Notes under the pieces: generated by a model | What the model saw: the letters and a program-made list of their open reading frames with translations, nothing else | What the model was told of the DNA's origin: nothing | Database searches by the model: none | Part shown: positions 1-64,000 of the stretch, piece by piece | Layout: each line of letters opens with the position of its first letter | Position numbering within the stretch: the first letter of the stretch is position 1 | Position numbers and translations under genes: made by a program | Source of the DNA: Paragemmobacter straminiformis | GTDB lineage: Bacteria > Pseudomonadota > Alphaproteobacteria > Rhodobacterales > Rhodobacteraceae | Assembly: GCF_014243445.1 (NCBI RefSeq) | Contig: NZ_JACLQD010000003.1 | Location: 496,001 to 560,000 of the forward strand | Length of the DNA: 64,000 nt | Reading direction: 5' to 3'

Positions 1-90
1 CGAGACCGTGTCTTCGTTCAGAAGGAAAAGATCGTTTGCGGCCTGCGGGGTGTTGCTGAACGAGGTCGCAGAGGGGGGGTTGGTTGCCAT
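1..90 (-). CDS. N-terminus of a large surface/RTX-like protein (partial at left edge)
   Basis: An open frame starts with ATG at 90 and runs off the left edge after 30 codons. The peptide begins MATNPPSATSFSNTPQAAND and continues to a segment containing LLNEDTVS. An 'xLxEDT' segment near the start is typical of large cadherin-like, VCBS or RTX repeat proteins exported by type I systems, which carry no N-terminal signal peptide, and none is visible here. Only the first 90 bases can be seen, so the family is an inference. No strong Shine-Dalgarno sequence precedes the ATG. Confidence 0.45.
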   Translation of the reverse strand, partial: MATNPPSATSFSNTPQAANDLFLLNEDTVS

Positions 91-440
91 GACTCGTACC
101 TATGTCGATCGATAAAATTACGGTTTCTTTGTGGCGAGGCCGGGGGCAACGCCTGACCATTAATGGATTAGGCACGACTTAAGGATGTGTCAAATTCTCT
201 TTTGGGACAGGTCGCGCCGCGCGTTCGCGCCGTGTGTTTCTGCTTATTCTGTTTGAAAATCATATGGATGGGCCGAATTCGGCCGCGATCTGACCCATAC
301 TTTCGTCGGGGTATCGCTATTGTGGCGAGAATTTGGCTGTTCCTTGGGGAACAGGCCGGGCGAAGAAACCCGGCGGGCGAGGCTGCGGGGAGGATCGGCG
401 GGACAACCCGCGGTTGCCGCCTGTTTCACATCCGGGAACG
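91..440. other. intergenic region without a supported gene
   Basis: No credible gene lies here. The region separates two genes read leftward, so it should contain the promoter of the left-edge gene. It is richer in A/T than the surroundings and holds a perfect 10-bp palindrome CCATTAATGG at 157-166, a possible operator. The long plus-strand frame entering here (320 onward) is antisense to ettA and becomes a gene only at nadD. Confidence 0.5.
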
Positions 441-442
441 AA

Positions 443-468
443 AAAGCCCCGGCGCGGGCCGGGGCTTT
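443..468 (-). terminator. rho-independent terminator of ettA
   Basis: Read on the minus strand, the arms AAAGCCCCGGC and GCCGGGGCTTT enclose a very short loop and are followed by further T residues (GGGGCTTTTT). The hairpin lies about 30 bp after the ettA stop codon and is the only strong terminator in this interval. Confidence 0.85.
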
Positions 469-496
469 GGGATCGGTTCGGATGATTCGCGCCGGA

Positions 497-2152
497 TCAG
501 CGGCTGAAACGCTTGTATTTGACGCGCTTGGGTTCGATGGAATCCGGCCCGAGCCTGCGGACCTTGTCTTCCTCGTAGGCCTGGAAGTTGCCTTCGAACC
601 ATTCCCAATGGGCGTCGCCTTCGTAGGCGAGGATATGGGTGCAGAGGCGGTCGAGGAAGAAGCGGTCGTGGCTGATGATGACGGCGCAGCCTGCGAATTC
701 CTCGATCGCGGATTCGAGGGCTTGCAGGGTTTCGACGTCGAGGTCGTTGGTCGGTTCGTCGAGCAGCAGCACGTTGCCGCCCGCGCGCAGCAGTTTGGCC
801 ATGTGGACGCGGTTGCGTTCCCCGCCCGAGAGGAGGCCGACTTTCTTCTGCTGGTCGGTGCCTTTGAAGTTGAAGGCCCCCGTATAGACGCGCGAGTTCA
901 TCTCCATGTCACCCAGATGGATGACTTCGGAGCCGCCCGAGACTTCCTCCCAAACGGTCTTGTTGGGGTCGAGCGCGTCGCGCGACTGGTCGACGTAGGA
1001 GAGTTGCACGGTGTCGCCGAGGGTGATCGTGCCTTCGTCGGGCTTTTCCTGACCCGTGATCATGCGGAACAGCGTGGACTTGCCCGCGCCGTTCGGGCCG
1101 ATGACGCCGACGATGGCACCCGGCGGGACGGTGAAGGAGAGGTCTTCGATCAAGAGGCGGTCGCCCATCGCCTTTTTCAGGCCCACGACCTCGATCACCT
1201 TGTTGCCGAGGCGTTCGCCGTTGGGGATGATGATCTGCGCGGTGGACGAGCGTTCAAGCACGGTCTGGCCCGCCATTTCGTTATAGCGCTGGATACGGGC
1301 TTTCGATTTGGCCTGACGGGCCTTGGCGCCGGCGCGGATCCATTCGAGTTCCTTCTCGAGCGCTTTCTGCTTGGATTTGTCCTCGCGGGCTTCCTGCTGC
1401 ATGCGCTTGGCCTTCTGGTCGAGCCATGCGGAATAGTTGCCCTCGTAGGGGATGCCGCGACCACGGTCGAGTTCGAGGATCCACGAGGTGATGTCGTCGA
1501 GGAAGTAGCGGTCGTGGGTCACGATCAGGATCGTGCCCTTGTAGTCGATCAGGTGCTTTTGCAGCCATGCGATCGATTCCGCGTCGAGGTGGTTGGTCGG
1601 TTCGTCCAAGAGCAGCATGTCGGGCTTTTCGAGCAGCAGCTTGCACAGCGCCACGCGGCGGCGTTCGCCACCCGACAGGCTTTCGACATCGGCATCGTCG
1701 GGCGGGCAGCGCAGGGCGTCCATCGCCACGCCGACGGTCGCTTCAAGCTCCCACAGGTTTTCGGCGTCGATCTGGTCTTGCAGGGCGGCCATCTCGTCGG
1801 CGGTTTCGTCGGAGTAGTTCATGGCGAGTTCGTTGTAGCGGTCGAGAACCGCCTGCTGCTTGGCAACGCCCAGCATCACGTTGCCCTTCACGTCGAGCGC
1901 GGGGTCGAGGTAGGGTTCCTGCGAGAGGTAGCCGACCTTGGCCCCCTTGGCGGCCCAGGCCTCGCCTTTGAAATCGGTGTCCTGTCCGGCCATGATGCGC
2001 AGCAGGGTGGATTTGCCCGAGCCGTTGACGCCGACGACGCCGATCTTCACGCCGGGCAGGAAGTTGAGGTGGATGTTCTCGAAGCACTTCTTGCCGCCGG
2101 GATAGGTCTTGGAGACCCCTTCCATGTGATAGACGTATTGATACGAGGCCAT
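497..2152 (-). CDS. ettA: Energy-dependent translational throttle protein EttA (ABC-F ATPase)
   Basis: EttA is a cytoplasmic ABC-F ATPase that binds the ribosomal E site and gates entry into elongation according to the ATP/ADP ratio. The 551-residue product (E. coli EttA is about 555) has two nucleotide-binding domains: Walker [10 protein letters not shown] with signature LSGGERRR in the first, and GPNGAGKST with LSGGERNR in the second. Both Walker B regions read LLLDEPTN. Between them is the charged helical P-site-interacting arm with [16 protein letters not shown]. The ATG at 2152 gives [10 protein letters not shown], the usual EttA start. The frame continues further upstream, but that stretch is antisense to nadD. 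The gene is divergent from nadD and has its own terminator. Confidence 0.95.
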
Positions 2153-2260
2153 CGTGCCGCTCCTGATCGATCTTTGGGTTGGCGTGTATGTAGCGATAAT
2201 GCTGGACAAGGGCAACGTGGGGTGGTTCGGCTTTTGCCCGTATGGGCGGGGAGAGGCGAT

Positions 2261-2857
2261 TTGCGGGCAGGGTTTCCGAAAGCCGCGACGGGGATGGTGA
2301 TCGGACTGCTGGGCGGGTCGTTCGATCCGGCGCATGAAGGCCATGCGCATATCACGCGCGAGGCGCTGAAACGCATGGGTCTTGACCGCGTCTGGTGGCT
2401 GGTGTCGCCCGGAAATCCGCTGAAGGCGCAGGGGCCTGCGCCGCTGGCCGACCGGATGGCGCGGGCGAAAGCGGTGATGCGCGACCCGCGTGTGGTGGTG
2501 AGCGATCTGGAGGCGCGGCTTGGCACGCGGCGGACGGTGGACACGATCACGGCGCTGCAACGGCTGTATCCGGGGGTGCGCTTCGTCTGGCTGATGGGGG
2601 CCGACAATCTGGGGCAGTTCCATCGGTGGGAGCGGTGGCAGGAGATCTTGCTGCGCGTGCCGGTGGGCGTGCTGGCGCGGCCCGGTTGGGGCGTGCGCGG
2701 CCGGATGAGCAAGGCCGCGCGCATCTTCAACGGGGCGCGGGTGTCGCGGGGCGAGCAGTTGCGGATGCGGGACGCGCCGGTCTGGTGTTTTGTCAACCTG
2801 CCGATGGACGGGTCTTCGTCGAGCGCGATCAGGGCGCGGGGGGATTGGCGGCGATAG
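2261..2857 (+). CDS. nadD: Nicotinate-nucleotide adenylyltransferase NadD
   Basis: NadD transfers AMP from ATP to nicotinate mononucleotide, making deamido-NAD in NAD synthesis. The nucleotidyltransferase motif [11 protein letters not shown] sits at residues 18-28, and the C-terminal SSSAIRAR matches the family ISSTxIR motif. I chose the TTG at 2261, giving [12 protein letters not shown] and 198 residues. It has GGGGAGAGG a few bases upstream, and the AGFP segment resembles the N-terminus I recall for Rhodobacter homologues. The ATG at 2294 would give 187 residues with a weaker ribosome site. In related bacteria nadD often lies near rsfS and proA; here it stands between ettA and dacB. Confidence 0.93.
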
Positions 2858-2980
2858 GCGGGTGGCCCCTGCGGCCCGTGCTGCGCCGGACGGGCGGCGC
2901 CGGACGGGCGGACGAATGGCAGGCTTGCGCCCTTTGCCCTTGTGCCGTTAGCGTTTCGTCAGGGTTTCGGGAGGGATGCG

Positions 2981-4399
2981 ATGATTTCGCGGCGTGGCGT
3001 TCTGGCGGGGTTGCTGGCAGGGGTGGCCGCGCCGGTTCTGGCCGAAGGGGCGGCGCCTTCGGCGGCCGATCTGATCGCAACGGCACAGCTTGGCGGGGAT
3101 GTGGGCTTTTGCATTGCCGATGCCGCCACGGGCAAGGTGCTGGAGGCCCTGCACGGCGACCATGCCTTGCCCCCTGCCAGCACGGCCAAGGTCATCACCT
3201 CGCTTTTCGCGCTGGAGCGGCTGGGCGAGGGGCACCGCTTTGCCACGCGGGTGCTGGCGACGGGGCCGGTTTCGGGCGGGGTGGTGCAGGGCGACATCGT
3301 GCTTGCCGGAACGGGCGATCCGGAACTGGACACCGACGATCTGGGCGATCTTGCCGCGCGGCTGGCGCAGGCGGGGGTGCGCGGGATCGCGGGGGGCTTT
3401 TACGTCTATGACGCGGCCCTTCCCTATATCGACGAAATCGCGTCGGACCAGCCCGAGCATGTGGGCTACAACCCCGCGATCTCGGGGCTGAACCTGAATT
3501 ACAACCGCGTCAATTTCGAATGGAAGCGCGACGGTGGCGGCTATGCCGTGCAGATGGACGCGCGGGGCGAAAGGTTCGTGCCGCTGGTGCGGATGGCGCG
3601 GATGAAGGTGGTGCAGCGCGATGCGCCGCTGTTCACCTATCAGGCGCAGCGCGGGGCCGAGGACTGGACCGTGTCGCGCGATGCCCTTGGCAAGGGCGGA
3701 AGCCGATGGCTGCCGGTGCGCATCCCCGGGCTTTACGCGGGCGAGGTGTTCCAGACGCTGTGCGCGGCGCAGGGGATTGCCCTGCCCGAGGCGCGGGTCG
3801 CGGGTGCCGTGCCGCAGGGGGCATCGGTTCTGGCCGAAGTGGCGGGAGACCCCTTGCCCGATGTGCTGCGCCGGATGCTGCGCTGGTCGACCAACCTGAC
3901 CGCCGAGGTCATGGGCCTTGCGTCGAGCGGTCAGGGGGGCTTGGCGGCCTCGGGCGGGGCGATGGCGGACTGGGCGCAGGCGCGGCTTGGGGTGCGGGCG
4001 CGCTTTGTCGACCATTCGGGGTTGGGGGCGGCATCGCGCATCGCGCCGGTCGAGATGGTGCGGGCGCTGGTCGCGGCGCAGGGCACGCCGATGGGCGCGC
4101 CGCTGAAGGCCGTTCTGCGCGATCTGGGGATGAAGGGCGAGGACGGGGCGGCGATCGAGTCGCCGGTGAAGGTGATCGGCAAGACGGGGACGCTGAATTT
4201 CGCCTCGGGCCTTGTGGGATATATCCAGCCGCCGAAGGGGCGCGAGATGGCCTTTGCCATCTATTGCGCCGATACCGGACGCCGCGACGGCCTGAGCCGC
4301 GCCGAGCGCGAGCAACCCCCCGGCGGCAAGGCCTGGCTGCGGCGCGCGCGGCGGCTGCAAGGCCAGTTGATCGCGCGTTGGGCGGGGATTTACGTCTGA
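2981..4399 (+). CDS. dacB: D-alanyl-D-alanine carboxypeptidase/endopeptidase, PBP4 type
   Basis: This is a class C penicillin-binding protein (peptidase S13) of 472 residues that trims or cleaves peptidoglycan cross-links in the periplasm. The active-site SxxK tetrad is S67-T-A-K70 within PPASTAKVIT, the second motif is STN in RWSTNLTAEV, and the third is KTG in VIGKTGTLNF. The N-terminus MISRRGVLAGLLAGVAAPVL has a twin arginine before a hydrophobic stretch, so export may use Tat rather than Sec. The ATG at 2981 follows GGGAGGG. An upstream in-frame ATG at 2942 lacks a ribosome site and would bury the signal peptide. Confidence 0.92.
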   Translation: MISRRGVLAGLLAGVAAPVLAEGAAPSAADLIATAQLGGDVGFCIADAATGKVLEALHGDHALPPASTAKVITSLFALERLGEGHRFATRVLATGPVSGGVVQGDIVLAGTGDPELDTDDLGDLAARLAQAGVRGIAGGFYVYDAALPYIDEIASDQPEHVGYNPAISGLNLNYNRVNFEWKRDGGGYAVQMDARGERFVPLVRMARMKVVQRDAPLFTYQAQRGAEDWTVSRDALGKGGSRWLPVRIPGLYAGEVFQTLCAAQGIALPEARVAGAVPQGASVLAEVAGDPLPDVLRRMLRWSTNLTAEVMGLASSGQGGLAASGGAMADWAQARLGVRARFVDHSGLGAASRIAPVEMVRALVAAQGTPMGAPLKAVLRDLGMKGEDGAAIESPVKVIGKTGTLNFASGLVGYIQPPKGREMAFAIYCADTGRRDGLSRAEREQPPGGKAWLRRARRLQGQLIARWAGIYV

Positions 4400-4618
4400 C
4401 CGTTGCGGCACACGGATGCGGGGGCCTGTCAGGCGGGGCCTTTGCCGGGGTTGGCGTGGACAGGGCTGGCGTGGACAGGGGGGCTGTCTGCCCCCCTCGG
4501 CCTGCGGCCTCACCCCCCGAGGATATTTAGGGCAAGAGGAAGGGGGGCTTTGGTCCCTTTCCGCTTTGCGCAGATTGCGTCGGGGCGTGGCGCGGTCTTG
4601 CGGGGCGGGGGATGGCGG
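4400..4618. other. intergenic region with a hairpin-rich repeat unit
   Basis: This separates convergent dacB and the TerB-like gene. It contains a near-direct 14-bp duplication (GGCGTGGACAGGG, around 4453-4481) and the repeat unit listed at 4478-4540. No gene is supported. Confidence 0.5.
4478..4540. repeat. Intergenic repeat unit (G-hairpin + GGCC palindrome + GAGgATATTT tail)
   Basis: GGGGGGC (4478-4484) pairs with GCCCCCC (4490-4496). A GGCC-TGC-GGCC palindrome (4499-4509) follows, then CCCCCCGAGGATATTTAGGG and CAAGAGGA. A sequence with the same order of parts lies at 18309-18380. Similar intergenic tails ending in gagtattt...caag are, as I recall, common in Rhodobacteraceae genomes. Confidence 0.5.
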
Positions 4619-5038
4619 TCAGGGTGTCATGTGCCGGACGCGGGCGCCCCATTCGATGGCGGCGGCGTGGAGGCGGTCGATGCTGAGTTCCTCGCGCACT
4701 TCCTCGAGCATGCGGAGTTCGACGTCGTTGTGCTTGCCGTCGGCGGTGACGACATCGCAGGCCAGCGCATAGGCGGTTTCGTTCAGCCGTTCGGGCAGGG
4801 CGTCGCGGATCAGGCCGAAGAGGGCGTCGAGGCCGTCTTCTTCCTCGAACAGGTCGAAGACGATCTGGCTGATGCGGCGGATGCGGTCGGCGTCGTAGGC
4901 GGCAAAGACCGGCATGTGGTTGACCATGCGCTGGATGGCGACGAGTTCGGCGGTACGCATATTCTCGTCGGACGCGGAGCAGGCGATCATCACGGCGATC
5001 AGGGCGTCTTGCGGCGACATGGGCGAAGAGTCGGACAC
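4619..5038 (-). CDS. TerB-family (tellurite resistance TerB-like) protein
   Basis: A 139-residue all-helical cytoplasmic protein. The acidic patterns SASDENMRTAELVAI and CDVVTADGKHNDVELRML match the metal-binding helices of the TerB fold, where aspartates near 'D.....E' repeats line the site. TerB-like domains are widespread, and most have no proven role in tellurite resistance; no other ter genes lie nearby. The ATG at 5038 gives MSDSSPMSPQ. It is divergent from lysK and convergent with dacB. The precise role is unknown. Confidence 0.75.
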   Translation of the reverse strand: MSDSSPMSPQDALIAVMIACSASDENMRTAELVAIQRMVNHMPVFAAYDADRIRRISQIVFDLFEEEDGLDALFGLIRDALPERLNETAYALACDVVTADGKHNDVELRMLEEVREELSIDRLHAAAIEWGARVRHMTP

Positions 5039-5156
5039 GGCACGGATTCCTTATGGGGTCAGCCCTTAGATTATTGACGCGGGGCGGGGGCGGCAATAGA
5101 CGAGGCCTGATTTTCCAAGGGCACGGGGCCTTTGGGACGGAATAGGATGTGTGGCG

Positions 5157-6737
5157 ATGTCAACATTGCGCGATGCAGCGATGAAATCGAAAGCCTGGCC
5201 CTTTGAAGAGGCCCGCGCCATCCTGAAACGCTACGAAAAGAAAGACCCCGAAAAGGGTTATGTGCTGTTCGAGACCGGCTATGGCCCGTCGGGCCTGCCG
5301 CATATCGGCACCTTTGGCGAGGTGGCGCGGACCACGATGATCCGCCGCGCCTTCGAGGTGATTTCGGACATTCCGACGCGGCTGATCTGTTTTTCCGACG
5401 ATGTAGACGGCATGCGCAAGGTGCCGGAAAACGTGCCGCAGCAGGACATGCTGCGCCAGCACATGCAAAAGCCGCTGACCAGCGTGCCGGACCCTTATGG
5501 CGAGTATGACTCGTTCGGGCACCACAACAACGCGATGCTGCGGCGGTTCCTCGATACCTTCGGGTTCGAGTATGAATTCATCAGCGCCACGGAATTCTAC
5601 AAATCGGGCCGCTTCGACGACACGCTGCGGCTGGCGGCGGAGCGCTATGACGCGATCATGGACATCATGCTCGCCTCGCTTCGGGACGAACGGCAAAAGA
5701 CCTATTCGGCTTTCCTGCCGATCCACCCCGTCACGGGGCGGGTGCTTTACGTGCCGATGAAGGAGGTGAACGCCAACGACGGCACCATCACCTTCGACGA
5801 CGAGGACGGCAAGGAATGGACGCTTCCCGTCACGGGCGGCAACGTCAAGTTGCAATGGAAGCCCGATTTCGGCGCGCGCTGGGCGGCGCTGGATGTCGAT
5901 TTCGAGATGTATGGCAAGGACCACAGCACCAATACCCCGATCTATGACGGGATTTGCGAGGTGCTGGGCGGCAGGAAGCCGAACCATATGACCTATGAGC
6001 TGTTCCTTGACGATCAGGGGCAGAAGATCTCGAAGTCCAAGGGCAACGGGCTGACCATCGACGAATGGCTGTCCTATGCGGCGACGGAGAGCCTTTCGTA
6101 TTTCATGTATCAAAAGCCCAAGACGGCGAAGCGGATGCATTTCGACGTGATCCCGCGGGCGGTGGACGAATACCACCAGCAGTTGCGCGCCTATCCGACG
6201 CAAGAGATCGACGCGCAGGTGAACAATCCGGTGTGGCATATCCACGGCGGCCAGCCGCCCGCCAGCCATATGGTGGTGCCCTTCTCGATGCTGCTCAATC
6301 TGGCGAGCGTGGCGGGGGCCAAGGATGCCAAGGGGCTGTGGGGGTTCATCAGGCGCTATGCGCCCGAGGCCTCGCCCGAGGCGAACCCCGACCTTGACGC
6401 GGCGGCGGGCTTTGCGGTGCGCTATTTCGCCGACAAGATCGCGCCGACGCGGGTGTTCCGCCTGCCGACCGATCAGGAGCGGGCGGCGATAGGCGAGTTG
6501 CGGGCGCGGCTGGTGGCCTGGGACGGGGGCCTGGACGACGAGGCGTTGCAGTCGATGGTCTTTGCCGTGGGCAAGGAACACGGGTTCGAACCGCTGCGCG
6601 ACTGGTTCAAGGCGCTTTACGAGGTTCTGCTGGGCGCATCGGACGGGCCGCGCTTTGGCGGGTTCGTAGCGCTTTACGGCGTGGACGAGACCGTGGCGCT
6701 GATCGACCGCGCGCTTGCGGGCGGGCTGGTTCAGTAA
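5157..6737 (+). CDS. lysK: Lysyl-tRNA synthetase, class I
   Basis: The 526-residue enzyme charges tRNA-Lys with lysine using ATP. It is the archaeal-type class I form, found instead of the class II LysS in many alphaproteobacteria. The HIGH-type motif appears as [10 protein letters not shown] near residue 40 and the KMSKS-type loop as KISKSKGNG near residue 285. The C-terminal part is the helical anticodon-binding bundle. The ATG at 5157 ([14 protein letters not shown]) sits 9 bases after AGGA. An in-frame GTG at 5151 is possible but too close to the ribosome site. No class II lysS is in the window. Confidence 0.95.
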
Positions 6738-6859
6738 ACGCCCCTTCGGGCGCTGGTCTTGCCGGACGCGCGGGGGTGACCCCGCGCCCCGATGCGGCTT
6801 GACCCGCCTTTGCCTTGGCCTACCCTTTGGGCGGGGACGATCACCGAAGGAGGCCGCCG

Positions 6860-7261
6860 ATGCGACGCACTGCCTTTGTCTTACTGACTGCCCTTTGCCT
6901 CTCTGCGCCGGTCATGGCGCAGGACAACCCGATGCAGGCGACGATCCTGAACCAGCTCGAGGCCTTCAAGGCCGATGATTTCGCCACGGCCTTCACCTTT
7001 GCCTCGCCCACGATCAAGGGCATCTTCATGACGCCGCAGAATTTCGGCGCGATGGTGACGCAGGGCTATCCGATGGTGCATCGTCCCGGTGCGGTGAAGA
7101 TGCTCGAGGCGCGCGAGGTGGCGGGGAACCTGTGGCAGAAGGTGATGATCACCGATCAGGCGGGGCGGACGCATATTCTGGATTACCAGATGGTCGAAAC
7201 CGCCGAAGGCTGGCAGATCAACGCCGTGCAGCTGTTGCCCGAACCGGGGGTCGGGGCCTAG
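6860..7261 (+). CDS. DUF4864 domain-containing exported protein
   Basis: A 133-residue protein with a Sec signal peptide (MRRTAFVLLTALCLSAPVMA, cleavage expected after AQD or MA-Q) and a single NTF2-like DUF4864 domain. Typical features are the segment ILNQLEAFKADDFATAFTFA and the following MTPQNFGAMVTQGYPMV. The ATG at 6860 is preceded by a strong AAGGAGG. DUF4864 proteins are common in Rhodobacteraceae; their function is unknown and the domain suggests ligand binding in the periplasm. It stands alone after lysK. Confidence 0.85.
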   Translation: MRRTAFVLLTALCLSAPVMAQDNPMQATILNQLEAFKADDFATAFTFASPTIKGIFMTPQNFGAMVTQGYPMVHRPGAVKMLEAREVAGNLWQKVMITDQAGRTHILDYQMVETAEGWQINAVQLLPEPGVGA

Positions 7262-7559
7262 GGTTCCGCTTGCCCGCGCGACCCGGGCAGTCCGGTCCGT
7301 GATACCCCTGCGCCGTCGGACAAACGGAAAGGGCGTGCTTTTTGCCCTTTCACATTCCCCGAAATATCCCGGGGGAATCGGCCATCGGCCGATGGGGGCT
7401 GGCCCCCCCTGCCTGTGCCACGGGTGCTGCGACAGGTGGGGGGGATGATTTTTCGCAGAAAAATCGTGGGCGGGGGGCGGCGTACGCTGGTCTGACGCGC
7501 GGTTAACCCCGTGTTGCTACCCCTATCCCCCATCCGAAACGGGCGAGGGGTGACGGGCG
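7262..7559. other. intergenic region with short-loop hairpin
   Basis: No gene is supported. It contains a hairpin at 7447-7465 (arms GATTTTTC and GAAAAATC, loop GCA), the same type as the hairpins near 9851 and 21761. A GC-rich stretch at about 7365-7420 holds a CCCGGG core and a GGCCATCGGCCGATGG segment. Confidence 0.5.
7447..7465. repeat. Short-loop hairpin (GATTTTTC / GAAAAATC)
   Basis: Perfect 8-bp arms around a GCA loop in an intergenic position. The shape (A/T-rich arm, 3-nt loop) matches the four hairpins at 21761-21870 and resembles the palindromes at 9851-9895. Confidence 0.6.
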
Positions 7560-9848
7560 ATGAACAAGGCGATTACGGACGGGCTGGCGCTGATGCCTCC
7601 GGCCTTTGCGGCGGGGCTGAACCTCTGGTCGCGCGAGGACGGGCTTGCAGGGCAGGGCACATGGGCCGCACAGCCCAATGCGGCCTTTGTGCCCGCCGAT
7701 CAGGATTTCGCGGGCTGTCTCGAGGTGCAGAAAACCACCGCGACGCTGAAGCTGCGCTGTTTCCAGCGCATCCCGTTTCTGCCCGGCATGTATCTGCGGG
7801 TGACGGCGCGGGTGAAGTGCCTGTCGGGGAACCTGCCTTCGGTCCGCATCGCGGGCTTTGCCGAGGCGGCCAACGGAACCAACGTGGCAAGTGCCGTGCA
7901 GGTCGGGCCGGCGGTGGTGCTGCCGGGCTACGGGTCGGTGGTGACGGTGCAGGCCATCGTCGGGTCGGGCAATCGGGGCGGGGTGGACATGGTCTGGGGG
8001 ACCCAGCCCGCCTATGGGCATTTCGGGATCGACCTGACGGGGGCCACGGGGGGCGTTGTGCGGATCGACGACATCGTGGTCGAGGATGTGAGCGGCATTT
8101 TCCTTGGCGATCTGTTCGCCACGGTCGATGTGCGCGACTATGGTGCCAAGGGCGACGGGGTGACCGATGACACGGCGGCTTTCGCGGCAGCGGATGCGGC
8201 AGCAGGGGGGCGGACGGTTCTGGTTTCGGCCGGAAGCTATGCCATCGGCGGCAACCTGACCTTCAACAACCCCGTGCGCTTTATCGGCACGCTCGACATG
8301 CCTGCGGCATCGCGGCTGGTCTGCACGCGGAACTTCGACCTCGACACCTATTCCGCCGCTTTCGGGAGCGAGCTTGCGGGGTTCCGCAAGGCGTTGCAGG
8401 CGCTGTTCTATTTCTCGGACCATGTGGCGCTTGACCTGTCGGGGCGGCAGATCGAGCTGGCCGAACCGCTGGATGTCGCGGCCGTTGCGGGGCTGACCAG
8501 TTTCAACGGGCGGCGCGTGCTGATGAACGGGCAGCTTTCGCCCAACGGTTCGGCCGCATGGGCGACGACGACGGTGACGAGTGTTGCGACCTATGCCACC
8601 GCCGCGCCCCTGCGGCTGTCGGGGGTGGCGAATGTGGCCAACATTCCCCTTGGCGCACGGATCAGCGGCACGGGCGTGGGGCGCGAGGTCTATGTGCGGG
8701 GCAAGAATGTCAGCGCGGGGACGCTGGAACTGAGCCAGCCTTTGTTCGCGGCGGCGGGAACGCGGACCTTCACCTTCGAGCGTTACAAATACCTGCTCGA
8801 TTTCAGCGGGTTCGAGAACCTTGCGCGCTTCGAGATCCGCGAGGTGGAGTTCAACTGCAACGGCACCTGTTCGGGGTTGATGCTGTCCAAGGTGGGGCTG
8901 ACCAACCGCATCGAGAATGCGGTCTTCAACCGCCCGAAGGATCGGGGCATCACCTCGATCGGGTCGGGTTGTCAGGGGCTGATGGTGGATACCTGCCAGT
9001 TCCTGTCGAACGAGCAGGCGATGGCGGCGCAGAGCCGGACCAGCATTGCGATGAACACCAACGCCAATGACACCAAGATCAGGGACAACCGCGTGGTGCG
9101 TTTCGCGCATTTCGCGATCATCGGCGGGACGGGGCATCTGTTCCTTGGCAACCACTTCTTCCAGGGGGATGACCAGACCGACGGGACGCGCAAGGCGGGG
9201 GTGGTCTTTACCTCGACCAATGTGAAGACGGTGTTCAGCGGCAACTATGTCGACAACTGTTTCATCGAATGGTCGAACGAGCATGATGCCGAGCCGGACC
9301 TTGTGTCGGGCTTTTCCTTCGGCGGGCTCACCATGAGCAACAACATCTTCATGGCCATCGATGTCGCCGCCTTTTTCCGCTGGCTGGTCATCACGCCGCG
9401 CGGGTCGGGGCATTACATCAACGGCTTGGCGGTGACGAACAACGCCTTCCGGACGGTCAACGGCTTCATCGACCGTGTGGATGCGGTGGATACGAGCTTT
9501 GCCGCGCTGGATACGGGGCGGTTCCGCAACATCGTCTTTGACGGGAATACCTATAACGGGATCACCCAGATCACGGTGAGCCCGCTGGTGATGGAGCATA
9601 CGCAGGTTTCGGCTGCCGACACTTGGGTGGTGGAGACGGGGGGATTCCTTCCGTTCTCGGGCCGCGCACGGAATGTCACTGCGGTCGTGGCCGAGGGGGC
9701 GGTGACCAACGGGTCGAACGTGGCGCAATATGCGCTGCCCTATACGCTGGTCGAGCAGGGCACGGCGAAGACGGCGGTCAGCCTCAAATGGCCGGGCGCG
9801 GTGAAGGGGAAGGTCAATGTGACGGTGCGGTGTGACGTGCCGACGTAA
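7560..9848 (+). CDS. Right-handed beta-helix (pectate-lyase-3/GH28-like) protein
   Basis: A 762-residue protein. After an N-terminal beta-rich region of about 180 residues comes the Pectate_lyase_3 entry motif VRDYGAKGDGVTDDTAAFAA. A long parallel beta-helix follows, with repeated asparagine-rich turns (SGNYVDNC, MSNNIFM, VTNNAF), then a beta-sandwich-like C-terminus. No signal peptide or membrane segment is visible, which is unusual for a pectinase and typical of tailspike proteins released by lysis. It could be a prophage or gene-transfer-agent spike, or a polysaccharide-modifying enzyme exported another way. The ATG at 7560 follows GAGGGGTGACGGGCG. Confidence 0.75.
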   Translation: MNKAITDGLALMPPAFAAGLNLWSREDGLAGQGTWAAQPNAAFVPADQDFAGCLEVQKTTATLKLRCFQRIPFLPGMYLRVTARVKCLSGNLPSVRIAGFAEAANGTNVASAVQVGPAVVLPGYGSVVTVQAIVGSGNRGGVDMVWGTQPAYGHFGIDLTGATGGVVRIDDIVVEDVSGIFLGDLFATVDVRDYGAKGDGVTDDTAAFAAADAAAGGRTVLVSAGSYAIGGNLTFNNPVRFIGTLDMPAASRLVCTRNFDLDTYSAAFGSELAGFRKALQALFYFSDHVALDLSGRQIELAEPLDVAAVAGLTSFNGRRVLMNGQLSPNGSAAWATTTVTSVATYATAAPLRLSGVANVANIPLGARISGTGVGREVYVRGKNVSAGTLELSQPLFAAAGTRTFTFERYKYLLDFSGFENLARFEIREVEFNCNGTCSGLMLSKVGLTNRIENAVFNRPKDRGITSIGSGCQGLMVDTCQFLSNEQAMAAQSRTSIAMNTNANDTKIRDNRVVRFAHFAIIGGTGHLFLGNHFFQGDDQTDGTRKAGVVFTSTNVKTVFSGNYVDNCFIEWSNEHDAEPDLVSGFSFGGLTMSNNIFMAIDVAAFFRWLVITPRGSGHYINGLAVTNNAFRTVNGFIDRVDAVDTSFAALDTGRFRNIVFDGNTYNGITQITVSPLVMEHTQVSAADTWVVETGGFLPFSGRARNVTAVVAEGAVTNGSNVAQYALPYTLVEQGTAKTAVSLKWPGAVKGKVNVTVRCDVPT

Positions 9849-9850
9849 GG

Positions 9851-9895
9851 GCAAATTTCTTCGAAGAAATTTGCAAATCCGTTCGAACGGATTTG
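9851..9895. repeat. Two abutting perfect palindromes
   Basis: Palindrome 1 covers 9851-9874 (half-site GCAAATTTCTTC) and palindrome 2 covers 9874-9895 (half-site CAAATCCGTTC). They share one base. Both would form hairpins with TTCGAA-centred loops, just after the beta-helix gene stop and between convergent genes. Confidence 0.8.
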
Positions 9896-9920
9896 GGGCG
9901 GTCCTGCGGGGCCGCCCTTT
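9896..9920 (+). terminator. probable terminator of the beta-helix gene
   Basis: GGGCGG (9896-9901) pairs with CCGCCC (9912-9917), followed by TTT. It comes directly after the twin palindromes. The T-run is short, so efficiency is uncertain. Confidence 0.45.
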
Positions 9921-9922
9921 GG

Positions 9923-10399
9923 CTATTTCAGGTCATCGGCGGAAAGGCGGTGCGCCTTGCCGAAGCCCGCGTTGAGAAGGGCCGAGACGGGGTGCAGGCG
10001 GACGAAGGCGAAGTCGGCGAAGTCGATGTAGAGTTTCGCCTTTGGGTGGGTTTGCAACCAGTGGTCACGCAGCGCGGGGCGGGCGGGGTCGTCCGGGGCC
10101 ACGAATTCGGCGCGGGCTTTCAGCATCAGGCGCGGGTGGGTGAGCGGGTCGCCCTTGGCCGCCGGTTCCCCCAGCAGAAGGGCGCAGGCGGGGTCGGCCT
10201 GAAGGGCTGCGTGGTGGGCGGAGAGCGAAGATATCAGCGTGACGGGGCCATCGGGCGAGAGGCCAAGGGCGATGCGGCTGATGGCGGGGGTGCCATCGGC
10301 AGGGTCGGTCACGGCGAGTGCGGCATGGGGCAGGGCGAGAAGGTCGCGGGCGAGGGCGATGGCTTCGGGCGTGGCGGCTTGGACGGGGTCTTTGGGCAT
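9923..10399 (-). CDS. Pyridoxamine 5'-phosphate oxidase-like FMN-binding split-barrel protein (HugZ-like)
   Basis: A 158-residue protein with the split-barrel flavin-binding fold. N-terminal helix AIALARDLLALPHAALAVTDPADGTPAISR, then LGLSPDGPVTLISSLSAHHAALQADPACALLLGEP, is the pattern of the PPOX/heme-utilisation HugZ group (FMN contacts in the SxLSxHxxxL segment). The C-terminus FADFAFVRLHPVSALLNAGFG matches the usual ending of this family. It could be a heme-degrading or an F420/FMN-dependent reductase; no heme-uptake genes are adjacent. The ATG at 10399 is preceded by a G-tract region that reads as C-tracts on its own strand. Confidence 0.8.
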   Translation of the reverse strand: MPKDPVQAATPEAIALARDLLALPHAALAVTDPADGTPAISRIALGLSPDGPVTLISSLSAHHAALQADPACALLLGEPAAKGDPLTHPRLMLKARAEFVAPDDPARPALRDHWLQTHPKAKLYIDFADFAFVRLHPVSALLNAGFGKAHRLSADDLK

Positions 10400-10801
10400 G
10401 GGCGGGGTCCTCGGGTTGGTTCCTTATCGGCGGGGTTGGGGGTTGGGTGCAACGGGGTTGGGGGGAGGGGTTAGCCCGCGTGTCCTTTGCTGGGCAACGG
10501 CTTCAAACCCAGGCACGGCGGCAGGGCTGGACCGTGGCCCAAAGCCACGGTCCGCGCACGCCCCGCCCCCGGGGGCGTGCGCAAGGGCGCCCACCCCCCG
10601 TGGCGCGCGCGGACCTAACGGCGCGTCCGGGAAACGCTCCACCGGAGCCTTTCCCGAACGCTTGCACCCTGTGACCATCGGAGGGTGGGGGGCATGGGCT
10701 GTCGCATATCAAGGCGAGGCTGTTCGAACCGTCCATTCTGCCGCGTTGACTTGCCCGCCCTAGAGGCGTTTGCTGCACCGCAAAACAGGCATGGTGGCGA
10801 C
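10400..10801. other. intergenic region with G-rich tract and two hairpins
   Basis: This lies between divergent genes, so it holds both promoters. Six G-runs lie at 10432-10470. Two adjacent hairpins are at 10531-10551 (arms ACCGTGGC/GCCACGGT) and 10554-10582 (arms GCGCACGCCCC/GGGGCGTGCGC). An open frame from 10685 continues into the SulP gene, but its first 39 codons look non-coding. Confidence 0.5.
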
Positions 10802-12412
10802 ATGAGCGCGACAGGCACCTTTTCGGCCCAGTTTACCCCGAAGATCATCACGGTCCTGCGCGAGGGTTACCGCTTTGCGGACCTGCGGGCCGATGCCATC
10901 GCGGGGTTGACCGTCGCCATCGTGGCGCTGCCCCTAAGCATGGCGATTGCCATTGCCAGCGGGGTCGGGCCGGAGCGGGGGCTTTATACGACCATCGTGG
11001 GCGGGTTCCTTGTTTCCGCGCTTGGCGGGTCGCGGTTCCAGATCGGCGGGCCTGCGGGGGCGTTCATCGTGCTGGTCGCGGCCTGCGTCATGAAAAGCGG
11101 ACTCGACGGGTTGATCCTTGCCACCTTCCTTTCGGGGTTCCTGCTGATGGCGGCGGGGCTGCTGCGGTTGGGAACCTATGTGCGCTTCATTCCCTATCCG
11201 GTGACGGTGGGGTTCACGGCGGGGATCGCGGTCATCATCTTCTCGAGCCAGATCAAGGACCTGTTCGGGCTGACCCTGACGGGCGGAGAGCCTGCCGAGA
11301 TCATCGCCAAGGTTCAGGCGCTATGGGCGGCGAAGGGGACGGTGACGCCTGCGGCCTGCGCGCTGGCGCTGGGGGTCGTGGCGGTCATCCAGGGGCTGAA
11401 GCGGGTCAGGCCGCATTGGCCGGGGATGCTGCTGGCGGTGATCGCGGCTTCGGTCATTGCCGCGGTTCTGGCGCTGCCGGTGGCGACCATCGGGTCGAAG
11501 TTCGGGGAATTGCCGCGCGTGCCGCCTGCGCCGGCCTTGCCCGCGATGGATATGGCGAAGATCTGGGCGGCGCTGCCTTTTGCCCTGTCCTTCACCCTGC
11601 TCGGCGCGATTGAATCGCTGTTGTCTGCGGTGGTGGCCGACGGAATGAGCGGGCGGCAGCACCGGTCCAATGCGGAGCTGGTGGCGCAGGGGGCGGCGAA
11701 CATCGGATCGGCGCTGTTCGGCGGCTTCTGCGTGACGGGAACCATCGCGCGGACGGCGACGAATGTGCGGGCCGGATCGCGCGGGCCGGTTTCGGGGATG
11801 CTGCATGCGCTGTTCGTGCTGGCCTTCATGCTGGTCGCAGCCCCCCTTGCGGGGTTCATTCCGCTGGCCGCGCTTGCCGGAGTGCTGGCCGTGGTGGCGT
11901 GGAACATGGCCGAGAAGGAAGAGGCGTGGCAGCTTTTGCGGTCGAGCCGTGCGGATGCGCTGGTGCTGCTGGTCACCTTTGGGCTGGTGGTGTTCCGCGA
12001 CCTGACCGAGGGGATCGTGGTCGGCTTCGCGCTGGGGGGGCTGGTGTTCATCAGCCGCATGTCCGAGGCGGCCGAGGTGGAGGGCGAGACCCCCTTTGCC
12101 ACCGATGACGGCGAGCGGGTGATCTGCCGTCTGCGGGGGCCGTGGTTCTTTGGCGCGGCGGCGCGGCTTGGGTCGGTGCTGGACCGGATCGCGGACAGGC
12201 CAAGGGAATTCGTGCTGGATCTGACCGATGTGCCGATGATCGATTCATCGGGGGTGCGGTCTTTCCTGCTGCTCGCGCGCAAGATGGCGCGGCGGGGCGG
12301 AAGCCTGACGGTGGTCGGCGCGCGCCCGCAGGTTGCCGAGGCGTTGCGCCACCACGGGTTGAAGGCGCGGTTCGCGGCCGATCTTGCCGCATTGGGCGCG
12401 CCGGAGCGGTAG
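10802..12412 (+). CDS. SulP-family anion transporter with STAS domain
   Basis: A 536-residue inner-membrane transporter of the SLC26/SulP family, which moves sulfate, bicarbonate or dicarboxylates. Residues 1-~400 are strongly hydrophobic, with the family segments DAIAGLTVAIVALPLSMAIA (TM1) and GGPAGAFIVL. The C-terminal cytosolic STAS domain ends with VLDLTDVPMIDSSGVRSFLL, in which DSSG is the phospho-acceptor loop of anti-sigma-antagonist folds. The ATG at 10802 (MSATGTFSAQ) is preceded by GGTGG. The substrate cannot be read from sequence. No carbonic anhydrase is next to it. Confidence 0.9.
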   Translation: MSATGTFSAQFTPKIITVLREGYRFADLRADAIAGLTVAIVALPLSMAIAIASGVGPERGLYTTIVGGFLVSALGGSRFQIGGPAGAFIVLVAACVMKSGLDGLILATFLSGFLLMAAGLLRLGTYVRFIPYPVTVGFTAGIAVIIFSSQIKDLFGLTLTGGEPAEIIAKVQALWAAKGTVTPAACALALGVVAVIQGLKRVRPHWPGMLLAVIAASVIAAVLALPVATIGSKFGELPRVPPAPALPAMDMAKIWAALPFALSFTLLGAIESLLSAVVADGMSGRQHRSNAELVAQGAANIGSALFGGFCVTGTIARTATNVRAGSRGPVSGMLHALFVLAFMLVAAPLAGFIPLAALAGVLAVVAWNMAEKEEAWQLLRSSRADALVLLVTFGLVVFRDLTEGIVVGFALGGLVFISRMSEAAEVEGETPFATDDGERVICRLRGPWFFGAAARLGSVLDRIADRPREFVLDLTDVPMIDSSGVRSFLLLARKMARRGGSLTVVGARPQVAEALRHHGLKARFAADLAALGAPER

Positions 12413-12786
12413 CGCAAACATCTACAGGCAGGTGATTCGTGGCGAACGGGGCCGTGCTTGGCCCTGTGGCGGGCTTGTCGCGGCCCTGTGGCTGCGGCAA
12501 ATGGCGCGCCGCGCCCGCATGGGGCCAAAGGCGCGATTCCCTGGACAAAGCGGCGTTTGCGGGGGCTGAACACAGCGCCTTGAATGCAAAGTGAATTTGG
12601 CCGGATTTACGCCAGATTTACGGATTTAACCAATATTCTGCAAATTAATTGACAGAAAAATCGTTGCAGCAATTAGAGTTAGCTGTAATTTTACGCATAG
12701 TGTAAAAGTGCAGGTGGGAGAGGGGTCGCCATGTCGGGCGGCCGATGCAAGCGGGTGGACCGGCCCGCGTTACGGGAGGACTGACT
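12413..12786. other. long upstream region of acs
   Basis: No gene is supported. The second half (about 12585-12710) is strikingly A/T-rich for this genome and carries the acs promoter and operator candidates described separately. Confidence 0.55.
12649..12707 (+). promoter_or_regulatory. candidate acs promoter and operator
   Basis: TTGACA at 12649-12654 matches the -35 consensus. A weaker -10 (TAGAGT, 12674-12679) lies 19 bp on. TTGCAGCAA (12664-12672) is a small inverted repeat between them, and TTTTAC-N7-GTAAAA (12689-12707) is an inverted repeat just downstream. Position and A/T content support a regulated acs promoter; the regulator is unknown. Confidence 0.4.
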
Positions 12787-14751
12787 ATGGCGGATACCGC
12801 ACAGCCGACGAAGGCCTATACGGCCTCGTCCGATTTCATCGCCAAGGCGCATGTCGATGCGGCGGGCTATGAGAAGATGTATGCGGCTTCTGTCGCCGAT
12901 CCGGTGGCCTTTTGGGCCGAACAGGGCCAGCGCATCGACTGGATCCAGGATTACACCAAGGTCAAGGACACGAGCTTCGAGCTGGGCAAGGTCTCGATCA
13001 AATGGTTCGAGGACGGCAAGCTGAACGTCAGCGCCAATTGCATCGACCGCCATATGGCCCGCCGCGCCAACCAGACGGCGATCATCTGGGAGCCGGATGA
13101 TCCGAAAACCCCCGCGCAGCACATCACCTATGCGCAGTTGCTGGAACAGACCTGCCGCATGGCGAATGTGCTCAAGAAGCACGGGGTGAAAAAGGGTGAC
13201 CGCGTCGTCCTGTACCTGCCGATGATCCCCGAGGCGGCTTATGCGATGCTGGCCTGTGCGCGGATCGGGGCGATCCATTCGGTGGTGTTCGGCGGCTTCT
13301 CGCCGGACGCGCTGGCGAACCGGATCAACGATTCCGAAGCCAAGGTCGTGATCACCGCCGACTGGGCGCCGCGCGGCGGCAAGAAAACCCCGCTGAAAGG
13401 CAATGCCGACCAGGCGCTGCTGCATTGCAGCGACAAGGTGAAGTGCCTTGTGGTGAAGCACACGGGCGACCAGACGCACTGGACCGAAGGGCGGGATTTC
13501 GACCTAAAGGCCGAGATGGAGGTTGTCTCGCCCTATTGCGCCTATACCGAAGTCGGCGCGGAGGACCCGCTGTTCATCCTTTACACCTCGGGGTCGACGG
13601 GCAAGCCGAAGGGGGTGGTGCATACCTCGGGCGGGTATCTGGTCTATGCGGCGATGACGCACCAGCTGACCTTTGATTACCATGACGGCGACGTGTTCTG
13701 GTGCACCGCCGATGTGGGTTGGGTCACGGGGCACAGCTATATCGTCTATGGTCCGCTGGCGAATGGCGCGACCACGATCATGTTCGAGGGCGTGCCGACC
13801 TTCCCCGATGCGGGGCGGTTCTGGGAGGTTTGCGCCAAGCACAAGGTGACGCAGTTCTATACCGCGCCGACGGCCATTCGCAGCCTGATGGGGCTGGGGC
13901 CGGAGTGGGTGGAAAAGCACGACCTGTCGTCCTTGCGTCTGCTGGGGTCGGTGGGCGAGCCGATCAACCCCGAGGCGTGGAACTGGTACAACACCCATGT
14001 CGGCAAGGGGAAATGCCCGATCGTCGATACCTTCTGGCAGACGGAGACGGGCGGTCACCTGATCACCCCGCTGCCGGGGGCCATTCCGCAGAAGCCGGGG
14101 TCGGCGACGAAGCCCTTCTTCGGCATCCGGCCCATCGTGCTGGACCCCGCAAGCGCCAAGGTGCAGACGGAAACGGAGACCGATGGCGTGCTGTGCATCG
14201 CCGACAGCTGGCCGGGGATGATGCGGACGCTGTGGGGCGACCACGCGCGGTTCGAGGAAGCCTATTTCAGCCAGTATCCGGGCTATTACTTCACCGGTGA
14301 CGGCTGCCGCCGCGATGCGGACGGGTATTACTGGATCACCGGCCGCGTGGACGATGTGATCAACGTATCGGGCCACCGTATGGGCACGGCCGAGGTTGAA
14401 TCGGCGCTGGTGGCCCATGCCAAGGTGGCCGAGGCGGCGGTGGTGGGCTATCCGCACGACATCAAGGGGCAGGGCATCTACGCCTATGTCACGCTGATGA
14501 AGGGCGAGGAGCCGACCGAGGCCCTGCGCAAGGAGCTGGAGGCCTGGGTGCGGACCGAGATCGGCCCCATCGCCAAGCCCGACCTGATCCAATGGGCGCC
14601 GGGCCTGCCGAAAACCCGTTCGGGCAAGATCATGCGCCGCATCCTGCGCAAGATTGCCGAGAACGACTTCGGCGCGCTGGGCGACACCTCGACCCTTGCC
14701 GATCCGTCGGTGGTGGATGACCTGATCGCCAACCGGATGAACAAGGCATGA
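12787..14751 (+). CDS. acs: Acetyl-CoA synthetase (acetate--CoA ligase)
   Basis: AMP-forming Acs activates acetate to acetyl-CoA via acetyl-AMP in the cytoplasm. The 654-residue length fits the family (E. coli 652). The AMP-binding P-loop is [19 protein letters not shown], the [12 protein letters not shown] block is present, and the C-terminal catalytic lysine lies in [10 protein letters not shown], the usual site of regulation by acetylation. The ATG at 12787 follows GGGAGGA. Its stop overlaps the adk start by ATGA, and an MHS transporter and a response regulator follow, suggesting an acetate uptake and activation block. Confidence 0.97.
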
Positions 14752-15428
14752 GCGAGGTGCTGGTCAAACCGGCGGTGCTGATCTTGCTGGGCCCTCCGGG
14801 GGCCGGCAAGGGCACGCAGGCGCGGATGCTGGAGGAGGACTTCGGTCTGGTCCAGCTTTCGACGGGTGACCTGCTGCGCGCCGCGGTTGCGGCCGGAACC
14901 GATGCGGGCAAGCGCGCCAAGGCTGTGATGGAAGCGGGGCAGCTTGTCAGCGACGAGATCGTGCTGGCCATCCTGAAGGACCGGATGGCTGCGGATGATG
15001 TGGCGCGTGGCGTGATCCTTGACGGTTTTCCGCGCACCGACGGGCAGGCGGCGGCGCTGGATGCGCTGCTGGACGCCGCCGGACAAAGCGTGACGGCGGC
15101 CATCTCGCTTGATGTGGATGACGAGGCGATGGTGGGCCGCGTGTCGGGCCGCTACACCTGCGCGGCCTGCGGCGAAGGCTATCATGACGAATTCAAGCAG
15201 CCTGCCCATGCGGGTGCTTGTGACAAATGCGGCGGCACGGCGTTCAAGCGCCGCGCCGACGACAATGCCGAAACGGTGCGCGAGCGGCTGAAGGCCTATC
15301 ACGCCCAGACGGCGCCGTTGATTTCCTATTACGAGGCCAAGGGCGTGCTGCACCGGATCGACGCGATGGGGTCCATCGCCGGTATCCGCGCGGCGCTGTC
15401 GGGCATCGTCAGGGGTGTCGCGGCATAG
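14748..15428 (+). CDS. adk: Adenylate kinase (zinc-lid type)
   Basis: Converts AMP + ATP to 2 ADP, removing the AMP made by Acs next door. The P-loop is [12 protein letters not shown], the NMP-binding part has [11 protein letters not shown], and GFPRTDGQ follows. The LID has four cysteines ([12 protein letters not shown]...CDKCGG), giving a structural zinc site; E. coli Adk lacks this. The 226-residue length is normal for the long-lid form. The start ATG overlaps the acs stop by four bases, implying translational coupling. A second adk copy, often found in the ribosomal operon, may exist elsewhere. Confidence 0.95.
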
Positions 15429-15568
15429 ACGGGGGTTGTGTCCGGGAGGAGCCGGTCACGACAGGAAGGGGGACGGCTGCGCCATGTGGTGCCCCGAAGG
15501 GGGTGGCGGGGCGGCCGAACAATAAGCGTAACGGTCGGTTTCAGACCGGACAACAAGGAGGAAGCCTA

Positions 15569-17440
15569 ATGGCGACTACGGAAATGAACGTCAGGGACCG
15601 CTCGCGGCCCATGACCAGCGAGGAAAAGAAGGTCATTCTTGCCTCGTCTGCGGGAACCATCTTCGAATGGTACGACTTCTATCTTTACGGCTCGCTCGCG
15701 GCGATCATCGGCGCGCAGTTCTTCACCTCGTTCCCGGAAGCCACGCGCAACGTCTTTGCGCTGCTGGCCTTTGCCGCCGGCTTCATCGTGCGCCCCTTCG
15801 GCGCACTGGTGTTCGGCTCGCTCGGTGACCTGATCGGCCGGAAGTATACCTTCCTGATGACGATCCTGATCATGGGCATGTCGACCTTCCTCGTCGGTCT
15901 GCTGCCGGGCTATTCCTCGTGGGGTGCTGCGGCTCCGATCATCCTGATCGGCCTGCGCATGTTGCAGGGCCTGGCGCTTGGGGGTGAATACGGTGGCGCT
16001 GCGGTCTATGTGGCCGAACATGCCCCCGCCAACCAGCGCGGCTATTTCACAGCCTTCATCCAGACCACGGCGACGCTGGGCTTGCTGCTCTCGCTTATCG
16101 TGATCCTGTCGGTGCAGGGCTATGTGAACGGCCATTGGGATCCGACGCCGGTTCTTGACGCTGCGGGCGCTGCGGTGATGAACGCCGACGGCACGCCGAA
16201 GGTGATCAAGGCGTTCGACCTGTGGGGCTGGCGCGTGCCGTTCCTCGGCTCGATCTTCCTGCTGCTCATCTCGCTTTACATCCGTTTGCAGATGAACGAA
16301 TCCCCCGCCTTCAAGAAGATGAAGGAAGAGGGTGCCGCCTCGAAGGCTCCGCTGCGCGAGGCTTTCGGCCAGTGGCGCAATGCCAAGATCGCGATCATCG
16401 CCCTGCTGGGTCTGACCGCCGGTCAAGCCGTGGTCTGGTATTCGGGCCAGTTCTACGCGCTGTTCTTCCTTCAGAACGTCGTCAAGGTCGACAGCTTCAC
16501 CGCCAACGTGATGGTGGCGTGGTCGCTGATCCTTGGCACCGGCGGCTTCCTGTTCTTCGGGTCGCTGTCGGACAAGATCGGCCGTAAGCCGATCATCCTT
16601 GCGGGCTGCCTGATTGCCGCGCTGACCTACTTCCCCGTGTTCAAGATGCTGACGACCACCGCCAACCCGGCGCTGGCTGCGGCGCAGGAAACGCCGGTCG
16701 TAGTGAGCGTTGCGCCGGAAGACTGCTCGTTCCAGTTCAACCCGACGGGCACGGTGAAGTTCACCTCGTCCTGCGATATCGCGAAATCGACGCTGGCGAA
16801 AACCTCGGTCAACTATTCGACCGTGGAAGATGCGGCGACGACCATCGCGCAGGTGAAAGTGGGCGAAACGGTTGTGGCGTCCTATGACGGTGCGGCCAAT
16901 GCCAAGGCGATTGCCGAAGCGACCGCTGCGCTGGACACCGCCAAGGCGGGCACCGACCAGGCGGCCATCGACGCGGCGCAGGCTGCGCTCGACGCCGAGA
17001 AGGGCGTGAAAGCGGCCTTCGAGAAGAGCCTGAACGACGCGCTGGGCGCTGCGGGCTATCCGCTGGTGGCCGACAAGAACGAGACCGTCATCAAGGCGCA
17101 GAACGTGGTCGATATCTTCACCGGCCAGAAGATCAAGGTCGTGCTGATCCTGACCTATCTGATCCTGCTGGTGACGATGGTCTACGGCCCGATCGCGGCC
17201 ATGCTGGTCGAGCTGTTCCCGACCCGTATCCGCTACTCGGGTCTGTCGCTGCCCTACCATATCGGCAACGGCTGGTTCGGTGGCCTTCTGCCTGCGACCG
17301 CCTTTGCGATCTCGGCCCAGACCGGCAACATCTATGGCGGGCTGTGGTATGCGATCGTGGTTGCGGTGATGACCGTGGTGATCGGGGCGATCTTTGTTCC
17401 GGGCGGCACGCACAAGAAAGACATCTTCGCCGACAAGTGA
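15569..17440 (+). CDS. MHS-type MFS transporter with large periplasmic insert
   Basis: A 623-residue member of the metabolite:H+ symporter branch of the MFS (ProP/KgtP/ShiA-like). It begins with the family signature SAGTIFEWYDFYLYGSLA, and the loop 2-3 motif is GSLGDLIGRKYTF. Between the helix ending FPVFKMLTTT (about residue 362) and IKVVLILTYLILL (about 521) lies an insert of about 155 residues. The insert has two cysteines and an Ala/Asp-rich helical stretch, and should face the periplasm. Its place directly after acs-adk suggests acetate or another short-chain acid as substrate (inference). AAGGAGGAAG precedes the ATG. Confidence 0.85.
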   Translation: MATTEMNVRDRSRPMTSEEKKVILASSAGTIFEWYDFYLYGSLAAIIGAQFFTSFPEATRNVFALLAFAAGFIVRPFGALVFGSLGDLIGRKYTFLMTILIMGMSTFLVGLLPGYSSWGAAAPIILIGLRMLQGLALGGEYGGAAVYVAEHAPANQRGYFTAFIQTTATLGLLLSLIVILSVQGYVNGHWDPTPVLDAAGAAVMNADGTPKVIKAFDLWGWRVPFLGSIFLLLISLYIRLQMNESPAFKKMKEEGAASKAPLREAFGQWRNAKIAIIALLGLTAGQAVVWYSGQFYALFFLQNVVKVDSFTANVMVAWSLILGTGGFLFFGSLSDKIGRKPIILAGCLIAALTYFPVFKMLTTTANPALAAAQETPVVVSVAPEDCSFQFNPTGTVKFTSSCDIAKSTLAKTSVNYSTVEDAATTIAQVKVGETVVASYDGAANAKAIAEATAALDTAKAGTDQAAIDAAQAALDAEKGVKAAFEKSLNDALGAAGYPLVADKNETVIKAQNVVDIFTGQKIKVVLILTYLILLVTMVYGPIAAMLVELFPTRIRYSGLSLPYHIGNGWFGGLLPATAFAISAQTGNIYGGLWYAIVVAVMTVVIGAIFVPGGTHKKDIFADK

Positions 17441-17458
17441 TCGGTCAGGTGTGAACGG

Positions 17459-17490
17459 CCGGGGCGTGGAGACGCGCCCCGGTCGGTTTA
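17459..17490 (+). terminator. probable terminator after the MHS transporter
   Basis: CCGGGGCG (17459-17466) pairs with CGCCCCGG (17475-17482), followed by TCGGTTTATT. It ends the acs-adk-transporter unit before the response regulator. Confidence 0.55.
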
Positions 17491-17549
17491 TTGGCGGTGT
17501 AAGCGGTGCTTTCGGTCTTTCCGCCCCTTCAGCTGCAAGGACATGACCC

Positions 17550-17939
17550 ATGCCCGCAGATGCGAAGCGCCGGGTTCTGGTCGTCGAGGATGACGACAAT
17601 ATCGCGACCGCCCTGCATTATGTGGTGAGCCGCGAGGGAATGGCCTGCGACCGCATCGCGAGCGGCGCCACGGCATTGGACCACATCCGCGCCACGCGGC
17701 CCGATCTGGTTCTTCTTGATATCATGTTGCCCGAGGTGTCGGGTTACGAGATCTGCGAAGGCATCCGGCGCGATCCGGTGCTGGCTGCGACGCGGGTGCT
17801 GATGATGACGGCGCGCGGATCGGCGCAGGAACAGCGCCGCGCGCTGGCACTGGGGGCGGACGGGTTCATCTCGAAGCCCTTCGACCTTGGCACGCTGCGC
17901 GGCGAGGTCTGGCGGCTGCTGTCCCCGGCTGCGGGCTGA
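17550..17939 (+). CDS. Single-domain response regulator
   Basis: A 129-residue CheY-like receiver domain with no output domain. The acidic pocket is VVEDDDN, the phospho-acceptor is D57 in DLVLLDIMLPEVSGYEI, and the conserved threonine and lysine are in MMTARGS and FISKPFD. AAGGAC lies upstream of the ATG. Such stand-alone receivers act through protein partners or as phosphate sinks. It follows acs and the transporter, so a link to carbon-source signalling is possible, but no kinase is nearby. Confidence 0.9.
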   Translation: MPADAKRRVLVVEDDDNIATALHYVVSREGMACDRIASGATALDHIRATRPDLVLLDIMLPEVSGYEICEGIRRDPVLAATRVLMMTARGSAQEQRRALALGADGFISKPFDLGTLRGEVWRLLSPAAG

Positions 17940-17965
17940 GGCGGGGCCGGACCAGCCCCCGCGCC

Positions 17966-18247
17966 TTAGCCGCGCGCGCGGCGGTAGAGTTCCCAGACGC
18001 CCAGAACGATGCCGAGGATGACGGCATTCGACAGAAGTCCAGCCGAGATCTGTCGCCACATCGGTTCGCCCAGACCTTGGGTGATCGTCACGGGGATGAT
18101 GATGGCGACGAAGGCGATGCCCGAGGCGAGGGGCAGAAGCGTGCCCGTCACGGGGCGGGTGCGCAGCATCGTGATGACGAGCCCCACGATCAGCACGATG
18201 CGGAACGGGTCGCTCAACTGGGACAGGATCAACTGGGACAGGGTCAT
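17966..18247 (-). CDS. Small three-helix membrane protein, unknown
   Basis: A 93-residue protein with three predicted membrane segments: FRIVLIVGLVITML, LLPLASGIAFVAIIIPVTI and LLSNAVILGIVLGVWELY. It ends in a positively charged YRRARG, which should lie in the cytoplasm. I do not recognise a named family. The N-terminus contains a tandem SQLILSQL. The ATG is at 18247. It is convergent with the response regulator (26 bp between stops) and shows normal composition for this genome. Confidence 0.7.
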   Translation of the reverse strand: MTLSQLILSQLSDPFRIVLIVGLVITMLRTRPVTGTLLPLASGIAFVAIIIPVTITQGLGEPMWRQISAGLLSNAVILGIVLGVWELYRRARG

Positions 18248-18308
18248 GCGGGCCTCGTATCGTTTGGGGCAGTTTTAGACGAGCGGCGGGGTGCTGCAAG
18301 GGAATTGC

Positions 18309-18380
18309 GGCGGCAGGGGGGCTGCCGCCCCCCGGGCGCGGCCGCGCCCTCCCCCTGCGAGTATTTGGGCAAGGATGAAG
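18309..18380. repeat. Intergenic repeat unit, second copy
   Basis: GGCGGCAG (18309-18316) pairs with CTGCCGCC (18322-18329). A perfect palindrome with half-site GGGCGCGG (18334-18349) follows, then TCCCCCTGCGAGTATTTGGG and CAAGGATGAAG. It has the same three-part layout and the same type of tail as 4478-4540, and lies just after the truA stop codon. Confidence 0.5.
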
Positions 18381-18383
18381 CGG

Positions 18384-19154
18384 TCAGGCGAAGGGGTCGT
18401 GATCGTAGCCGACGCCGGTGAGGTAGAGGCCCTGGGGCGGGCAGACCGGGCCGCAGGCGGCGCGGTCGCGGGCGTCGAGGGCGGCTTTCACCTGTTCGGG
18501 GGGCCATGTGCCGGCGCCCACGCGGTGCAGCGTGCCGACGATGGAGCGGACCTGATTGTGCAGGAAGCTGCGGGCGCGGAGCGTGAAGCGGTATTCCGTG
18601 CCGTGGGCGTGGGGCTGTTCGGTGATCGTCAGCTCGTCGAGCGTTTTGACGGGGCTTTTGGCCTGACAGAGGGTTGAGCGGAAGGTGGTGAAATCGTGCT
18701 TGCCGACAAGGTGGGCCGCGCCGCGCCGCATGGCCGCGAGGTCGAGCGGTTCGGGCACTTGCCAGACGCGGTTCTTGTCATGCGTGACGGGGGCGCGGCG
18801 GGCCAGAAGGCGGAAGAGGTAGCGCCGTTCGAGCGCCGAGAAGCGGGCGTGGAAGTCGTCGGCCACGCGCGCGATCCTGAGGATGGAGACGGGATGGTGG
18901 CGCAGATGGTAGTTCATCGCCCCTGTCAGGCGAAAGCAGTCCCAGTCGCGGGGCAGGTCGATGGTGGCGACCTGACCCGTGGCGTGGACGCCTGTGTCGG
19001 TGCGGCCTGCCGCGGCGACGGTGTGGGGGCCGGGTTCCAGATGGGCAAGGGCCGCTTCGATGCAGCCCTGCACGGTCAGCTGGCCGCCGCCCTGCCGTTG
19101 CCAGCCGTTGAAGGGCGTGCCGTCATATTCGATGAGGAAGGCGTATCTGGGCAT
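18384..19154 (-). CDS. truA: tRNA pseudouridine(38-40) synthase TruA
   Basis: Makes pseudouridine at positions 38-40 in the anticodon stem of many tRNAs. The 256 residues match the family. The catalytic aspartate lies in [15 protein letters not shown], and the N-terminus has [31 protein letters not shown] is the conserved C-terminal segment. The ATG at 19154 gives [12 protein letters not shown]. The frame continues 61 codons upstream without a start that looks coding. The gene stands alone on this strand. Confidence 0.95.
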
Positions 19155-19390
19155 GGGCGAAGGGGTTAGCGGAAGCGGCGCGGTGAGTAAAGGGAAGGGG
19201 CAGCCTTGCTGCATTCGCGCGGGCAGCGCTGCCGGGCGCCGCGGTTTGCGCCCGGGCCGCCCCTTTGCCGCGCCGCCCGCGTTTCGGCGTGAGCGGTGCA
19301 TCGGCGGGGGTATCGGTGGGGGTATCGGTGGGCGCATCTACACAGCGGGGCCCGGCGTGCCTATGTTGGGCGTAACGAAAGGGGTCCGCC

Positions 19391-20797
19391 TTGGCCTTGC
19401 AGAATATTCCGGACGGAATCGTCCGCAGCATCGAAGGGGCGGTTGCCCGCGCCTCGGGGTCTTTGGAGCCTGTGGTCCGGCTGGGCGTGACGGGGCTGAG
19501 CCGCGCGGGCAAGACGGTCTTTATCACGGGGTTGGTGGCGAACCTGCTTGACCGCGGGCGCATGGGGCAGCTTTCGGCCGTGGCGCAGGGGCGGGTCGAG
19601 GCGGTCTATCTGCAACCGCAGCCCGACCTGACCTTGCCGCGTTTCGACTATGAGGGGCATCTGGCCGCGCTGACGGGCGATGCGCCGCATTGGCCGGAAA
19701 GCACCAAGGCGGTGTCCGAGCTGCGCCTGTCGTTCCGCGTGCGTCCGTCGGGATTTCTGGCCGGGCTGACGGGGCCGCGCGTGGTGCATCTGGATATCGT
19801 CGATTATCCGGGGGAATGGCTGCTTGACCTGTCGCTGCTGGAGCGGAGCTATGCCGACTGGTCGGAGGCCGTGCTGGACCGGATCGCCAAGCGGGCGGAA
19901 GCGGGCGAGTTCATGGCCGTGGTGCGGGCCGAGGACGGGTCGCTGCCGCTGGACGAGGGGCGGGCGCAGGCGCTGGCGGCGTGCTACACGCGCTATCTGT
20001 TCGCGGCGCAGGCGGCGGGGCGGGGCGATTGCACGCCGGGGCGGTTTTTGTTGCCCGGCGATCTTGCCGGGTCGCCCGTGCTGACCTTTGCGCCGATCCC
20101 GCGCCCGGCCAGCGCGGCGCGGGGCAGTCTTTGGCGCGAGATGGAGCGGCGTTACGACGCCTATCGCGCGCAGGTGGTGAAGCCCTTTTTCCGCGACCAT
20201 TTCGCCAGGATCGACCGCCAGATCGTGCTGGCCGATGTGCTGGGGGCGATACATCGCGGGCCGCAGGCGGTCGAGGAACTGCGCCGCACCATGGCCGATG
20301 TGCTGGGCGCGTTCCGCCCCGGCCGCAACGGCTGGCTGACGCGGATTCTGGGAGGGCGGCGGGTCGAGCGGATCCTGTTTGCCGCGACCAAGGCCGACCA
20401 TCTGCACCACAGCCAGCACGCGGCGCTGACCGCGATTGCCGGGGCGCTGCTGCGCGAGGCCAAGGACAGGGCCGAATTCGCGGGGGCCAGAACGGCGGCG
20501 CTGTCTTTGGCGGGGTTCCGCGCCACGGTCGAGGACGAGGTGATGCGCGACGGTGTGGCGCTGGCGGTCGTGCGCGGCCGTGTGGGCGACCGGACGCTGG
20601 CGCTGTATCCGGGGCGCTTGCCCGAGGATCCGGCGCGCCTGCTGGCACCGGCACGGCAGGGGGCGGAGACCTGGCTGGAAGCGGAGTTCGGGCTGATGGC
20701 GTTCGAGCCGTCGCGGATGGCGCTGAAACCGGGGGACGGGGTGCCGCATATAAGGCTGGACCGCGCGGCGGAATTTCTGTTCGGAGACAAGCTGTGA
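19391..20797 (+). CDS. ycjX: YcjX family P-loop protein
   Basis: A 468-residue protein of the YcjX (DUF463) family of stress-linked nucleotide-binding proteins. The Walker A loop is G35-LSRAGKT within RLGVTGLSRAGKTVFITGL, and a Walker B-like DIVDYPGEWL follows. Start: TTG at 19391 (MALQNIPDGIV) behind GAAAGGGG; no in-frame ATG is available nearby. Its stop overlaps the GTG start of ycjF. In enterobacteria these two genes belong to the phage-shock (psp) locus; no psp genes are visible here. Confidence 0.88.
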   Translation: MALQNIPDGIVRSIEGAVARASGSLEPVVRLGVTGLSRAGKTVFITGLVANLLDRGRMGQLSAVAQGRVEAVYLQPQPDLTLPRFDYEGHLAALTGDAPHWPESTKAVSELRLSFRVRPSGFLAGLTGPRVVHLDIVDYPGEWLLDLSLLERSYADWSEAVLDRIAKRAEAGEFMAVVRAEDGSLPLDEGRAQALAACYTRYLFAAQAAGRGDCTPGRFLLPGDLAGSPVLTFAPIPRPASAARGSLWREMERRYDAYRAQVVKPFFRDHFARIDRQIVLADVLGAIHRGPQAVEELRRTMADVLGAFRPGRNGWLTRILGGRRVERILFAATKADHLHHSQHAALTAIAGALLREAKDRAEFAGARTAALSLAGFRATVEDEVMRDGVALAVVRGRVGDRTLALYPGRLPEDPARLLAPARQGAETWLEAEFGLMAFEPSRMALKPGDGVPHIRLDRAAEFLFGDKL

Positions 20798-21771
20798 GCG
20801 ACAAGCCCTTCGTCATCGAGATGGAAGAGGGGGTTGACCCCTCGCTCGCCCCGCCTGTGCCCGAGGCGGAGGGCCGCGCGATGCAGGTGGCGCTGGCCTT
20901 GGGGGCAAGGCGGCGGTCGAAGCTGGCGGCCTTTGCGGGATGGGCCTTTGGCGCATTGTTTTCCTTTGTGATTTCGGTGGCGCTTTATGACTTTGTCGCC
21001 TCGCTTCTGGCGGCGAATACGGTGTTGGGGGCGGTGGCCTTCGGGCTGGTGGCGCTGGCCGTGGCGGCTGCGCTGTTGCTGGCGCTGCGCGAGGCTTCGG
21101 CCTTTTGGCGCCTTGCGCGGTTGGACGGGTTGCGGGCGAAGGTGGCGGCGGCAGGCACCTTGGCCGAGGCGCGGGGGGCGGTGGATGCGGTCGCAGCGCT
21201 TTATGCGGGGCGGGCAGATCAGGCCTGGGGTTTGGCGAGATTGGCCGAGCGGCGGGGCGATGTGATGGATGCCGATGCCCTTACAGGCTTGGCCGAGGTC
21301 GAGTTGATGGCGCCGCTTGATGCCGCCGCGCGGTCCGAGGTGGAGGGGGCTGCGCGGCAGGTCGCCACGGTGACGGCGCTGGTGCCGCTGGCGCTGGCCG
21401 ATGTGGCGACGGCACTTTACGCCAACCTGCGGATGATCCGCCGCGTGGCCGAGATTTACGGCGGCCGGTCGGGGATGTTCGGGTCGATGCGGCTGTTGCG
21501 GCGGGTGTTCGGGCATCTGGTGGCCACGGGGGCGGTGGCGCTGACCGATGACATGATCCACTCGGTGGCGGGGGGCGGGCTTTTGTCGAAGCTGTCGCGC
21601 CGGTTCGGCGAGGGTGTGGTGAACGGGGCGCTGACCGCGCGTGTGGGGTTGGCCGCGATCGAGGTGTGCCGGCCCATGCCCTTTGTGGCCCTGCCCAAGC
21701 CGGGGGTGACGCAGACGGTGAGCCGTGCGCTGGCGGGGTTGTTTTCGCGGGGCGGAGAAAGCGTTTCCTGA
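20794..21771 (+). CDS. ycjF: YcjF family inner-membrane protein (TIGR01620/DUF697)
   Basis: A 325-residue membrane protein with two N-proximal hydrophobic segments (FAGWAFGALFSFVISVALYDF and VLGAVAFGLVALAVAAALLL) and a C-terminal DUF697 domain containing LVPLALADVATALYANLRMIRRVAEIYGGRSG. It starts with GTG at 20794, overlapping the ycjX stop by GTGA, so the pair is translationally coupled. YcjX and YcjF are nearly always paired, and the partner probably anchors YcjX at the membrane (inference). The last codons overlap the first of four consecutive hairpins. Confidence 0.87.
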   Translation: MSDKPFVIEMEEGVDPSLAPPVPEAEGRAMQVALALGARRRSKLAAFAGWAFGALFSFVISVALYDFVASLLAANTVLGAVAFGLVALAVAAALLLALREASAFWRLARLDGLRAKVAAAGTLAEARGAVDAVAALYAGRADQAWGLARLAERRGDVMDADALTGLAEVELMAPLDAAARSEVEGAARQVATVTALVPLALADVATALYANLRMIRRVAEIYGGRSGMFGSMRLLRRVFGHLVATGAVALTDDMIHSVAGGGLLSKLSRRFGEGVVNGALTARVGLAAIEVCRPMPFVALPKPGVTQTVSRALAGLFSRGGESVS

Positions 21772-21870
21772 CGCAGGAAACGCGACGGAATTTGACGCAA
21801 ATTCCGGTCGGGAGGGTGGGGGGCGATTTCTGCGCCAGAAATCGGGGCGGAATTTGTGTCAAATTCCGCC
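21761..21870. repeat. Cluster of four consecutive 3-nt-loop hairpins
   Basis: Four perfect hairpins: 21761-21783 (arm GCGTTTCCTG, loop ACG), 21786-21806 (arm CGGAATTTG, loop ACG), 21824-21844 (arm CGATTTCTG, loop CGC) and 21846-21870 (arm GGCGGAATTTG, loop TGT). They fill the space between convergent ycjF and pth and touch both stop codons. They may act as bidirectional terminators, but none has a long T-run. Confidence 0.85.
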
Positions 21871-22571
21871 TAGCGGAACTTGTCCATCAGCTTCTGCATC
21901 GGGTTGCGCGTATCCTCGGGGGCGGGGTCTGCCGCCTTGGGCGCTTCGGTTTTCGGCTGTTTCGGCCCGCCTTGGCGTTCCGTTCCGGTCGATGCGCGCG
22001 GGGGGGCGGTGCGCAGGGCCACGGCGTTGAGGAAGCGGGCGCCGTCGCCTGCTGCAAGCGCCTCGGCCCCTTCGGAGAGGCCGCGGAGGAGGTCTTCGAG
22101 CCAGTCGCGTTCGACCTTGGCAAAGTCGTTCAGGACGTAAGCGGCCACGGCGTCCTTGTGGCCCGGATGGCCGATGCCGAGGCGGACGCGGTTATAGGCG
22201 TCGGTGCCAAGGTGCTGGTGCATCGAGCGCAACCCGTTGTGGCCCGCGTGGCCGCCCCCCGCCTTGACGCGGGCCTTGCCGGGGGCGAGGTCGAGTTCGT
22301 CGTGGAATACGGTGATGTCGGCGGGGGTGAGCTTCCAGAACTCCATCGCCGGACGGACGCTTTCGCCCGAGAGGTTCATGAAGGTCTGGGGTTTCAACAG
22401 CAGGACCTTTTCGCCGCCAAGCTGGCCTTGGGCGACAAGGCCCTTGAACTGCGCCTTCCACGGGGAAAAGCCGTGGTCGGCGGCGATGCGGTCAAGCGCC
22501 ATGAAGCCGATGTTGTGCCGGTTGCCCGCGTATTTCGCGCCGGGATTGCCGAGGCCTACGAAGAGTTTCAC
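21870..22571 (-). CDS. pth: Peptidyl-tRNA hydrolase
   Basis: Releases tRNA from peptidyl-tRNA that has dropped off ribosomes. Conserved residues are N9 in GLGNPG, the catalytic H19 in GNRHNIGF, and the aspartate in VFHDELDL. KAGGGHAGHNGLRSM is the substrate-binding segment. Start: GTG at 22571 (read as MKLFVGLGNPG), behind AGGGGGTG. The 233 residues include a C-terminal extension of about 40 (Pro/Lys-rich, ending NPMQKLMDKFR) beyond the E. coli enzyme, common in Rhodobacteraceae. In related genomes pth follows rplY; here they are separated by two genes. Confidence 0.95.
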   Translation of the reverse strand: MKLFVGLGNPGAKYAGNRHNIGFMALDRIAADHGFSPWKAQFKGLVAQGQLGGEKVLLLKPQTFMNLSGESVRPAMEFWKLTPADITVFHDELDLAPGKARVKAGGGHAGHNGLRSMHQHLGTDAYNRVRLGIGHPGHKDAVAAYVLNDFAKVERDWLEDLLRGLSEGAEALAAGDGARFLNAVALRTAPPRASTGTERQGGPKQPKTEAPKAADPAPEDTRNPMQKLMDKFR

Positions 22572-22685
22572 GCCGCACCCCCTTTGGTTCGGCCCTTGGA
22601 ATGCCCGATGGGCGGATGTGGCGCAAGCCTTGACGGGCAGCACGGCGCGGTCATGCTGGGGCCTGTGACGGGTGCGGGGGTGTCG

Positions 22686-23672
22686 ATGCGCTATGCGGTG
22701 GTCTGTTCGGTGCGCGACGAGGGGCCGTTTCTGGTCGAATGGGTCGCGTGGCAACGGATGCTTGGCTTTACCGATGTCGTGGTGGTGACGAATGACTGCA
22801 CCGACCATTCGCCCGCGCTTCTGGACGCGATGGAGGGGATGGGCTGGCTGACGCATCTGCGCTGCGATGTGCCTTCGGGCGAGCGGATCACGGCGACGAA
22901 GCTGGCGGCGGCGAAGCGGCTTGAGGCCGTGGCGGGGGCCGATTGGGTCATGGTTGCGGATGTGGATGAATTCCTGAACATCCATCGCGGCGCGGGGCGC
23001 TTGCCCGACCTGCTCGGGGGGTTCGACGAGCCGTTTCTGGGCATGTCGATCCCGTGGCGGGTGTTCGGCACGGCGGGGCGGGAACAGTGGGAGGACGGGG
23101 TGCAGCACCGCATGCATACCCGCGCGGCGACACGCGAGCACAAGCTGTCGGGCTGGGTGAAGTCGATCCACGGGCATGCCGACTGGTTCCTGCGGCTGGG
23201 GGAACATTCGCCCAAAAAGCTGAAGCCGCAGCGGATGCGCGACTGGGGGCTGCGGGGGATGCGCTGGATCAACCCTTCGGGCCAGGAGTTGAGCGGCTGG
23301 ACCCCTGAGGATGACAGCCTGCGCACGCTGCCGCTGTCGCTGCGCGGGTTCGAGGTGGCGCAGGTCAACCATTTCATGCTGCGCAACCGTGAAAGTTTCG
23401 GGCTGAAGCGGGGCAGCCTGTCGCCCGTGGCGGGGAAAGACCGCTACACGGACGAATATTTCGACGTGGCCGACCGGAACGAGGTGGAGGATGTCACCAT
23501 CTTGCGCCATGCGGCGGCTTTTGATGCGGTTCACCTGCCCATGATGGCCGAGGCGCAGGTGGCGCGGTTGCACCATCGCTGTTGCGCCGATTACGTGGCG
23601 CGGCTGGCGGCCAAGGCGGGCGGCGATCCGCGCGGCGATGCGCGGTGGCAGGGGCATATGGCGCGCGCCTGA
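22686..23672 (+). CDS. Glycosyltransferase family 2-like protein
   Basis: A 328-residue protein of the Glyco_tranf_2_4 group. The N-terminus CSVRDEGPFLVEWVAWQRMLG is its hallmark, and the metal/nucleotide-sugar motif is DVDEF in WVMVADVDEFLNIH. No membrane segment or signal peptide is visible, so it should be cytoplasmic. I chose the ATG at 22686 (MRYAVVCSVRDEG) after GGGGG; an ATG at 22653 is also in frame. Substrate unknown; related proteins often modify exopolysaccharide or surface glycans. It is divergent from pth and is followed by pcaB. Confidence 0.85.
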   Translation: MRYAVVCSVRDEGPFLVEWVAWQRMLGFTDVVVVTNDCTDHSPALLDAMEGMGWLTHLRCDVPSGERITATKLAAAKRLEAVAGADWVMVADVDEFLNIHRGAGRLPDLLGGFDEPFLGMSIPWRVFGTAGREQWEDGVQHRMHTRAATREHKLSGWVKSIHGHADWFLRLGEHSPKKLKPQRMRDWGLRGMRWINPSGQELSGWTPEDDSLRTLPLSLRGFEVAQVNHFMLRNRESFGLKRGSLSPVAGKDRYTDEYFDVADRNEVEDVTILRHAAAFDAVHLPMMAEAQVARLHHRCCADYVARLAAKAGGDPRGDARWQGHMARA

Positions 23673-23779
23673 CGGGGGTTGCCGCCTTGTCGCGGGCGCC
23701 GTGGCCGAAGGAAGGGCTTGCGCAACCCGTTGCGGAACGGCCATGTGCCTGCCGGAACCGCAGCAAACCCGAGGCCCCC

Positions 23780-25102
23780 ATGCCCGCAAGCCCCGCCGAC
23801 AGCGCCATCTACCGCCAGCTTTTCAGCGATGACGAGGGGGCGCGGCTGTTTTCGGACAGCGCCGAGCTGCGCGCCATGCTGATCGTCGAGGCAGCGCTGG
23901 CCAAGGTGCAGGGCGAGACGGGCCTGATCCCGCCGGAGGCGGCGGCCTTTATCGCGCGGGCGGCGCATGAGGTGCAGATCGACCCTGCGGGGCTTGCTGC
24001 CGAGACGGGGGTGAACGGCGTGCCGGTTCCGGCGTTTCTGGCGGCCTTTCGCAAGGCGGCGGAAGCGCCCGATCTGATGCAATACTTGCATTGGGGGGCG
24101 ACCAGTCAGGACATCATGGACACGGCGCTGGCGCTGCGGTTGCGGCGGATGCTCGAGCTGTGGCAGGCGCGGCTGGATGCGGTCTTGCAGCGGTTGGGCC
24201 GTCTGGCGCGCGACCATGCCGACCTGCCGATGGCGGGGCGCACCTTCGGGCAGGCGGCGACGCCGGTCAGCTTCGGGGCTGTGGTCGCGGCATGGGGCTG
24301 GCCCCTGCTGGGCTGGCGCGACGGGTTCGACCCGCTGCGGGCGGCGGTGCTGAATGTCTCGCTTTCAGGGGCGGCGGGCACGCTTTCGGCGATGGGCGAG
24401 GCCGGGCCCGAGGTGCGGGCGCGGCTGGCCGAGGCGTTGGGGTTGGCCGATCCGGGCCACAGCTGGCACAGCGACCGGTCGGGCATGGCGCGGCTGGCGG
24501 GCTTTGCGGCAGGGCTGGCGGGCAGTCTGGGCAAGATGGGCGAGGATGTGATCCTGCTGGCGCAATCGGGGCTGGCCGAGGTGTCGCTGGGTGGGGGCGG
24601 GTCGTCGTCGACCATGCCGCAGAAGCGCAATCCGGTGGCACCATCGGTTCTGGTGGCGCTGTCACGGCAGGTGATCGGGCTGGCCGCTACGATGCAGGGC
24701 GCAGGGCTGCACCGCCAGCAGCGCGACGGGGCGGCGTGGTTCACGGAATGGCTGACGCTGCCGCAGATGTGCATCTCGACCGGCAAGATGCTGGCGCTGG
24801 CCGAGGGGATGCTGGCCGGACTGACGCCCGACGGCGAGGCGATGCGGGTGCAGCTTGATGGCGGGCTGGGGCTGATCCATGCCGAGGCATTGGCCTTTGC
24901 CCTTGCCGCCCGTCTGCCGCGGCCCGAGGCGCAGGCCGAGGTCAAGGCGCTGTGCGCAAGGGCGCTGGACTCGGGCCTGCCGCTTGCGGCGCTGGTGGCC
25001 GAGCGCTTTCCCGATGGTGATTGGGCTGCGCTTTTCGGGGCAGGGGGGCTGGGACAGGCCCCAGCCGAGGCGCGGGCCTTTGCCGCCCGTCTGGGCCACT
25101 AG
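23780..25102 (+). CDS. pcaB: 3-carboxy-cis,cis-muconate cycloisomerase-like lyase
   Basis: A 440-residue member of the fumarase/aspartase superfamily. The superfamily signature is GGGGSSSTMPQKRNPVAPSV, and the GATSQDIMDT segment (TSxD loop) is typical of PcaB and adenylosuccinate lyase. The C-terminal ending GLGQAPAEARAFAARL fits PcaB best. PcaB cycloisomerises 3-carboxymuconate in the protocatechuate branch of the beta-ketoadipate pathway. No other pca genes are near, so the substrate is not proved. ATG at 23780; no strong ribosome site. Confidence 0.8.
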   Translation: MPASPADSAIYRQLFSDDEGARLFSDSAELRAMLIVEAALAKVQGETGLIPPEAAAFIARAAHEVQIDPAGLAAETGVNGVPVPAFLAAFRKAAEAPDLMQYLHWGATSQDIMDTALALRLRRMLELWQARLDAVLQRLGRLARDHADLPMAGRTFGQAATPVSFGAVVAAWGWPLLGWRDGFDPLRAAVLNVSLSGAAGTLSAMGEAGPEVRARLAEALGLADPGHSWHSDRSGMARLAGFAAGLAGSLGKMGEDVILLAQSGLAEVSLGGGGSSSTMPQKRNPVAPSVLVALSRQVIGLAATMQGAGLHRQQRDGAAWFTEWLTLPQMCISTGKMLALAEGMLAGLTPDGEAMRVQLDGGLGLIHAEALAFALAARLPRPEAQAEVKALCARALDSGLPLAALVAERFPDGDWAALFGAGGLGQAPAEARAFAARLGH

Positions 25103-25117
25103 GCGCGCGGCAAAGCA

Positions 25118-25145
25118 AAAGGGCGCAGGTTTCCCCGCGCCCTTT
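25118..25145 (-). terminator. terminator between pcaB and rplY (probably bidirectional)
   Basis: AAAGGGCGC (25118-25126) pairs with GCGCCCTTT (25137-25145) around a 10-nt loop. On the minus strand the hairpin is followed by a further T, so it best serves rplY; on the plus strand it may also stop pcaB transcription. Confidence 0.7.
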
Positions 25146-25164
25146 GGTCAGTCTTGGTCAAAGA

Positions 25165-25758
25165 TCACTCGTCTTCCGAAGCCACGAGGCCGGTCGGAGC
25201 GTCGATCTTGGCGATCACGAAGTTGCGGTTGATCGTCGGCTTGGCGCCGGCGGGCAGGGCCACGTCTTCGATGTGGATCACGTCGCCGATCTGGCGGCCG
25301 GTCAGGTCCACGGTGATGTGGTCGGGGATGTCACCGGCCAGCACCTCGAGTTCGACTTCGGCGCGCACGACGGTCAGGGTGCCGCCACGCTTGATGCCCG
25401 GCGAGGCCGCAGCATTGTCGAAGTTCACGTGGATGAACAGGTTGATCCGCGATTCGTCGTGGATGCGCATGAAGTCGACATGCGTCGGCAGATCCTTGAC
25501 GACGTCGCGCTGGACGCCGCGGCAGATCACGTGGACTTCTTCGCCGCCTTCGATCTTCAGGTTGAAGAGCGTTTGCAGGAAGCGGCCCTGACGCAGGCGC
25601 TTGAGCAGGTAGTTGTAGTTCAGGTTGATGGGCGAGGGCTCTTTGCCGTCGCCATATACGATGCCGGGTACGTAGCCCTCACGACGAGCTTGACGAGCGG
25701 CCCCCTTGCCTGTCCCCGTCCGTACCGCAGCCTGAAGATCGGGGATCTCGCGAGCCAT
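25165..25758 (-). CDS. rplY: 50S ribosomal protein L25, CTC/TL5 form
   Basis: Binds 5S rRNA in the large subunit. The N-terminal L25 domain begins [20 protein letters not shown] and includes the conserved [12 protein letters not shown]. The rest is the CTC-type beta domain, with [20 protein letters not shown] and a [19 protein letters not shown] segment. At 197 residues it is the long form, unlike the 94-residue E. coli protein. The start ATG at 25758 is well supported by the N-terminal family sequence. In many Rhodobacteraceae rplY and pth are adjacent; here two plus-strand genes stand between them. Confidence 0.95.
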
Positions 25759-25958
25759 GGTGGTTCTCCATAAATAAGTCCGCCGCCCTCCAAGGGTGTG
25801 CGACGCGACCGGGGGGCTATAGCCGTGATTCGCCATGAAGGAAAGCGGGAAAAGGGCGGTTTCGGGCGGCTCTGTCGCGGACGGTGCCTGCCTGTCGCGG
25901 CCAGACTTGCCCGCGGCGCGGCCCCGTCCTAGCTGCGACGGACAGGAGTTTCCAGCCC

Positions 25959-27110
25959 ATGTCGATCTTTCGCACCCTTGCCGTGGCCCGCGCGCCGGTT
26001 GCCGCCTTTGCCGCGATGGGCGTGCTGTGGGGCACCTTTGCCGCCGTGCTGCCGGACCTGAAGGACCAGGTCGGCGTGGACGAGACGCGGCTGGGGCTGA
26101 TCCTTTTGCCGACCCCGCTTGCGGCGGTGGTGGCGATGCTGCTTGCCCCGATGATCGGCGCATGGCTTGGCCGCGTGGCGGTGCCGGTGGCGGCGCTGGC
26201 GATGGCGGCCAGTTTCGCCTTGCCCGGGCAGGTGACGGTCGCCTGGGTCTTTCCGCTGGCGATGATGTGCTGCGGGGCGGCCACGGGCTTGACCGATGTG
26301 CTGATGAATGCCCGCGTCTCGGCGCTCGAGAACGAACGCGGGTTGCATCTGATGAACCTGTGCCATGCGGCCTATAGTTTCGGCTATGCGGGCGGTGCCT
26401 TGCTGACGGGGGCGATGCGGGGGGCGGAATGGGGCCCTGCATGGGTCATGGGAAGCTGCGCGTTGCTGGCGGGATGTTGCGCGGCATTGTCGTGGGAGAG
26501 GGATGGCGCGATCCACGGGCTGCGCAAGCCCAAGGGCGGCGGCGCGGCGGCGCGGTTGGGGCTGGTTCCGCTGATCGGGGGCGGGATCGTGCTGATCGCC
26601 TTCCTGACCGAGAACGCGGCGGAAAGCTGGTCGGCGCTGCATATCGAAAAGACGCTGGGCGGATCGCCCGAGCAGGGCGCGATGGGGCCTGCGGCGCTGG
26701 CGCTGACGATGGGGCTGTCGCGGCTGGCCGGGCAGGGGCTGGTGACGCGGCTCGATCCGTCGCGGGTGCTGATGGGGGGCGCGCTTCTGTCGGCGCTGGG
26801 CGCGCTGGGCGCGGCTTTGGCGACAAGTCCCGAAATGGCCTATGCGGGGTTCATCGTGATGGGGCTTGGGTCTTCGGTCATCGCACCCACGGCCTTTTCG
26901 CTGGTCGGGCGGCTTGCCACGGCCGAGGCGCGGGCGCGGGCGGTGGCGCGGGCGACGCTTTACGGCTATTTCGGCTATTTCTTCGGCCCGCCGACGCTGG
27001 GTTTTCTTGCCGGAACCTTCGGGCTGCGCTTTGCCTTTGTCTTTGCCGCCGCGATGCTGATGATGGTGCTTGTGCTTGCCCCGATCATGGCGCGGCAAAA
27101 GGCGGACTGA
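25959..27110 (+). CDS. MFS transporter
   Basis: A 383-residue 12-helix major facilitator of the small YbjJ/FucP-like type. The N-terminus [29 protein letters not shown] and the [16 protein letters not shown] segment between helices 4 and 5 are typical. The central loop carries the KPKGGG linker. The substrate is unknown; related proteins are annotated as sugar or drug exporters. ATG at 25959 with AGGAG 10 bases upstream. Divergent from rplY, convergent with lldD. Confidence 0.82.
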
Positions 27111-27139
27111 CGGCGTTCTGCCCGCGTCCGGCCCTTGCG

Positions 27140-27160
27140 CGCGCGGGGCGCCCCCGCGCG
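27140..27160. terminator. GC-rich hairpin between convergent MFS gene and lldD
   Basis: CGCGCGGGG pairs with CCCCGCGCG across a CGC loop. It is very stable but has no T-run, so it may stop transcription only weakly or mark transcript ends. Confidence 0.4.
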
Positions 27161-27172
27161 GGCGGTTTGCCG

Positions 27173-28336
27173 CTAGGCCCAGAGCCCCTCGAAATCGGCC
27201 GGAACCAGCAGGTTGTCGCGGCTGAGGTTCTTTACGTTCTTTTCGCCACAGAGCGCCATCGTGATGTCGAGTTCCTTGCGGATCACCTCGAGCGCGGCGG
27301 TCACGCCAGCCTCGCCCATCGCGCCGAGGCCGTGGATATAGGCGCGGCCGATGAAGGTGCCCTTGGCGCCCAGTGCCAGCGCCTTGAGAACGTCTTGCCC
27401 CGAGCGGATGCCGCTGTCCATGAACACCTCGGTCCGGTCGCCCACGGCGCGGACGATGGCGGGAAGCATGCGGATGGCCGAGAGCGCGCCGTCAAGCTGC
27501 CGCCCGCCGTGGTTCGAGACGATGATCGCATCGGCCCCGAAATCGGCGGCGCGCTTGGCGTCCTCGACGTCGAGGATGCCTTTGAGGATCAGCTTGCCGC
27601 CCCATTTGTCGCGGATGCGGGCGATCTTGTCCCAGTCGAGATGCGGGTCGAACTGTTCGTTGGTCCAGCTCATCAGGCTCGACATGTCGCCGACGCCCTT
27701 GGCGTGGCCCACGATGTTGCGGAAGGTGCGGCGCGGGGTGCCGAGCATTTCCAGCGCCCATTGCGGGCGGATGGCGATATCCATCAGGTTCGGAAGGGTC
27801 AGGCGCGGCGGGGCGGAGAGGCCGTTCTTGAGGTCCTTGTGCCGCTGCCCGAGGATTTGCAGGTCGAGCGTGAGGACCAGCGCCGAACAGCCCGCCGCGC
27901 GGGCGCGCTCGATGGCGCTGTCGACGAACTCTTCGTCCTTCATCACGTAGAGCTGGAACCAGAAGGGTTTCTTGCTGTGGGCTGCGATGTCCTCGATCGA
28001 GCAGATCGACATGGTCGAGAGGGTGAAGGGCAGGCCGAATTTCTCGGCGGCGCGGGCGGCCTTGATCTCGCCATCGGCCCTTTGCATTCCGGTCATGCCG
28101 ACGGGGGCAAGGGCCACGGGCATGGCGACAGGCTCGCCGATCATGGTGCTGGCGGTGCTGCGGCCCGACATGTCGACCGCAACCTTCTGGCGCAGGCGCA
28201 GCTTCTGGAAATCGGTCGTGTTCTCGCGGAAGGTCTGCTCGGTGTAGCTGCCGCTTTCGCAGTAATCGAAGAACATCTTGGGCGTGCGGCGCTTGTGCAG
28301 ACGCTTGAGGTCGTCGATGCAGGTGATGACGGGCAT
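27173..28336 (-). CDS. lldD: FMN-dependent L-lactate dehydrogenase (alpha-hydroxy acid oxidase family)
   Basis: Oxidises L-lactate to pyruvate and passes electrons to the quinone pool. The 387-residue protein has the FMN/alpha-hydroxy-acid signature SNHGGRQLDGA with the catalytic histidine, the FMN-site FWFQLYVMKD, and the phosphate-binding DSGIRSGQDV...GRAYIHGL. The N-terminus CIDDLKRLHKRRTPKMFFDY is the LldD form. A glycolate or mandelate dehydrogenase is a less likely reading. The ATG at 28336 is preceded by a possible operator at 28355-28377. A MarR-type regulator is divergent upstream. Confidence 0.88.
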   Translation of the reverse strand: MPVITCIDDLKRLHKRRTPKMFFDYCESGSYTEQTFRENTTDFQKLRLRQKVAVDMSGRSTASTMIGEPVAMPVALAPVGMTGMQRADGEIKAARAAEKFGLPFTLSTMSICSIEDIAAHSKKPFWFQLYVMKDEEFVDSAIERARAAGCSALVLTLDLQILGQRHKDLKNGLSAPPRLTLPNLMDIAIRPQWALEMLGTPRRTFRNIVGHAKGVGDMSSLMSWTNEQFDPHLDWDKIARIRDKWGGKLILKGILDVEDAKRAADFGADAIIVSNHGGRQLDGALSAIRMLPAIVRAVGDRTEVFMDSGIRSGQDVLKALALGAKGTFIGRAYIHGLGAMGEAGVTAALEVIRKELDITMALCGEKNVKNLSRDNLLVPADFEGLWA

Positions 28337-28354
28337 TTCGGCAAACCTTTGCTG

Positions 28355-28377
28355 ATTGGTTAGTTCATCTTACCAAT
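28355..28377 (-). promoter_or_regulatory. candidate operator upstream of lldD
   Basis: ATTGGT (28355-28360) and ACCAAT (28372-28377) form an inverted repeat with 11 bp between. It lies 18 bp before the lldD start codon. The half-sites resemble TTGGT/ACCAA elements known for GntR-type lactate regulators, but the spacing is longer; the divergent MarR protein is another candidate. Confidence 0.4.
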
Positions 28378-28555
28378 ATCGACGTTCCGGCGCAATCCTT
28401 CCCATCCGAAAGGTCTAGGGCCGTGCCTCTGGCTGCCCTGTCTTGTGCCTCTGGTCAGATATTCGTGCGGTCTTGCCCGATCTACGAGGTTCGGGATGGC
28501 ACCACTTCGTTCCGGTTCGGACGTGTTGGTGCGGTATGGAACCAAGGGTGACGGT

Positions 28556-29011
28556 ATGCAGGACAGGGACGCGGGCCATTCGGGCCTTTTGGGTTTTTTC
28601 GCCGAGGTCAGCGCCTTTGACCAGATGGTGCGCGCGCTTGTCGAGGCGCGGTTGCCCAAGGGGTTCCAGTGGTCGCAATTCGCGGTGCTGAACCATCTGT
28701 TCCTTGCGGGCGAGGGGCAGACCCCCGTGGCGCTGGCCCGCACCTTCGAGGTGCCGAAAACCTCGATGACGCATACGCTGATCGTGCTGGAAAAGCACGG
28801 GCTGGTCAGGATCGAGCCGAACCCCAAGGACGGGCGGTCGAAACTGGTCTGGCTTACGCCCAAGGGGCGCACGCTGCGCAGCGTGGCGATGACGGCGCTT
28901 GGTCCCGATCTTGACGCGCTGGCCGCGCGTGTGGATGTGCAGGGGCTGGCCCCGCTGCGGGCGGCGATGTTCGGGCTGCGTCAGGTGATGGAGACGCTGC
29001 GCGACGCCTAG
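28556..29011 (+). CDS. MarR-family transcriptional regulator
   Basis: A 151-residue winged-helix protein. [20 protein letters not shown] leads into the recognition helix region [20 protein letters not shown], then the wing [17 protein letters not shown], all in MarR order. The ATG at 28556 ([10 protein letters not shown]) follows AAGGGTG; the frame is open further upstream without coding character. It is divergent from lldD, so lldD is its likeliest target besides itself (inference). Its TAG stop shares the palindrome CTAG with the trpA stop on the other strand. Confidence 0.88.
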
Positions 29012-29799
29012 GCCGAATGCGCGCCTGCCGAGAGGCCCGCGACGAAAGCCAGAACCTCGGGCACCGAGCGGCCCGCGCCGATTTCCTTGACGATGGCCGA
29101 ACCCACGACGCAGCCGTCCGCCACAGAGGCGATGGTGCGCGCGGCGTCCGGCGTCGTGATGCCGAAGCCCACGATCACGGGCAGGTCGGTTGCGGCCTTG
29201 ATGCGGGCAACCTCGGGGCCGACGTTGGTGGCGACGGCCGCCCCCGCCCCGGTGATGCCGGTGATCGAGACGTAATAGACGAAGCCCGACGTATTCTGCA
29301 GCACCTTGGGCAGGCGCTTGGCATCGGTCGTGGGTGTCGCGAGGCGGATGAAGTTCAGCCCTGCCGCCTGTGCGGGGATGCAAAGCTCGCTGTCTTCCTC
29401 GGGCGGGAGGTCGACGACGATCAGCCCGTCGATGCCGGCGGCTTTGGCATCGGTCAGGAAGCGGTCGACGCCGCGCGAGTAGATCGGGTTGTAATAGCCC
29501 ATCAGCACGATGGGCGTGGTGGTGTCGCCCTTGCGGAAGCTGCGGACCATGTCGAGGATGCGGTCCATCGTCATGCCCTGTTCCAGCGCGCGCTGGCCGG
29601 CAAGCTGGATCGTCGGGCCGTCGGCCATCGGGTCGGTGAAGGGCATGCCGAGTTCGATGATGTCGACGCCGGCGGCGGGAAGCCCCTGCATCACGGCGAG
29701 CGAGGTCGCATCATCGGGGTCGCCGCCCATGATGTAGGAGACGAAGGCTTTCTTCCCCTCGGCCCGAAGCCGCGCGAAGGTATCGTCGATTCTGGTCAT
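29008..29799 (-). CDS. trpA: Tryptophan synthase alpha chain
   Basis: Cleaves indole-3-glycerol phosphate to indole and glyceraldehyde-3-phosphate. The 263 residues contain the catalytic glutamate and aspartate in [18 protein letters not shown] and the phosphate loop [23 protein letters not shown] and the flexible loop region GITGAGAAV are also in place. The ATG at 29799 ([16 protein letters not shown]) follows GGGGC. trpB is not in the window. The stop overlaps that of the MarR gene by 3 bases in convergent orientation. Confidence 0.96.
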
Positions 29800-29878
29800 G
29801 TTTTGCCCCGCCCCATTCAACACCACAGGGGGTTTCGCACGGGCGGGCGGGAAAGATCAACCCGCCCGTTGGCGGGGA

Positions 29879-30310
29879 TCATGCGTCGGCGGTGGCGTCG
29901 AGCGGTTCTTCGGGCGCGACCGAGATCATCCAATGCGTGCCGTAGCGGTCCTTGAGCATTCCGAAGCCGCGCGAAAAGAAGCTGGGGCCGAAGCCTTGCA
30001 CCACATGGCCGTGGTCGGAGAGGGCATTGAAAAGGCGCTGCCCTTCGGAAACCGTGTCGGCCACGGTCATGATCGAGACGGCCGATTGCGGGTCGGCCGG
30101 CATTCCGGGGGGGTAGTCGGACGCCATCAGCATGCCGTCGGGCAGGGTCAACTGGCCGTGGATCACCCGTGTCGGGTCGCGCATCGTGTCGTCCATTTCC
30201 GGCGCGTCGGAATAGCGCATCATCGACAGGTCCTCGGCCCCGAAGACATCGGCGTAGAAAGCCAGCGCCTCGGCGCAATGACCGTCGAAATGGATGTAGG
30301 GAATGGGCAT
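29879..30310 (-). CDS. VOC/PhnB-like glyoxalase-fold protein
   Basis: A 143-residue protein of the PhnB-like 3-demethylubiquinone/VOC group: IPYIHFDGHCAEALAFYADVFG at the start and FGPSFFSRGFGMLKDRYGTHWMIS at the end are the two beta-alpha-beta modules of this fold. Members bind metal and small substrates, but most, including this one, have no assigned reaction. The ATG at 30310 gives MPIPYIHFDG. It reads leftward, divergent from ychF and in the same direction as trpA, 79 bp upstream of it. Confidence 0.82.
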   Translation of the reverse strand: MPIPYIHFDGHCAEALAFYADVFGAEDLSMMRYSDAPEMDDTMRDPTRVIHGQLTLPDGMLMASDYPPGMPADPQSAVSIMTVADTVSEGQRLFNALSDHGHVVQGFGPSFFSRGFGMLKDRYGTHWMISVAPEEPLDATADA

Positions 30311-30442
30311 GGCGGCCTCCTCGGCTTGGGTGGGGACAGTGTAGCGCAACAGGCCCGAGTCGGGGGATTTTCCCGGGGGAACTTGATAACCCCGCCCCCG
30401 CAAACTAGAAGCGGCCCGTTCAGGATAACGGAGAACGGCGCG

Positions 30443-31540
30443 ATGGGTTTCAAGATGGGGATCGTGGGTCTGCCGAATGTCGGCAAATCGACGCTGTTCA
30501 ACGCGCTGACGCGCACCGCCGCCGCGCAGGCCGCGAATTTTCCGTTCTGCACCATCGAGCCGAATGTGGGCGAGGTGGCCGTGCCCGATGCGCGGCTGGA
30601 CAAGCTGGCCGCGATTGCCGGATCGAAGCAGATCATCCCGACGCGGATGACCTTCGTCGATATCGCGGGGCTGGTGCGGGGCGCGTCCAAGGGCGAGGGG
30701 TTGGGCAACCAGTTCCTGGCCAATATCCGCGAATGCGACGCCATCGCCCACGTGCTGCGCTGTTTCGAGGATGGCGACATCACCCATGTCGAAGGCCGGA
30801 TCGACCCCGTCGCCGATGCCGAGACCATCGAGACCGAGCTGATGCTGGCCGATATGGAATCGATCGAGCGGCGGCTTGCGAACCTTGCCAAGAAGCTGCG
30901 CGGCGGTGACCAGGACACGCTGGATCAGGACCGGCTGCTGCGGGCTGCCCTTGCCGCGCTGAACGCGGGCAAGCCTGCGCGCACCGTCAAGATCGACCCC
31001 GAGGACGAGCGCCAGTGGCGGATGCTGCAACTGCTGACCGCCAAGCCCGTGCTGTTTGTCTGCAACGTCGAGGAATCGAAGGCCGCGACCGGCAACAGCC
31101 AGTCGGACCGCGTGGCGGCGATGGCCAAGGCGCAGGGGGCGGCTTCGGTGGTGATCTCGGCCCGGATCGAGGAAGAGATCAGCCAGCTTGCCGATGACGA
31201 AGCGGCGATGTTCCTCGAGGAGATGGGCCTGCAGGAGGCGGGGCTCGACCGTCTGATCAAGGCGGGCTACGCCCTGCTGGGTCTGCGCACCTATTTCACC
31301 GTCGGCCCCAAGGAGGCCCGCGCCTGGACGATCGAGGCGGGCTGGCTTGCCCCGCGCGCGGCCGGGGTGATCCACGGCGATTTCGAAAAGGGTTTCATCC
31401 GGTCGGAAACCATCGCCTACGAGGATTATGTCGCCGGAAACGGCGAGGCGGGCGCCAAGGAGGCGGGCAAGTTCCGCGTCGAGGGCAAGACCTACGAGGT
31501 CAAGGACGGCGACGTGCTGCATTTCCTGTTCAGCGGCTGA
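30443..31540 (+). CDS. ychF: Redox-regulated ATPase/GTPase YchF
   Basis: A 365-residue Obg-family P-loop protein that binds ribosomes and prefers ATP over GTP in several species. The G1 motif is GLPNVGKSTLFNALT, G3 appears as DIAGLVRGASKGEGLGNQFL, and the expected G4 is altered to NVEE (CNVEESKA), the known basis of the relaxed nucleotide choice. The C-terminus carries the TGS domain (TYFTVGPKEARAWTI ... GKTYEVKDGDVLHFLF). The ATG at 30443 is preceded by GGAGAACGGCGCG. Confidence 0.95.
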   Translation: MGFKMGIVGLPNVGKSTLFNALTRTAAAQAANFPFCTIEPNVGEVAVPDARLDKLAAIAGSKQIIPTRMTFVDIAGLVRGASKGEGLGNQFLANIRECDAIAHVLRCFEDGDITHVEGRIDPVADAETIETELMLADMESIERRLANLAKKLRGGDQDTLDQDRLLRAALAALNAGKPARTVKIDPEDERQWRMLQLLTAKPVLFVCNVEESKAATGNSQSDRVAAMAKAQGAASVVISARIEEEISQLADDEAAMFLEEMGLQEAGLDRLIKAGYALLGLRTYFTVGPKEARAWTIEAGWLAPRAAGVIHGDFEKGFIRSETIAYEDYVAGNGEAGAKEAGKFRVEGKTYEVKDGDVLHFLFSG

Positions 31541-31852
31541 CCCGAGGTTTGCCGCGGCGGGAAACCCCTTGCCCGGCATCGTGCTGAGATGCAGAATGAC
31601 GCTGTGCCGACGGGGCTGTTCCCGCCGGATGTACGAGTGGTGCCAGATGTTGGACGCCGACCAGATCGAAGGGTTCCGCGCTGCCTTTGCCGATGCGCGA
31701 CCCGCTTGCCCGCCGCAAGCTGCGGGGCTGGCCCTTGCCGCCCGCCGCGCGGCAGCCGCAGGATCGCAGCCATCGGCAAATCCGCCCGTCGCCGCACCGA
31801 AGTCGCCATAACCCCCTTGCACGCCCCCCCAGCCCCCGTTATTGCGGTCGGC
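31541..31852. other. intergenic region before tRNA-Ser; doubtful small frame
   Basis: A 60-codon frame at 31629-31811 (MYEWCQMLDADQIEGFRAAF...) has coding-like composition at its start but no ribosome site and an alanine/proline-rich tail, so I do not call it a gene. TTGCAC (31817-31822) and TATTGC (31840-31845), 17 bp apart and ending 7 bp before the tRNA, are a plausible tRNA promoter. Confidence 0.4.
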
Positions 31853-31942
31853 GGAGCTGTGGCCGAGTGGTCGAAGGCACACCCCTGCTAAGGGTGCAGA
31901 CGGGGAACCGTCTCGAGGGTTCGAATCCCTTCGGCTCCGCCA
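31853..31942 (+). tRNA. tRNA-Ser (anticodon GCT)
   Basis: A 90-nt class II tRNA. The acceptor stem GGAGCTG pairs with CGGCTCC (one G-T wobble), followed by discriminator G and an encoded CCA. The anticodon arm CACCC-CTGCTAA-GGGTG gives GCT, reading AGC/AGU serine codons. The long variable arm (ACGGGGAACCGT region) and T-arm GAGGGTTCGAATCCCTTC are as expected for tRNA-Ser. Its 3' end is the attL side of the integrative element that follows; the gene itself stays complete. Confidence 0.96.
31928..31942 (+). repeat. attL core (15-bp direct repeat)
   Basis: CCTTCGGCTCCGCCA, the 3' end of tRNA-Ser including CCA, is repeated exactly at 38000-38014 beyond the integrase. This is the usual footprint of tyrosine-recombinase integration into a tRNA gene. 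Confidence 0.85.
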
Positions 31943-32063
31943 TTTTACCCACTTAAGTATATGATTTTATTGGGAAATCGGATTTTACTTCCCCCAAAAA
32001 ATCCCCCTCATCGCGCCGGATGCCCTAGGAATTCGGCGGAACAAGTGGCGATTTGGAGCCGTG

Positions 32064-32345
32064 ATGTTTGACGATGCAGACTTCCTAAATCGGGGTTTTC
32101 GGTTCCTTACGGAGCGGCCCGAAGCTTGGCTTCCCTACGTTCTTCTACTTGCGGGCATTGTCGGGGGATTGGCCATGCTTCTGCCGAAACGCCGAAGCCG
32201 CCCCTGCAAATGGAAGCGGCTTGGCTACAGGTCGGGAACGCGCCTAGTGAAGTGGCAATGCAAAACGTGCGGGGCAGAAGCTTTCACGCCAAGCCGCGCA
32301 GCGCCCAAGGAATGCAAGCGAAGCCTTCGCCCCTCGGTTCTCTAG
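32064..32345 (+). CDS. Small membrane protein with zinc-ribbon-like tail, unknown
   Basis: A 93-residue protein. One membrane segment (WLPYVLLLAGIVGGLAMLL, about residues 22-40) is followed by a basic cytosolic tail with CKW...CKTCGAEAF...CKR. The four cysteines could bind one zinc, as in phage or plasmid zinc-ribbon proteins. GGAG lies 5 bases before the ATG at 32064; a GTG at 32061 is also possible. It is cargo of the integrative element, next to attL. I recognise no family. Confidence 0.6.
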   Translation: MFDDADFLNRGFRFLTERPEAWLPYVLLLAGIVGGLAMLLPKRRSRPCKWKRLGYRSGTRLVKWQCKTCGAEAFTPSRAAPKECKRSLRPSVL

Positions 32346-32607
32346 GTTCTGTAGGCAGGTGGGAGCGGTTTGACTTCATTTGGCTCATTTCGAGTCCCAG
32401 AGCATCCATCGCCCCCTTTTTACGGCGCGGGAAAATTCCCTTTTTTTATGGCGTTCGAAAATTCGGCTTTCCGTCATTGCAGAAAGGCACCCTAAAATTG
32501 CCCTAAGGTTCTGTCGTCCAAAGCGCCTTTCCATGATAATGGAAAGCTATGGCCACTACTTGCAGAGCTATTTCAACGAAAGAAACATTCCACCTAAGGA
32601 GCTTCTC
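32346..32607. other. A/T-rich region between cargo genes
   Basis: No supported gene. It is more A/T-rich than the host genome, including CCCCCTTTTTACGG and TTCCCTTTTTTTATGG runs, and probably holds the promoter for the exported protein gene. Confidence 0.45.
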
Positions 32608-32964
32608 ATGGGCAACTACTTCATGTCTTGTGCGCTTGCGGTTTGCATGACTTTAGCGGCCCCACAATGGTCGTTTGCCGTAGAGCAAATTTGGGTTGTC
32701 GACTCTTGGACGTGTGCCGACTGGGCTTCTAGAGCTAAAGGTGCAACGCCCTTAGAACCCCACTTGGTCGGCCTTATAAATGGCATGTCTATGGGGTCTG
32801 GACTGGATTTGTGGGGGCGACCCACAAAGGTCGCAAAGGACCAAGTGTTTTTTTGGATGGACCAGTATTGCGCTTCGCATCCGCTAGACGGCTTGCTCCA
32901 AGGTGCCGCAGCGTTCGCTATTGAACGGCGGGGAACGGACTGGAGCGATAAATTTAAGGAATAA
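32608..32964 (+). CDS. Small exported protein, HdeA/Rap1a-like
   Basis: A 118-residue protein with a signal peptide (MGNYFMSCALAVCMTLAAPQ, cleavage likely after SFA). The mature part has one cysteine early (DSWTCADW) and one late (FFWMDQYCASHPLDGLLQGA), with a hydrophobic GLINGMSMGSG between. The TC...G..G...W.d.yC..nP..l..a layout is that of HdeA-like acid-stress chaperones and Rap1a/Tai-type immunity proteins. AAGGAG precedes the ATG at 32608. Composition is A/T-rich compared with the host. The exact role is uncertain; a periplasmic protective protein is most likely. Confidence 0.6.
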   Translation: MGNYFMSCALAVCMTLAAPQWSFAVEQIWVVDSWTCADWASRAKGATPLEPHLVGLINGMSMGSGLDLWGRPTKVAKDQVFFWMDQYCASHPLDGLLQGAAAFAIERRGTDWSDKFKE

Positions 32965-33007
32965 TCTTTCTCACAGCCCGCTAGCAATCAAACCGTCCTT
33001 TGGTCGG

Positions 33008-33358
33008 CTATCGGAGCCTTGCCCGGCCTAGCGCGTCATACTCCACGTGGCCCGATGCCCTTAACCTCGCTTCGGCTTGCCATGCCCTTGTAGCGCCCCA
33101 GCCCAGCGCAACGGCTGCTGCCCCGTAGGTAGTCGGCCCCGATGTTGCCAGCATATCGGCCAAGCGTTCCGCGTCGGCTGCCCCGTCGGTTTCGGGATTT
33201 CGAGCCGTAGGGGCTGCTACACTCGCTACAATTGCTACACGGGGTCGGGGCGGGTCATGCTTTGTAGCGGTTGTAGCGGTTGTAGCAGGGGTGAAGGTTG
33301 CAGGGGGCTTGTCGCCCCCCACTATCCCGGCAACGGCTTGCTGCACGTCAAACCACAT
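33008..33358 (-). CDS. Small protein overlapping the DUF3987 gene, C-terminal winged-helix-like
   Basis: A 116-residue protein, last gene of the element's operon. After MWFDVQQAVAGIVGG come threonine/alanine-rich repeats (TPATTATTATK) encoded by tandem TTGTAGCGG-type units on the plus strand. The C-terminal half (ADMLATSGPTTYGAAAVALGWGATRAWQAEARLRASG) looks like a small DNA-binding helix-turn-helix with wing. Its ATG at 33358 overlaps the DUF3987 stop by 11 bases; a GTG at 33367 is the alternative. No named family is recognised. Confidence 0.6.
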   Translation of the reverse strand: MWFDVQQAVAGIVGGDKPPATFTPATTATTATKHDPPRPRVAIVASVAAPTARNPETDGAADAERLADMLATSGPTTYGAAAVALGWGATRAWQAEARLRASGHVEYDALGRARLR

Positions 33359-34838
33359 TTTCCGCACCGACTTTAAGCCACGCTTCCTTCCTTGCCGCGC
33401 CGCGAATGACGGTCCCGCGTTCGAGCGGGATTAACCAATTATGCGTAACAAGAAGGGCGATTGCAGCCTTAGCTTTCGGAGCTTCTCGTAGTGCGTTCGG
33501 CCCAAGCTGCACCACGTCGCGCACGGTCACTTCCCGATGGGGAAAGCTATCCAAGAGCCAAGCCCGCAAGGTTTCGGCCCTTTCGATTTCTGCCGATACC
33601 GTTGCCGCGTCGGCGAGCCGCAAGGCTTCGGAAAGGTAGAATTGCGCCAAGATGATACCGTCGGCCATTGTCGCCACGTCAACTTGCGGGGCGTGCAGGT
33701 CGCGCCACAAGGTCAGCACCCCGGCAATCCGCGCCGCTTGTTCGGCTATCTTGGAAGCGCTGCCCGTCACCCGCCGAAGGCTTCGGCCCGGTGCTTGTTC
33801 CGCCTCTATAGCATCGGCGAATTGCACCAAGAGCGCCCGAGCGTCGGGGGCGAGATGCAAAGGGCGGGTTTCGAGCGCCCGTGTTTCGGGATGGATGGGC
33901 AAGGGCGTTTGCAGAATAGCGTTCAGCCGCGCCCCGAAGGCTTCGAGCGCTGCCCGGTCGCTTCGCGCCAAGGATGCTAACCGCGTTCCGATGGTGCTGG
34001 GCGGTTCGGTCACAAGGAAGCGTGCCAGAAAGCCCGTATCGCCTGCCATCGGATCCGCCATGAAGGTTCGCGCCACACCGGGCTGCACCATGAGGTGAAC
34101 CGACAAGCGCCGCCCATACATGGTTAGAGAGCCTTCGCCGTTAAGCGTGCGCTTGATGGGCTGCCCCTGCCATGCGTCGTTCAAGGCTGCCAGCGTGCTT
34201 TGGCGGTTCTCCGATTTCATGGCATAGCCGCCAAGGAATTGCCCGCCTTCGTCCGAGAAGATGCCAAGCGCCGGGCAGCCTTCGCGGAATTGCCGGGTCA
34301 GCCCTTCATAGGTCGGGCTTCTGACCGTGCGGTCAGCCGTTGGCGGGGGCGACGGTTCCGGCCCTAGCTTTTCAAGGTCAGCCCGCGCAGCTGTGCGCTT
34401 GTCGGGCTTCTTGGTGTCGGCCATTATCCGTTCACGTTCGGCCTTCCATATCGCGTGACTGTTTTTCCACGTTTCTAAATCGGCTTGGCGGGCTTGGTCT
34501 TGTTCCCGTTCATAGGCCCAGAGCGGGGCCAAGAGCGCCTTATCGCAGGTGGATTTCCGTTCGCCCGATAGCGCGATGGTCAGCGCATAGAGCGAAACCG
34601 GGCTAAAGCCGCCAAGCGTTTCCACATCGGCAAAGCCCTGCACGGCCAGAGCCGCCACCGCCAAAGCCGACTGGGCAGGAATTGCCACAGGGGCTTGGCT
34701 TTCCCCCTGCACAGCTTCGACGGCTTCCCGAAGCGGCCCCAAGGCTGCCACGGGGTAAGGTTCGCCCTTGGGTATTTCACGCAAGAGCGGTTGCGGCCCT
34801 TCGCCTTTGAATTCGATTTCTTGCGGTTGCGCGTTCAT
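33348..34838 (-). CDS. DUF3987/YfjI-family protein
   Basis: A 496-residue protein of the DUF3987 family, found in prophages and integrative elements next to primases. The N-terminal third has a P-loop-like ALTIALSGERKSTCDKALLA. FSDEGGQFLGGYAM is the acidic Walker B-like region, and HLMVQPGVARTFMADPMAGDTGFLARFLV is strongly conserved in the family. It probably works as a helicase-like partner in replication of the element (inference). It overlaps the upstream primase gene by ATGA at 34835-34838. Confidence 0.82.
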   Translation of the reverse strand: MNAQPQEIEFKGEGPQPLLREIPKGEPYPVAALGPLREAVEAVQGESQAPVAIPAQSALAVAALAVQGFADVETLGGFSPVSLYALTIALSGERKSTCDKALLAPLWAYEREQDQARQADLETWKNSHAIWKAERERIMADTKKPDKRTAARADLEKLGPEPSPPPTADRTVRSPTYEGLTRQFREGCPALGIFSDEGGQFLGGYAMKSENRQSTLAALNDAWQGQPIKRTLNGEGSLTMYGRRLSVHLMVQPGVARTFMADPMAGDTGFLARFLVTEPPSTIGTRLASLARSDRAALEAFGARLNAILQTPLPIHPETRALETRPLHLAPDARALLVQFADAIEAEQAPGRSLRRVTGSASKIAEQAARIAGVLTLWRDLHAPQVDVATMADGIILAQFYLSEALRLADAATVSAEIERAETLRAWLLDSFPHREVTVRDVVQLGPNALREAPKAKAAIALLVTHNWLIPLERGTVIRGAARKEAWLKVGAENVV

Positions 34839-35716
34839 GCCAGCACCGCCTTTCCCGTTAAAACGTCGTTCCAGTCAGCCCCATCCGGGGCGGGAAGGAT
34901 TGAGACAGCCCAGCCCAGCGCCACGGCACGTTCGGCCAGAGCGTGCGCCGCTTCGCGCCCCGGTTTGTCGCCGTCGCTTGCAATGGTCAGCCGTGAAGGG
35001 GCGGGGGGCAGCCGAAGCGTTGCAAGGCCAGACGTGGATAGCGCCGCCCATATCGCCGTAGGGGCCGAAAGAAGCCCGTAGGAAAGGCTTAAGGCGGTTT
35101 CCAGCCCTTCGGCCACGGCAAGCGCACCTTGCCCCTGCGAGAGCCTTACAGCGCCCCCAGACGTAGCGCCCAGCATCGCCTTTGCCGGGGCCACGCCAGC
35201 CTTGCCCGAGCCGTCGGCCCGTAGGTAGGTCCGATGCACGGCAAAGCCGATAGCGCCTTCGAGCCGCGCTACCATTGCCGGAAAGCGCTTGGCCGATTGA
35301 TGCCAGCACGCCGGATGGAAGCGAAGTGACGGGGGCAGCGCCCCGCCGATGCCACGGCCCCGAAGGTATGCTTCGGCTGCCGTTCCTTCGATGGGCTGGG
35401 CTTCTTGCCAGAGCCGTTCCGCTTGCGCCGCACGCTTTGCCGCTTCGGCCCTTTCTGCGGCTTCGCGCTGGGCAAGGGCTATCGGGTCGGGGGCGACGAA
35501 CGCGCCGCCCCCTTCGATAAGCCCCAAGCCCCTCAAGGCTTCCACGATTGCCGCGAAGTCGCAGCCTGTATGGCATTTCGCCAAGAGCCGCCCATTGCTG
35601 CCGTCCGAGAGCGACAAGCTGGGCTTGCGGTCGCCGTGCGCCGGGCAACGGCAAAGCCCGTAACGGCCATGCCACTTGCCGCCCAATGCTAGGACGATTG
35701 TTCGAGCGTCGGTCAT
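34835..35716 (-). CDS. Toprim-domain primase-like protein
   Basis: A 293-residue protein. An N-terminal zinc-binding CHC2-type module (CRCPAHGDRKPSLSL...LLAKCHTGCD) is followed by a charged helix and a Toprim domain whose acidic motifs are ALAVAEGLETALS and LTIASDGDKPG, ending in DWNDVLTG. This is the usual primase/helicase-primase fragment of small integrative elements and phages. It overlaps the 32-codon gene upstream by ATGA and the DUF3987 gene downstream by ATGA, so the set is translationally coupled. Confidence 0.87.
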   Translation of the reverse strand: MTDARTIVLALGGKWHGRYGLCRCPAHGDRKPSLSLSDGSNGRLLAKCHTGCDFAAIVEALRGLGLIEGGGAFVAPDPIALAQREAAERAEAAKRAAQAERLWQEAQPIEGTAAEAYLRGRGIGGALPPSLRFHPACWHQSAKRFPAMVARLEGAIGFAVHRTYLRADGSGKAGVAPAKAMLGATSGGAVRLSQGQGALAVAEGLETALSLSYGLLSAPTAIWAALSTSGLATLRLPPAPSRLTIASDGDKPGREAAHALAERAVALGWAVSILPAPDGADWNDVLTGKAVLA

Positions 35717-35811
35717 TGCGGCCCCCCGAAAGCGAGAAGGGCGATTGCCGCCGCTTGTTCAGGAGTCAGCCCGAATCGGTGCATTAACATAAGGACTTGA
35801 AGGCGGTTCAT
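35713..35811 (-). CDS. 32-residue microprotein, translationally coupled
   Basis: The peptide begins MNRLQVLMLMHRFGLTPEQA and ends with FGGPQ. Its ATG overlaps the upstream stop (CTATGA at 35813-35808) and its stop overlaps the primase start (CAATGA at 35717-35712), giving two four-base ATGA junctions. Such exact fitting is unlikely by chance and argues for real translation. The sequence is one amphipathic helix-turn-helix-like unit. GGGGCGG provides a ribosome site. Function unknown. Confidence 0.6.
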   Translation of the reverse strand: MNRLQVLMLMHRFGLTPEQAAAIALLAFGGPQ

Positions 35812-36209
35812 AGGCCGCCCCTTTCCTGTGTCACTTTGCACCGCAGGACGTAGCGGCCATGATGCCCCGGATAGTCGCCGCCGTGCTTTTCCGTCACGGT
35901 TTCGATTTCCAGTCCAAGAAGCCTAGCCTCTCTAATGTAACCGCTCCAACGTGGCGCGGGTTGATGCAAGGGCGTGCAGCCCTTTTCCCCCGCCGCGATA
36001 AGCCGCTCCACTGCCCAGCGAACCCGGCCTTTAACGGATACCTTGAAGGGTGCGCCGTCGGTCGGTTCCACGGTAAACACGGCATAGCCTTGCCGCTTTG
36101 AGGGTGATATTTTCCGGTCGCGGACAGCATCACGCTTTCCCGCATCCCGGCCCCGAGCCGTTGTTTCTGTCAGGTCAGAACGGTTCGGGGCTGCATCAGC
36201 CCCCAGCAT
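35808..36209 (-). CDS. Winged-helix domain protein of the integrative element
   Basis: A 133-residue protein. The N-terminal 40 residues are polar and probably disordered; the rest (GYAVFTVEPTDGAPFKVSVKG, then RVRWAVERLIAAGEKG and LHQPAPRWSGYIREARLLGLEI) reads as a winged helix-turn-helix. Its ATG directly follows the AlpA stop (TGAATG), so it is coupled to alpA. Similar proteins accompany AlpA and primase genes in alphaproteobacterial islands. Probably regulates or initiates replication (inference). Confidence 0.7.
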   Translation of the reverse strand: MLGADAAPNRSDLTETTARGRDAGKRDAVRDRKISPSKRQGYAVFTVEPTDGAPFKVSVKGRVRWAVERLIAAGEKGCTPLHQPAPRWSGYIREARLLGLEIETVTEKHGGDYPGHHGRYVLRCKVTQERGGL

Positions 36210-36398
36210 TCAGGCAGCCCGTGCCGCTTTGCGGGCTTCAAGCCAAGCTTCAATTTCGCTTTCAGCCCAGCCGACTGCACGCGTTCCGATTTGGATGGGT
36301 TTTGGGAATTTTCCCTTCGCCATCGCATCGTAAATGGCGGAGCGGGAAAGCCCGGTGCGAAGTTGCACGGTTGGGCGACGGAGTATCATATCAGGCAT
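36210..36398 (-). CDS. alpA: AlpA-family excisionase/regulator
   Basis: A 62-residue MerR-like HTH protein: MPDMILRRPTVQLRTGLSRS with AIYDAMAKGKFPKPIQIG and GWAESEIEAWLEAR is the classic AlpA/Xis pattern. The ATG at 36398 follows a perfect AAGGAGG; the longer frame upstream lacks coding features. AlpA proteins control integrase expression or direct excision. It heads the leftward operon and lies downstream of the integrase on the same strand, separated by a 197-bp spacer that should carry the operon promoter. Confidence 0.9.
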   Translation of the reverse strand: MPDMILRRPTVQLRTGLSRSAIYDAMAKGKFPKPIQIGTRAVGWAESEIEAWLEARKAARAA

Positions 36399-36595
36399 AA
36401 ATGCCTCCTTTGCGTTGGGCGAACCGCAAATCTGCGGCAACCCGGTTTCAATGCTCCTCCTTCTGGCCATCGTTAGATGGATGGTTCGTTGCGGGCTGTA
36501 TTCCCAGTCCTCACCCCTCGCCACCTACCCTAAGTTGGGAAGGTGGAAGGAATCTGTCAAGCATCTTGGGGCGTCTATGGAATATGACGCAATAT

Positions 36596-37855
36596 CTAGG
36601 GCTTACGAAGGGGAAGGACGGATGCCGAGCCGTCAATTCCTTTTAGAACACTTCCCCACGAATCGAGCATTGCCCGCCGCCGTTCGAGCATATCGGAACG
36701 CTGATAAGCCCGCTCCACGGCAGAGCCGACGTTATGGGCCAAGGCCATTTCCGCCATGTCGCGTTCAAAGCCTACGTCGGCAGCCCAGCCGCGAAATGTA
36801 GAGCGTAGCCCGTGCGGCACGGCTGGGCGCTTGGAACGCGGGTCAAGGTAGCCCACACGGCCCGCCGCTACTTCGGCTTCCTGCATTCGGCGCATTACGG
36901 CGCTAATGGTCATGTCTGAAAGCTGCCCGCCCTTCGGCGCAAAGAAAACGTAGGGGCTGCCGTCCATGCGGGGCAAGGCTTCGAGAATCGCCACGGCTTC
37001 CTTGGTGAGCGGCACGCGATGTTCCCGCCCCATTTTCATCCGTTCGGCGGGAACGGTCCAGAGTGCCGCCTTAAGGTCCACTTCGCCCCAAGTCATGCCC
37101 CGCACTTCGCCCGAGCGTGCCAGCGTCATGGCAATGAATTGCAGCGCCCGTGCTGCCATACCTTCGCGCTGGGCCAGAGCCTTCCACCAGCGCGGCGCGT
37201 CGGCCAAGGCAAGCGCCGGATGGTTCCCCTTGTCGGCCACCTTGCTAGGCTTCGCCAACAGTTCCGCAAGGTTGCCTTTCCAGCGTGCCGGATTGTCGCC
37301 CGTGCGATGCCCCGCCACGGTCGCCCAAGAAAGCACCGCTTCAATCCGCTGCCGAAGCCGCGAAGCCGTTTCGGTTTTGTCGTTCCAGATGGGTTCCAGC
37401 ACCTTTAGAACGTGCCGCGTTTCCACCGAAGCAACGGACAGCCCGCCCAGCACGGGCAGCGCATAGGCGTCTAAAGTAGAGCGCCATTGACGCTTGTGCT
37501 TCTCGTTCCCGAATTCGGCTTCCTTCTTGGCTAGGAAAAGGTCCATTGCTTGCGTGAAGGTCAGCGCATCCTTTGCCTTGCGCTTGGCTTCGAGCGGGTC
37601 GCCCCCCAGCACGGCCATCCGTTTGTTATCGGTTGCCCGCGCCCTTGCATCGGCCAGCTTCACTAGGGGAAAGCTGCCCAGCCCGATTTCGGTTCGCTTC
37701 CCCTTCACGGTCAAGCGCTGCACCCAAAACCGCTTCCCGTTCGGTTCCACGCGAAGGAACAAGCCGATGTTGCCGCCGTCAAAATACTTGCCGGGGGCTA
37801 GGTCGGTTGAAAGGAAAGCTGCCGATAGCACTTTTTCTGCACGCCGCTCCGCCAT
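36596..37855 (-). CDS. int: Tyrosine-type site-specific integrase (DUF4102 N-terminus)
   Basis: A 419-residue P4-like integrase. The N-terminal DUF4102 arm-binding domain has GGNIGLFLRVEPNGKRFWVQ, then a core-binding helix domain. The catalytic domain shows arginine I in LARSGEVRGMTW, the H-x-x-R pair in PHGLRSTFRGW, the later histidine in LAHNVGSAVE, and the nucleophile tyrosine in RAYQRSDML. P4-type integrases target tRNA 3' ends, matching the tRNA-Ser attL and the attR just upstream of this gene. ATG at 37855. Confidence 0.95.
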   Translation of the reverse strand: MAERRAEKVLSAAFLSTDLAPGKYFDGGNIGLFLRVEPNGKRFWVQRLTVKGKRTEIGLGSFPLVKLADARARATDNKRMAVLGGDPLEAKRKAKDALTFTQAMDLFLAKKEAEFGNEKHKRQWRSTLDAYALPVLGGLSVASVETRHVLKVLEPIWNDKTETASRLRQRIEAVLSWATVAGHRTGDNPARWKGNLAELLAKPSKVADKGNHPALALADAPRWWKALAQREGMAARALQFIAMTLARSGEVRGMTWGEVDLKAALWTVPAERMKMGREHRVPLTKEAVAILEALPRMDGSPYVFFAPKGGQLSDMTISAVMRRMQEAEVAAGRVGYLDPRSKRPAVPHGLRSTFRGWAADVGFERDMAEMALAHNVGSAVERAYQRSDMLERRRAMLDSWGSVLKGIDGSASVLPLRKP

Positions 37856-38416
37856 TTTATTCCCCCAAAAATTCCCCCACGCCTAAGCGGAACATAGCGG
37901 AACAAGCGGGAACGGGCTAGACGGATAGAGTGAATATTTACCTATATTTTATTGGTTTAGTTGGAAGCCTCAAGACGATGCAGGAACGGTCTATGGCTGC
38001 CTTCGGCTCCGCCACCTTTCCCCCCTTCACATGCCGAATTGTTCCGGAAACCCGCGTTTGCGGGGCTTTCTTCACCTGCCGTATCGCGGGGGTGGGTGTG
38101 GCTTGCTGGCGCTTGGGGATGGGGCGGGCGGTGGGGCGCTTTCGGACGCGTGCGTGTTGGGGCGGCGTTGGGGCGGAGGAGGGGCGAGGCACCGATTCCG
38201 CGGGTGGCGATTTTACGCGAAACAGGTCCGGGCGGGGCCGCCAAGGGCGCTTTGCCGTGCTGCCCGCTTCGCTGGCGCAAGGCGTGGCGGGCTTGCGTGG
38301 TGATTTGATGGGCACAGCGCGATGAAAGATTCGGGCGAGGCTAGCCTGTGGTTGTATTTTGCGAGTCTTGCGTATTAACTTTCATTAATTTGATCCCGAA
38401 CATGAGAGTTTGCAGC
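37856..38416. other. attR flank and non-coding region before the porin
   Basis: It contains the integrase promoter region (A/T-rich, about 37920-37975), the attR core, then about 330 bp of GC-rich sequence in which no frame looks coding. The last 80 bp are A/T-rich (TATTAACTTTCATTAATTTG) and probably hold the porin promoter. Confidence 0.5.
38000..38014 (+). repeat. attR core (15-bp direct repeat)
   Basis: Exact second copy of CCTTCGGCTCCGCCA. The rest of the tRNA is absent here, so this copy is the displaced end left by insertion. Confidence 0.85.
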
Positions 38417-39403
38417 ATGCGCCCAGTTTTCCAGACGATGCTTGCCAGTTCCTTTATCCTTGCTCTGTCCGGCATGGCCCAAGCCGAAATCACCCTGTCG
38501 GGCGATGCCCGCATGGGGATCGAACAAAGCCTGTTTTCGGATGATGTCTCGTTCACGAGCCGCGCCCGGGTGCGGTTCGACATGTCGGGGGAAACCGACA
38601 ACGGGCTGAGCTTCGGCGCGCGGGTCCTGATGAACGAGGCCGAACTGGCCGTTCCGGGAGAATTCCGGCCGTGGGTTGCCGGGCGTGTCTATATCTCGGG
38701 GCCGTTCGGCATGCTTTCGATGGGGGACACCGACAGCGCCGCCGAAGCCGCGGTGGGCAGCGTGAGCGCGATCAGTCTGACCGGCTTGGGCGACAACCAC
38801 GAGACGACGTTCTACCAGAGCAGCGTCGGGGCGGCCTGGGGGCCTTCGGTCCTGTATGAATATTACGGGTCCGGCTGGGCTGTGTTCGCCTCGGCGACCG
38901 GCGAGATCTATTACAATGGCCTTTCCCAGAACGAGAGGAACCTGTCGCTTGGCGGCCGTTACGTGATTGACGGATTGACCGTTGCGCTTGGTGTCGAACA
39001 GGTATCGTCGGACCCGAGACCGTCAACACTCAACGTCGTGGCAAGCGTGACCTACGACATAGGCGAGTTTTCGGCCAAAGCGGTCTACGGGCAGAAAGAG
39101 GATTGGAACGTCCGTTACGACTTTGATCCCCCGTGTACGCCGTATTGCACGAACTTCTCGGTGACCCCTTACGAACACTACTATTTCTCCCTTGATTGGG
39201 AGCGTGGTCCTTTGGCCGTCGCGGTTTTCTACGCGCGCCAGCCGGATGATACCAATGGCCCGAACTCTCGGTATTACGGTATCGGGGCGGCCTATGACCT
39301 TGGCGGAGGGGCCGGGCTGACCGGCGGGATCGTCCGTGAAAATTCGCCTTTCGCGGGGAATGACCAGACTGCCTACGACTTCGGCGTGACAATGTCCTTC
39401 TGA
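38417..39403 (+). CDS. Gram-negative porin
   Basis: A 328-residue outer-membrane beta-barrel. A signal peptide (MRPVFQTMLASSFILALSGM, cleavage after AQA) is followed by EITLSGDARMGIEQ, the usual start of Rhodobacter-type porins, alternating beta strands, and a terminal aromatic FGVTMSF needed for barrel assembly. The loop with FGMLSMGDTDSAAEAAVG is probably the pore-constricting L3. ATG at 38402 is an alternative start; neither has a strong ribosome site. The ion-channel gene follows after 15 bp, so the two are probably co-transcribed. Confidence 0.87.
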   Translation: MRPVFQTMLASSFILALSGMAQAEITLSGDARMGIEQSLFSDDVSFTSRARVRFDMSGETDNGLSFGARVLMNEAELAVPGEFRPWVAGRVYISGPFGMLSMGDTDSAAEAAVGSVSAISLTGLGDNHETTFYQSSVGAAWGPSVLYEYYGSGWAVFASATGEIYYNGLSQNERNLSLGGRYVIDGLTVALGVEQVSSDPRPSTLNVVASVTYDIGEFSAKAVYGQKEDWNVRYDFDPPCTPYCTNFSVTPYEHYYFSLDWERGPLAVAVFYARQPDDTNGPNSRYYGIGAAYDLGGGAGLTGGIVRENSPFAGNDQTAYDFGVTMSF

Positions 39404-39418
39404 CCGAGGAGACCCGCG

Positions 39419-40432
39419 ATGCTCGGCAAGATCATCCGCAGCCTTGCGCTGTTCTTACTGGTCGTGTTCGCGGTTCCCGCGCTGGCGCAGACGACGACAG
39501 ACCCTGCGGCCACGACAGACCCTGCCGCCACGACGGCGGCGGCTACGGCCGGTCAGGTCGAGGTCTATGCCGGCGCCTATATCCTGCGGCTGACGAATGT
39601 GTCGCCGCGTGACGGCACCTTTGATGTCGATATGTGGGTCTGGTTCCGCTGGAAGGGGAACAGCGTCAATCCGGTGGAGACCTTCGAACTCGCCAATGGG
39701 ATCATCACCAACCGGCTGCCGAACCCGCAGACGATGGACGGCGATTTCAACTATGCGACGGCGCGGGTGCAGGCGACGGTCTACCACCAGTTCGACGTGC
39801 GCCGCTTTCCGATGGACAACCATGTCATCGAGCTTGAATTCGAAGACGCGAACCTGACCGAGAACCAGCTGATCTATATCGCCGATACCGGCACCTCGCT
39901 TGATCCGGGCGTATCGGTGGCCGGATGGGACGTTGCCTTGCTGGAGCCGAGCGTCAAATCGCATGTCTACGATACCGATTACGGGATGCATGCGACCGGA
40001 GAGAGTGCTGCGGTCTATTCCAGATTCACGCTTCCGGTGTCGCTTGAGCGCACGAGCTATGGCGTGCTGTTCAAGTCTTTCTGGATCTCGCTGCTGTCGG
40101 TCGTGCTGGGCTTGCTGGCCTTCCTTGTGAAGGCCGACGACCTTGACGCACGGTTCGGCATGGGGGTCGGTTCGATCTTTGCGGCTTCGGCGAACTCGTT
40201 CGTCATATCGGATTCCCTGCCGCAGACGACGATGGTGACTTTGGCCGAGCAGATAAACCTGATCGCCGTGGGGGTCATCTTCCTGTCGGTCTTCATCAGC
40301 ATCTGGTCGCTGCGACTGCGCTACAAGGAGCAAGAAGACGCAAGCCTTGCGCTGGACCGCTGGGCGATGCTGATCCTCGGGGTGGTCTATGTGGCGCTGA
40401 ACGTGCTGGTCATGCTGGTCGACCTGTCGTGA
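39419..40432 (+). CDS. Probable prokaryotic pentameric ligand-gated ion channel
   Basis: A 337-residue protein with a signal peptide (cleavage after ALA, about residue 23), a Thr/Ala-rich linker, a beta-rich extracellular domain (46-205) and four membrane helices (about 215-237, 245-264, 277-300, 312-334). FDVRRFPMDNHVIELEFED matches the FPFDxQ region of pLGIC ligand-binding domains. FWISLLSVVL (M1), ARFGMGVGSIFAASANSFVI (M2) and the M2-M3 loop SLPQTTMVTLAEQ match the GLIC/ELIC layout. GAGGAGA precedes the ATG. It should form a periplasm-facing ligand-gated channel in the inner membrane; the ligand is unknown. Confidence 0.78.
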   Translation: MLGKIIRSLALFLLVVFAVPALAQTTTDPAATTDPAATTAAATAGQVEVYAGAYILRLTNVSPRDGTFDVDMWVWFRWKGNSVNPVETFELANGIITNRLPNPQTMDGDFNYATARVQATVYHQFDVRRFPMDNHVIELEFEDANLTENQLIYIADTGTSLDPGVSVAGWDVALLEPSVKSHVYDTDYGMHATGESAAVYSRFTLPVSLERTSYGVLFKSFWISLLSVVLGLLAFLVKADDLDARFGMGVGSIFAASANSFVISDSLPQTTMVTLAEQINLIAVGVIFLSVFISIWSLRLRYKEQEDASLALDRWAMLILGVVYVALNVLVMLVDLS

Positions 40433-40436
40433 CCGG

Positions 40437-40805
40437 TCACTTGGCGGGGGGCGGCACGGCAAGCTGGACCTGAAGCGGAACGTGCTTTTCGCGCAGATAC
40501 TTGGCCAGCCTGCGTGAGAGCGAGGGCAATTCCTTTATGCAGGTCACGGTCAGGATCTTGCCTTCGACCGTCATGGACCCGTAGGCCACCTTGGTTCCTG
40601 CCGATTCGCGGCGCGCCTCTTTGGCGAGCCGTTCGGGCTGGCGGCGCCGGTCGAGCAGCAGGACGTCTTCGTCCGCGCCGCCGGGACAATAGGCGAAAAG
40701 CAGGGTGCGATTGCGGGCGACCTTGAACAATGCCTTCAGGTCGGCGGTATCGAGCCTGCCTTCGCCGTCATCGTCAGAGTCGTCGTCCGCCGTTGCTTTG
40801 GCCAT
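40437..40805 (-). CDS. Unknown small protein beside the T6SS cluster
   Basis: A 122-residue soluble protein with an acidic N-terminus (DDDSDDDGEG), then LKALFKVARNRTLLFAYCPG, a basic RRRQPERLAKEARRE and a C-terminal segment LPSLSRRLAKYLREKHVP. I recognise no family, though the layout (helix, strand with FAYC, lysine/arginine-rich part) is that of small cytoplasmic alpha-beta proteins. ATG at 40805 after GGGGGGAAG; a TTG at 40826 is possible. It is divergent from tssA and its TGA stop lies in the palindrome TGACCGGTCA shared with the channel gene stop. Confidence 0.65.
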   Translation of the reverse strand: MAKATADDDSDDDGEGRLDTADLKALFKVARNRTLLFAYCPGGADEDVLLLDRRRQPERLAKEARRESAGTKVAYGSMTVEGKILTVTCIKELPSLSRRLAKYLREKHVPLQVQLAVPPPAK

Positions 40806-40844
40806 CGCTTCCCCCCAGCCCTCCAAATTTGCCCCGCACCAGAG

Positions 40845-40879
40845 GTAAAGATTTACATACTTATTAACGAGTATAAACT
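40845..40879. promoter_or_regulatory. candidate T6SS promoter/operator region
   Basis: GTAAA-GA-TTTAC (40845-40856) is a perfect inverted repeat. TTTACA (40852-40857) and TAAACT (40874-40879) could be a -35/-10 pair with 16 bp spacing for tssA. The whole 40840-40890 stretch is the most A/T-rich part of this end of the window and lies between divergent genes. Confidence 0.4.
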
Positions 40880-40968
40880 AAACTTAAGGCGGCAGGGTTA
40901 GCCTTTTGGATTTTCAGGGCGTCACGGGTTTCCAAAGGGCGCGTCGTTCATACCGTAGGGGTGCAGCA

Positions 40969-42000
40969 TTGGACGTGAGCGAATTCCTGTTGCCGCGCGA
41001 AGGGGCTTCGGCAAGCGGCGACAACCTTGAATACGACCGCGATTTCATTGCGATGGAGCTTGCCGCCCAGCCCGATGCCGAACGGCAGATGGGCGATGAT
41101 GTCATCGGCGGGTCCGAGCCGGATTGGCGCGATGTGGCCGAAAAGGCGACGGCCGTTCTGCACCGCGCCCATGACCTGCGCGCCGCCGCCGTGCTGGCAT
41201 TGGCCGAGACAAAAACGCGTGGCGTGACCGGATTTGCCGAGGCCACATCCTATGTGCGCGGTTGCCTCGAGCAGTGGTGGGACAGTTGCCACCCGCAGCT
41301 TGACGCGGACGACGACAATGATCCCACGATGCGGATCAACGCGCTGATGGCTTTTGCCGATCAGGACCGGATGCTCAAGGCCCTGCGAACCGCGCCGCTG
41401 ACCGACAGCCGGGCATTCGGCAGGTTCTCGTTGCGGGACATATTGATTGCCGAGGGCGAGATCAGCCCGCTTCCCTCGGACACGGCAAGCGACGTGGCGA
41501 CGATTTCCGCGGCGTTTCAGGATACGTCCGGCGAAACCAAAGAGGCCATCGCGGCGGCAATCGCCAAGGCGTCAAGCGACGTGCAGGCCATCGACAGCAT
41601 CTTTTCGGATCGCACGCCGGGGCAGGGGCCCGACCTCGACCAGCTGTCGCGGATGCTTTACCAGCTGCGCCGCCGCGTCGAGGATTTCACCGGCGTCGCA
41701 CGGGCGGAACCCGATGCGCAGGACGAGGAAGCCGCAGCCCCTGCGGGCGGGGGCGGTCCGGCAGCACCCGCCGCGATGCGCGGCACGGGTCAGGTTTCCA
41801 GCCGGCAAGACGTGGTGGCGGCGCTTGACCAGATCATTGCCTATTACAAACGCACCGAACCCTCGAGCCCGCTGGCGATTTTGATCGAGCGGGCCAAAGG
41901 TCTGGTCGGTGCCGATTTTCTTACCATTGTCAAAGAGTTGGCCCCGGAAGGGCTGGACAGCGTCCAACGCGTCGGCGGCATTAAAACCGACGATTATTGA
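40969..42000 (+). CDS. tssA: T6SS component TssA (ImpA)
   Basis: TssA caps the baseplate and helps sheath extension. The N-terminal ImpA domain contains LEYDRDFIAMELAAQPD, then SEPDWRDVAEKATAVLHRAHDLRAA and YVRGCLEQWWDSCHPQLDADDDNDPTMRINAL, all family hallmarks. The C-terminus ends with a short helical SSPLAILIERAKGLV region after a glycine/alanine-rich linker. I chose the TTG at 40969 (MDVSEFLLPREG) with AGGGG 7 bases upstream; the longer frame has no family similarity. 343 residues. First gene of the cluster. Confidence 0.88.
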   Translation: MDVSEFLLPREGASASGDNLEYDRDFIAMELAAQPDAERQMGDDVIGGSEPDWRDVAEKATAVLHRAHDLRAAAVLALAETKTRGVTGFAEATSYVRGCLEQWWDSCHPQLDADDDNDPTMRINALMAFADQDRMLKALRTAPLTDSRAFGRFSLRDILIAEGEISPLPSDTASDVATISAAFQDTSGETKEAIAAAIAKASSDVQAIDSIFSDRTPGQGPDLDQLSRMLYQLRRRVEDFTGVARAEPDAQDEEAAAPAGGGGPAAPAAMRGTGQVSSRQDVVAALDQIIAYYKRTEPSSPLAILIERAKGLVGADFLTIVKELAPEGLDSVQRVGGIKTDDY

Positions 42001-42020
42001 AAACAGACAGGGAGCAAGGC

Positions 42021-42524
42021 ATGGCCGGCAGTTCACAGAAGTTCGTGGCCCGAAACAGGGCACCACGCGTGCAGATCGAATATGATGTCGAACTCTACGG
42101 GGCGGAAAAGAAGGTTCAGCTGCCGTTCGTCATGGGTGTCATGGCCGATCTGGCCGGAAAGTCCGAAGCGGCGCAGCCCGCGATTGCGGATCGCAAGTTT
42201 CTTGAAATCGACGTCGACAATTTCGACGACCGCATGAAGTCGATGAAGCCGCGCGCCGCGTTCACCGTGCCGAACACCCTGACCGGCGAAGGCAATCTGG
42301 CGGTGGATGTCACGTTTGAATCGATGGAGGATTTCTCGCCCGCCGCAATCGCCCGCAAGGTCGAACCGCTGCGCAAGCTGCTGGAAGCGCGGACGCAGCT
42401 TTCGAACCTGATGACCTATATGGACGGCAAATCGGGTGCCGAGAACCTGATGAGCCAGATCATGCAGGACCCCACCCTTCTCAAGGCGCTGGCCTCGACG
42501 CCCGCCCCCAAAGCCGAAGAGTGA
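42021..42524 (+). CDS. tssB: T6SS sheath small subunit TssB
   Basis: A 167-residue sheath protein that pairs with TssC to form the contractile tube. VQIEYDVELYGAEKKVQLPF with VMGVMADLAGKSEAA and RKFLEIDVDNFDDRMKSMKPR are the family hallmarks, and VTFESMEDFSPAAIARKVEPL is present. ATG at 42021 after AGGGAGC. It sits between tssA and tssC with 8-20 bp spacers. Comparing it with the fused protein at 52539 shows the same order of motifs. Confidence 0.96.
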   Translation: MAGSSQKFVARNRAPRVQIEYDVELYGAEKKVQLPFVMGVMADLAGKSEAAQPAIADRKFLEIDVDNFDDRMKSMKPRAAFTVPNTLTGEGNLAVDVTFESMEDFSPAAIARKVEPLRKLLEARTQLSNLMTYMDGKSGAENLMSQIMQDPTLLKALASTPAPKAEE

Positions 42525-42532
42525 GGTGAGCC

Positions 42533-44017
42533 ATGGCTGACGAAAAGGCACAGGTGTCGTCTGGCGCGACCGAGACGATCTTCGCATCCAGCGAATTCGC
42601 GCAACTTCTGCAAAAGGAATTCCGCCCCAAGTCCGATCAGGCGCGGACCGCTGTCGAGCAGGCCGTAAAGACGCTGGCCGAGCAGGCTTTGGCGAACACC
42701 GATCTGGTCAATGCCGACGCCTTGCGCACCATCGAAGGCATCATCGCCGAGATCGACAAGAAGCTGACCGAACAGATCAACGTCATCCTGCACCACGAGG
42801 ATTTCCAGCAACTGGAAAGCGCGTGGCGGGGTCTGCATTTCCTTGTGAACAACACCGAGACCGACGAGACGCTGAAGATCCGCTTCATGGCGATTTCGAA
42901 GAAAGACCTGTCCAAGACCCTGCGCAAATACAAGGGCACGGCTTGGGACCAGTCGCCGATCTTCAAGCGGGTTTACGAGGAAGAATTCGGCCAGTTCGGC
43001 GGCGAGCCCTATGGCTCGATCGTGGCCGATTACCATTTTGACCATTCGCCGCCCGATGTGGAGCTGCTGGGCGAGCTTGCCAAGATCGCGGCGGCTGCCC
43101 ATGCGCCGATGATCACCGGCGCGAAGCCGTCGCTGTTCCAGATGGACGACTGGTCGGAACTGGCCAATCCGCGCGACCTGACCAAGATTTTCCAGACGCC
43201 GGAATATGCGGCCTGGCGGTCGCTGCGCGAGAGCGAGGACAGCCGCTATATCGGCATCGCCATGCCGCGCTTCCTTGGACGGATTCCCTATGGGTCGAAA
43301 ACCGATCCGGTCGAGGATTTCGCGTTCGAGGAGGACACCGAGGGCGCGTCGAGCGACAAATACTGCTGGGTCAACGCCGCCTATGCGATGGCGACCAACA
43401 TCACGCGGTCGTTCAAGGAATACGGCTGGTGTTCGCGCATTCGCGGCGTTGAAAGCGGCGGTGCGGTGACCAACCTGCCCGCCCATACCTTCCCGACCGA
43501 CGATGGCGGCGTGGATATGAAGTGCCCGACGGAAATCGCCATTTCCGACCGGCGCGAGGCCGAGCTTGCCAAGAACGGCATGATGCCGCTGATCCATCGC
43601 AAGAACAGCGACGTTGCGGCCTTTATCGGTGCGCAGTCTTTGCACAAGCCTGCGGAATACGACAATCCGGATGCGACGGCGAACGCCAATCTGGCCGCGC
43701 GCCTGCCCTATCTGTTCGCGACCACGCGTTTTGCGCATTACCTGAAGTGCATGGTGCGCGACAAGGTCGGGTCGTTCAGCAGCCGCGAAAGCATGGAAGG
43801 CTGGTTGCAGAACTGGATCTCGCAATACGTCGACTTCAACCCCGCAACCTCTCCCGAAGAGGAAAAGGCGCGCCATCCTCTCGCCGAAGCCAAGGTCGTG
43901 GTCGAAGATGTCGAGGGGAACCCCGGCTACTATTCGTCCAAGTTCTTCCTGCGCCCGCATTACCAGCTTGAAGGGCTTTCGGTTTCCCTCCGGCTTGTCT
44001 CGAAGCTTCCGACCTGA
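42533..44017 (+). CDS. tssC: T6SS sheath large subunit TssC
   Basis: A 494-residue sheath subunit. The core has WRGLHFLVNNTETDETLKIR, YGSIVADYHFDHSPPDVELL and FLGRIPYGSKTDPVEDFAFEE. The C-terminus (ARLPYLFATTRFAHYLKCMV ... ARHPLAEAKVVVEDVEGNPG, ending LRLVSKLPT) is the part that makes the inner sheath layer around Hcp. It is the complete canonical copy, unlike the second one at 52539. ATG at 42533 directly after tssB. Confidence 0.96.
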   Translation: MADEKAQVSSGATETIFASSEFAQLLQKEFRPKSDQARTAVEQAVKTLAEQALANTDLVNADALRTIEGIIAEIDKKLTEQINVILHHEDFQQLESAWRGLHFLVNNTETDETLKIRFMAISKKDLSKTLRKYKGTAWDQSPIFKRVYEEEFGQFGGEPYGSIVADYHFDHSPPDVELLGELAKIAAAAHAPMITGAKPSLFQMDDWSELANPRDLTKIFQTPEYAAWRSLRESEDSRYIGIAMPRFLGRIPYGSKTDPVEDFAFEEDTEGASSDKYCWVNAAYAMATNITRSFKEYGWCSRIRGVESGGAVTNLPAHTFPTDDGGVDMKCPTEIAISDRREAELAKNGMMPLIHRKNSDVAAFIGAQSLHKPAEYDNPDATANANLAARLPYLFATTRFAHYLKCMVRDKVGSFSSRESMEGWLQNWISQYVDFNPATSPEEEKARHPLAEAKVVVEDVEGNPGYYSSKFFLRPHYQLEGLSVSLRLVSKLPT

Positions 44018-44020
44018 CCG

Positions 44021-44043
44021 GTGGCGGCCGCAAAGGCCGCCGC
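44021..44043 (+). other. hairpin between tssC and hcp
   Basis: GGCGGCC (44023-44029) and GGCCGCC (44035-44041) around GCAAA, followed by GCTTTG. It could be a weak terminator or an RNA-processing hairpin that separates abundant hcp mRNA from the upstream message. Confidence 0.45.
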
Positions 44044-44112
44044 TTTGTGACCTTGTTTCCATGTGAACGCTGCTGATCGAACTGATCCCATCCATCGAAA
44101 AAGGAGACGAAA

Positions 44113-44646
44113 ATGGCATTTGACGCATTTTGCTATTGCGCGACCAAGCCGAAAGACCGGCATTTCCTCGGCGAAACGCAAGACGACTTCATGAGCAAAC
44201 TCGGCGCGTTCGAGATCATCAGCTTCGAACTCGGCGCCGAGAACACGATCAACATCGGGTCGATGTCGAGCGGTGGCGGCGCAGGCAAGGCGACGTTCAA
44301 GGAATTCACGATCACCAAGAAAACCGACACCGCCTCGACGGCGCTGTTCGGGGCGCTTTGCCTTGGCACGCACTTCGACGACGTCGTGGTCGAACTGCGC
44401 CGCTCGGGGACCGCTTCGAGGACGGATCAGCTTTTCATGCGCTTCACCATGAAGATGGTGCTTGTGCAGGATATCAGCTGGTCCGGTTCGGATGGTGATG
44501 ACGTCTGCGAAGAGACGGTGATCATGCAGTATGGCGCCATCAAGATCGAATACATCCCGCAAAAGAAGGATGGCGCGCACGACATGGGCAAGAAGAGCGA
44601 GACGAAGTGGAACCGCGTCCGCAACCTCGCCACGGACGATATCTGA
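44113..44646 (+). CDS. hcp: T6SS tube protein Hcp (TssD)
   Basis: A 177-residue Hcp, stacking as hexameric rings that form the expelled tube. FMSKLGAFEIISFELGAENT, GKATFKEFTITKKTDTASTALF and the C-terminal VIMQYGAIKIEYIPQKKDG are family hallmarks. It begins MAFDAFCYCATKPKDRHFLG, a common alphaproteobacterial Hcp start without signal peptide. A strong AAGGAGA precedes the ATG. Hairpins lie both before and after the gene, which fits a separately stabilised, abundant message. Confidence 0.95.
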   Translation: MAFDAFCYCATKPKDRHFLGETQDDFMSKLGAFEIISFELGAENTINIGSMSSGGGAGKATFKEFTITKKTDTASTALFGALCLGTHFDDVVVELRRSGTASRTDQLFMRFTMKMVLVQDISWSGSDGDDVCEETVIMQYGAIKIEYIPQKKDGAHDMGKKSETKWNRVRNLATDDI

Positions 44647-44652
44647 GTCAAA

Positions 44653-44690
44653 ACGGGGCGGCGCTAACGCCGCCCCGTCTTTCGCTTCAT
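44653..44690 (+). terminator. strong hairpin after hcp (partial terminator)
   Basis: ACGGGGCGGCG (44653-44663) pairs with CGCCGCCCCGT (44668-44678) around CTAA, followed by CTTTCGCTTC. The stem is very stable but the T-run is broken, so some read-through into tagJ is expected. Confidence 0.65.
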
Positions 44691-44715
44691 TCATCCATTT
44701 CCCGCGGAGAGTTCT

Positions 44716-45531
44716 GTGGATTCTGCCGTCACGCTTTTGAAGTCCGGCGACCTCGGCGGATGCCTTGCCTCGTTGCAGGCCGAGGTTCGGGCCAAGCCGC
44801 AGGATGCGAAACTCCGTATCTTCCTGTTCCAGTTGCTTTGCGTGCTTGGCGACTGGAAGCGGGCGGTCACGCAGTTGAAGCTGTGCGCCGAACTCGATCC
44901 AACGGCCACCTCGATGGCGCAGACCTATCGCGAGGCGATCATCTGCGAGGTTTACCGCGAAAAGGTGTTCAGCGGCGAAAAGCAGCCGCTGGTTTTCGGC
45001 GAGCCGCAGGAATGGACCGCGCTGTTGCTGAACGCCTTGAAGCTGCTGGCCGAAGGGCGCGAGGCCGAGGCCGCGATGCTGCGCGACAAGGCGTTCGATC
45101 TGGCCCCCGCAGCGGCGGGGACGCTGAACGAGACCGCTTTCGAGTGGATCGCCGATGCCGACACGCGCTTCGGGCCGCTGCTCGAGATCATCGTCAACGG
45201 CAAGTATTACTGGCTGCCCTTTACGGCGATTGCCGAAATACGTGCCGATCCGCCCAGCGACCTGCGCGATGCGGTCTGGACGGCGGTGAACCTGACCCTT
45301 GCCAATGGTGGCGAGGTGGTCGGCCTGATCCCGTCGCGCTATCCCGGCACGATCCAAGCGGGCAATGCGCTGCAAAAGCTAGCACGGGCAACCGACTGGA
45401 CGGAAACGCCGGGCGGGTGGTTCTTTGGTCTGGGGCAACGCGTTTTTGCGACCGATGCCGGAGAGGTGGCATTGTTCGACATGCGCCGGCTGACCATCAG
45501 CCCGCAGCACGGGGGCGCTTCGGATGGCTGA
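44716..45531 (+). CDS. tagJ: T6SS accessory protein TagJ (ImpE)
   Basis: A 271-residue ImpE-family protein. The N-terminal half is TPR-like (LKSGDLGGCLASLQAEVRAK, then DAKLRIFLFQLLCVLGDWKRAVTQL). The C-terminal half has DTRFGPLLEIIVNGKYYWLP and RDAVWTAVNLTL, both family hallmarks. TagJ binds the TssB N-terminus and may regulate sheath disassembly by ClpV. Start GTG at 44716 behind GGAGAG. Its stop overlaps the tssE start by 8 bp. Confidence 0.92.
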   Translation: MDSAVTLLKSGDLGGCLASLQAEVRAKPQDAKLRIFLFQLLCVLGDWKRAVTQLKLCAELDPTATSMAQTYREAIICEVYREKVFSGEKQPLVFGEPQEWTALLLNALKLLAEGREAEAAMLRDKAFDLAPAAAGTLNETAFEWIADADTRFGPLLEIIVNGKYYWLPFTAIAEIRADPPSDLRDAVWTAVNLTLANGGEVVGLIPSRYPGTIQAGNALQKLARATDWTETPGGWFFGLGQRVFATDAGEVALFDMRRLTISPQHGGASDG

Positions 45532-46018
45532 GCGCAACGAGGAACGTCTGCAACCCTCGCTTCTGGACCGGCTGACCGACAACGCGCCGGGCGATCTGCG
45601 CGAAAGCCGTGACGACCGGGTCATCGACCTGCGGCGGCTGCGCGAGATCGTGCAGCGCGATTTGTCGTGGCTGTTGAACACCTCGGACAACCACCTCGAG
45701 ATCGACGCGCAGAAATACCCCCATGCCGCAAGGTCGGTGCTGAATTACGGCATCAGCGAAATTGCCGGGGGGTATTCCACAGATTCAGGGGCCAGCACCA
45801 TTCGCGCCTCGATCCAGCGCGCCATCGAACGCTATGAACCGCGGATAAGCGCAGGCTCTCTCGACGTCAGGATTCGCGGCGAGAAAGAGCAATCGCAGGC
45901 AATCGTGGCCTTTGACATCATTGCCGAAATGTGGGCCCAGCCCATGCCCATCGAGCTTTACCTGCGCAGCGAGATCGACCTCACAAGCGGCCAGTTGAAG
46001 CTGGAACGCAAGACCTGA
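45524..46018 (+). CDS. tssE: T6SS baseplate protein TssE (gp25-like)
   Basis: A 164-residue homologue of T4 gp25 that links baseplate wedges to the sheath. LQPSLLDRLTD at the start, the LRREIVQRDLSWLLNT segment (here RLREIVQRDLSWLLNTSD), YPHAARSVLNYGI and AIERYEPRIS are family hallmarks. The C-terminus (FDIIAEMWAQPMPIELYLRSEIDL) is usual. ATG at 45524 overlaps the tagJ end. Confidence 0.94.
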   Translation: MAERNEERLQPSLLDRLTDNAPGDLRESRDDRVIDLRRLREIVQRDLSWLLNTSDNHLEIDAQKYPHAARSVLNYGISEIAGGYSTDSGASTIRASIQRAIERYEPRISAGSLDVRIRGEKEQSQAIVAFDIIAEMWAQPMPIELYLRSEIDLTSGQLKLERKT

Positions 46019-46025
46019 GGGGCAG

Positions 46026-47888
46026 ATGGATACGCGACTGCTCAAGCATTACGATCAGGAACTTGCCTATCTGCGCGAGATGGGCGCGGAATTCGCCGAA
46101 GCGTTTCCGAAGGTGGCCGGGCGTCTCGGGATGAATGCGACCGAGGTTCAGGACCCCTATGTGGAGCGTCTGCTAGAAGGGGCGGCCTTTCTGTCGGCAC
46201 GGGTGCAGCTGGAACTGGAGCTTCAGTTTCCGGCCTTTACCAGCCATCTGCTTGAAATCGTCTATCCGCATTATCTGGCCCCGACGCCGTCGATGACCGT
46301 GGTGCAATTCGTTCCCGATCCGGGGTTGAGCAACGGCTTTACCCTGCCGCGCGGCACGGCATTGCGGTCGGCGCTTCTGGAAGGGGAACAGACCGCCTGC
46401 CTGTTCCGCACCTCGCAGGATTGCACGCTTTGGCCGATCGAGATCAGCGAAGCCGAATACATCGACGGGCGGGGCGAGCTTGTCGCGGCGGGGATGGGGC
46501 GCGATGTCGAGGCGCGCGGGGCGATCCGCCTGCGTTTGCGCAGGACCGACGATGCCCCGATCAGCGGGCTCGACCTTGACAAGCTGATGCTTTTCTTTCC
46601 GGCGGCCTCGGGGGCGAACTGGTCGCTGCATGAACTGTTCAGCACCGATGTGGCGGCCCTTTATGCGCGCTCGACCGACCGGCGCGCCGATTGGGTGACG
46701 CCGCTGGTCAAGGGGGCTGCGGTTCCGCGCGGTCTCGAGCCGGAGGACAGCCTGCTTCCGCTGCCGCGCCGGTCCTTTGACGGCTACAGGCTGCTTCAGG
46801 AATATTTCGCCCTGCCCGAACGGTTCCATTTCGTGGAATTGCAGGGTCTTGGCCCCGGGATCGGCCGGGCGGCGGGGCGTGATGTCGATATCTACATCCT
46901 GCTGCGCAATGGCCGCCCGAACCTTGCCGCTGCCGTCACGCCTGCCGCTTTCGCGCTGAACGCCAGCCCCGCGGTGAACCTGTTCACCAAGCGCTGCGAC
47001 CGGATCGTGATTTCGGGGCGCGATTTCGAACTGATCGTGCTGCCGGACCGGACCGCACCGCTGGATTACGAGGTCTGCGCCATCGAGCGCGTCATCGGCG
47101 TCGGGGATTCGGGTCAGGACGAGGTGGAGTTCCTGCCCTTTTATTCGCCGACCGATCTGACGGCGGCGGGCAACACCCACAGCGCCTATTACACGCTGTC
47201 GCGCCGTATGCGCCAACGCAGCGAGAACGAGCGGCTGCGGGGGGTGCGGACGACCTATCTCGGTTCAGAGACGTTCCTGACGCTGGTCGATGCGCGACAG
47301 GCCCCCTATGGCGAGAACCTTGAACAGGTTTCCGTGACGGCGCTGTGTTCCAACCGCGACCTGCCGCTTTTGCTGCCCGGAACGGCGAGCGATATCTTCC
47401 ATCTTCCCGATGGCGGGCCGGTCGCGTCGATCCGCACGCTGATCGCCGCGACCAAGCCGCGTCCCACCTTGGCCCAAGGCGATGCAAGCTGGCGGCTTAT
47501 CAGCCATCTGAGCCTGAACTACCTGTCGATCACCGATGGCGAAAGCGGTGCCGCGGCGCTGCGCGAGATCATCGGGATCTATGCGCCGCAGTCCGACCGG
47601 ATCACGGAAAAGCAGATCGAGGGTCTTGTCTCGGTCACCACGCGACCGATCGTGCGCCGGATGAGCGACGGCGTCCTGTCGACGGCGGTGCGCGGGATCG
47701 AAGTGACGCTGACCTTCGACGAAAGCTATTTCGAGGGCACGAGTGTCTACGGGCTGGGCGCCGTGCTTGAACGGTTCTTCCGCAAATATGTGATGATCAA
47801 CAGCTTTACCGAAACCGTCCTGCATACGACGCAGCGCGGCGAGATTGCGCGATGGTCTCCGCAACCCGGTCTGGACCGTATGCTATGA
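46026..47888 (+). CDS. tssF: T6SS baseplate protein TssF
   Basis: A 620-residue wedge protein. MDTRLLKHYDQELAYLREMG with AEFAEAFPKVAGRLGM is the standard TssF N-terminus, followed by DPYVERLLEGAAFLSARVQ and FPAFTSHLLEIVYPHYLAP. The C-terminus ends in the FRKYVMINSFTETVLHTTQRGEI region. ATG at 46026 with AGGGGC upstream. Its TGA is shared with the tssG ATG (ATGA at 47885). Confidence 0.96.
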   Translation: MDTRLLKHYDQELAYLREMGAEFAEAFPKVAGRLGMNATEVQDPYVERLLEGAAFLSARVQLELELQFPAFTSHLLEIVYPHYLAPTPSMTVVQFVPDPGLSNGFTLPRGTALRSALLEGEQTACLFRTSQDCTLWPIEISEAEYIDGRGELVAAGMGRDVEARGAIRLRLRRTDDAPISGLDLDKLMLFFPAASGANWSLHELFSTDVAALYARSTDRRADWVTPLVKGAAVPRGLEPEDSLLPLPRRSFDGYRLLQEYFALPERFHFVELQGLGPGIGRAAGRDVDIYILLRNGRPNLAAAVTPAAFALNASPAVNLFTKRCDRIVISGRDFELIVLPDRTAPLDYEVCAIERVIGVGDSGQDEVEFLPFYSPTDLTAAGNTHSAYYTLSRRMRQRSENERLRGVRTTYLGSETFLTLVDARQAPYGENLEQVSVTALCSNRDLPLLLPGTASDIFHLPDGGPVASIRTLIAATKPRPTLAQGDASWRLISHLSLNYLSITDGESGAAALREIIGIYAPQSDRITEKQIEGLVSVTTRPIVRRMSDGVLSTAVRGIEVTLTFDESYFEGTSVYGLGAVLERFFRKYVMINSFTETVLHTTQRGEIARWSPQPGLDRML

Positions 47889-48925
47889 CGCGCGCTTTCG
47901 ACGAATTCCTGACGGCGCCGGAACGCACCCATGTGTTGCAGGCCTTTCGCCTGCTCGAAGCGCATTTCGCGGATGCCCCCCGTTTCGGCGAGGCGCGGCG
48001 TCCGTCCGAGGACCCGATCCGTATCGGGCAATTGCCGGAAATGGCGTTTCCCACCTCGACCATCGCCGAATTCTCGATGCCGCAGGCGGGCAAGCCGGGG
48101 CGGCTTTCGAACCGCTTCTTCGGCCTGTTCGGACCGCACGGCCCCTTGCCGCTGCATCTGACCGAATATGCCCGCGACCGCTTGCGCAACCACGCCGACG
48201 GAACGCTTGTCGGCTTTGCCGATATGCTGACCCACCGCTTTGCGACGCTGTTTTACCGCGCTTGGGTCCAAGGCCAGCCCGCCCCCAGTTTCGACAGGGG
48301 CAAGGATGCCGCATTCGAGCGCAAGGTCGCGGCGCTGTCGGGCTATATGGGGCGCGGCCTGCAAGAGCGCGACGCGATGCCCGATCTGGCCAAACGCCAT
48401 TTCGGCGGATTTCTCGGATCGGGTCCGAAACATGCCGAGGGCCTTGTCTCTATCGTTGCGTCCTTTGTCCGCGCGCCCGTCAGGCTTGAGCAGTTCATCG
48501 GATCGTGGCTTCCGCTGGAACCGGGCGACCAATGGCAACTGGGCCGCCGCACCGCGCTTGGCCGGTCGACCAGCATCGGCACCCGTGTCTGGAGCCGGAC
48601 ATCGAAATTCCGCCTGCGGATCGGGCCGCTGGGTCTGGCAGAATACCGCAGCCTGTTGCCGGGCGGGCGCGGGCTGGCGCAGGTCGATGCCATCGTCAGG
48701 AATTACGTTGGCGAGCAGTTCGAGTGGGAGCTGAACCTTGTTCTGGCCGCGCGCAGCGTGCCCAAGCCCATTTTGGGAAAGGGTGCCACCCTTGGCCAGA
48801 CCACTTGGATCGGCCGCCGTCCGGCAGACCGGGATGCCGACTCGCTTCACCTCAATCCTGCCCTCTTGAACCGGTCGCCCGCCAAGCCGACCGCAACGAC
48901 GCAGAAAAAAGGACGCATGACATGA
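47885..48925 (+). CDS. tssG: T6SS baseplate protein TssG
   Basis: A 346-residue protein that joins two TssF copies in the wedge. AFPTSTIAEFSM, NRFFGLFGPHGPLPLHLTEY, LVGFADMLTHRFATLFYRAW and the C-terminal GLAQVDAIVRNYVGEQFEWE are family hallmarks. ATG at 47885 overlaps the tssF stop, and its own TGA overlaps the tssH ATG (ATGA at 48922), so three genes are translationally coupled. Confidence 0.95.
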   Translation: MTRAFDEFLTAPERTHVLQAFRLLEAHFADAPRFGEARRPSEDPIRIGQLPEMAFPTSTIAEFSMPQAGKPGRLSNRFFGLFGPHGPLPLHLTEYARDRLRNHADGTLVGFADMLTHRFATLFYRAWVQGQPAPSFDRGKDAAFERKVAALSGYMGRGLQERDAMPDLAKRHFGGFLGSGPKHAEGLVSIVASFVRAPVRLEQFIGSWLPLEPGDQWQLGRRTALGRSTSIGTRVWSRTSKFRLRIGPLGLAEYRSLLPGGRGLAQVDAIVRNYVGEQFEWELNLVLAARSVPKPILGKGATLGQTTWIGRRPADRDADSLHLNPALLNRSPAKPTATTQKKGRMT

Positions 48926-51612
48926 CCGAGATCAGCCGCGTTGCATTGTTCGGCAAATTGAACAGGCTTGGCTATCAAGCCATCGAAAGCGCGGCGGTGT
49001 TCTGCAAGTTGCGCGGCAACCCCTATGTCGAGGTGGTGCATTGGTTCCACCAGATCTTGCAGGGGCAAGACAGCGACCTTCACCGCCTGATCCAGTTCTA
49101 CGGGCTGGATCCCGCCAAGCTGGCGCAGCAGATCACCCGCGCCCTCGATGCGCTGCCGCGCGGGGCGAGCAGCATTTCGGACATTTCCGCGCATGTGGAT
49201 ACCGTGCTGGAACGTGCGTGGGTCTATGCCTCGCTGAAATATGGTTCGGCGCAGGTGCGCAGCGGGCATCTGGTCCTTGCGATGCTCAAGACACAAAGCC
49301 TGCAACCGGTGCTGTTCGGCATCGCCGACGAGTTCCGCCGCATCAAGCCCGATGATCTGGCCGAAAACTTCGACGCGGCGGTGAATGGCAGCCCCGAGGA
49401 CGGGCAGGCCCCGCAGGATGGCAGCGGCCATTCGGGGGCCGGTGTGGGCGAAGGGTCGGGCGCGATGGCTCCGGCGCAGATGGGCAAGGAAGAGGCGCTC
49501 AAGCAGTTCTGCACCGACCTGACCCAGCAGGCCCGCGACGGCAAGATCGACCCGATCGTGGGACGGGACGAGGAAATCCGGCAGGTTATCGACGTTCTGA
49601 TGCGCCGCCGCCAGAACAACCCCATCCTGACCGGCGAGGCGGGGGTGGGTAAGACCGCCGTCGTCGAAGGCTTTGCCCTGCGGATCGCGCGGGGTGACGT
49701 GCCGCCCGCCTTGGCCGATGCGCGTATCCTTGTGCTGGACGTGGGTCTGTTGCAGGCCGGCGCGTCGATGAAGGGGGAATTCGAGAACCGCCTGCGGTCG
49801 GTCATCGACGAGGTGCAGGCAAGCACGACGCCGGTGATCATGTTCATCGACGAGACCCACACCCTTGTCGGGGCGGGCGGGGCGGCGGGAACGGGCGATG
49901 CGGCGAACCTGCTGAAACCGGCGCTGGCGCGGGGCACGCTGCGCACCATCGGGGCGACGACCTGGGCCGAATACAAGCGCCATATCGAAAAAGACCCCGC
50001 CCTGACCCGCCGTTTCCAGACCGTCGTTGTCGAGGAACCCAGCCCGGCCAAGGCGATCATGATGATGCGCGGCATCGCCTCGATGCTTGAGCGCCACCAC
50101 AAGGTGCAGGTGCTGGACGAGGGGATCGAGGCCGCCGTGAACCTGTCGGCGCGCTATATCCCGGCGCGGCAATTGCCCGACAAATCGGTTTCCGTTCTGG
50201 ACACCGCCTGCGCGCGGGTGGCTGTCAGCCAATATGCCGTGCCCGCCGAGGTGGACGACAGCCGCCGCCGCATCTCGGCGCTGGAAACGGAACTCGAGAT
50301 CATCGGGCGCGATGAAACCGCGGGCTATGATGTGGGCGACCGACGCGATGCGGTCACCCATGCCAAGGCCGACGAGGAGCTGCGCCTTGCGGAACTGACC
50401 GCCCGTTGGGAGGGCGAGAAGAAGGTGGTCGAGGAAATCCTGTCGCTGCGGGCCAAGCTGCGCGAAGGTGCCGCCCCCGTGGACACGGTCGACGCGCCGC
50501 AAAGCCCGCTGTCACCCGAGGACCGCGCCGCCCTGCTGGCCGAGTTGAAGGCCAAGAACGCCGAACTTGTCGCGTTGCAGGGTGAAAGCCCGCTGATCCT
50601 GCCAATTGTCGATGCCCAGGCCGTGGCAAGCGTGGTGGGCGACTGGACCGGCATTCCCGTGGGCCGCATGGTCAAGGACGAGATCGGCACCGTGCTGCAT
50701 CTGGACGAATATCTCGCCAAGCGGGTCATCGGTCAGGACCATGCGATGAAGATGATCGCAAAGCGGATCCAGACCAGCCGCGCGGGGCTGGACAACCCGT
50801 CAAAGCCCATCGGGGTTTTCATGCTGGCCGGAACCTCGGGCGTGGGAAAGACGGAAACCGCGCTTGCCCTTGCCGAGCTGCTTTATGGCGGCGAGCAGAA
50901 CTGCATCACCATCAACATGAGCGAATATCAGGAGGCGCATACCGTCTCGTCGCTCAAGGGCGCACCTCCGGGCTATGTCGGCTATGGCGAGGGCGGGGTG
51001 CTGACCGAGGCTGTGCGCCGCAAACCCTATTCGGTCGTCTTGCTGGACGAGGTGGAAAAGGCACACCCCGATGTGCATGAGCTGTTCTTTCAGGTGTTCG
51101 ACAAAGGGCTGATGGAGGATGGCGAGGGGCGGCAGATCGATTTCCGCAACACGCTGATCCTGCTGACCACCAATGCCGGAACCGACATGATCATGGACAT
51201 GTGTTCCGACCCCGACCTGATGCCGGACCCCGAAGGCATGGCAAAGGCGCTGCGCGAACCGCTGCTCAAGATCTTTCCGCCCGCGCTGCTGGGGCGTCTG
51301 GTCGTGATCCCGTATTATCCGCTGTCGCCCGAGATGGTGGGCAAGATCACCCGCCTGCAACTGAACCGTATCAAGAAGCGGGTCGAAGCGGCGCATGGCG
51401 TGCCCTTTACCTATTCCGACGCGGTCGTCGACCTGATCGTGAGCCGCTGCCAAGAGGTCGAAAGCGGCGGGCGCATGATCGACGCCATCGTGACCAATTC
51501 CATGCTGCCGGATGTCTCGGGCGAATTCCTGCGCCGCATGATGGCCGGCACCGAGGTCAAGCAGGTCGCCATCGATGTTGCCGACGGCGGCTTCTCGTAC
51601 GGCTTCGATTGA
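48922..51612 (+). CDS. tssH: T6SS ATPase TssH (ClpV)
   Basis: An 896-residue AAA+ ATPase that recycles contracted sheath. The N-domain (1-~150) is followed by AAA1 with Walker A GEAGVGKT (238-245) and Walker B MFIDETH, a middle domain, then AAA2 with Walker A GTSGVGKT (about 637-644) and LLDEVEKAHPD. The C-terminal ClpB D2 small domain is present. A glycine/serine-rich linker of about 25 residues (ending near 182) lies between N-domain and AAA1. Coupled to tssG by ATGA. 12 bp separate it from the next gene. Confidence 0.96.
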   Translation: MTEISRVALFGKLNRLGYQAIESAAVFCKLRGNPYVEVVHWFHQILQGQDSDLHRLIQFYGLDPAKLAQQITRALDALPRGASSISDISAHVDTVLERAWVYASLKYGSAQVRSGHLVLAMLKTQSLQPVLFGIADEFRRIKPDDLAENFDAAVNGSPEDGQAPQDGSGHSGAGVGEGSGAMAPAQMGKEEALKQFCTDLTQQARDGKIDPIVGRDEEIRQVIDVLMRRRQNNPILTGEAGVGKTAVVEGFALRIARGDVPPALADARILVLDVGLLQAGASMKGEFENRLRSVIDEVQASTTPVIMFIDETHTLVGAGGAAGTGDAANLLKPALARGTLRTIGATTWAEYKRHIEKDPALTRRFQTVVVEEPSPAKAIMMMRGIASMLERHHKVQVLDEGIEAAVNLSARYIPARQLPDKSVSVLDTACARVAVSQYAVPAEVDDSRRRISALETELEIIGRDETAGYDVGDRRDAVTHAKADEELRLAELTARWEGEKKVVEEILSLRAKLREGAAPVDTVDAPQSPLSPEDRAALLAELKAKNAELVALQGESPLILPIVDAQAVASVVGDWTGIPVGRMVKDEIGTVLHLDEYLAKRVIGQDHAMKMIAKRIQTSRAGLDNPSKPIGVFMLAGTSGVGKTETALALAELLYGGEQNCITINMSEYQEAHTVSSLKGAPPGYVGYGEGGVLTEAVRRKPYSVVLLDEVEKAHPDVHELFFQVFDKGLMEDGEGRQIDFRNTLILLTTNAGTDMIMDMCSDPDLMPDPEGMAKALREPLLKIFPPALLGRLVVIPYYPLSPEMVGKITRLQLNRIKKRVEAAHGVPFTYSDAVVDLIVSRCQEVESGGRMIDAIVTNSMLPDVSGEFLRRMMAGTEVKQVAIDVADGGFSYGFD

Positions 51613-51624
51613 GGGGGAAAGGGG

Positions 51625-52542
51625 ATGAAGCTTTTCAAGATCAGCTTTCGGATAAACCCCCTCGCGGAAACGTCGAGGGAGACGAAGAAGGCACTTGAAA
51701 ATGACCCGAAATGCCGACCGCTGGTGTTGGCTTATTATTATGAGGACTCGGTCGAACTTAACGAACGCAAGTGGGACGATAAGGAGCTGTTCGAGGCACT
51801 TACGGCCTTTGTCCGCTATGATCTTCAGGTGCTGAGTGTCGCACTTGCCGATGCGGTCAAGAACTCGCAAAAGAAAGGCGAACCGCTTTCGGAACTGGTC
51901 AAGGATGTCATCGCCGATTTCAAGCAGAAGCTTGATAAAAAGATATCCCGGGGTCTGGATGAATTGAAAGGCGACGGCGGTGCCAACAAGGCCACCGCAA
52001 AGAGCATGACGGATGCGCTGAAGAAGATCGCCGCCGATGTTTCCGAGGATGCAATTACAAAAGCTGCCGATGCGTTGAAGTCATTCGTCGAGACCTTCGC
52101 AAAGGCCATAGGAGACGAGGAAGTCACGCTCGACAGGTTGGTTTCGTCCAAGGCCATTCGGGAATACGAGAAGATCATGGCCGCGTTCACCAAATCGACC
52201 AAGGCGGCAGACCAGTCGATTCAGGGCGTGATCTCGGCTGTGAAACAGATCAAGAACAAGAAGGATCTTGAAGCGAGGATCGTTGCCATAATCGAAAGCG
52301 TGAAGTCGGACGTTTCGACGTTCGAAGACTATCTTTCGGAATACAAGGAATTTGAGCGCGAGGCCGGTGCGATCAAATCGGAACTTGGCAACAAGACGGT
52401 TTCGGCCAAGAACCTGCATGATATTATAAAAGATCTGGATAAATTAAAAGGCGCTGACAAGAAGGCCAAAGACATCAGAACCAAAAGCGCCAATGCCAGA
52501 CGGCAGCTTAAACAGGCCATGACGGACCTTAAACTCAAATGA
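51625..52542 (+). CDS. Unknown lysine-rich helical protein in the T6SS cluster
   Basis: A 305-residue protein I do not recognise. The N-terminal 80 residues (MKLFKISFRINPLAETSRET ... ERKWDDKELFEALTAFVRYD) form a compact alpha-beta-like part. The remainder is almost wholly helical and rich in Lys, Asp and Ala, with coiled-coil-like repeats (KSMTDALKKIAADVSEDAIT, ITKAADALKSFVETFAKAIG). No signal or membrane segment. Codon use is more A/T-rich than its neighbours (AAA, GAA, ATA-type codons, ATTATAAAAGATCTGG). GGGGGAAAGGGG precedes the ATG. Its stop overlaps the next gene's ATG (ATGA at 52539). It could be a T6SS effector, a chaperone or an accessory structural protein. Confidence 0.75.
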   Translation: MKLFKISFRINPLAETSRETKKALENDPKCRPLVLAYYYEDSVELNERKWDDKELFEALTAFVRYDLQVLSVALADAVKNSQKKGEPLSELVKDVIADFKQKLDKKISRGLDELKGDGGANKATAKSMTDALKKIAADVSEDAITKAADALKSFVETFAKAIGDEEVTLDRLVSSKAIREYEKIMAAFTKSTKAADQSIQGVISAVKQIKNKKDLEARIVAIIESVKSDVSTFEDYLSEYKEFEREAGAIKSELGNKTVSAKNLHDIIKDLDKLKGADKKAKDIRTKSANARRQLKQAMTDLKLK

Positions 52543-55106
52543 CACGCAACAGTGATGAAACCCCGCCGCAGGACGGCACCGGCAAGGGCACCGCGTCAAG
52601 CGGGGGCGGCGATCTGCAATCGGCGTTTGCCGCCCTGCGCCGGGCTGCGGGCGAGGCAGCGCCTGCGGCGTCCGATGCCGCGTCTGACGCCCTTGCCGCC
52701 CTGCGCGGAACCGTCGCGGCCGAAAGCCCAGCCGCGGCAGAGGACGCGACGGATGCGCTTGGAGCGCTTCTCGGAACGCTTGGGGCCGATGCCGAAGCAC
52801 AGGACCCGGAACCGGACCTTGGCGCGCTTTTGCAGGGTCTGGCCGATGAACCGGCCCCCGACGGGGTGACGGATCTTGACGCCCTGCTTGGCGCGCTGGG
52901 CGAAGCGCCGGTCGGCGATGCCCTGCCCGAGGTCGCATCGACCGACGCGCTTTCGCTGGCGGGCCTTGGCTTTCATGCCGAACCGCCGCCCGATGCGGAT
53001 TTGCCCGACGCGCGCGATGACGTTCTTGGCGCCCTTGCGCGTGCGGGGGCGCAGGCGCAGGACACGGGCGGGGAAACCGACGACATTGGCGCGCTGCTGG
53101 CGGGCCTGACGCAACAGGCCCCCGCCGACGCCGCAGACAGCGCCGGCAGCGGGCTGGACGATCTTGACGCGCTGTTGGCGGGTGTCGGGCTTGCAGAGGA
53201 CGGCCCGTCGACCGAGGGCGCGGCCGAAGGCGACCCCCTTGCAGCCCTTCTGGAAGATATGGGCGCAGTGCAGGATGCGGCATTGCCGCCTGCGGTGCCG
53301 GTTGCCGAAGCCGGTGATCCGGTCACCGACGGGGGCCTGCCGCCGGACCCCGCGCCCGCCGATGCGGTGCAGGCCCCCGCGGCGGCCCGCCCCGCCGTGC
53401 AGGATGAATTTGGCCGCCTGCCGCTTGCTGCGCCCGATCCTGCCCGCCTGAAACGCGATGTGTTCCGCATTGCCATTCTGGCCGATTGCTCGGGGCGGTC
53501 GGCCTCGGGCAGGCTTGGCGTCGGAGATGACATTGCCGCGCGCCGCGCCATCCGGCTGGATATCGACCGGCTCGATGACATCATCGAAAGTTTCGCCACC
53601 ACCCTGAGCCTTCAGGTCGGCGCTGACGGTGCCGCGATCGAGGTCGCGTTGCGTGATCTCGATGCGCTGCATCCGGACGAGCTGTTCGAGAATGTCGAGC
53701 TGTTCTCGGCGCTGAAATCCATGCGGCAAAGCCTGTCGGGCAGCGCGGCGGCCCATGCGATCCGCCAGATGCAGGGCTGGGCGCAGGACGGGTCTGCCGG
53801 GCTGATGCCGCAGCGCGCCAAGTCGTCGGGGGGGGCCGTTCCGGCGGACCAACGGCTCGATGGGCTGGCTGCACTGGTCGCGCAACCGCGCAGGGCCGCG
53901 CAAACCCCCGTGGCCGATCTGTTGGCCCGCGCCGTGGCTCCGCATGTCGTGGCCGCGCCGCACCCCGAAGCGGGCGCCTATCGCGCGGCGGTCGATGCCG
54001 CCCTGACCGATGCGATGCGGCTTGTGCTGCATCATCCAGAATTCAGGCAGGTCGAGGTGACGTGGCGCACGCTCGATTTCCTTGCCCGGCGGATCGAGAC
54101 CGATGCCAAGGTGCAGATCACCCTTTATGACATTTCGGCCGAGGAATTTGCCGCCGATCTGGCTGCCGAAGAGGACCTGACGCGGACAGGCCTGTTCCGC
54201 CTTTTGGCCGAAAACCCGCTGTCGGAAAGCGGGGCAGGCGGGTATTCGGCCATCTTCGGGCTGTATGGTTTCGAGGAAACACCGCCGCACGCGGCGCTTC
54301 TGGCGCGCATGGCGCAAATCGCCGCCTGGGCCGACGCGCCCTTTGTGACCGGATTGTCGAATGCCGTGATCGAGGTCGCGCCCGAGGACCGCCATCCGCT
54401 TGTCCGCGCGGCGTGGGACAGGCTGCGCGCCCTGCCGCAGGCGAAATGGCTGGGGCTTGCCTTGCCGCGTTTCATGCTGCGGCGTCCCTATGGCAAGAAA
54501 TCCGAACCGGTCGACAGTTTCGCTTTCGAGGAATTCGATCCGGCTGCGGGGTTGAACAGCCTGCTCTGGGGCCATCCGGCCGCTGTGATCGCCGTGCTTC
54601 TGGCGCAAAGCTGGACCAAGGGCGGGCGCGATCCGGCAAAGGTGCTGAGCATCGGCGAGATGCCGTTCCACTACATCACCGACCGGCATGGCGATCAGGT
54701 CGCCTTGCCCTGCACCGAACGCAACCTGACGCTGACGCGGCTTGAATCCGTCGCGGCGCGGGGCCTGATGCCGCTTGTGTCGATCCGCGGGCGCGATCAG
54801 GTGCGGCTGGCCTCGTTCCAGTCCTTTGGCGGCGGTCCGCTGCTGGGCCAGTGGTCCGACAGCGCGATGCGGCCCCAGACGCTGGCACAGCCCGGTCCCG
54901 CAGCACCGGAAACGCCTGCGCCCGCGCCCGACGCGCCTGCACCCGCCGCTTCCGCCGAAATGGTCGTCTCGCAAGAGTTTCCGGCAGAGCCGGCGGCCCT
55001 CGACGATCTGGACGCGCTTTTGGCCGGGTTTGCCGACACCGGAACCGCCGAACCCGGGCAGGACGGTCTTGATGCCGAGCTTGCCGCATTGCTGGAGGGA
55101 CTATGA
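52539..55106 (+). CDS. TssB-like/TssC-like fusion protein with DxxALLxGL repeats
   Basis: An 855-residue protein. Residues 1-290 are acidic, Ala/Pro-rich and carry about eight repeats of the type DLDALLGAL (near 72, 93, 112, 161, 182, 208, 233); two more are at the very C-terminus (823-832, 846-855). Residues about 307-400 resemble TssB (FRIAILADCSGR, DIDRLDDIIESF, DLDALHPDEL). Residues about 478-770 resemble TssC (EVTWRTLDFLARRIETDAKV, ALPRFMLRRPYGKKSEPVDS, SFAFEEFDP, GLMPLVSIRGRDQVRLASFQ). The part equivalent to the last 120 residues of TssC is missing. Related to second TssC-type (TssC40/ImpD) proteins of alphaproteobacterial imp clusters. Cytoplasmic; probably a non-canonical sheath or baseplate partner. 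Confidence 0.8.
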   Translation: MTRNSDETPPQDGTGKGTASSGGGDLQSAFAALRRAAGEAAPAASDAASDALAALRGTVAAESPAAAEDATDALGALLGTLGADAEAQDPEPDLGALLQGLADEPAPDGVTDLDALLGALGEAPVGDALPEVASTDALSLAGLGFHAEPPPDADLPDARDDVLGALARAGAQAQDTGGETDDIGALLAGLTQQAPADAADSAGSGLDDLDALLAGVGLAEDGPSTEGAAEGDPLAALLEDMGAVQDAALPPAVPVAEAGDPVTDGGLPPDPAPADAVQAPAAARPAVQDEFGRLPLAAPDPARLKRDVFRIAILADCSGRSASGRLGVGDDIAARRAIRLDIDRLDDIIESFATTLSLQVGADGAAIEVALRDLDALHPDELFENVELFSALKSMRQSLSGSAAAHAIRQMQGWAQDGSAGLMPQRAKSSGGAVPADQRLDGLAALVAQPRRAAQTPVADLLARAVAPHVVAAPHPEAGAYRAAVDAALTDAMRLVLHHPEFRQVEVTWRTLDFLARRIETDAKVQITLYDISAEEFAADLAAEEDLTRTGLFRLLAENPLSESGAGGYSAIFGLYGFEETPPHAALLARMAQIAAWADAPFVTGLSNAVIEVAPEDRHPLVRAAWDRLRALPQAKWLGLALPRFMLRRPYGKKSEPVDSFAFEEFDPAAGLNSLLWGHPAAVIAVLLAQSWTKGGRDPAKVLSIGEMPFHYITDRHGDQVALPCTERNLTLTRLESVAARGLMPLVSIRGRDQVRLASFQSFGGGPLLGQWSDSAMRPQTLAQPGPAAPETPAPAPDAPAPAASAEMVVSQEFPAEPAALDDLDALLAGFADTGTAEPGQDGLDAELAALLEGL

Positions 55107-55402
55107 CCGTGACCCTTCCCGACGACACGCGCCACCTGCCGATGCTTTTGGCGGTCGGCACGTCCTATACCTTGTTCCGTGGCGAGGAACATCTCGACGA
55201 TATTCTGATGACGGGAAAGAACTACCCCTTGCCCGTGCTGTGCATCCGCTTCGAGTCCGCCTTTGAAATGGGCATGTTCATCGCGCAAGCAGGATCGCAA
55301 AGTGACAACTGGGGGATAAATCCGGGCATCGTCGACCGGCTGAAGCGTGACGGACATCTGCACGAAATCGCATATCGGCCGGGGGATGGAAGCACGCCAT
55401 GA
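55103..55402 (+). CDS. Unknown 99-residue protein directly upstream of vgrG
   Basis: A small soluble alpha-beta protein (GTSYTLFRGEEHLDDILMTG, LCIRFESAFEMGMFIAQAGS, NWGINPGIVDRLKRDG). I recognise no family. It overlaps the fusion gene upstream (ATGA at 55103) and vgrG downstream (ATGA at 55399), so it is translated with both. That position suits a VgrG- or sheath-specific adaptor or an effector chaperone. Single cysteine; no signal peptide; composition normal for the host. Confidence 0.65.
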   Translation: MTVTLPDDTRHLPMLLAVGTSYTLFRGEEHLDDILMTGKNYPLPVLCIRFESAFEMGMFIAQAGSQSDNWGINPGIVDRLKRDGHLHEIAYRPGDGSTP

Positions 55403-57501
55403 CCGCAAAACAGTTCATCCTCGAGAACCGCGATGTCGTGCTTTACGCGCCGATGATCAAGGGCGCGAACTTCACGCGCGCCGTGATCGACGAGGGCCTG
55501 AGCGAGCCGATGTCGGCCACCGTAGAATTCGCCGTATCGGACCGCGATCTGGATTACTCGAAGATCCTCGGGCGGGAATTGGCCGTGCGTGTCGCCATCG
55601 GCGAGGAAAAATGGCGCGATTTCCGGGGGATTGCCTTTGAGATCGAATATATCGGCATGTTCGAGGGGCTTTATCTTTACAGCGTCCAACTTCGGTCATG
55701 GCTGTGGCTGCTGACGCTGTCCAAGAACAACCGGGTGTTTCAGGACCTGTCGCTTCAGGACATCGTGAAACGGGTCATCGGGGACTACGGACAAAGCGAT
55801 TTCGAATTCAAGACAAGCCGCGAATACAAGAAGCGCCCCTATACGATCCAGCACAACGAGACCGATTTCGACTTCCTCTCGCGGCTGCTCGAGGAAGAAG
55901 GGATGTATTATTTTTCGAACTGCGAGAACGGCAAGGAGAAGATCTTCTTCGTCGACGGGATCGGCGGGCATACCACGGTGCCGGAGGCCGCGACGATCAA
56001 GTATTACGAGCCGGAACCCAACTACCGCCGCACGGTCGACCATATCTTCGACTGGATATCGTCGGAACAGGTGACGACCGGCAAGGTGACGCTGTCGGAT
56101 TACAATTTCGAAACCCCGAAGTCGGACCTGACGACAAAGTCGGCGCAGCCCAAAGGCTCGCATGGCAACAAGGACCGTGAACACTATGTCAGCCCCGGAA
56201 AGTATCGCGACACCGAGGCGGGCAATACTTTTGCACGCATCCAGATGGAGGCCATCGCCGCCCGCCACACGTCGCGCCGCGCGGTCTGCAACGTGCCGAC
56301 GATGGCGGTCGGGTTCATCTTCGACCTCGACCAGCATCCGCGTTCAACGGAAAACGCCGCCTATCTGGTGACGCGCGCGCGCCATCTGGTCCAGATCGAG
56401 CCGAAGTCCAAGGAAATGGTCGACGCCCTTGGCATGCTTCACGGGCGCCTGCCGAACGATCCGGACAACTACGACCGCTATCGCAGCCAGATCGAGGTGC
56501 TTCCCAAGACGTCGGTTTTCCGCGCCGAACGCAAGGTGCCGTGGCCGCAGATTCCGGGACTCATGATCGCAAAGGTCGTTGGTCCCAAGGGCGAGGAAAT
56601 CTTTACCGACAAGTACGGGCGCATCAAAGTGCAGTTCCCCTGGGACCGCGAGGGCAAGAACGACGACCATTCGTCCTGTTTCGTGCGCTGCGTCATGCCT
56701 TGGGTGGGCAACAAATGGGGCATGGTGTCGATTCCGCGCATCGGCCAAGAGGTCGTGATCCAGTTCGAGGACGGCAACCCCGACCGGCCGATCTGCACGG
56801 GCATGCTCTACAATGCCGACAACATGCCGCCCTATGATCTTCCGGCCAACAAGACGCAGACGGGCATCAAGACCAACACCTCGGCCGGCGGGGGCGGGTT
56901 CAACGAACTGATGTTCGAGGACAAGAAGGGCGAAGAACTGGTCCGCATGCAGGCCGAGAAGGATTTCACCCAGATCGTCAAGAACAACGCGACGGTGACC
57001 ATCGGGATTGAAAAGAAGGATGCGGGCAACCTGACCCAGACCATCCAGAACCACCTGACCGAAACGCTGAAAGCCGGGGACCATACCTTTACCGTCGAGG
57101 CGGGCAAGGAGACGCGCAAGATCGCGAAGGACCAGACCGAGGAAGTCGGCGCGAACCGCAAGAAGGACATCACCGGCGACAGCACCGAAACCGTCGGTGG
57201 AAACGAGAAACTGGACGTCACCGGAAACCGGGAGATCACGGTGACCGGCAACCAGAAGACATCGATTACCGGCACCGAAACCACCGAAACCACCGGCACC
57301 GCCGACTGGAAGGTGAAAGGCCCGATCACGATCGAATCCAATGCCTCGATCACGCTCAAGGTCGGCGGTTCGCAGATCGTGATCAGCCCGCTGGGCGTCA
57401 CCGTCGAAGGGATGTCGATCAAGACCGACGCCAAGATGGCGGCCGAGCATTCGGGCGGGCTGTCGATGGTGGTCAAGGGCTTGATGGTGAACATAAACTG
57501 A
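55399..57501 (+). CDS. vgrG: T6SS spike protein VgrG (TssI)
   Basis: A 700-residue trimeric spike. N-terminal gp27-like region (FTRAVIDEGLSEPMSATVEF, YTIQHNETDFDFLSRLLEEEGMYYFS) is followed by the gp5 OB-fold region (GPKGEEIFTDKYGRIKVQFPWD, WVGNKWGMVSIPRIGQEVVI, GNPDRPICTGMLYNADN). The C-terminal beta-helix is made of repeats rich in VTGN and VGGNEK-type turns. It ends in GGLSMVVKGLMVNIN without an added toxin domain, so it is a structural spike rather than an evolved effector VgrG. Followed directly by DUF6931-like and PAAR genes. Confidence 0.95.
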   Translation: MTAKQFILENRDVVLYAPMIKGANFTRAVIDEGLSEPMSATVEFAVSDRDLDYSKILGRELAVRVAIGEEKWRDFRGIAFEIEYIGMFEGLYLYSVQLRSWLWLLTLSKNNRVFQDLSLQDIVKRVIGDYGQSDFEFKTSREYKKRPYTIQHNETDFDFLSRLLEEEGMYYFSNCENGKEKIFFVDGIGGHTTVPEAATIKYYEPEPNYRRTVDHIFDWISSEQVTTGKVTLSDYNFETPKSDLTTKSAQPKGSHGNKDREHYVSPGKYRDTEAGNTFARIQMEAIAARHTSRRAVCNVPTMAVGFIFDLDQHPRSTENAAYLVTRARHLVQIEPKSKEMVDALGMLHGRLPNDPDNYDRYRSQIEVLPKTSVFRAERKVPWPQIPGLMIAKVVGPKGEEIFTDKYGRIKVQFPWDREGKNDDHSSCFVRCVMPWVGNKWGMVSIPRIGQEVVIQFEDGNPDRPICTGMLYNADNMPPYDLPANKTQTGIKTNTSAGGGGFNELMFEDKKGEELVRMQAEKDFTQIVKNNATVTIGIEKKDAGNLTQTIQNHLTETLKAGDHTFTVEAGKETRKIAKDQTEEVGANRKKDITGDSTETVGGNEKLDVTGNREITVTGNQKTSITGTETTETTGTADWKVKGPITIESNASITLKVGGSQIVISPLGVTVEGMSIKTDAKMAAEHSGGLSMVVKGLMVNIN

Positions 57502-58124
57502 TGGAACGCGACATGAAAAACCGCTTCGCGAACCTGAAGAAAGTGCCGCAACAACCGGCCGCGCGCCTGCTTGCGATGGCGAACCTGAAGCTTGACGCCG
57601 AGCTTCAGTCTCCGGCCAGCGCGCCGGTCGATGTCGTGCTGGCCGAACTGGATGCCAAGGCGGCCTTTCCCGACACGCTGAAGCTGCTGTCCGTGGCGCT
57701 GCCCCCGCGCGAGGCGGTGTGGTGGGCCTGTCTTGCCGGACGCGACCTGCTGGCCGCCAATCCCAAGCTGAAGCCGCCGCGCACGCTCGAGGCCGCCGAG
57801 GCATGGGTGTTCCGCCCGACCGAAGAGAACCGCGCCGCGGTGCAGAAGTCGGTCGATACCGCCGAAAATGACGACGACTGCGTCTGGTGCGCGATGGCCG
57901 CGATCTATTCGGCGGGCAATCTGGGGGTGGGCCATATGTCGGAATACCCCGTCGCCCCCGAGGCCCTGCCCGCGATGGTCATCAAAATGGTAATCTTGTC
58001 GCTTTCGGTCCATGCTGCGGATTTCGAGGACCATTGCAGGCTGGTCGTGGACCGCGCCCTCGACATCGCACGGGGCGGCAGCGGCCAGATCACCCCGCAA
58101 GCGCAGTTGCAGGAAGGAGTCTGA
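57501..58124 (+). CDS. DUF6931-like protein between vgrG and PAAR
   Basis: A 207-residue all-helical protein. LPPREAVWWACLAGRDLLAA, AAEAWVFRPTEENRAAVQKS, CVWCAMAAIYSAGNLG and the C-terminal VVDRALDIARGGSGQ follow the layout of DUF6931 proteins, which are often encoded beside VgrG and PAAR. Its ATG overlaps the vgrG TGA by one base (TGATG). It probably acts as a cytoplasmic adaptor for loading the spike tip (inference); no enzymatic motif is visible. Confidence 0.7.
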   Translation: MERDMKNRFANLKKVPQQPAARLLAMANLKLDAELQSPASAPVDVVLAELDAKAAFPDTLKLLSVALPPREAVWWACLAGRDLLAANPKLKPPRTLEAAEAWVFRPTEENRAAVQKSVDTAENDDDCVWCAMAAIYSAGNLGVGHMSEYPVAPEALPAMVIKMVILSLSVHAADFEDHCRLVVDRALDIARGGSGQITPQAQLQEGV

Positions 58125-58125
58125 C

Positions 58126-58422
58126 ATGCCCGGACCCAATCAGGCGCGATTGACCGATCTTCACATCTGCCCCGTCACGGCGGGCGCGCCCATGCCGGTT
58201 TCGGCGCCCGGCGCGCTGAACGTGATGGTGCTGAAACTGCCTGCGGCGCGGGCGACCGATCTTTGCGCCGCCGCCCTGCCACCCGTGCCGCATCCCATCG
58301 CCAAGGGGTCGATGACGGTGATGATCGGCAAGCTTCCGGCGGCGCGGATCGGCATGGACCCCTGCGCCTCGGGCGGGGTGATCCTGCCGCCCGCCGCTTT
58401 CAACGTCTTTACAGGGGGATGA
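58126..58422 (+). CDS. PAAR-domain tip protein
   Basis: A 98-residue PAAR protein that caps the VgrG spike. It has the segments PGPNQARLTDLHICPVTAGA, LPAARATDLCAAALPPVPHP and a later LPAARIGMDPCASGGVILPP. Repeated PAAR-like 'LPAAR' motifs and conserved cysteine/histidine positions give the zinc-binding tip. It is a single-domain form with no toxin extension. AGGAAGGAG precedes the ATG at 58126. Confidence 0.92.
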   Translation: MPGPNQARLTDLHICPVTAGAPMPVSAPGALNVMVLKLPAARATDLCAAALPPVPHPIAKGSMTVMIGKLPAARIGMDPCASGGVILPPAAFNVFTGG

Positions 58423-58429
58423 GGCGTCC

Positions 58430-60004
58430 ATGACCGTGACGCTGCGCTTCCAGTCGACAGGAACGGTTCCCGGCAATGGCCGCCCCGTCAGCATGACCGG
58501 CACAAGCCTGACCATCGGGCGCGGGCCGGAGAACGATCTGGTCTTGCCCGACCCCGACAGGATGATCTCGAAACGCCACTGCGTGATCGAGGATCATGGC
58601 GGCAATATCGTGGTGATCGACTTTTCGTCGAACGGGACCTTTCTGAACTATGGCAAGGTTCCGCTGGGTCAGGTGACGACCCCGCTGAACGATGGCGACG
58701 TGCTGTCGATGGGAACCTATGAACTTGTCGTGTCGATCAGTCAGGCACGCGGCTTCGACCCGCTGGCCGATCTGCCCCCGCCCGTGGGCGAGGTGGCGGT
58801 GTCGCATGGCAATGCGGGTGCTGCGCCGGACCTGTCGAACCTGCTGGACGATCCGTCGCGCGGCGGAGATTTCCTTGACGATCTGATGGGGGCGGCGGCG
58901 CGGCCGGCGGGGCCTGCGGCGGTGCAGCGCGAGGACCCGTTCGATCCGCTGTCGCTGGCACCCCTGCCCGACGATGATGATTTTCTGACACCCGCAGCAC
59001 CCGTCGCCTTTGGCGGGGCGTCGCGGTCGAACCATTCGGCATCGGCGCAGGATGCGTTCCGGCCGAGCGGCGTGGCGGCATCCGCCTCGGTCATTCCTGA
59101 CGACTGGGACGATCTGTTGGCGCCGACGCCCGCCCCGACACCCGCGCCGCGCGCGCCTGCGGCCCCGCCGCCCCCGCGTCCTGCGGCGGCGGCCCCCGTG
59201 GCACCGGCTGCGATTCCTGTCGAGCTGGACGACGATTTCCTTTCCGACCTTGCCCCCGCGCCTGTGGCCCCCGCGCCGCTTGCGCCCCCACCTGTTGCGC
59301 CTGTCGCCGAACCCGCCGCAGCGCCGCCGCCGCAGGCACCGGCGGTGGCAGCCCCTGTCGCGCCGCCCGTCAGCGCCCCGCCTGTGGCTGCCGACCCCGC
59401 GCCCGTGACAGGCCCCGCCGCATCGCAGGATGCGGCCCGCGCCTTCCTTCATGCGCTCGGGGTCGAGGGCCTTGCCGTGCCGGATGCGGACCTGCCCGAC
59501 ACCATGACGCGCCTTGGCGGTGTCTTGCGCGCGATGATCGAAGGCCTGCGCGAGATCCTGATGACGCGGACCTCGATCAAGGGCGAGTTCCGCATCAACC
59601 AGACCATGATCAGCGCGGGCCGCAACAACCCGCTGAAATTCTCGGTGACGCCGGAGCAGGCCGTCGAGGCCCTGGTCAAACCGCCACCGCGTGGCTACCT
59701 CGACGCGCCGACCGCGACGGCCGAAGCCCTGCGTGACATCAAGGCGCACGAGGTGGCGATGGTCACGGGGATGGAGGCGGCGCTGAAAGGGGTGCTGGGC
59801 AAGCTGGACCCCAAGGCGCTGGAAAGCCGGATCGTCGCCAAGGGCGGCTTTGCGGGACTGCTGAAGAACCGCAAGGCGCAATACTGGGAAACCTACGAGG
59901 CGCTCTACGCCGAAATTTCCGATCAGGCCGAGAACGATTTCCAAGAGCTTTTCGCCCGCGAATTCGCCCGCGCCTATCAGGAACAACTGGAAAAACTGAA
60001 ATGA
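58430..60004 (+). CDS. tagH: T6SS FHA-domain protein TagH (Fha/ImpI)
   Basis: A 524-residue protein. The FHA domain (1-~105) has LTIGRGPENDLVLPDPDRMI with SKRHCVIEDHGGNIVVID and SSNGTFLNYGKV, the phosphothreonine-binding residues R, S, N in order. A 230-residue Pro/Ala-rich acidic linker follows, with DLSNLLDD, DFLDDLMG, DDWDDLLA and DDDFLSDLA. The C-terminal domain (about 345-524) has LRAMIEGLREILMTRTSIKG and YWETYEALYAEISDQAENDF, the TagH hallmark. Fha proteins transmit kinase signals (PpkA/PppA) in posttranslational control; no kinase gene is visible in this window. Confidence 0.93.
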   Translation: MTVTLRFQSTGTVPGNGRPVSMTGTSLTIGRGPENDLVLPDPDRMISKRHCVIEDHGGNIVVIDFSSNGTFLNYGKVPLGQVTTPLNDGDVLSMGTYELVVSISQARGFDPLADLPPPVGEVAVSHGNAGAAPDLSNLLDDPSRGGDFLDDLMGAAARPAGPAAVQREDPFDPLSLAPLPDDDDFLTPAAPVAFGGASRSNHSASAQDAFRPSGVAASASVIPDDWDDLLAPTPAPTPAPRAPAAPPPPRPAAAAPVAPAAIPVELDDDFLSDLAPAPVAPAPLAPPPVAPVAEPAAAPPPQAPAVAAPVAPPVSAPPVAADPAPVTGPAASQDAARAFLHALGVEGLAVPDADLPDTMTRLGGVLRAMIEGLREILMTRTSIKGEFRINQTMISAGRNNPLKFSVTPEQAVEALVKPPPRGYLDAPTATAEALRDIKAHEVAMVTGMEAALKGVLGKLDPKALESRIVAKGGFAGLLKNRKAQYWETYEALYAEISDQAENDFQELFAREFARAYQEQLEKLK

Positions 60005-60040
60005 TCCTGCCGCAAACCGCCACCGCCGGAAAGGCCCGCC

Positions 60041-61378
60041 ATGTCCTGGGATAGCCGCGTTCTTTGGATTGAGGGGCTGTTTCTGCAACCCCAGCATTTC
60101 CAGCAGGCCGACCGCCATGTGGAAGCGCAGATCAGTGGCCTTGCCCGCCATGTGTTGCCCTATCTCTGGGGGGTGAGCGCCCTCGAGATCGATGAGGAGA
60201 TGCTGAAATCGGGTCAGTTCTCGGTCAAGGCGGTTGCCGGGCTGACCGCCGATGGCGCCACGTTCCGCGTGCCCGCGACCGAGGACCATCCGCCATCGCT
60301 GATCGTGCCCGAAGGGATCAAGGATTGCGTGGTCTATCTGACCGTGCCCAGCCGCCGCCGTGGCGCGCCCGAGGTCGAGATGACGGGGGCGGAACTGTCG
60401 GCCACCCGGTTCCGGCCTGCCGAGATCGAGGTGACCGATACCGTGGGCCGCGACCGCACGCCCGTCACGCTGGCGGTGGGCAAGCTGCGCCTGCAATTCG
60501 CGCTGGCGGTCGATGACCTGTCGGACCGGCTGGCCATTCCGATTGCCCGCATCCTCGAGGTGCGGCCCGACAAGCAGGTGGTTCTGGACGGCAGTTTCAT
60601 TCCCGCCTGTATCGACCTGCGCGCGGCCCCGACGCTTTCGGGCTTTCTGCGCGAGCTGGAGGGTTTGCTTGCCCATCGGCAAAAGGCCCTTGCGGGGCGG
60701 CTTTCCGAAACCGGAGCGACGCGGGGTGTGGCGGAAATCTCCGACTTCCTGATGCTGATGGTGCTGAACCGCAACCTGCCCGTGATCCGGCATCTGCTGA
60801 CGCTTGAAAACGTGCATCCGGCAACGGCTTTCCGCGAATGCGCCGCATTGGCCGGAGAGCTTGCAACCTTCATGGCCGCCGAAAAGACGGTGCCGGACTT
60901 TCCGCCCTATGTGCATGACAACCTGTCGGCAAGTTTCGCGCCGCTGATCCGCGCGCTGCGGCAATACCTGTCGTCGGTGCTGGAGCAATCGGCGGTGTCG
61001 ATCCCGCTTGACCCGCGCAAATACGGCATTTCGGTCGGCATCATCGCCGACCGCAAGCTGATCACGACGGCGGGTTTCGTGCTGGCGGTCAAGGCGGATA
61101 TCCCGCCCGAAACCGTGCGCCGCCATTTCGCGGGCCATGCCAAGCTTGGCCCGGTCGAGGAAATCCGCCAGCTCGTCAATTCGGCCCTTCCGGGGATCGG
61201 GCTGACCCCGCTGCCGGTCGCGCCGCGTCAGGTGCCCTATCATGCGGGGGTCGTCTATTTCGAACTGGAACGCGACAGCCCCTATTGGCGCAAGATGACC
61301 ACCTCGGGCGGGGTCGCGGTGCATGTGTCCGGCGATTATCCGGGGCTGACGATGGAACTCTGGGCGATCCGGCAATGA
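60041..61378 (+). CDS. tssK: T6SS baseplate protein TssK
   Basis: A 445-residue protein that joins baseplate and membrane complex. VLWIEGLFLQPQHFQQADRHVEAQ is the family start, and LMVLNRNLPVIRHLLTLENVHP is conserved. The C-terminal head (NSALPGIGLTPLPVAPRQVP and YHAGVVYFELERDSPYW) has the family ending MELWAIRQ. ATG at 60041, 36 bp after tagH, with GGAAAGGC upstream. Confidence 0.96.
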   Translation: MSWDSRVLWIEGLFLQPQHFQQADRHVEAQISGLARHVLPYLWGVSALEIDEEMLKSGQFSVKAVAGLTADGATFRVPATEDHPPSLIVPEGIKDCVVYLTVPSRRRGAPEVEMTGAELSATRFRPAEIEVTDTVGRDRTPVTLAVGKLRLQFALAVDDLSDRLAIPIARILEVRPDKQVVLDGSFIPACIDLRAAPTLSGFLRELEGLLAHRQKALAGRLSETGATRGVAEISDFLMLMVLNRNLPVIRHLLTLENVHPATAFRECAALAGELATFMAAEKTVPDFPPYVHDNLSASFAPLIRALRQYLSSVLEQSAVSIPLDPRKYGISVGIIADRKLITTAGFVLAVKADIPPETVRRHFAGHAKLGPVEEIRQLVNSALPGIGLTPLPVAPRQVPYHAGVVYFELERDSPYWRKMTTSGGVAVHVSGDYPGLTMELWAIRQ

Positions 61379-61414
61379 CGGGCCGCGCCTTGCGGATTGG
61401 GGAAAGGACAAGCG

Positions 61415-62809
61415 ATGTCGGACAATGATCCCTTTGCCGAACCGGATGACAACGAACGGACGGTGATCCGCCCGAACCCGGGCGGGCGACGACCGGCATC
61501 GGCCCCGGCGGCCCCCGCCTATCAGGCACCGCCGCCTCCGGCTGCCGCCTATCCCGACCCGCCGCGCGCGCAGGCGGCCCCTGCCGCCGCAGCCGCAGGT
61601 GCCGCAGCGCCCGCCATCGCGGCGACCGGCCTGAACCCGCTGAACGGTCAGGCGACCACGCTTTTCTCGCTTATCAGCCGCATCCGCAACCGCGCGCAGC
61701 ACCTCGACCCCGAAAAGCTGCGCGCCAATGTCGTGGCGGAAGTGCGCGGCTTCGAAGGCCGCTGCCTGACGGCGGGGATCGACCCGCAGAACGTCAAGGT
61801 TGCCCGCTATGCGATCTGCGCCACCATCGACGACGTGGTGCTGAACACCCCCTGGGGCGAGGCGTCGTCATGGGCGCAGCAATCGATGGTCGCGACCTTT
61901 CACCGTGAAACCGTGGGCGGCGACCGGTTCTACGATCTGCTTGCGCGGCTGGAACAGGACCCTGCGCGCAACATCGATCTGCTCGAATTCCTTTACATGT
62001 GCCTCTCTCTCGGATTCGAGGGGCGGTTGCGGGTGGAACATGGCGGCAGCGACAAGCACCTGACCATCCGGCAGGGACTTGCCCGCATCATCCGCGGCCA
62101 GCGCGGCGAGGTCGAAGCGGATCTTTCGCCGCATTGGAAGGGGCTGGAAAAGCCGCACAGGCCGCTTTCGGTCTGGACGCCGGTCTGGATTGCCTCGGCC
62201 TGTTTCGCGGTTCTGCTTGGCGCGATCTATGCGACGCTGGCCTGGGCGCTGACGTCTTCGGCCAATGCCGCCATCGACCAGCTTGCGGTTTATGAAACCC
62301 AGCCCTTGCCGACCTTTCTGCGACAGGCGCCACCGCCACCCGACCCGAAGCCCACGGTTGCGGATGTGAAGATGCTTGACGGGTTGCAGACCTTTTTGCA
62401 GCCCGAGGTGGATGCCGGACGCGTGACGCTGCTGCAAGACACCAGCACCATCACGATCCGCATCGCAGGCGCGGGCATGTTCGGGTCGGGTTCGGACGCG
62501 CTGAAACCGGAATTCGACGAATTGCTGACCCGCGTCGCCGATGCGCTGAACAGCGTGACGGGGCCTGTGCTGATCGCCGGGCATTCGGACAGCGACAAGA
62601 TCCGCACCTCGCGCTTTCCGTCGAACATGCACCTTTCGCTGGCCCGCGCCGAAGCGGTCCAGAAATTCCTGGCGGCCAAGTTGACCGACCCCGCGCGGCT
62701 GACGGCGGAAGGGCGGGCCGACAAGGAGCCCATCGCCGACAATGCGACGCGCGAAGGGAAGGCTGCGAACCGCCGGATCGAAATCGTTCTGAGAAGGATT
62801 GAAAGCTGA
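61415..62809 (+). CDS. tssL: T6SS membrane protein TssL with C-terminal OmpA-like domain
   Basis: A 464-residue DotU/IcmH-type protein. A proline-rich N-terminus (1-70) precedes the cytoplasmic DotU domain (about 80-245; ARYAICATIDDVVLNTPWGE and WAQQSMVATFHRETVGGDRFYD). A single membrane helix (about 254-279) comes next, then a periplasmic OmpA/peptidoglycan-binding domain (GAGMFGSGSDALKPEFDELL ... HLSLARAEAVQKFLAAKL, AANRRIEIVLRR). The fused domain anchors the complex to the cell wall, replacing a separate TagL. ATG at 61415. TGA overlaps the tssM ATG. Confidence 0.95.
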   Translation: MSDNDPFAEPDDNERTVIRPNPGGRRPASAPAAPAYQAPPPPAAAYPDPPRAQAAPAAAAAGAAAPAIAATGLNPLNGQATTLFSLISRIRNRAQHLDPEKLRANVVAEVRGFEGRCLTAGIDPQNVKVARYAICATIDDVVLNTPWGEASSWAQQSMVATFHRETVGGDRFYDLLARLEQDPARNIDLLEFLYMCLSLGFEGRLRVEHGGSDKHLTIRQGLARIIRGQRGEVEADLSPHWKGLEKPHRPLSVWTPVWIASACFAVLLGAIYATLAWALTSSANAAIDQLAVYETQPLPTFLRQAPPPPDPKPTVADVKMLDGLQTFLQPEVDAGRVTLLQDTSTITIRIAGAGMFGSGSDALKPEFDELLTRVADALNSVTGPVLIAGHSDSDKIRTSRFPSNMHLSLARAEAVQKFLAAKLTDPARLTAEGRADKEPIADNATREGKAANRRIEIVLRRIES

Positions 62810-64000
62810 TGATGCGTCAAATGCTGATCCGGCGGATCATTTGGTCGATCTTCAGATCGGTCATCGGATCGCTGCTGGTCTTTGCGATCGTCGTTTCGGG
62901 CTGCATCATCTGGTTCGGCCCTCTGCTGGCCTTTGGCGAAAGCCGCCCGCTGGAGTCTCCCCTCGCACAGGGGATCGCGGTGGGTTGCCTGTGGCTGGTC
63001 GTGCTGCTGACGATCCTGCTGGTGTTGTGGCTGCGCGCGCGCCGCAATCGCGCCATGACCGAGGATATCGTCAGCGGTCCCGACCCCGAAGACCTGACCG
63101 ATGCCGCCGTCAAGGCCGAACTGGGCGAGGTGCGCGCCAAGATGCGTGCGGCAATGGTCAAGCTGCGCAAGGCCAAGGGCCGGAAATCGCTGGCCGAATT
63201 GCCGTGGTACCTGATGATCGGCCCCCCCGGTGCGGGCAAGACGACGGCCATCGTCAATTCGGGCCTGCAATTCCCGCTGGCCGAGGAATTCGGCCGCACG
63301 GCGCTGGATGGCGTTGGCGGCACGCGCAACTGCGACTGGTGGTTCACCGACAACGCCGTGATGATCGACACGGCGGGCCGCTTCACCACACAGGAAAGCG
63401 ACGCCGCCGCCGACAGCGGCAGCTGGCTCGGCTTTCTCGGGATGCTCAAGAAGCACCGCCCGCGCCAGCCGATCAACGGGGCCATCGTCGCGCTGTCGCT
63501 GGCCGATCTGTCGATGCAGGACGAGGTGACGCAGAAGAACCAGGCCAAGGCGGTGCGCCGCCGCTTGCAGGAATTGCGCGAGAAACTGGGCGTGCGCTTC
63601 CCCGTCTATATCGTCTTTACCAAATCGGACCTGATCGTCGGCTTTTCGGAATTCTTCGAGAACCTTGGCAAGGAGGCGCGCGAACAGGTCTGGGGTTTTA
63701 CCCTTCCCGTGACGCGCCCGAAGGCCGAAGACACGACCCTTGCGGCTTTCGACGGTGAATTCGATCTGTTGCTCGACCGGCTGAACAGGCTTTCGCTTGA
63801 CCGCATGCAGCAAGAGACCGACCACCAGCGCCGCAGCCTGATTGCGGGATTTCCGGCGCAGGTCGCCTCGATCCGGCAGGTCGCGCGGGATTTCCTGACC
63901 GAAATCTTCGTCGAGAACAAATACGAGGCGCGACAATTCCTGCGCGGCGTCTACTTCACCTCGGGAACGCAGGAAGGCACGCCGATCGACCGTCTGATGA
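62809..64000 (+). CDS. tssM: T6SS membrane protein TssM (IcmF), partial at right edge
   Basis: The first 397 codons of a family that is usually about 1,100-1,200 residues. Two N-terminal membrane helices (about 18-42 and 54-76) lead to the cytoplasmic NTPase domain: Walker A GPPGAGKT (138-145), ALDGVGGTRNCDWWFTDNAV, the Walker B-like MIDTAGRFTTQ, and FTKSDLIVGF. AAGGA lies upstream; ATG at 62809 or 62812. The periplasmic part lies beyond this window. TssJ is not visible and, if present, would be further right. Confidence 0.95.
   Translation, partial: MMRQMLIRRIIWSIFRSVIGSLLVFAIVVSGCIIWFGPLLAFGESRPLESPLAQGIAVGCLWLVVLLTILLVLWLRARRNRAMTEDIVSGPDPEDLTDAAVKAELGEVRAKMRAAMVKLRKAKGRKSLAELPWYLMIGPPGAGKTTAIVNSGLQFPLAEEFGRTALDGVGGTRNCDWWFTDNAVMIDTAGRFTTQESDAAADSGSWLGFLGMLKKHRPRQPINGAIVALSLADLSMQDEVTQKNQAKAVRRRLQELREKLGVRFPVYIVFTKSDLIVGFSEFFENLGKEAREQVWGFTLPVTRPKAEDTTLAAFDGEFDLLLDRLNRLSLDRMQQETDHQRRSLIAGFPAQVASIRQVARDFLTEIFVENKYEARQFLRGVYFTSGTQEGTPIDRLM

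Follow-up and report, generated by a model that had tools for sequence, protein, structure and literature searches.

A TssCL-clade protein lacking the N-terminal TssB arm, with TssB-like and TssC-like parts in one tailed chain, in a type VI secretion locus of Paragemmobacter straminiformis

The window analysed here, a stretch of 64,000 nucleotides from Paragemmobacter straminiformis, encodes a TssCL-like accessory protein of 855 amino acids (52539..55106; ATG start), delimited by translation of the open reading frame, domain and family searches and phylogenetic trees; this and all window features given below lie on the + strand. Pfam and hhalign both place a TssB-like part (residues 309-400) ahead of a TssC-like part (residues 483-762) in this one chain, as proposed in the preliminary description. 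Judged from its sequence, the chain combines protomer parts aligning to TssB 43-135 and TssC 66-371 with tails carrying eight and two motifs. The protein is a member of a rare, old side-branch, which resembles an accessory adaptor more than a sheath building block, and we give about an even chance to the reading that it serves a type VI secretion system (T6SS) of the TagJ/ClpV1 class as an accessory adaptor derived from the sheath. If true, a contractile-sheath protomer would have been repurposed as a regulator or scaffold, for which no precedent appeared in the examined portions of the T6SS literature.

The gene is located between tssH and vgrG, in a window which also encodes complete TssB, TssC, TagJ and ClpV proteins. 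Canonical tssB (41997..42524, alternative start 42021; PF05591, 200 bits) and tssC (42533..44017; PF05943 and PF18945) were both confirmed by Pfam, in agreement with the preliminary description, and are followed by tagJ (ImpE; 44716..45531; PF07024, E 5e-43) and tssH/clpV (48922..51612; AAA/Clp domains). Arg6 and Asp87, read directly from the ClpV sequence, assign the latter to the charged-groove class defined in the accessible portion of PMC4239648. Directly upstream of the TssCL-like gene lies a 305-aa gene of no known family (51625..52542), of which L051 and L129 carry weak homologs; its stop codon and the start codon of the TssCL-like gene fall in a shared 4-base overlap (ATGA). No TssB remnant was found beside the TssCL-like gene, with the 305-aa gene ending at the start of the reading frame and the TssB HMM detecting no arm. 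The downstream neighbour, vgrG (55399..57501), was identified by domain searches.

The TssB-like half (TssB'; 53463..53738) was recognised by Pfam, hhalign and structure models. Its T6SS_VipA match (PF05591; 23.4 bits, E 5.5e-5) just misses the curated cut-off of 24 bits, and the equivalent stretch scores above this value in the relatives L003 (50.2 bits), L076 (47.7), L129 (38.0), L113 (28.3) and L075 (43.1) and below it in L006 (22.0) and L004 (18.9). The similarity to TssB anticipated near residues 307-400 was recovered when the 44-row TssB' profile was aligned to a profile of 35 TssB sequences (hhalign 98.6 %, E 6.2e-16; TssB 43-135 of 175). The Pfam match begins at profile position 28 of 155, so that the N-terminal region of canonical TssB is lacking, and with it, by hhalign, the N-terminal handshake strand. 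The TssC-like half (TssC'; 53985..54824) carries PF05943 (VipB; 154 bits, E 6e-45) as its only TssC domain, matches TssC 66-371 of 494 (hhalign 100 %, E 1.1e-53), shares 30 % identity with the canonical TssC of the window and was further recognised by fold match. The same order of TssB then TssC was obtained with NCBIfam as with Pfam, both NCBIfam matches falling below the cut-offs of the canonical equivalogs (TIGR03358, 19.4 bits against 97.25; TIGR03355, 149 bits against 271.5). PF18945, the C-terminal handshake domain of TssC, was found in 0/44 family members, the window protein included, versus 6/6 canonical TssC proteins.

According to the sheath anatomy in the accessible portion of PMC5807055, the chain lacks the handshake mesh of the inner layer and retains the middle and outer layers. 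As both handshake elements are missing, polymerisation as a sheath subunit is not expected. In the fold comparison, both halves of the modelled head aligned to one sheath chain of the contractile injection systems (eCIS), R-pyocin and phage entries 9qgp, 6rao, 9gtp, 3j9q and 8q1i, at 7-12 % identity; the absence of the inner domain rests on the sequence test and not on the ranges of these matches, some of which reach the chain end. In eCIS, R-pyocins and phages, the single-chain sheath proteins build the lattice and have an inner domain that contacts the tube. The models of the window protein were built on eight sequences and reached mean pLDDT values of 62.2 and 68.5, the prediction being poor for the C-terminal part of TssC'. 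The core gave no match at E 0.001 among predicted viral structures, which is no evidence of absence.

The flanking tails had been singled out as unusual, and this holds. The N-terminal tail (residues 1-300; 52539..53438) is of low complexity and contains eight amphipathic motifs (residues 50-59, 72-81, 92-101, 111-120, 161-170, 181-190, 207-216 and 232-241) where 1.14 are expected, a number reached in 0/2000 shuffles, with the pattern picked after inspection of the tails and the shuffles ignoring tandem duplication. In long N-tails this LDxLL-type motif recurs approximately every 21 residues. An LDxLL-type motif is likewise present in the C-tail of 41/44 family members, the other three being tailless. 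In the window protein, the first C-tail motif (DDLDALLAGF; residues 822-831; 55002..55031) follows a pattern present in 41/41 tailed members, and the extreme C-terminal motif (AELAALLEGL; residues 846-855; 55074..55103) includes a leucine at position -8 which is shared by 37/38 uncut C-termini. At pLDDT values near 30-40, the modelled C-tail helices give no prediction of docking.

The search for a partner of the LDxLL motifs found none, the motif matrix giving no more than weak matches outside the protein: Fha, ClpV, TssK and TssM each had one or two. One such match (DDWDDLLAPT; score 7.3) lies in the linker of tagH/Fha (58430..60004). Mimicry of the ClpV-binding motif was rejected, as the N-terminal helix of TssC was not ranked above chance for the motif in a BLOSUM62 scan of 36 TssC rows (including one second TssC and one duplicate of the window's TssC). 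The helix pattern was recognisable in 20/36 rows, where it ranked 2nd to 56th with scores of at most 14, the median best score of the shuffles being 14. Mimicry of Fha was also rejected: DFLDDLLG-like linkers occur in the Fha of R. conchae and others, but also in four clusters without TssCL, which points to at most a shared, general partner.

The TssB'-TssC' core occurs in Alphaproteobacteria, Burkholderiales and one planctomycete MAG. It forms a single clade (support 100/100) which includes the window protein and stands apart from canonical TssC, and three alphaproteobacterial second TssCs form a separate clade of their own (100/100). The window core is sister to that of L129 (99/97) and nests among the cores of proteins with two VipA domains, such as L050. 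With its core inside this clade and both C-tail motifs, the window protein belongs to the TssCL core clade, whose tailed members, from different genera and classes, share about 40-58 % identity with the window core. A complete N-terminal TssB arm was detected with the TssB HMM in 22/44 members and is absent from the window protein. The new findings are the occurrence of the core outside the Alphaproteobacteria and its grouping as a single clade, separate from canonical TssC and from the rhizobial second TssC.

A survey of the frequency of this architecture, as suggested in the preliminary description, identified carriers in at least 32/295 genomes within the family and at least 2/385 across the class, which are lower bounds because the whole-genome alignment searches applied a strict E-value and evaluated no more than 4-5 candidates in each genome. 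Canonical TssC is kept in 35/35 carrier genomes searched, and one core copy accompanies one canonical TssC in 32/32 Rhodobacteraceae carriers searched. The family counts leave out L107 (a duplicate of L051, with equal contig and ORF lengths) and six canonical TssC rows caught by the core HMM. Some sequences are truncated, L040, L114 and L117 at the 5' end and L005, L008 and L009 at the 3' end. In three Burkholderiales (L004, L006 and L007) no main T6SS cluster surrounds the gene, with one weak TssL-like match 2.6 kb away in L004; this fits a factor acting in trans and weakens a tight, cluster-bound role.

The fusion architecture, called unusual in the preliminary description, has partly been described: the accessible portion of PMC9515649 names TssCL in roseobacters, finds it in Alphaproteobacteria alone, puts forward a recent event and assigns it no function, so the preliminary description is not refuted on the ground of an already known function. 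The TssCL described there comprises an N-terminal full-length VipA highly similar to the TssB of the cluster, a short diverged VipA and one VipB. The window protein shares with it the TssB'-TssC' core, with a short diverged VipA (23.4 bits; hhalign 98.6 %) ahead of one VipB of low identity to canonical TssC (154 bits; 30 %), as well as the setting, a T6SS cluster of the TagJ class with canonical tssB and tssC alongside. However, it has 855 rather than 1,684 amino acids, retains a tail of about 300 residues, and lacks the N-terminal full-length VipA by the TssB HMM; it is thus placed in the TssCL core clade as an armless form and not counted as a strict TssCL. If the adaptor reading is right, it would call into question whether TssCL is a recent, alphaproteobacterial sheath fusion.

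An analogy with TssC40/TssC41 had also been drawn. Like the window protein, TssC40/ImpD-type proteins are second, diverged TssCs that accompany the canonical one in TagJ clusters of Alphaproteobacteria. One of these, A. tumefaciens Atu4340, is required for Hcp secretion (PMC3702570, accessible portion). Judged on three stand-ins for Atu4340, the analogy fails, since the core forms a clade apart from the rhizobial second TssC: the Rhizobium protein (L149:5992-7380; 462 aa) carries PF05943 (VipB) and PF18945 (VipB_2), no VipA and no room for tails, and the two others likewise carry both TssC domains and no VipA. A 641-aa protein of a small-genome alphaproteobacterium (L049/L018) resembles the window protein in having TssB then TssC in a single chain but keeps complete VipA, VipB and VipB_2 domains, and on this domain content is plausibly a real sheath subunit. 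The wording of a TssB-TssC fusion retrieved nothing from the open-licence PMC literature.

In an adaptor of this kind, the head would form a free-standing pseudo-protomer able to dock to the sheath, the baseplate or free subunits and would remain outside the lattice. The LDxLL motifs would act multivalently, as sites at which a T6SS partner docks; the protein would gather this partner at the machine and so tune assembly, firing or recycling. Where Rhodobacteraceae relatives have the fused complete TssB, as many do, this arm would tether the protein within the sheath and leave the tail on its outside, and the armless window protein would act in trans. Somewhat unlikely by comparison is a cap, terminator or titrator, whose head binds canonical TssB/TssC or the sheath end, blocks growth and limits sheath number or length. 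A modelled head which keeps the sheath-protomer fold but not the polymerising elements would suit such a role, as does the single copy per canonical TssC in Rhodobacteraceae, but the conserved C-terminal motifs, the 21-residue repeats and the complete TssB arm of half the members (22/44) are left unexplained.

That the chain replaces some TssB-TssC protomers in a mixed sheath, as had been proposed for the sheath ends, is unlikely. The predicted fold similarity to single-chain sheath proteins and the canonical nature of the TssB arm in long relatives speak for it; it is disfavoured by the loss of both handshake elements, by the contrast with the one-chain protein of L049 and by the missing arm of the window protein. 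We regard as improbable a ClpV recruiter or decoy, in which the rows of motifs would mimic the TssC helix bound by ClpV and steer disassembly. The V. cholerae ClpV does recognise a short amphipathic TssC helix (LLDEIM; PMC4239648, accessible portion), superficially similar to LDDLL, and the gene lies soon after tssH, but Arg6 and Asp87 of the window ClpV mark a class with a blocked groove for which, in the same portion of that source, the TssC helix is not needed for binding, and the motif ranks of the TssC N-helix also argue against it. A decaying pseudo-duplicate without function, with which the patchy distribution would agree, is scarcely credible given the open frame, the identity retained among tailed members, the single clade and the strictly kept C-terminal motifs.

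Of 30 Rhodobacteraceae loci, the window included, 25 have a voltage-gated sodium channel gene immediately upstream of the TssCL-like gene; the window has none. Among the matches listed for sodium channel and T6SS in the open-licence PMC literature, no title or abstract start concerned a channel gene in a T6SS cluster, and the accessible main text of PMC9515649 contains neither 'channel' nor 'ion transport'. It is a long shot that the TssCL core is a sheath protomer turned signalling adaptor. Its motif tails, joined in many Rhodobacteraceae by a TssB arm anchored in the sheath, would then connect the T6SS to a dedicated upstream NaV channel and couple membrane depolarisation, such as an attacker might cause, to the assembly or firing of the sheath. 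On this reading, the window protein would be a reduced form which has lost channel and anchor. A module of a NaV-type channel and a TssCL gene might tie membrane potential to contact-dependent killing.

The open reading frame at 52539-55106 on the forward strand is intact and real, with the boundaries set in the preliminary description, and both of the sheath-like halves proposed for its 855-amino-acid product were recovered. The TssB-like part (residues 309-400) and the TssC-like part (residues 483-762) are significant by Pfam and in profile-profile comparison against 35 TssB sequences (98.6 %, E 6.2e-16) and 36 TssC rows (100 %, E 1.1e-53), respectively, and NCBIfam gives the same TssB-then-TssC order, with both scores under the equivalog cut-offs. 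The protein is a variant of an already known but uncharacterised kind. TssCL proteins, with two VipA domains and one VipB domain, are known from 20/28 roseobacter references, and the available text of the study describing them records none outside the Alphaproteobacteria and assigns no function (PMC9515649). The same text describes a second tssC instead of TssCL in Tateyamaria clusters (PMC9515649), which may be a short form of the TssCL family. At L050:17619-18357, in the locus of Ruegeria conchae, the public annotation of TssCL starts within the N-terminal TssB arm, the open frame beginning 738 bases earlier.

Once a duplicate (L107) and six canonical TssC proteins had been dropped, the family set comprised 44 distinct proteins. 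A complete N-terminal TssB, 72-83 % identical to the window TssB, is present in 22/44 members (1059-1712 aa), and here the TssB leads into a long tail of mostly acidic character, after which come the core and the C-tail. Three of the 44 are cut upstream, fifteen are short (549-742 aa; three of these cut at the 3' end) and three are distant and tailless, and the window protein has the tail and lacks the TssB arm. The core tree places the window protein as sister to the 742-aa protein of locus L129 (support 99/97), and this pair groups with the TssB-bearing proteins of loci L042 and L126 (94/71); every member from outside the Rhodobacteraceae is either short or tailless. From these sequence relationships, the TssB arm is read as having been gained within the Rhodobacteraceae and repeatedly lost, the window protein representing a reduced form that keeps the tail repeats. 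The TssB-bearing form needs nine changes on the core tree, at least six of them forced by well-supported branches, and several independent gains of the arm are a possible alternative to a single gain with repeated losses.

A wider tree sampled 18 of the 44 proteins in the family set together with 20 canonical TssC proteins and three second TssCs. It recovers the TssCL family as one clade (100/100), separate from canonical TssC and from the second TssCs (100/100), a topology that argues against a recent roseobacter fusion and against the analogy drawn earlier with TssC40. Among small-genome Alphaproteobacteria, L049:1467-3392 (genome G103) and L036:721-2778 (G144) encode TssB and a complete TssC in one chain of ~640-690 aa, as L031 (G107) probably does, the domains having been profile-checked in L049 alone.

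The core was matched in 32/295 sampled genomes of the window's family, such carrier counts being lower bounds, and is rare outside this sample. Only 2/385 genomes of the class-wide sample (that of the window and G242, which is tailless) and 3/399 from the order to which the Variovorax genome belongs (two tailless ones besides the seed) contain it. None of the 18 other genomes of the window's genus matched the core or canonical TssC, and these congeners thus seem to be without such a T6SS altogether. Matches were further found in Burkholderiales loci, alphaproteobacterial MAGs and one Pirellulaceae MAG, the last possibly a binning error despite a canonical TssC in that MAG, and, among the best matches listed, on plasmids of Leisingera, Ruegeria, Qingshengfaniella, Eleftheria and others. 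All 32 Rhodobacteraceae carriers encode one strong canonical TssC besides the TssCL-type gene; canonical TssC also occurs in the three tailless carriers, the Pirellulaceae MAG and three Burkholderiales. In three Burkholderiales loci (L004, L006 and L007) the TssCL-like gene lies at a distance from its genome's T6SS clusters, and on an Eleftheria terrae plasmid a RebB R-body gene run (L052:35208-37307) lies near a T6SS cluster in which a TssCL-like gene is accompanied by four hcp genes.

Across the window and the next genome stretch, the cluster order is TssA, TssB, TssC, Hcp, TagJ, TssE, TssF, TssG, TssH/ClpV, a 305-aa protein, the TssCL-like protein, VgrG, DUF6931, a small gene assigned to the PAAR place by position, Fha, TssK, TssL, TssM and TagF and PP2C homologs, with kinase and OmpA pieces further on. 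The window ClpV carries Arg6 and Asp87 and belongs to the charged-groove class, which goes with TagJ (PMC4239648, available text). The Lys/Asp-rich 305-aa protein (51625-52542) belongs to no known family and has weak homologs in L051 and L129; the stop of its gene overlaps the start of the TssCL-like gene. Between the TssCL-like gene and vgrG, direct reading of the sequence shows a short open frame (55109-55398; ~97 codons) that starts with GTG, and L051 has a hypothetical gene of similar size in the same place. VgrG follows the TssCL-type gene in 32/44 loci; the remaining loci either stop at the end of a contig or stretch or have a different context. Four of the twelve family genomes with TssC and without TssCL were inspected, and in these clusters vgrG comes next after tssH, and nothing between the two matched TssCL, the channel or the 305-aa gene; the remaining core genes were recovered, apart from Hcp in G080 and the phosphatase or kinase at some stretch ends.

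An ion-channel gene lies directly upstream of TssCL in 25/30 Rhodobacteraceae loci with uncut upstream sequence, overlapping its start by 4-32 bases in 19/25 if the first start codon is used. In all 25, the R. conchae locus (L050:16769-17626) and 24 more (L042, L044, L051 and 21 of L108-L134), it is a NaV-type voltage-gated sodium channel gene within the T6SS cluster. The R. conchae channel matches solved bacterial sodium-channel chains, including a NavAb construct (6p6w), the best being 5hvx (E 9e-80), which we take to be NavMs. All 26 channel rows (25 and a duplicate) share FQIMTLESWSMGI, TLESW presumably being the bacterial NaV filter. Channels of this type are widespread in the family (98/149 genomes), but by sequence the T6SS-linked ones form a close group distinct from those elsewhere in these genomes: channels matching the T6SS-linked query at E <1e-90 come from 13 genomes, 13/13 on the TssCL carrier list, and six of the 13 carry another, more divergent channel in a different part of the genome. 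An upstream channel gene is absent from 5/30 loci, the window among them, and the window's genome gave no channel match, indicating that some TssCL family members do without the channel.

The first C-tail motif (LD[AD]LLA[GS]F-like) occurs in 41/41 tailed members (41/44 overall), and DAELAALLxDL ends the uncut C-termini, with L at -8 in 37/38, at -5 in 36/38 and at -4 in 36/38. Related motifs recur in the long N-tails: 544 were counted in the 27 that exceed 150 residues, whereas 200 shuffles averaged 91 and never went above 114. The pattern was tuned by eye and the difference is inflated by tandem duplication, but duplication does not explain the C-tail motifs, which are conserved across classes. 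The N-tail motifs are spaced 20-22 residues apart in 206/517 cases (39.8 % against 2.2 % shuffled), and hydrophobic autocorrelation of the long N-tails peaks at 21, 20 and 42. The window tail holds eight motifs against 1.14 expected, with 0/2000 shuffles reaching as many.

What chiefly stands out is that the head lacks polymerising elements, that the terminal motifs are conserved and that relatives show linkage to the channel. There is perhaps an even chance that the window protein is an accessory adaptor of sheath origin that carries motif tails; its pseudo-protomer head would dock on the T6SS machine and its tail motif would bind a partner. The best rival, a cap or titrator as raised in the preliminary description, appears unlikely. 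Run over the remaining cluster proteins of the window and R. conchae, the motif matrix gave just weak matches, in Fha, ClpV, TssK and TssM, and thus names no partner for the tail motifs. The Fha (TagH) linker carries a DFLDDLLG-like motif in L136, L137, L140, L141 and L050, whether or not TssCL is in the cluster.
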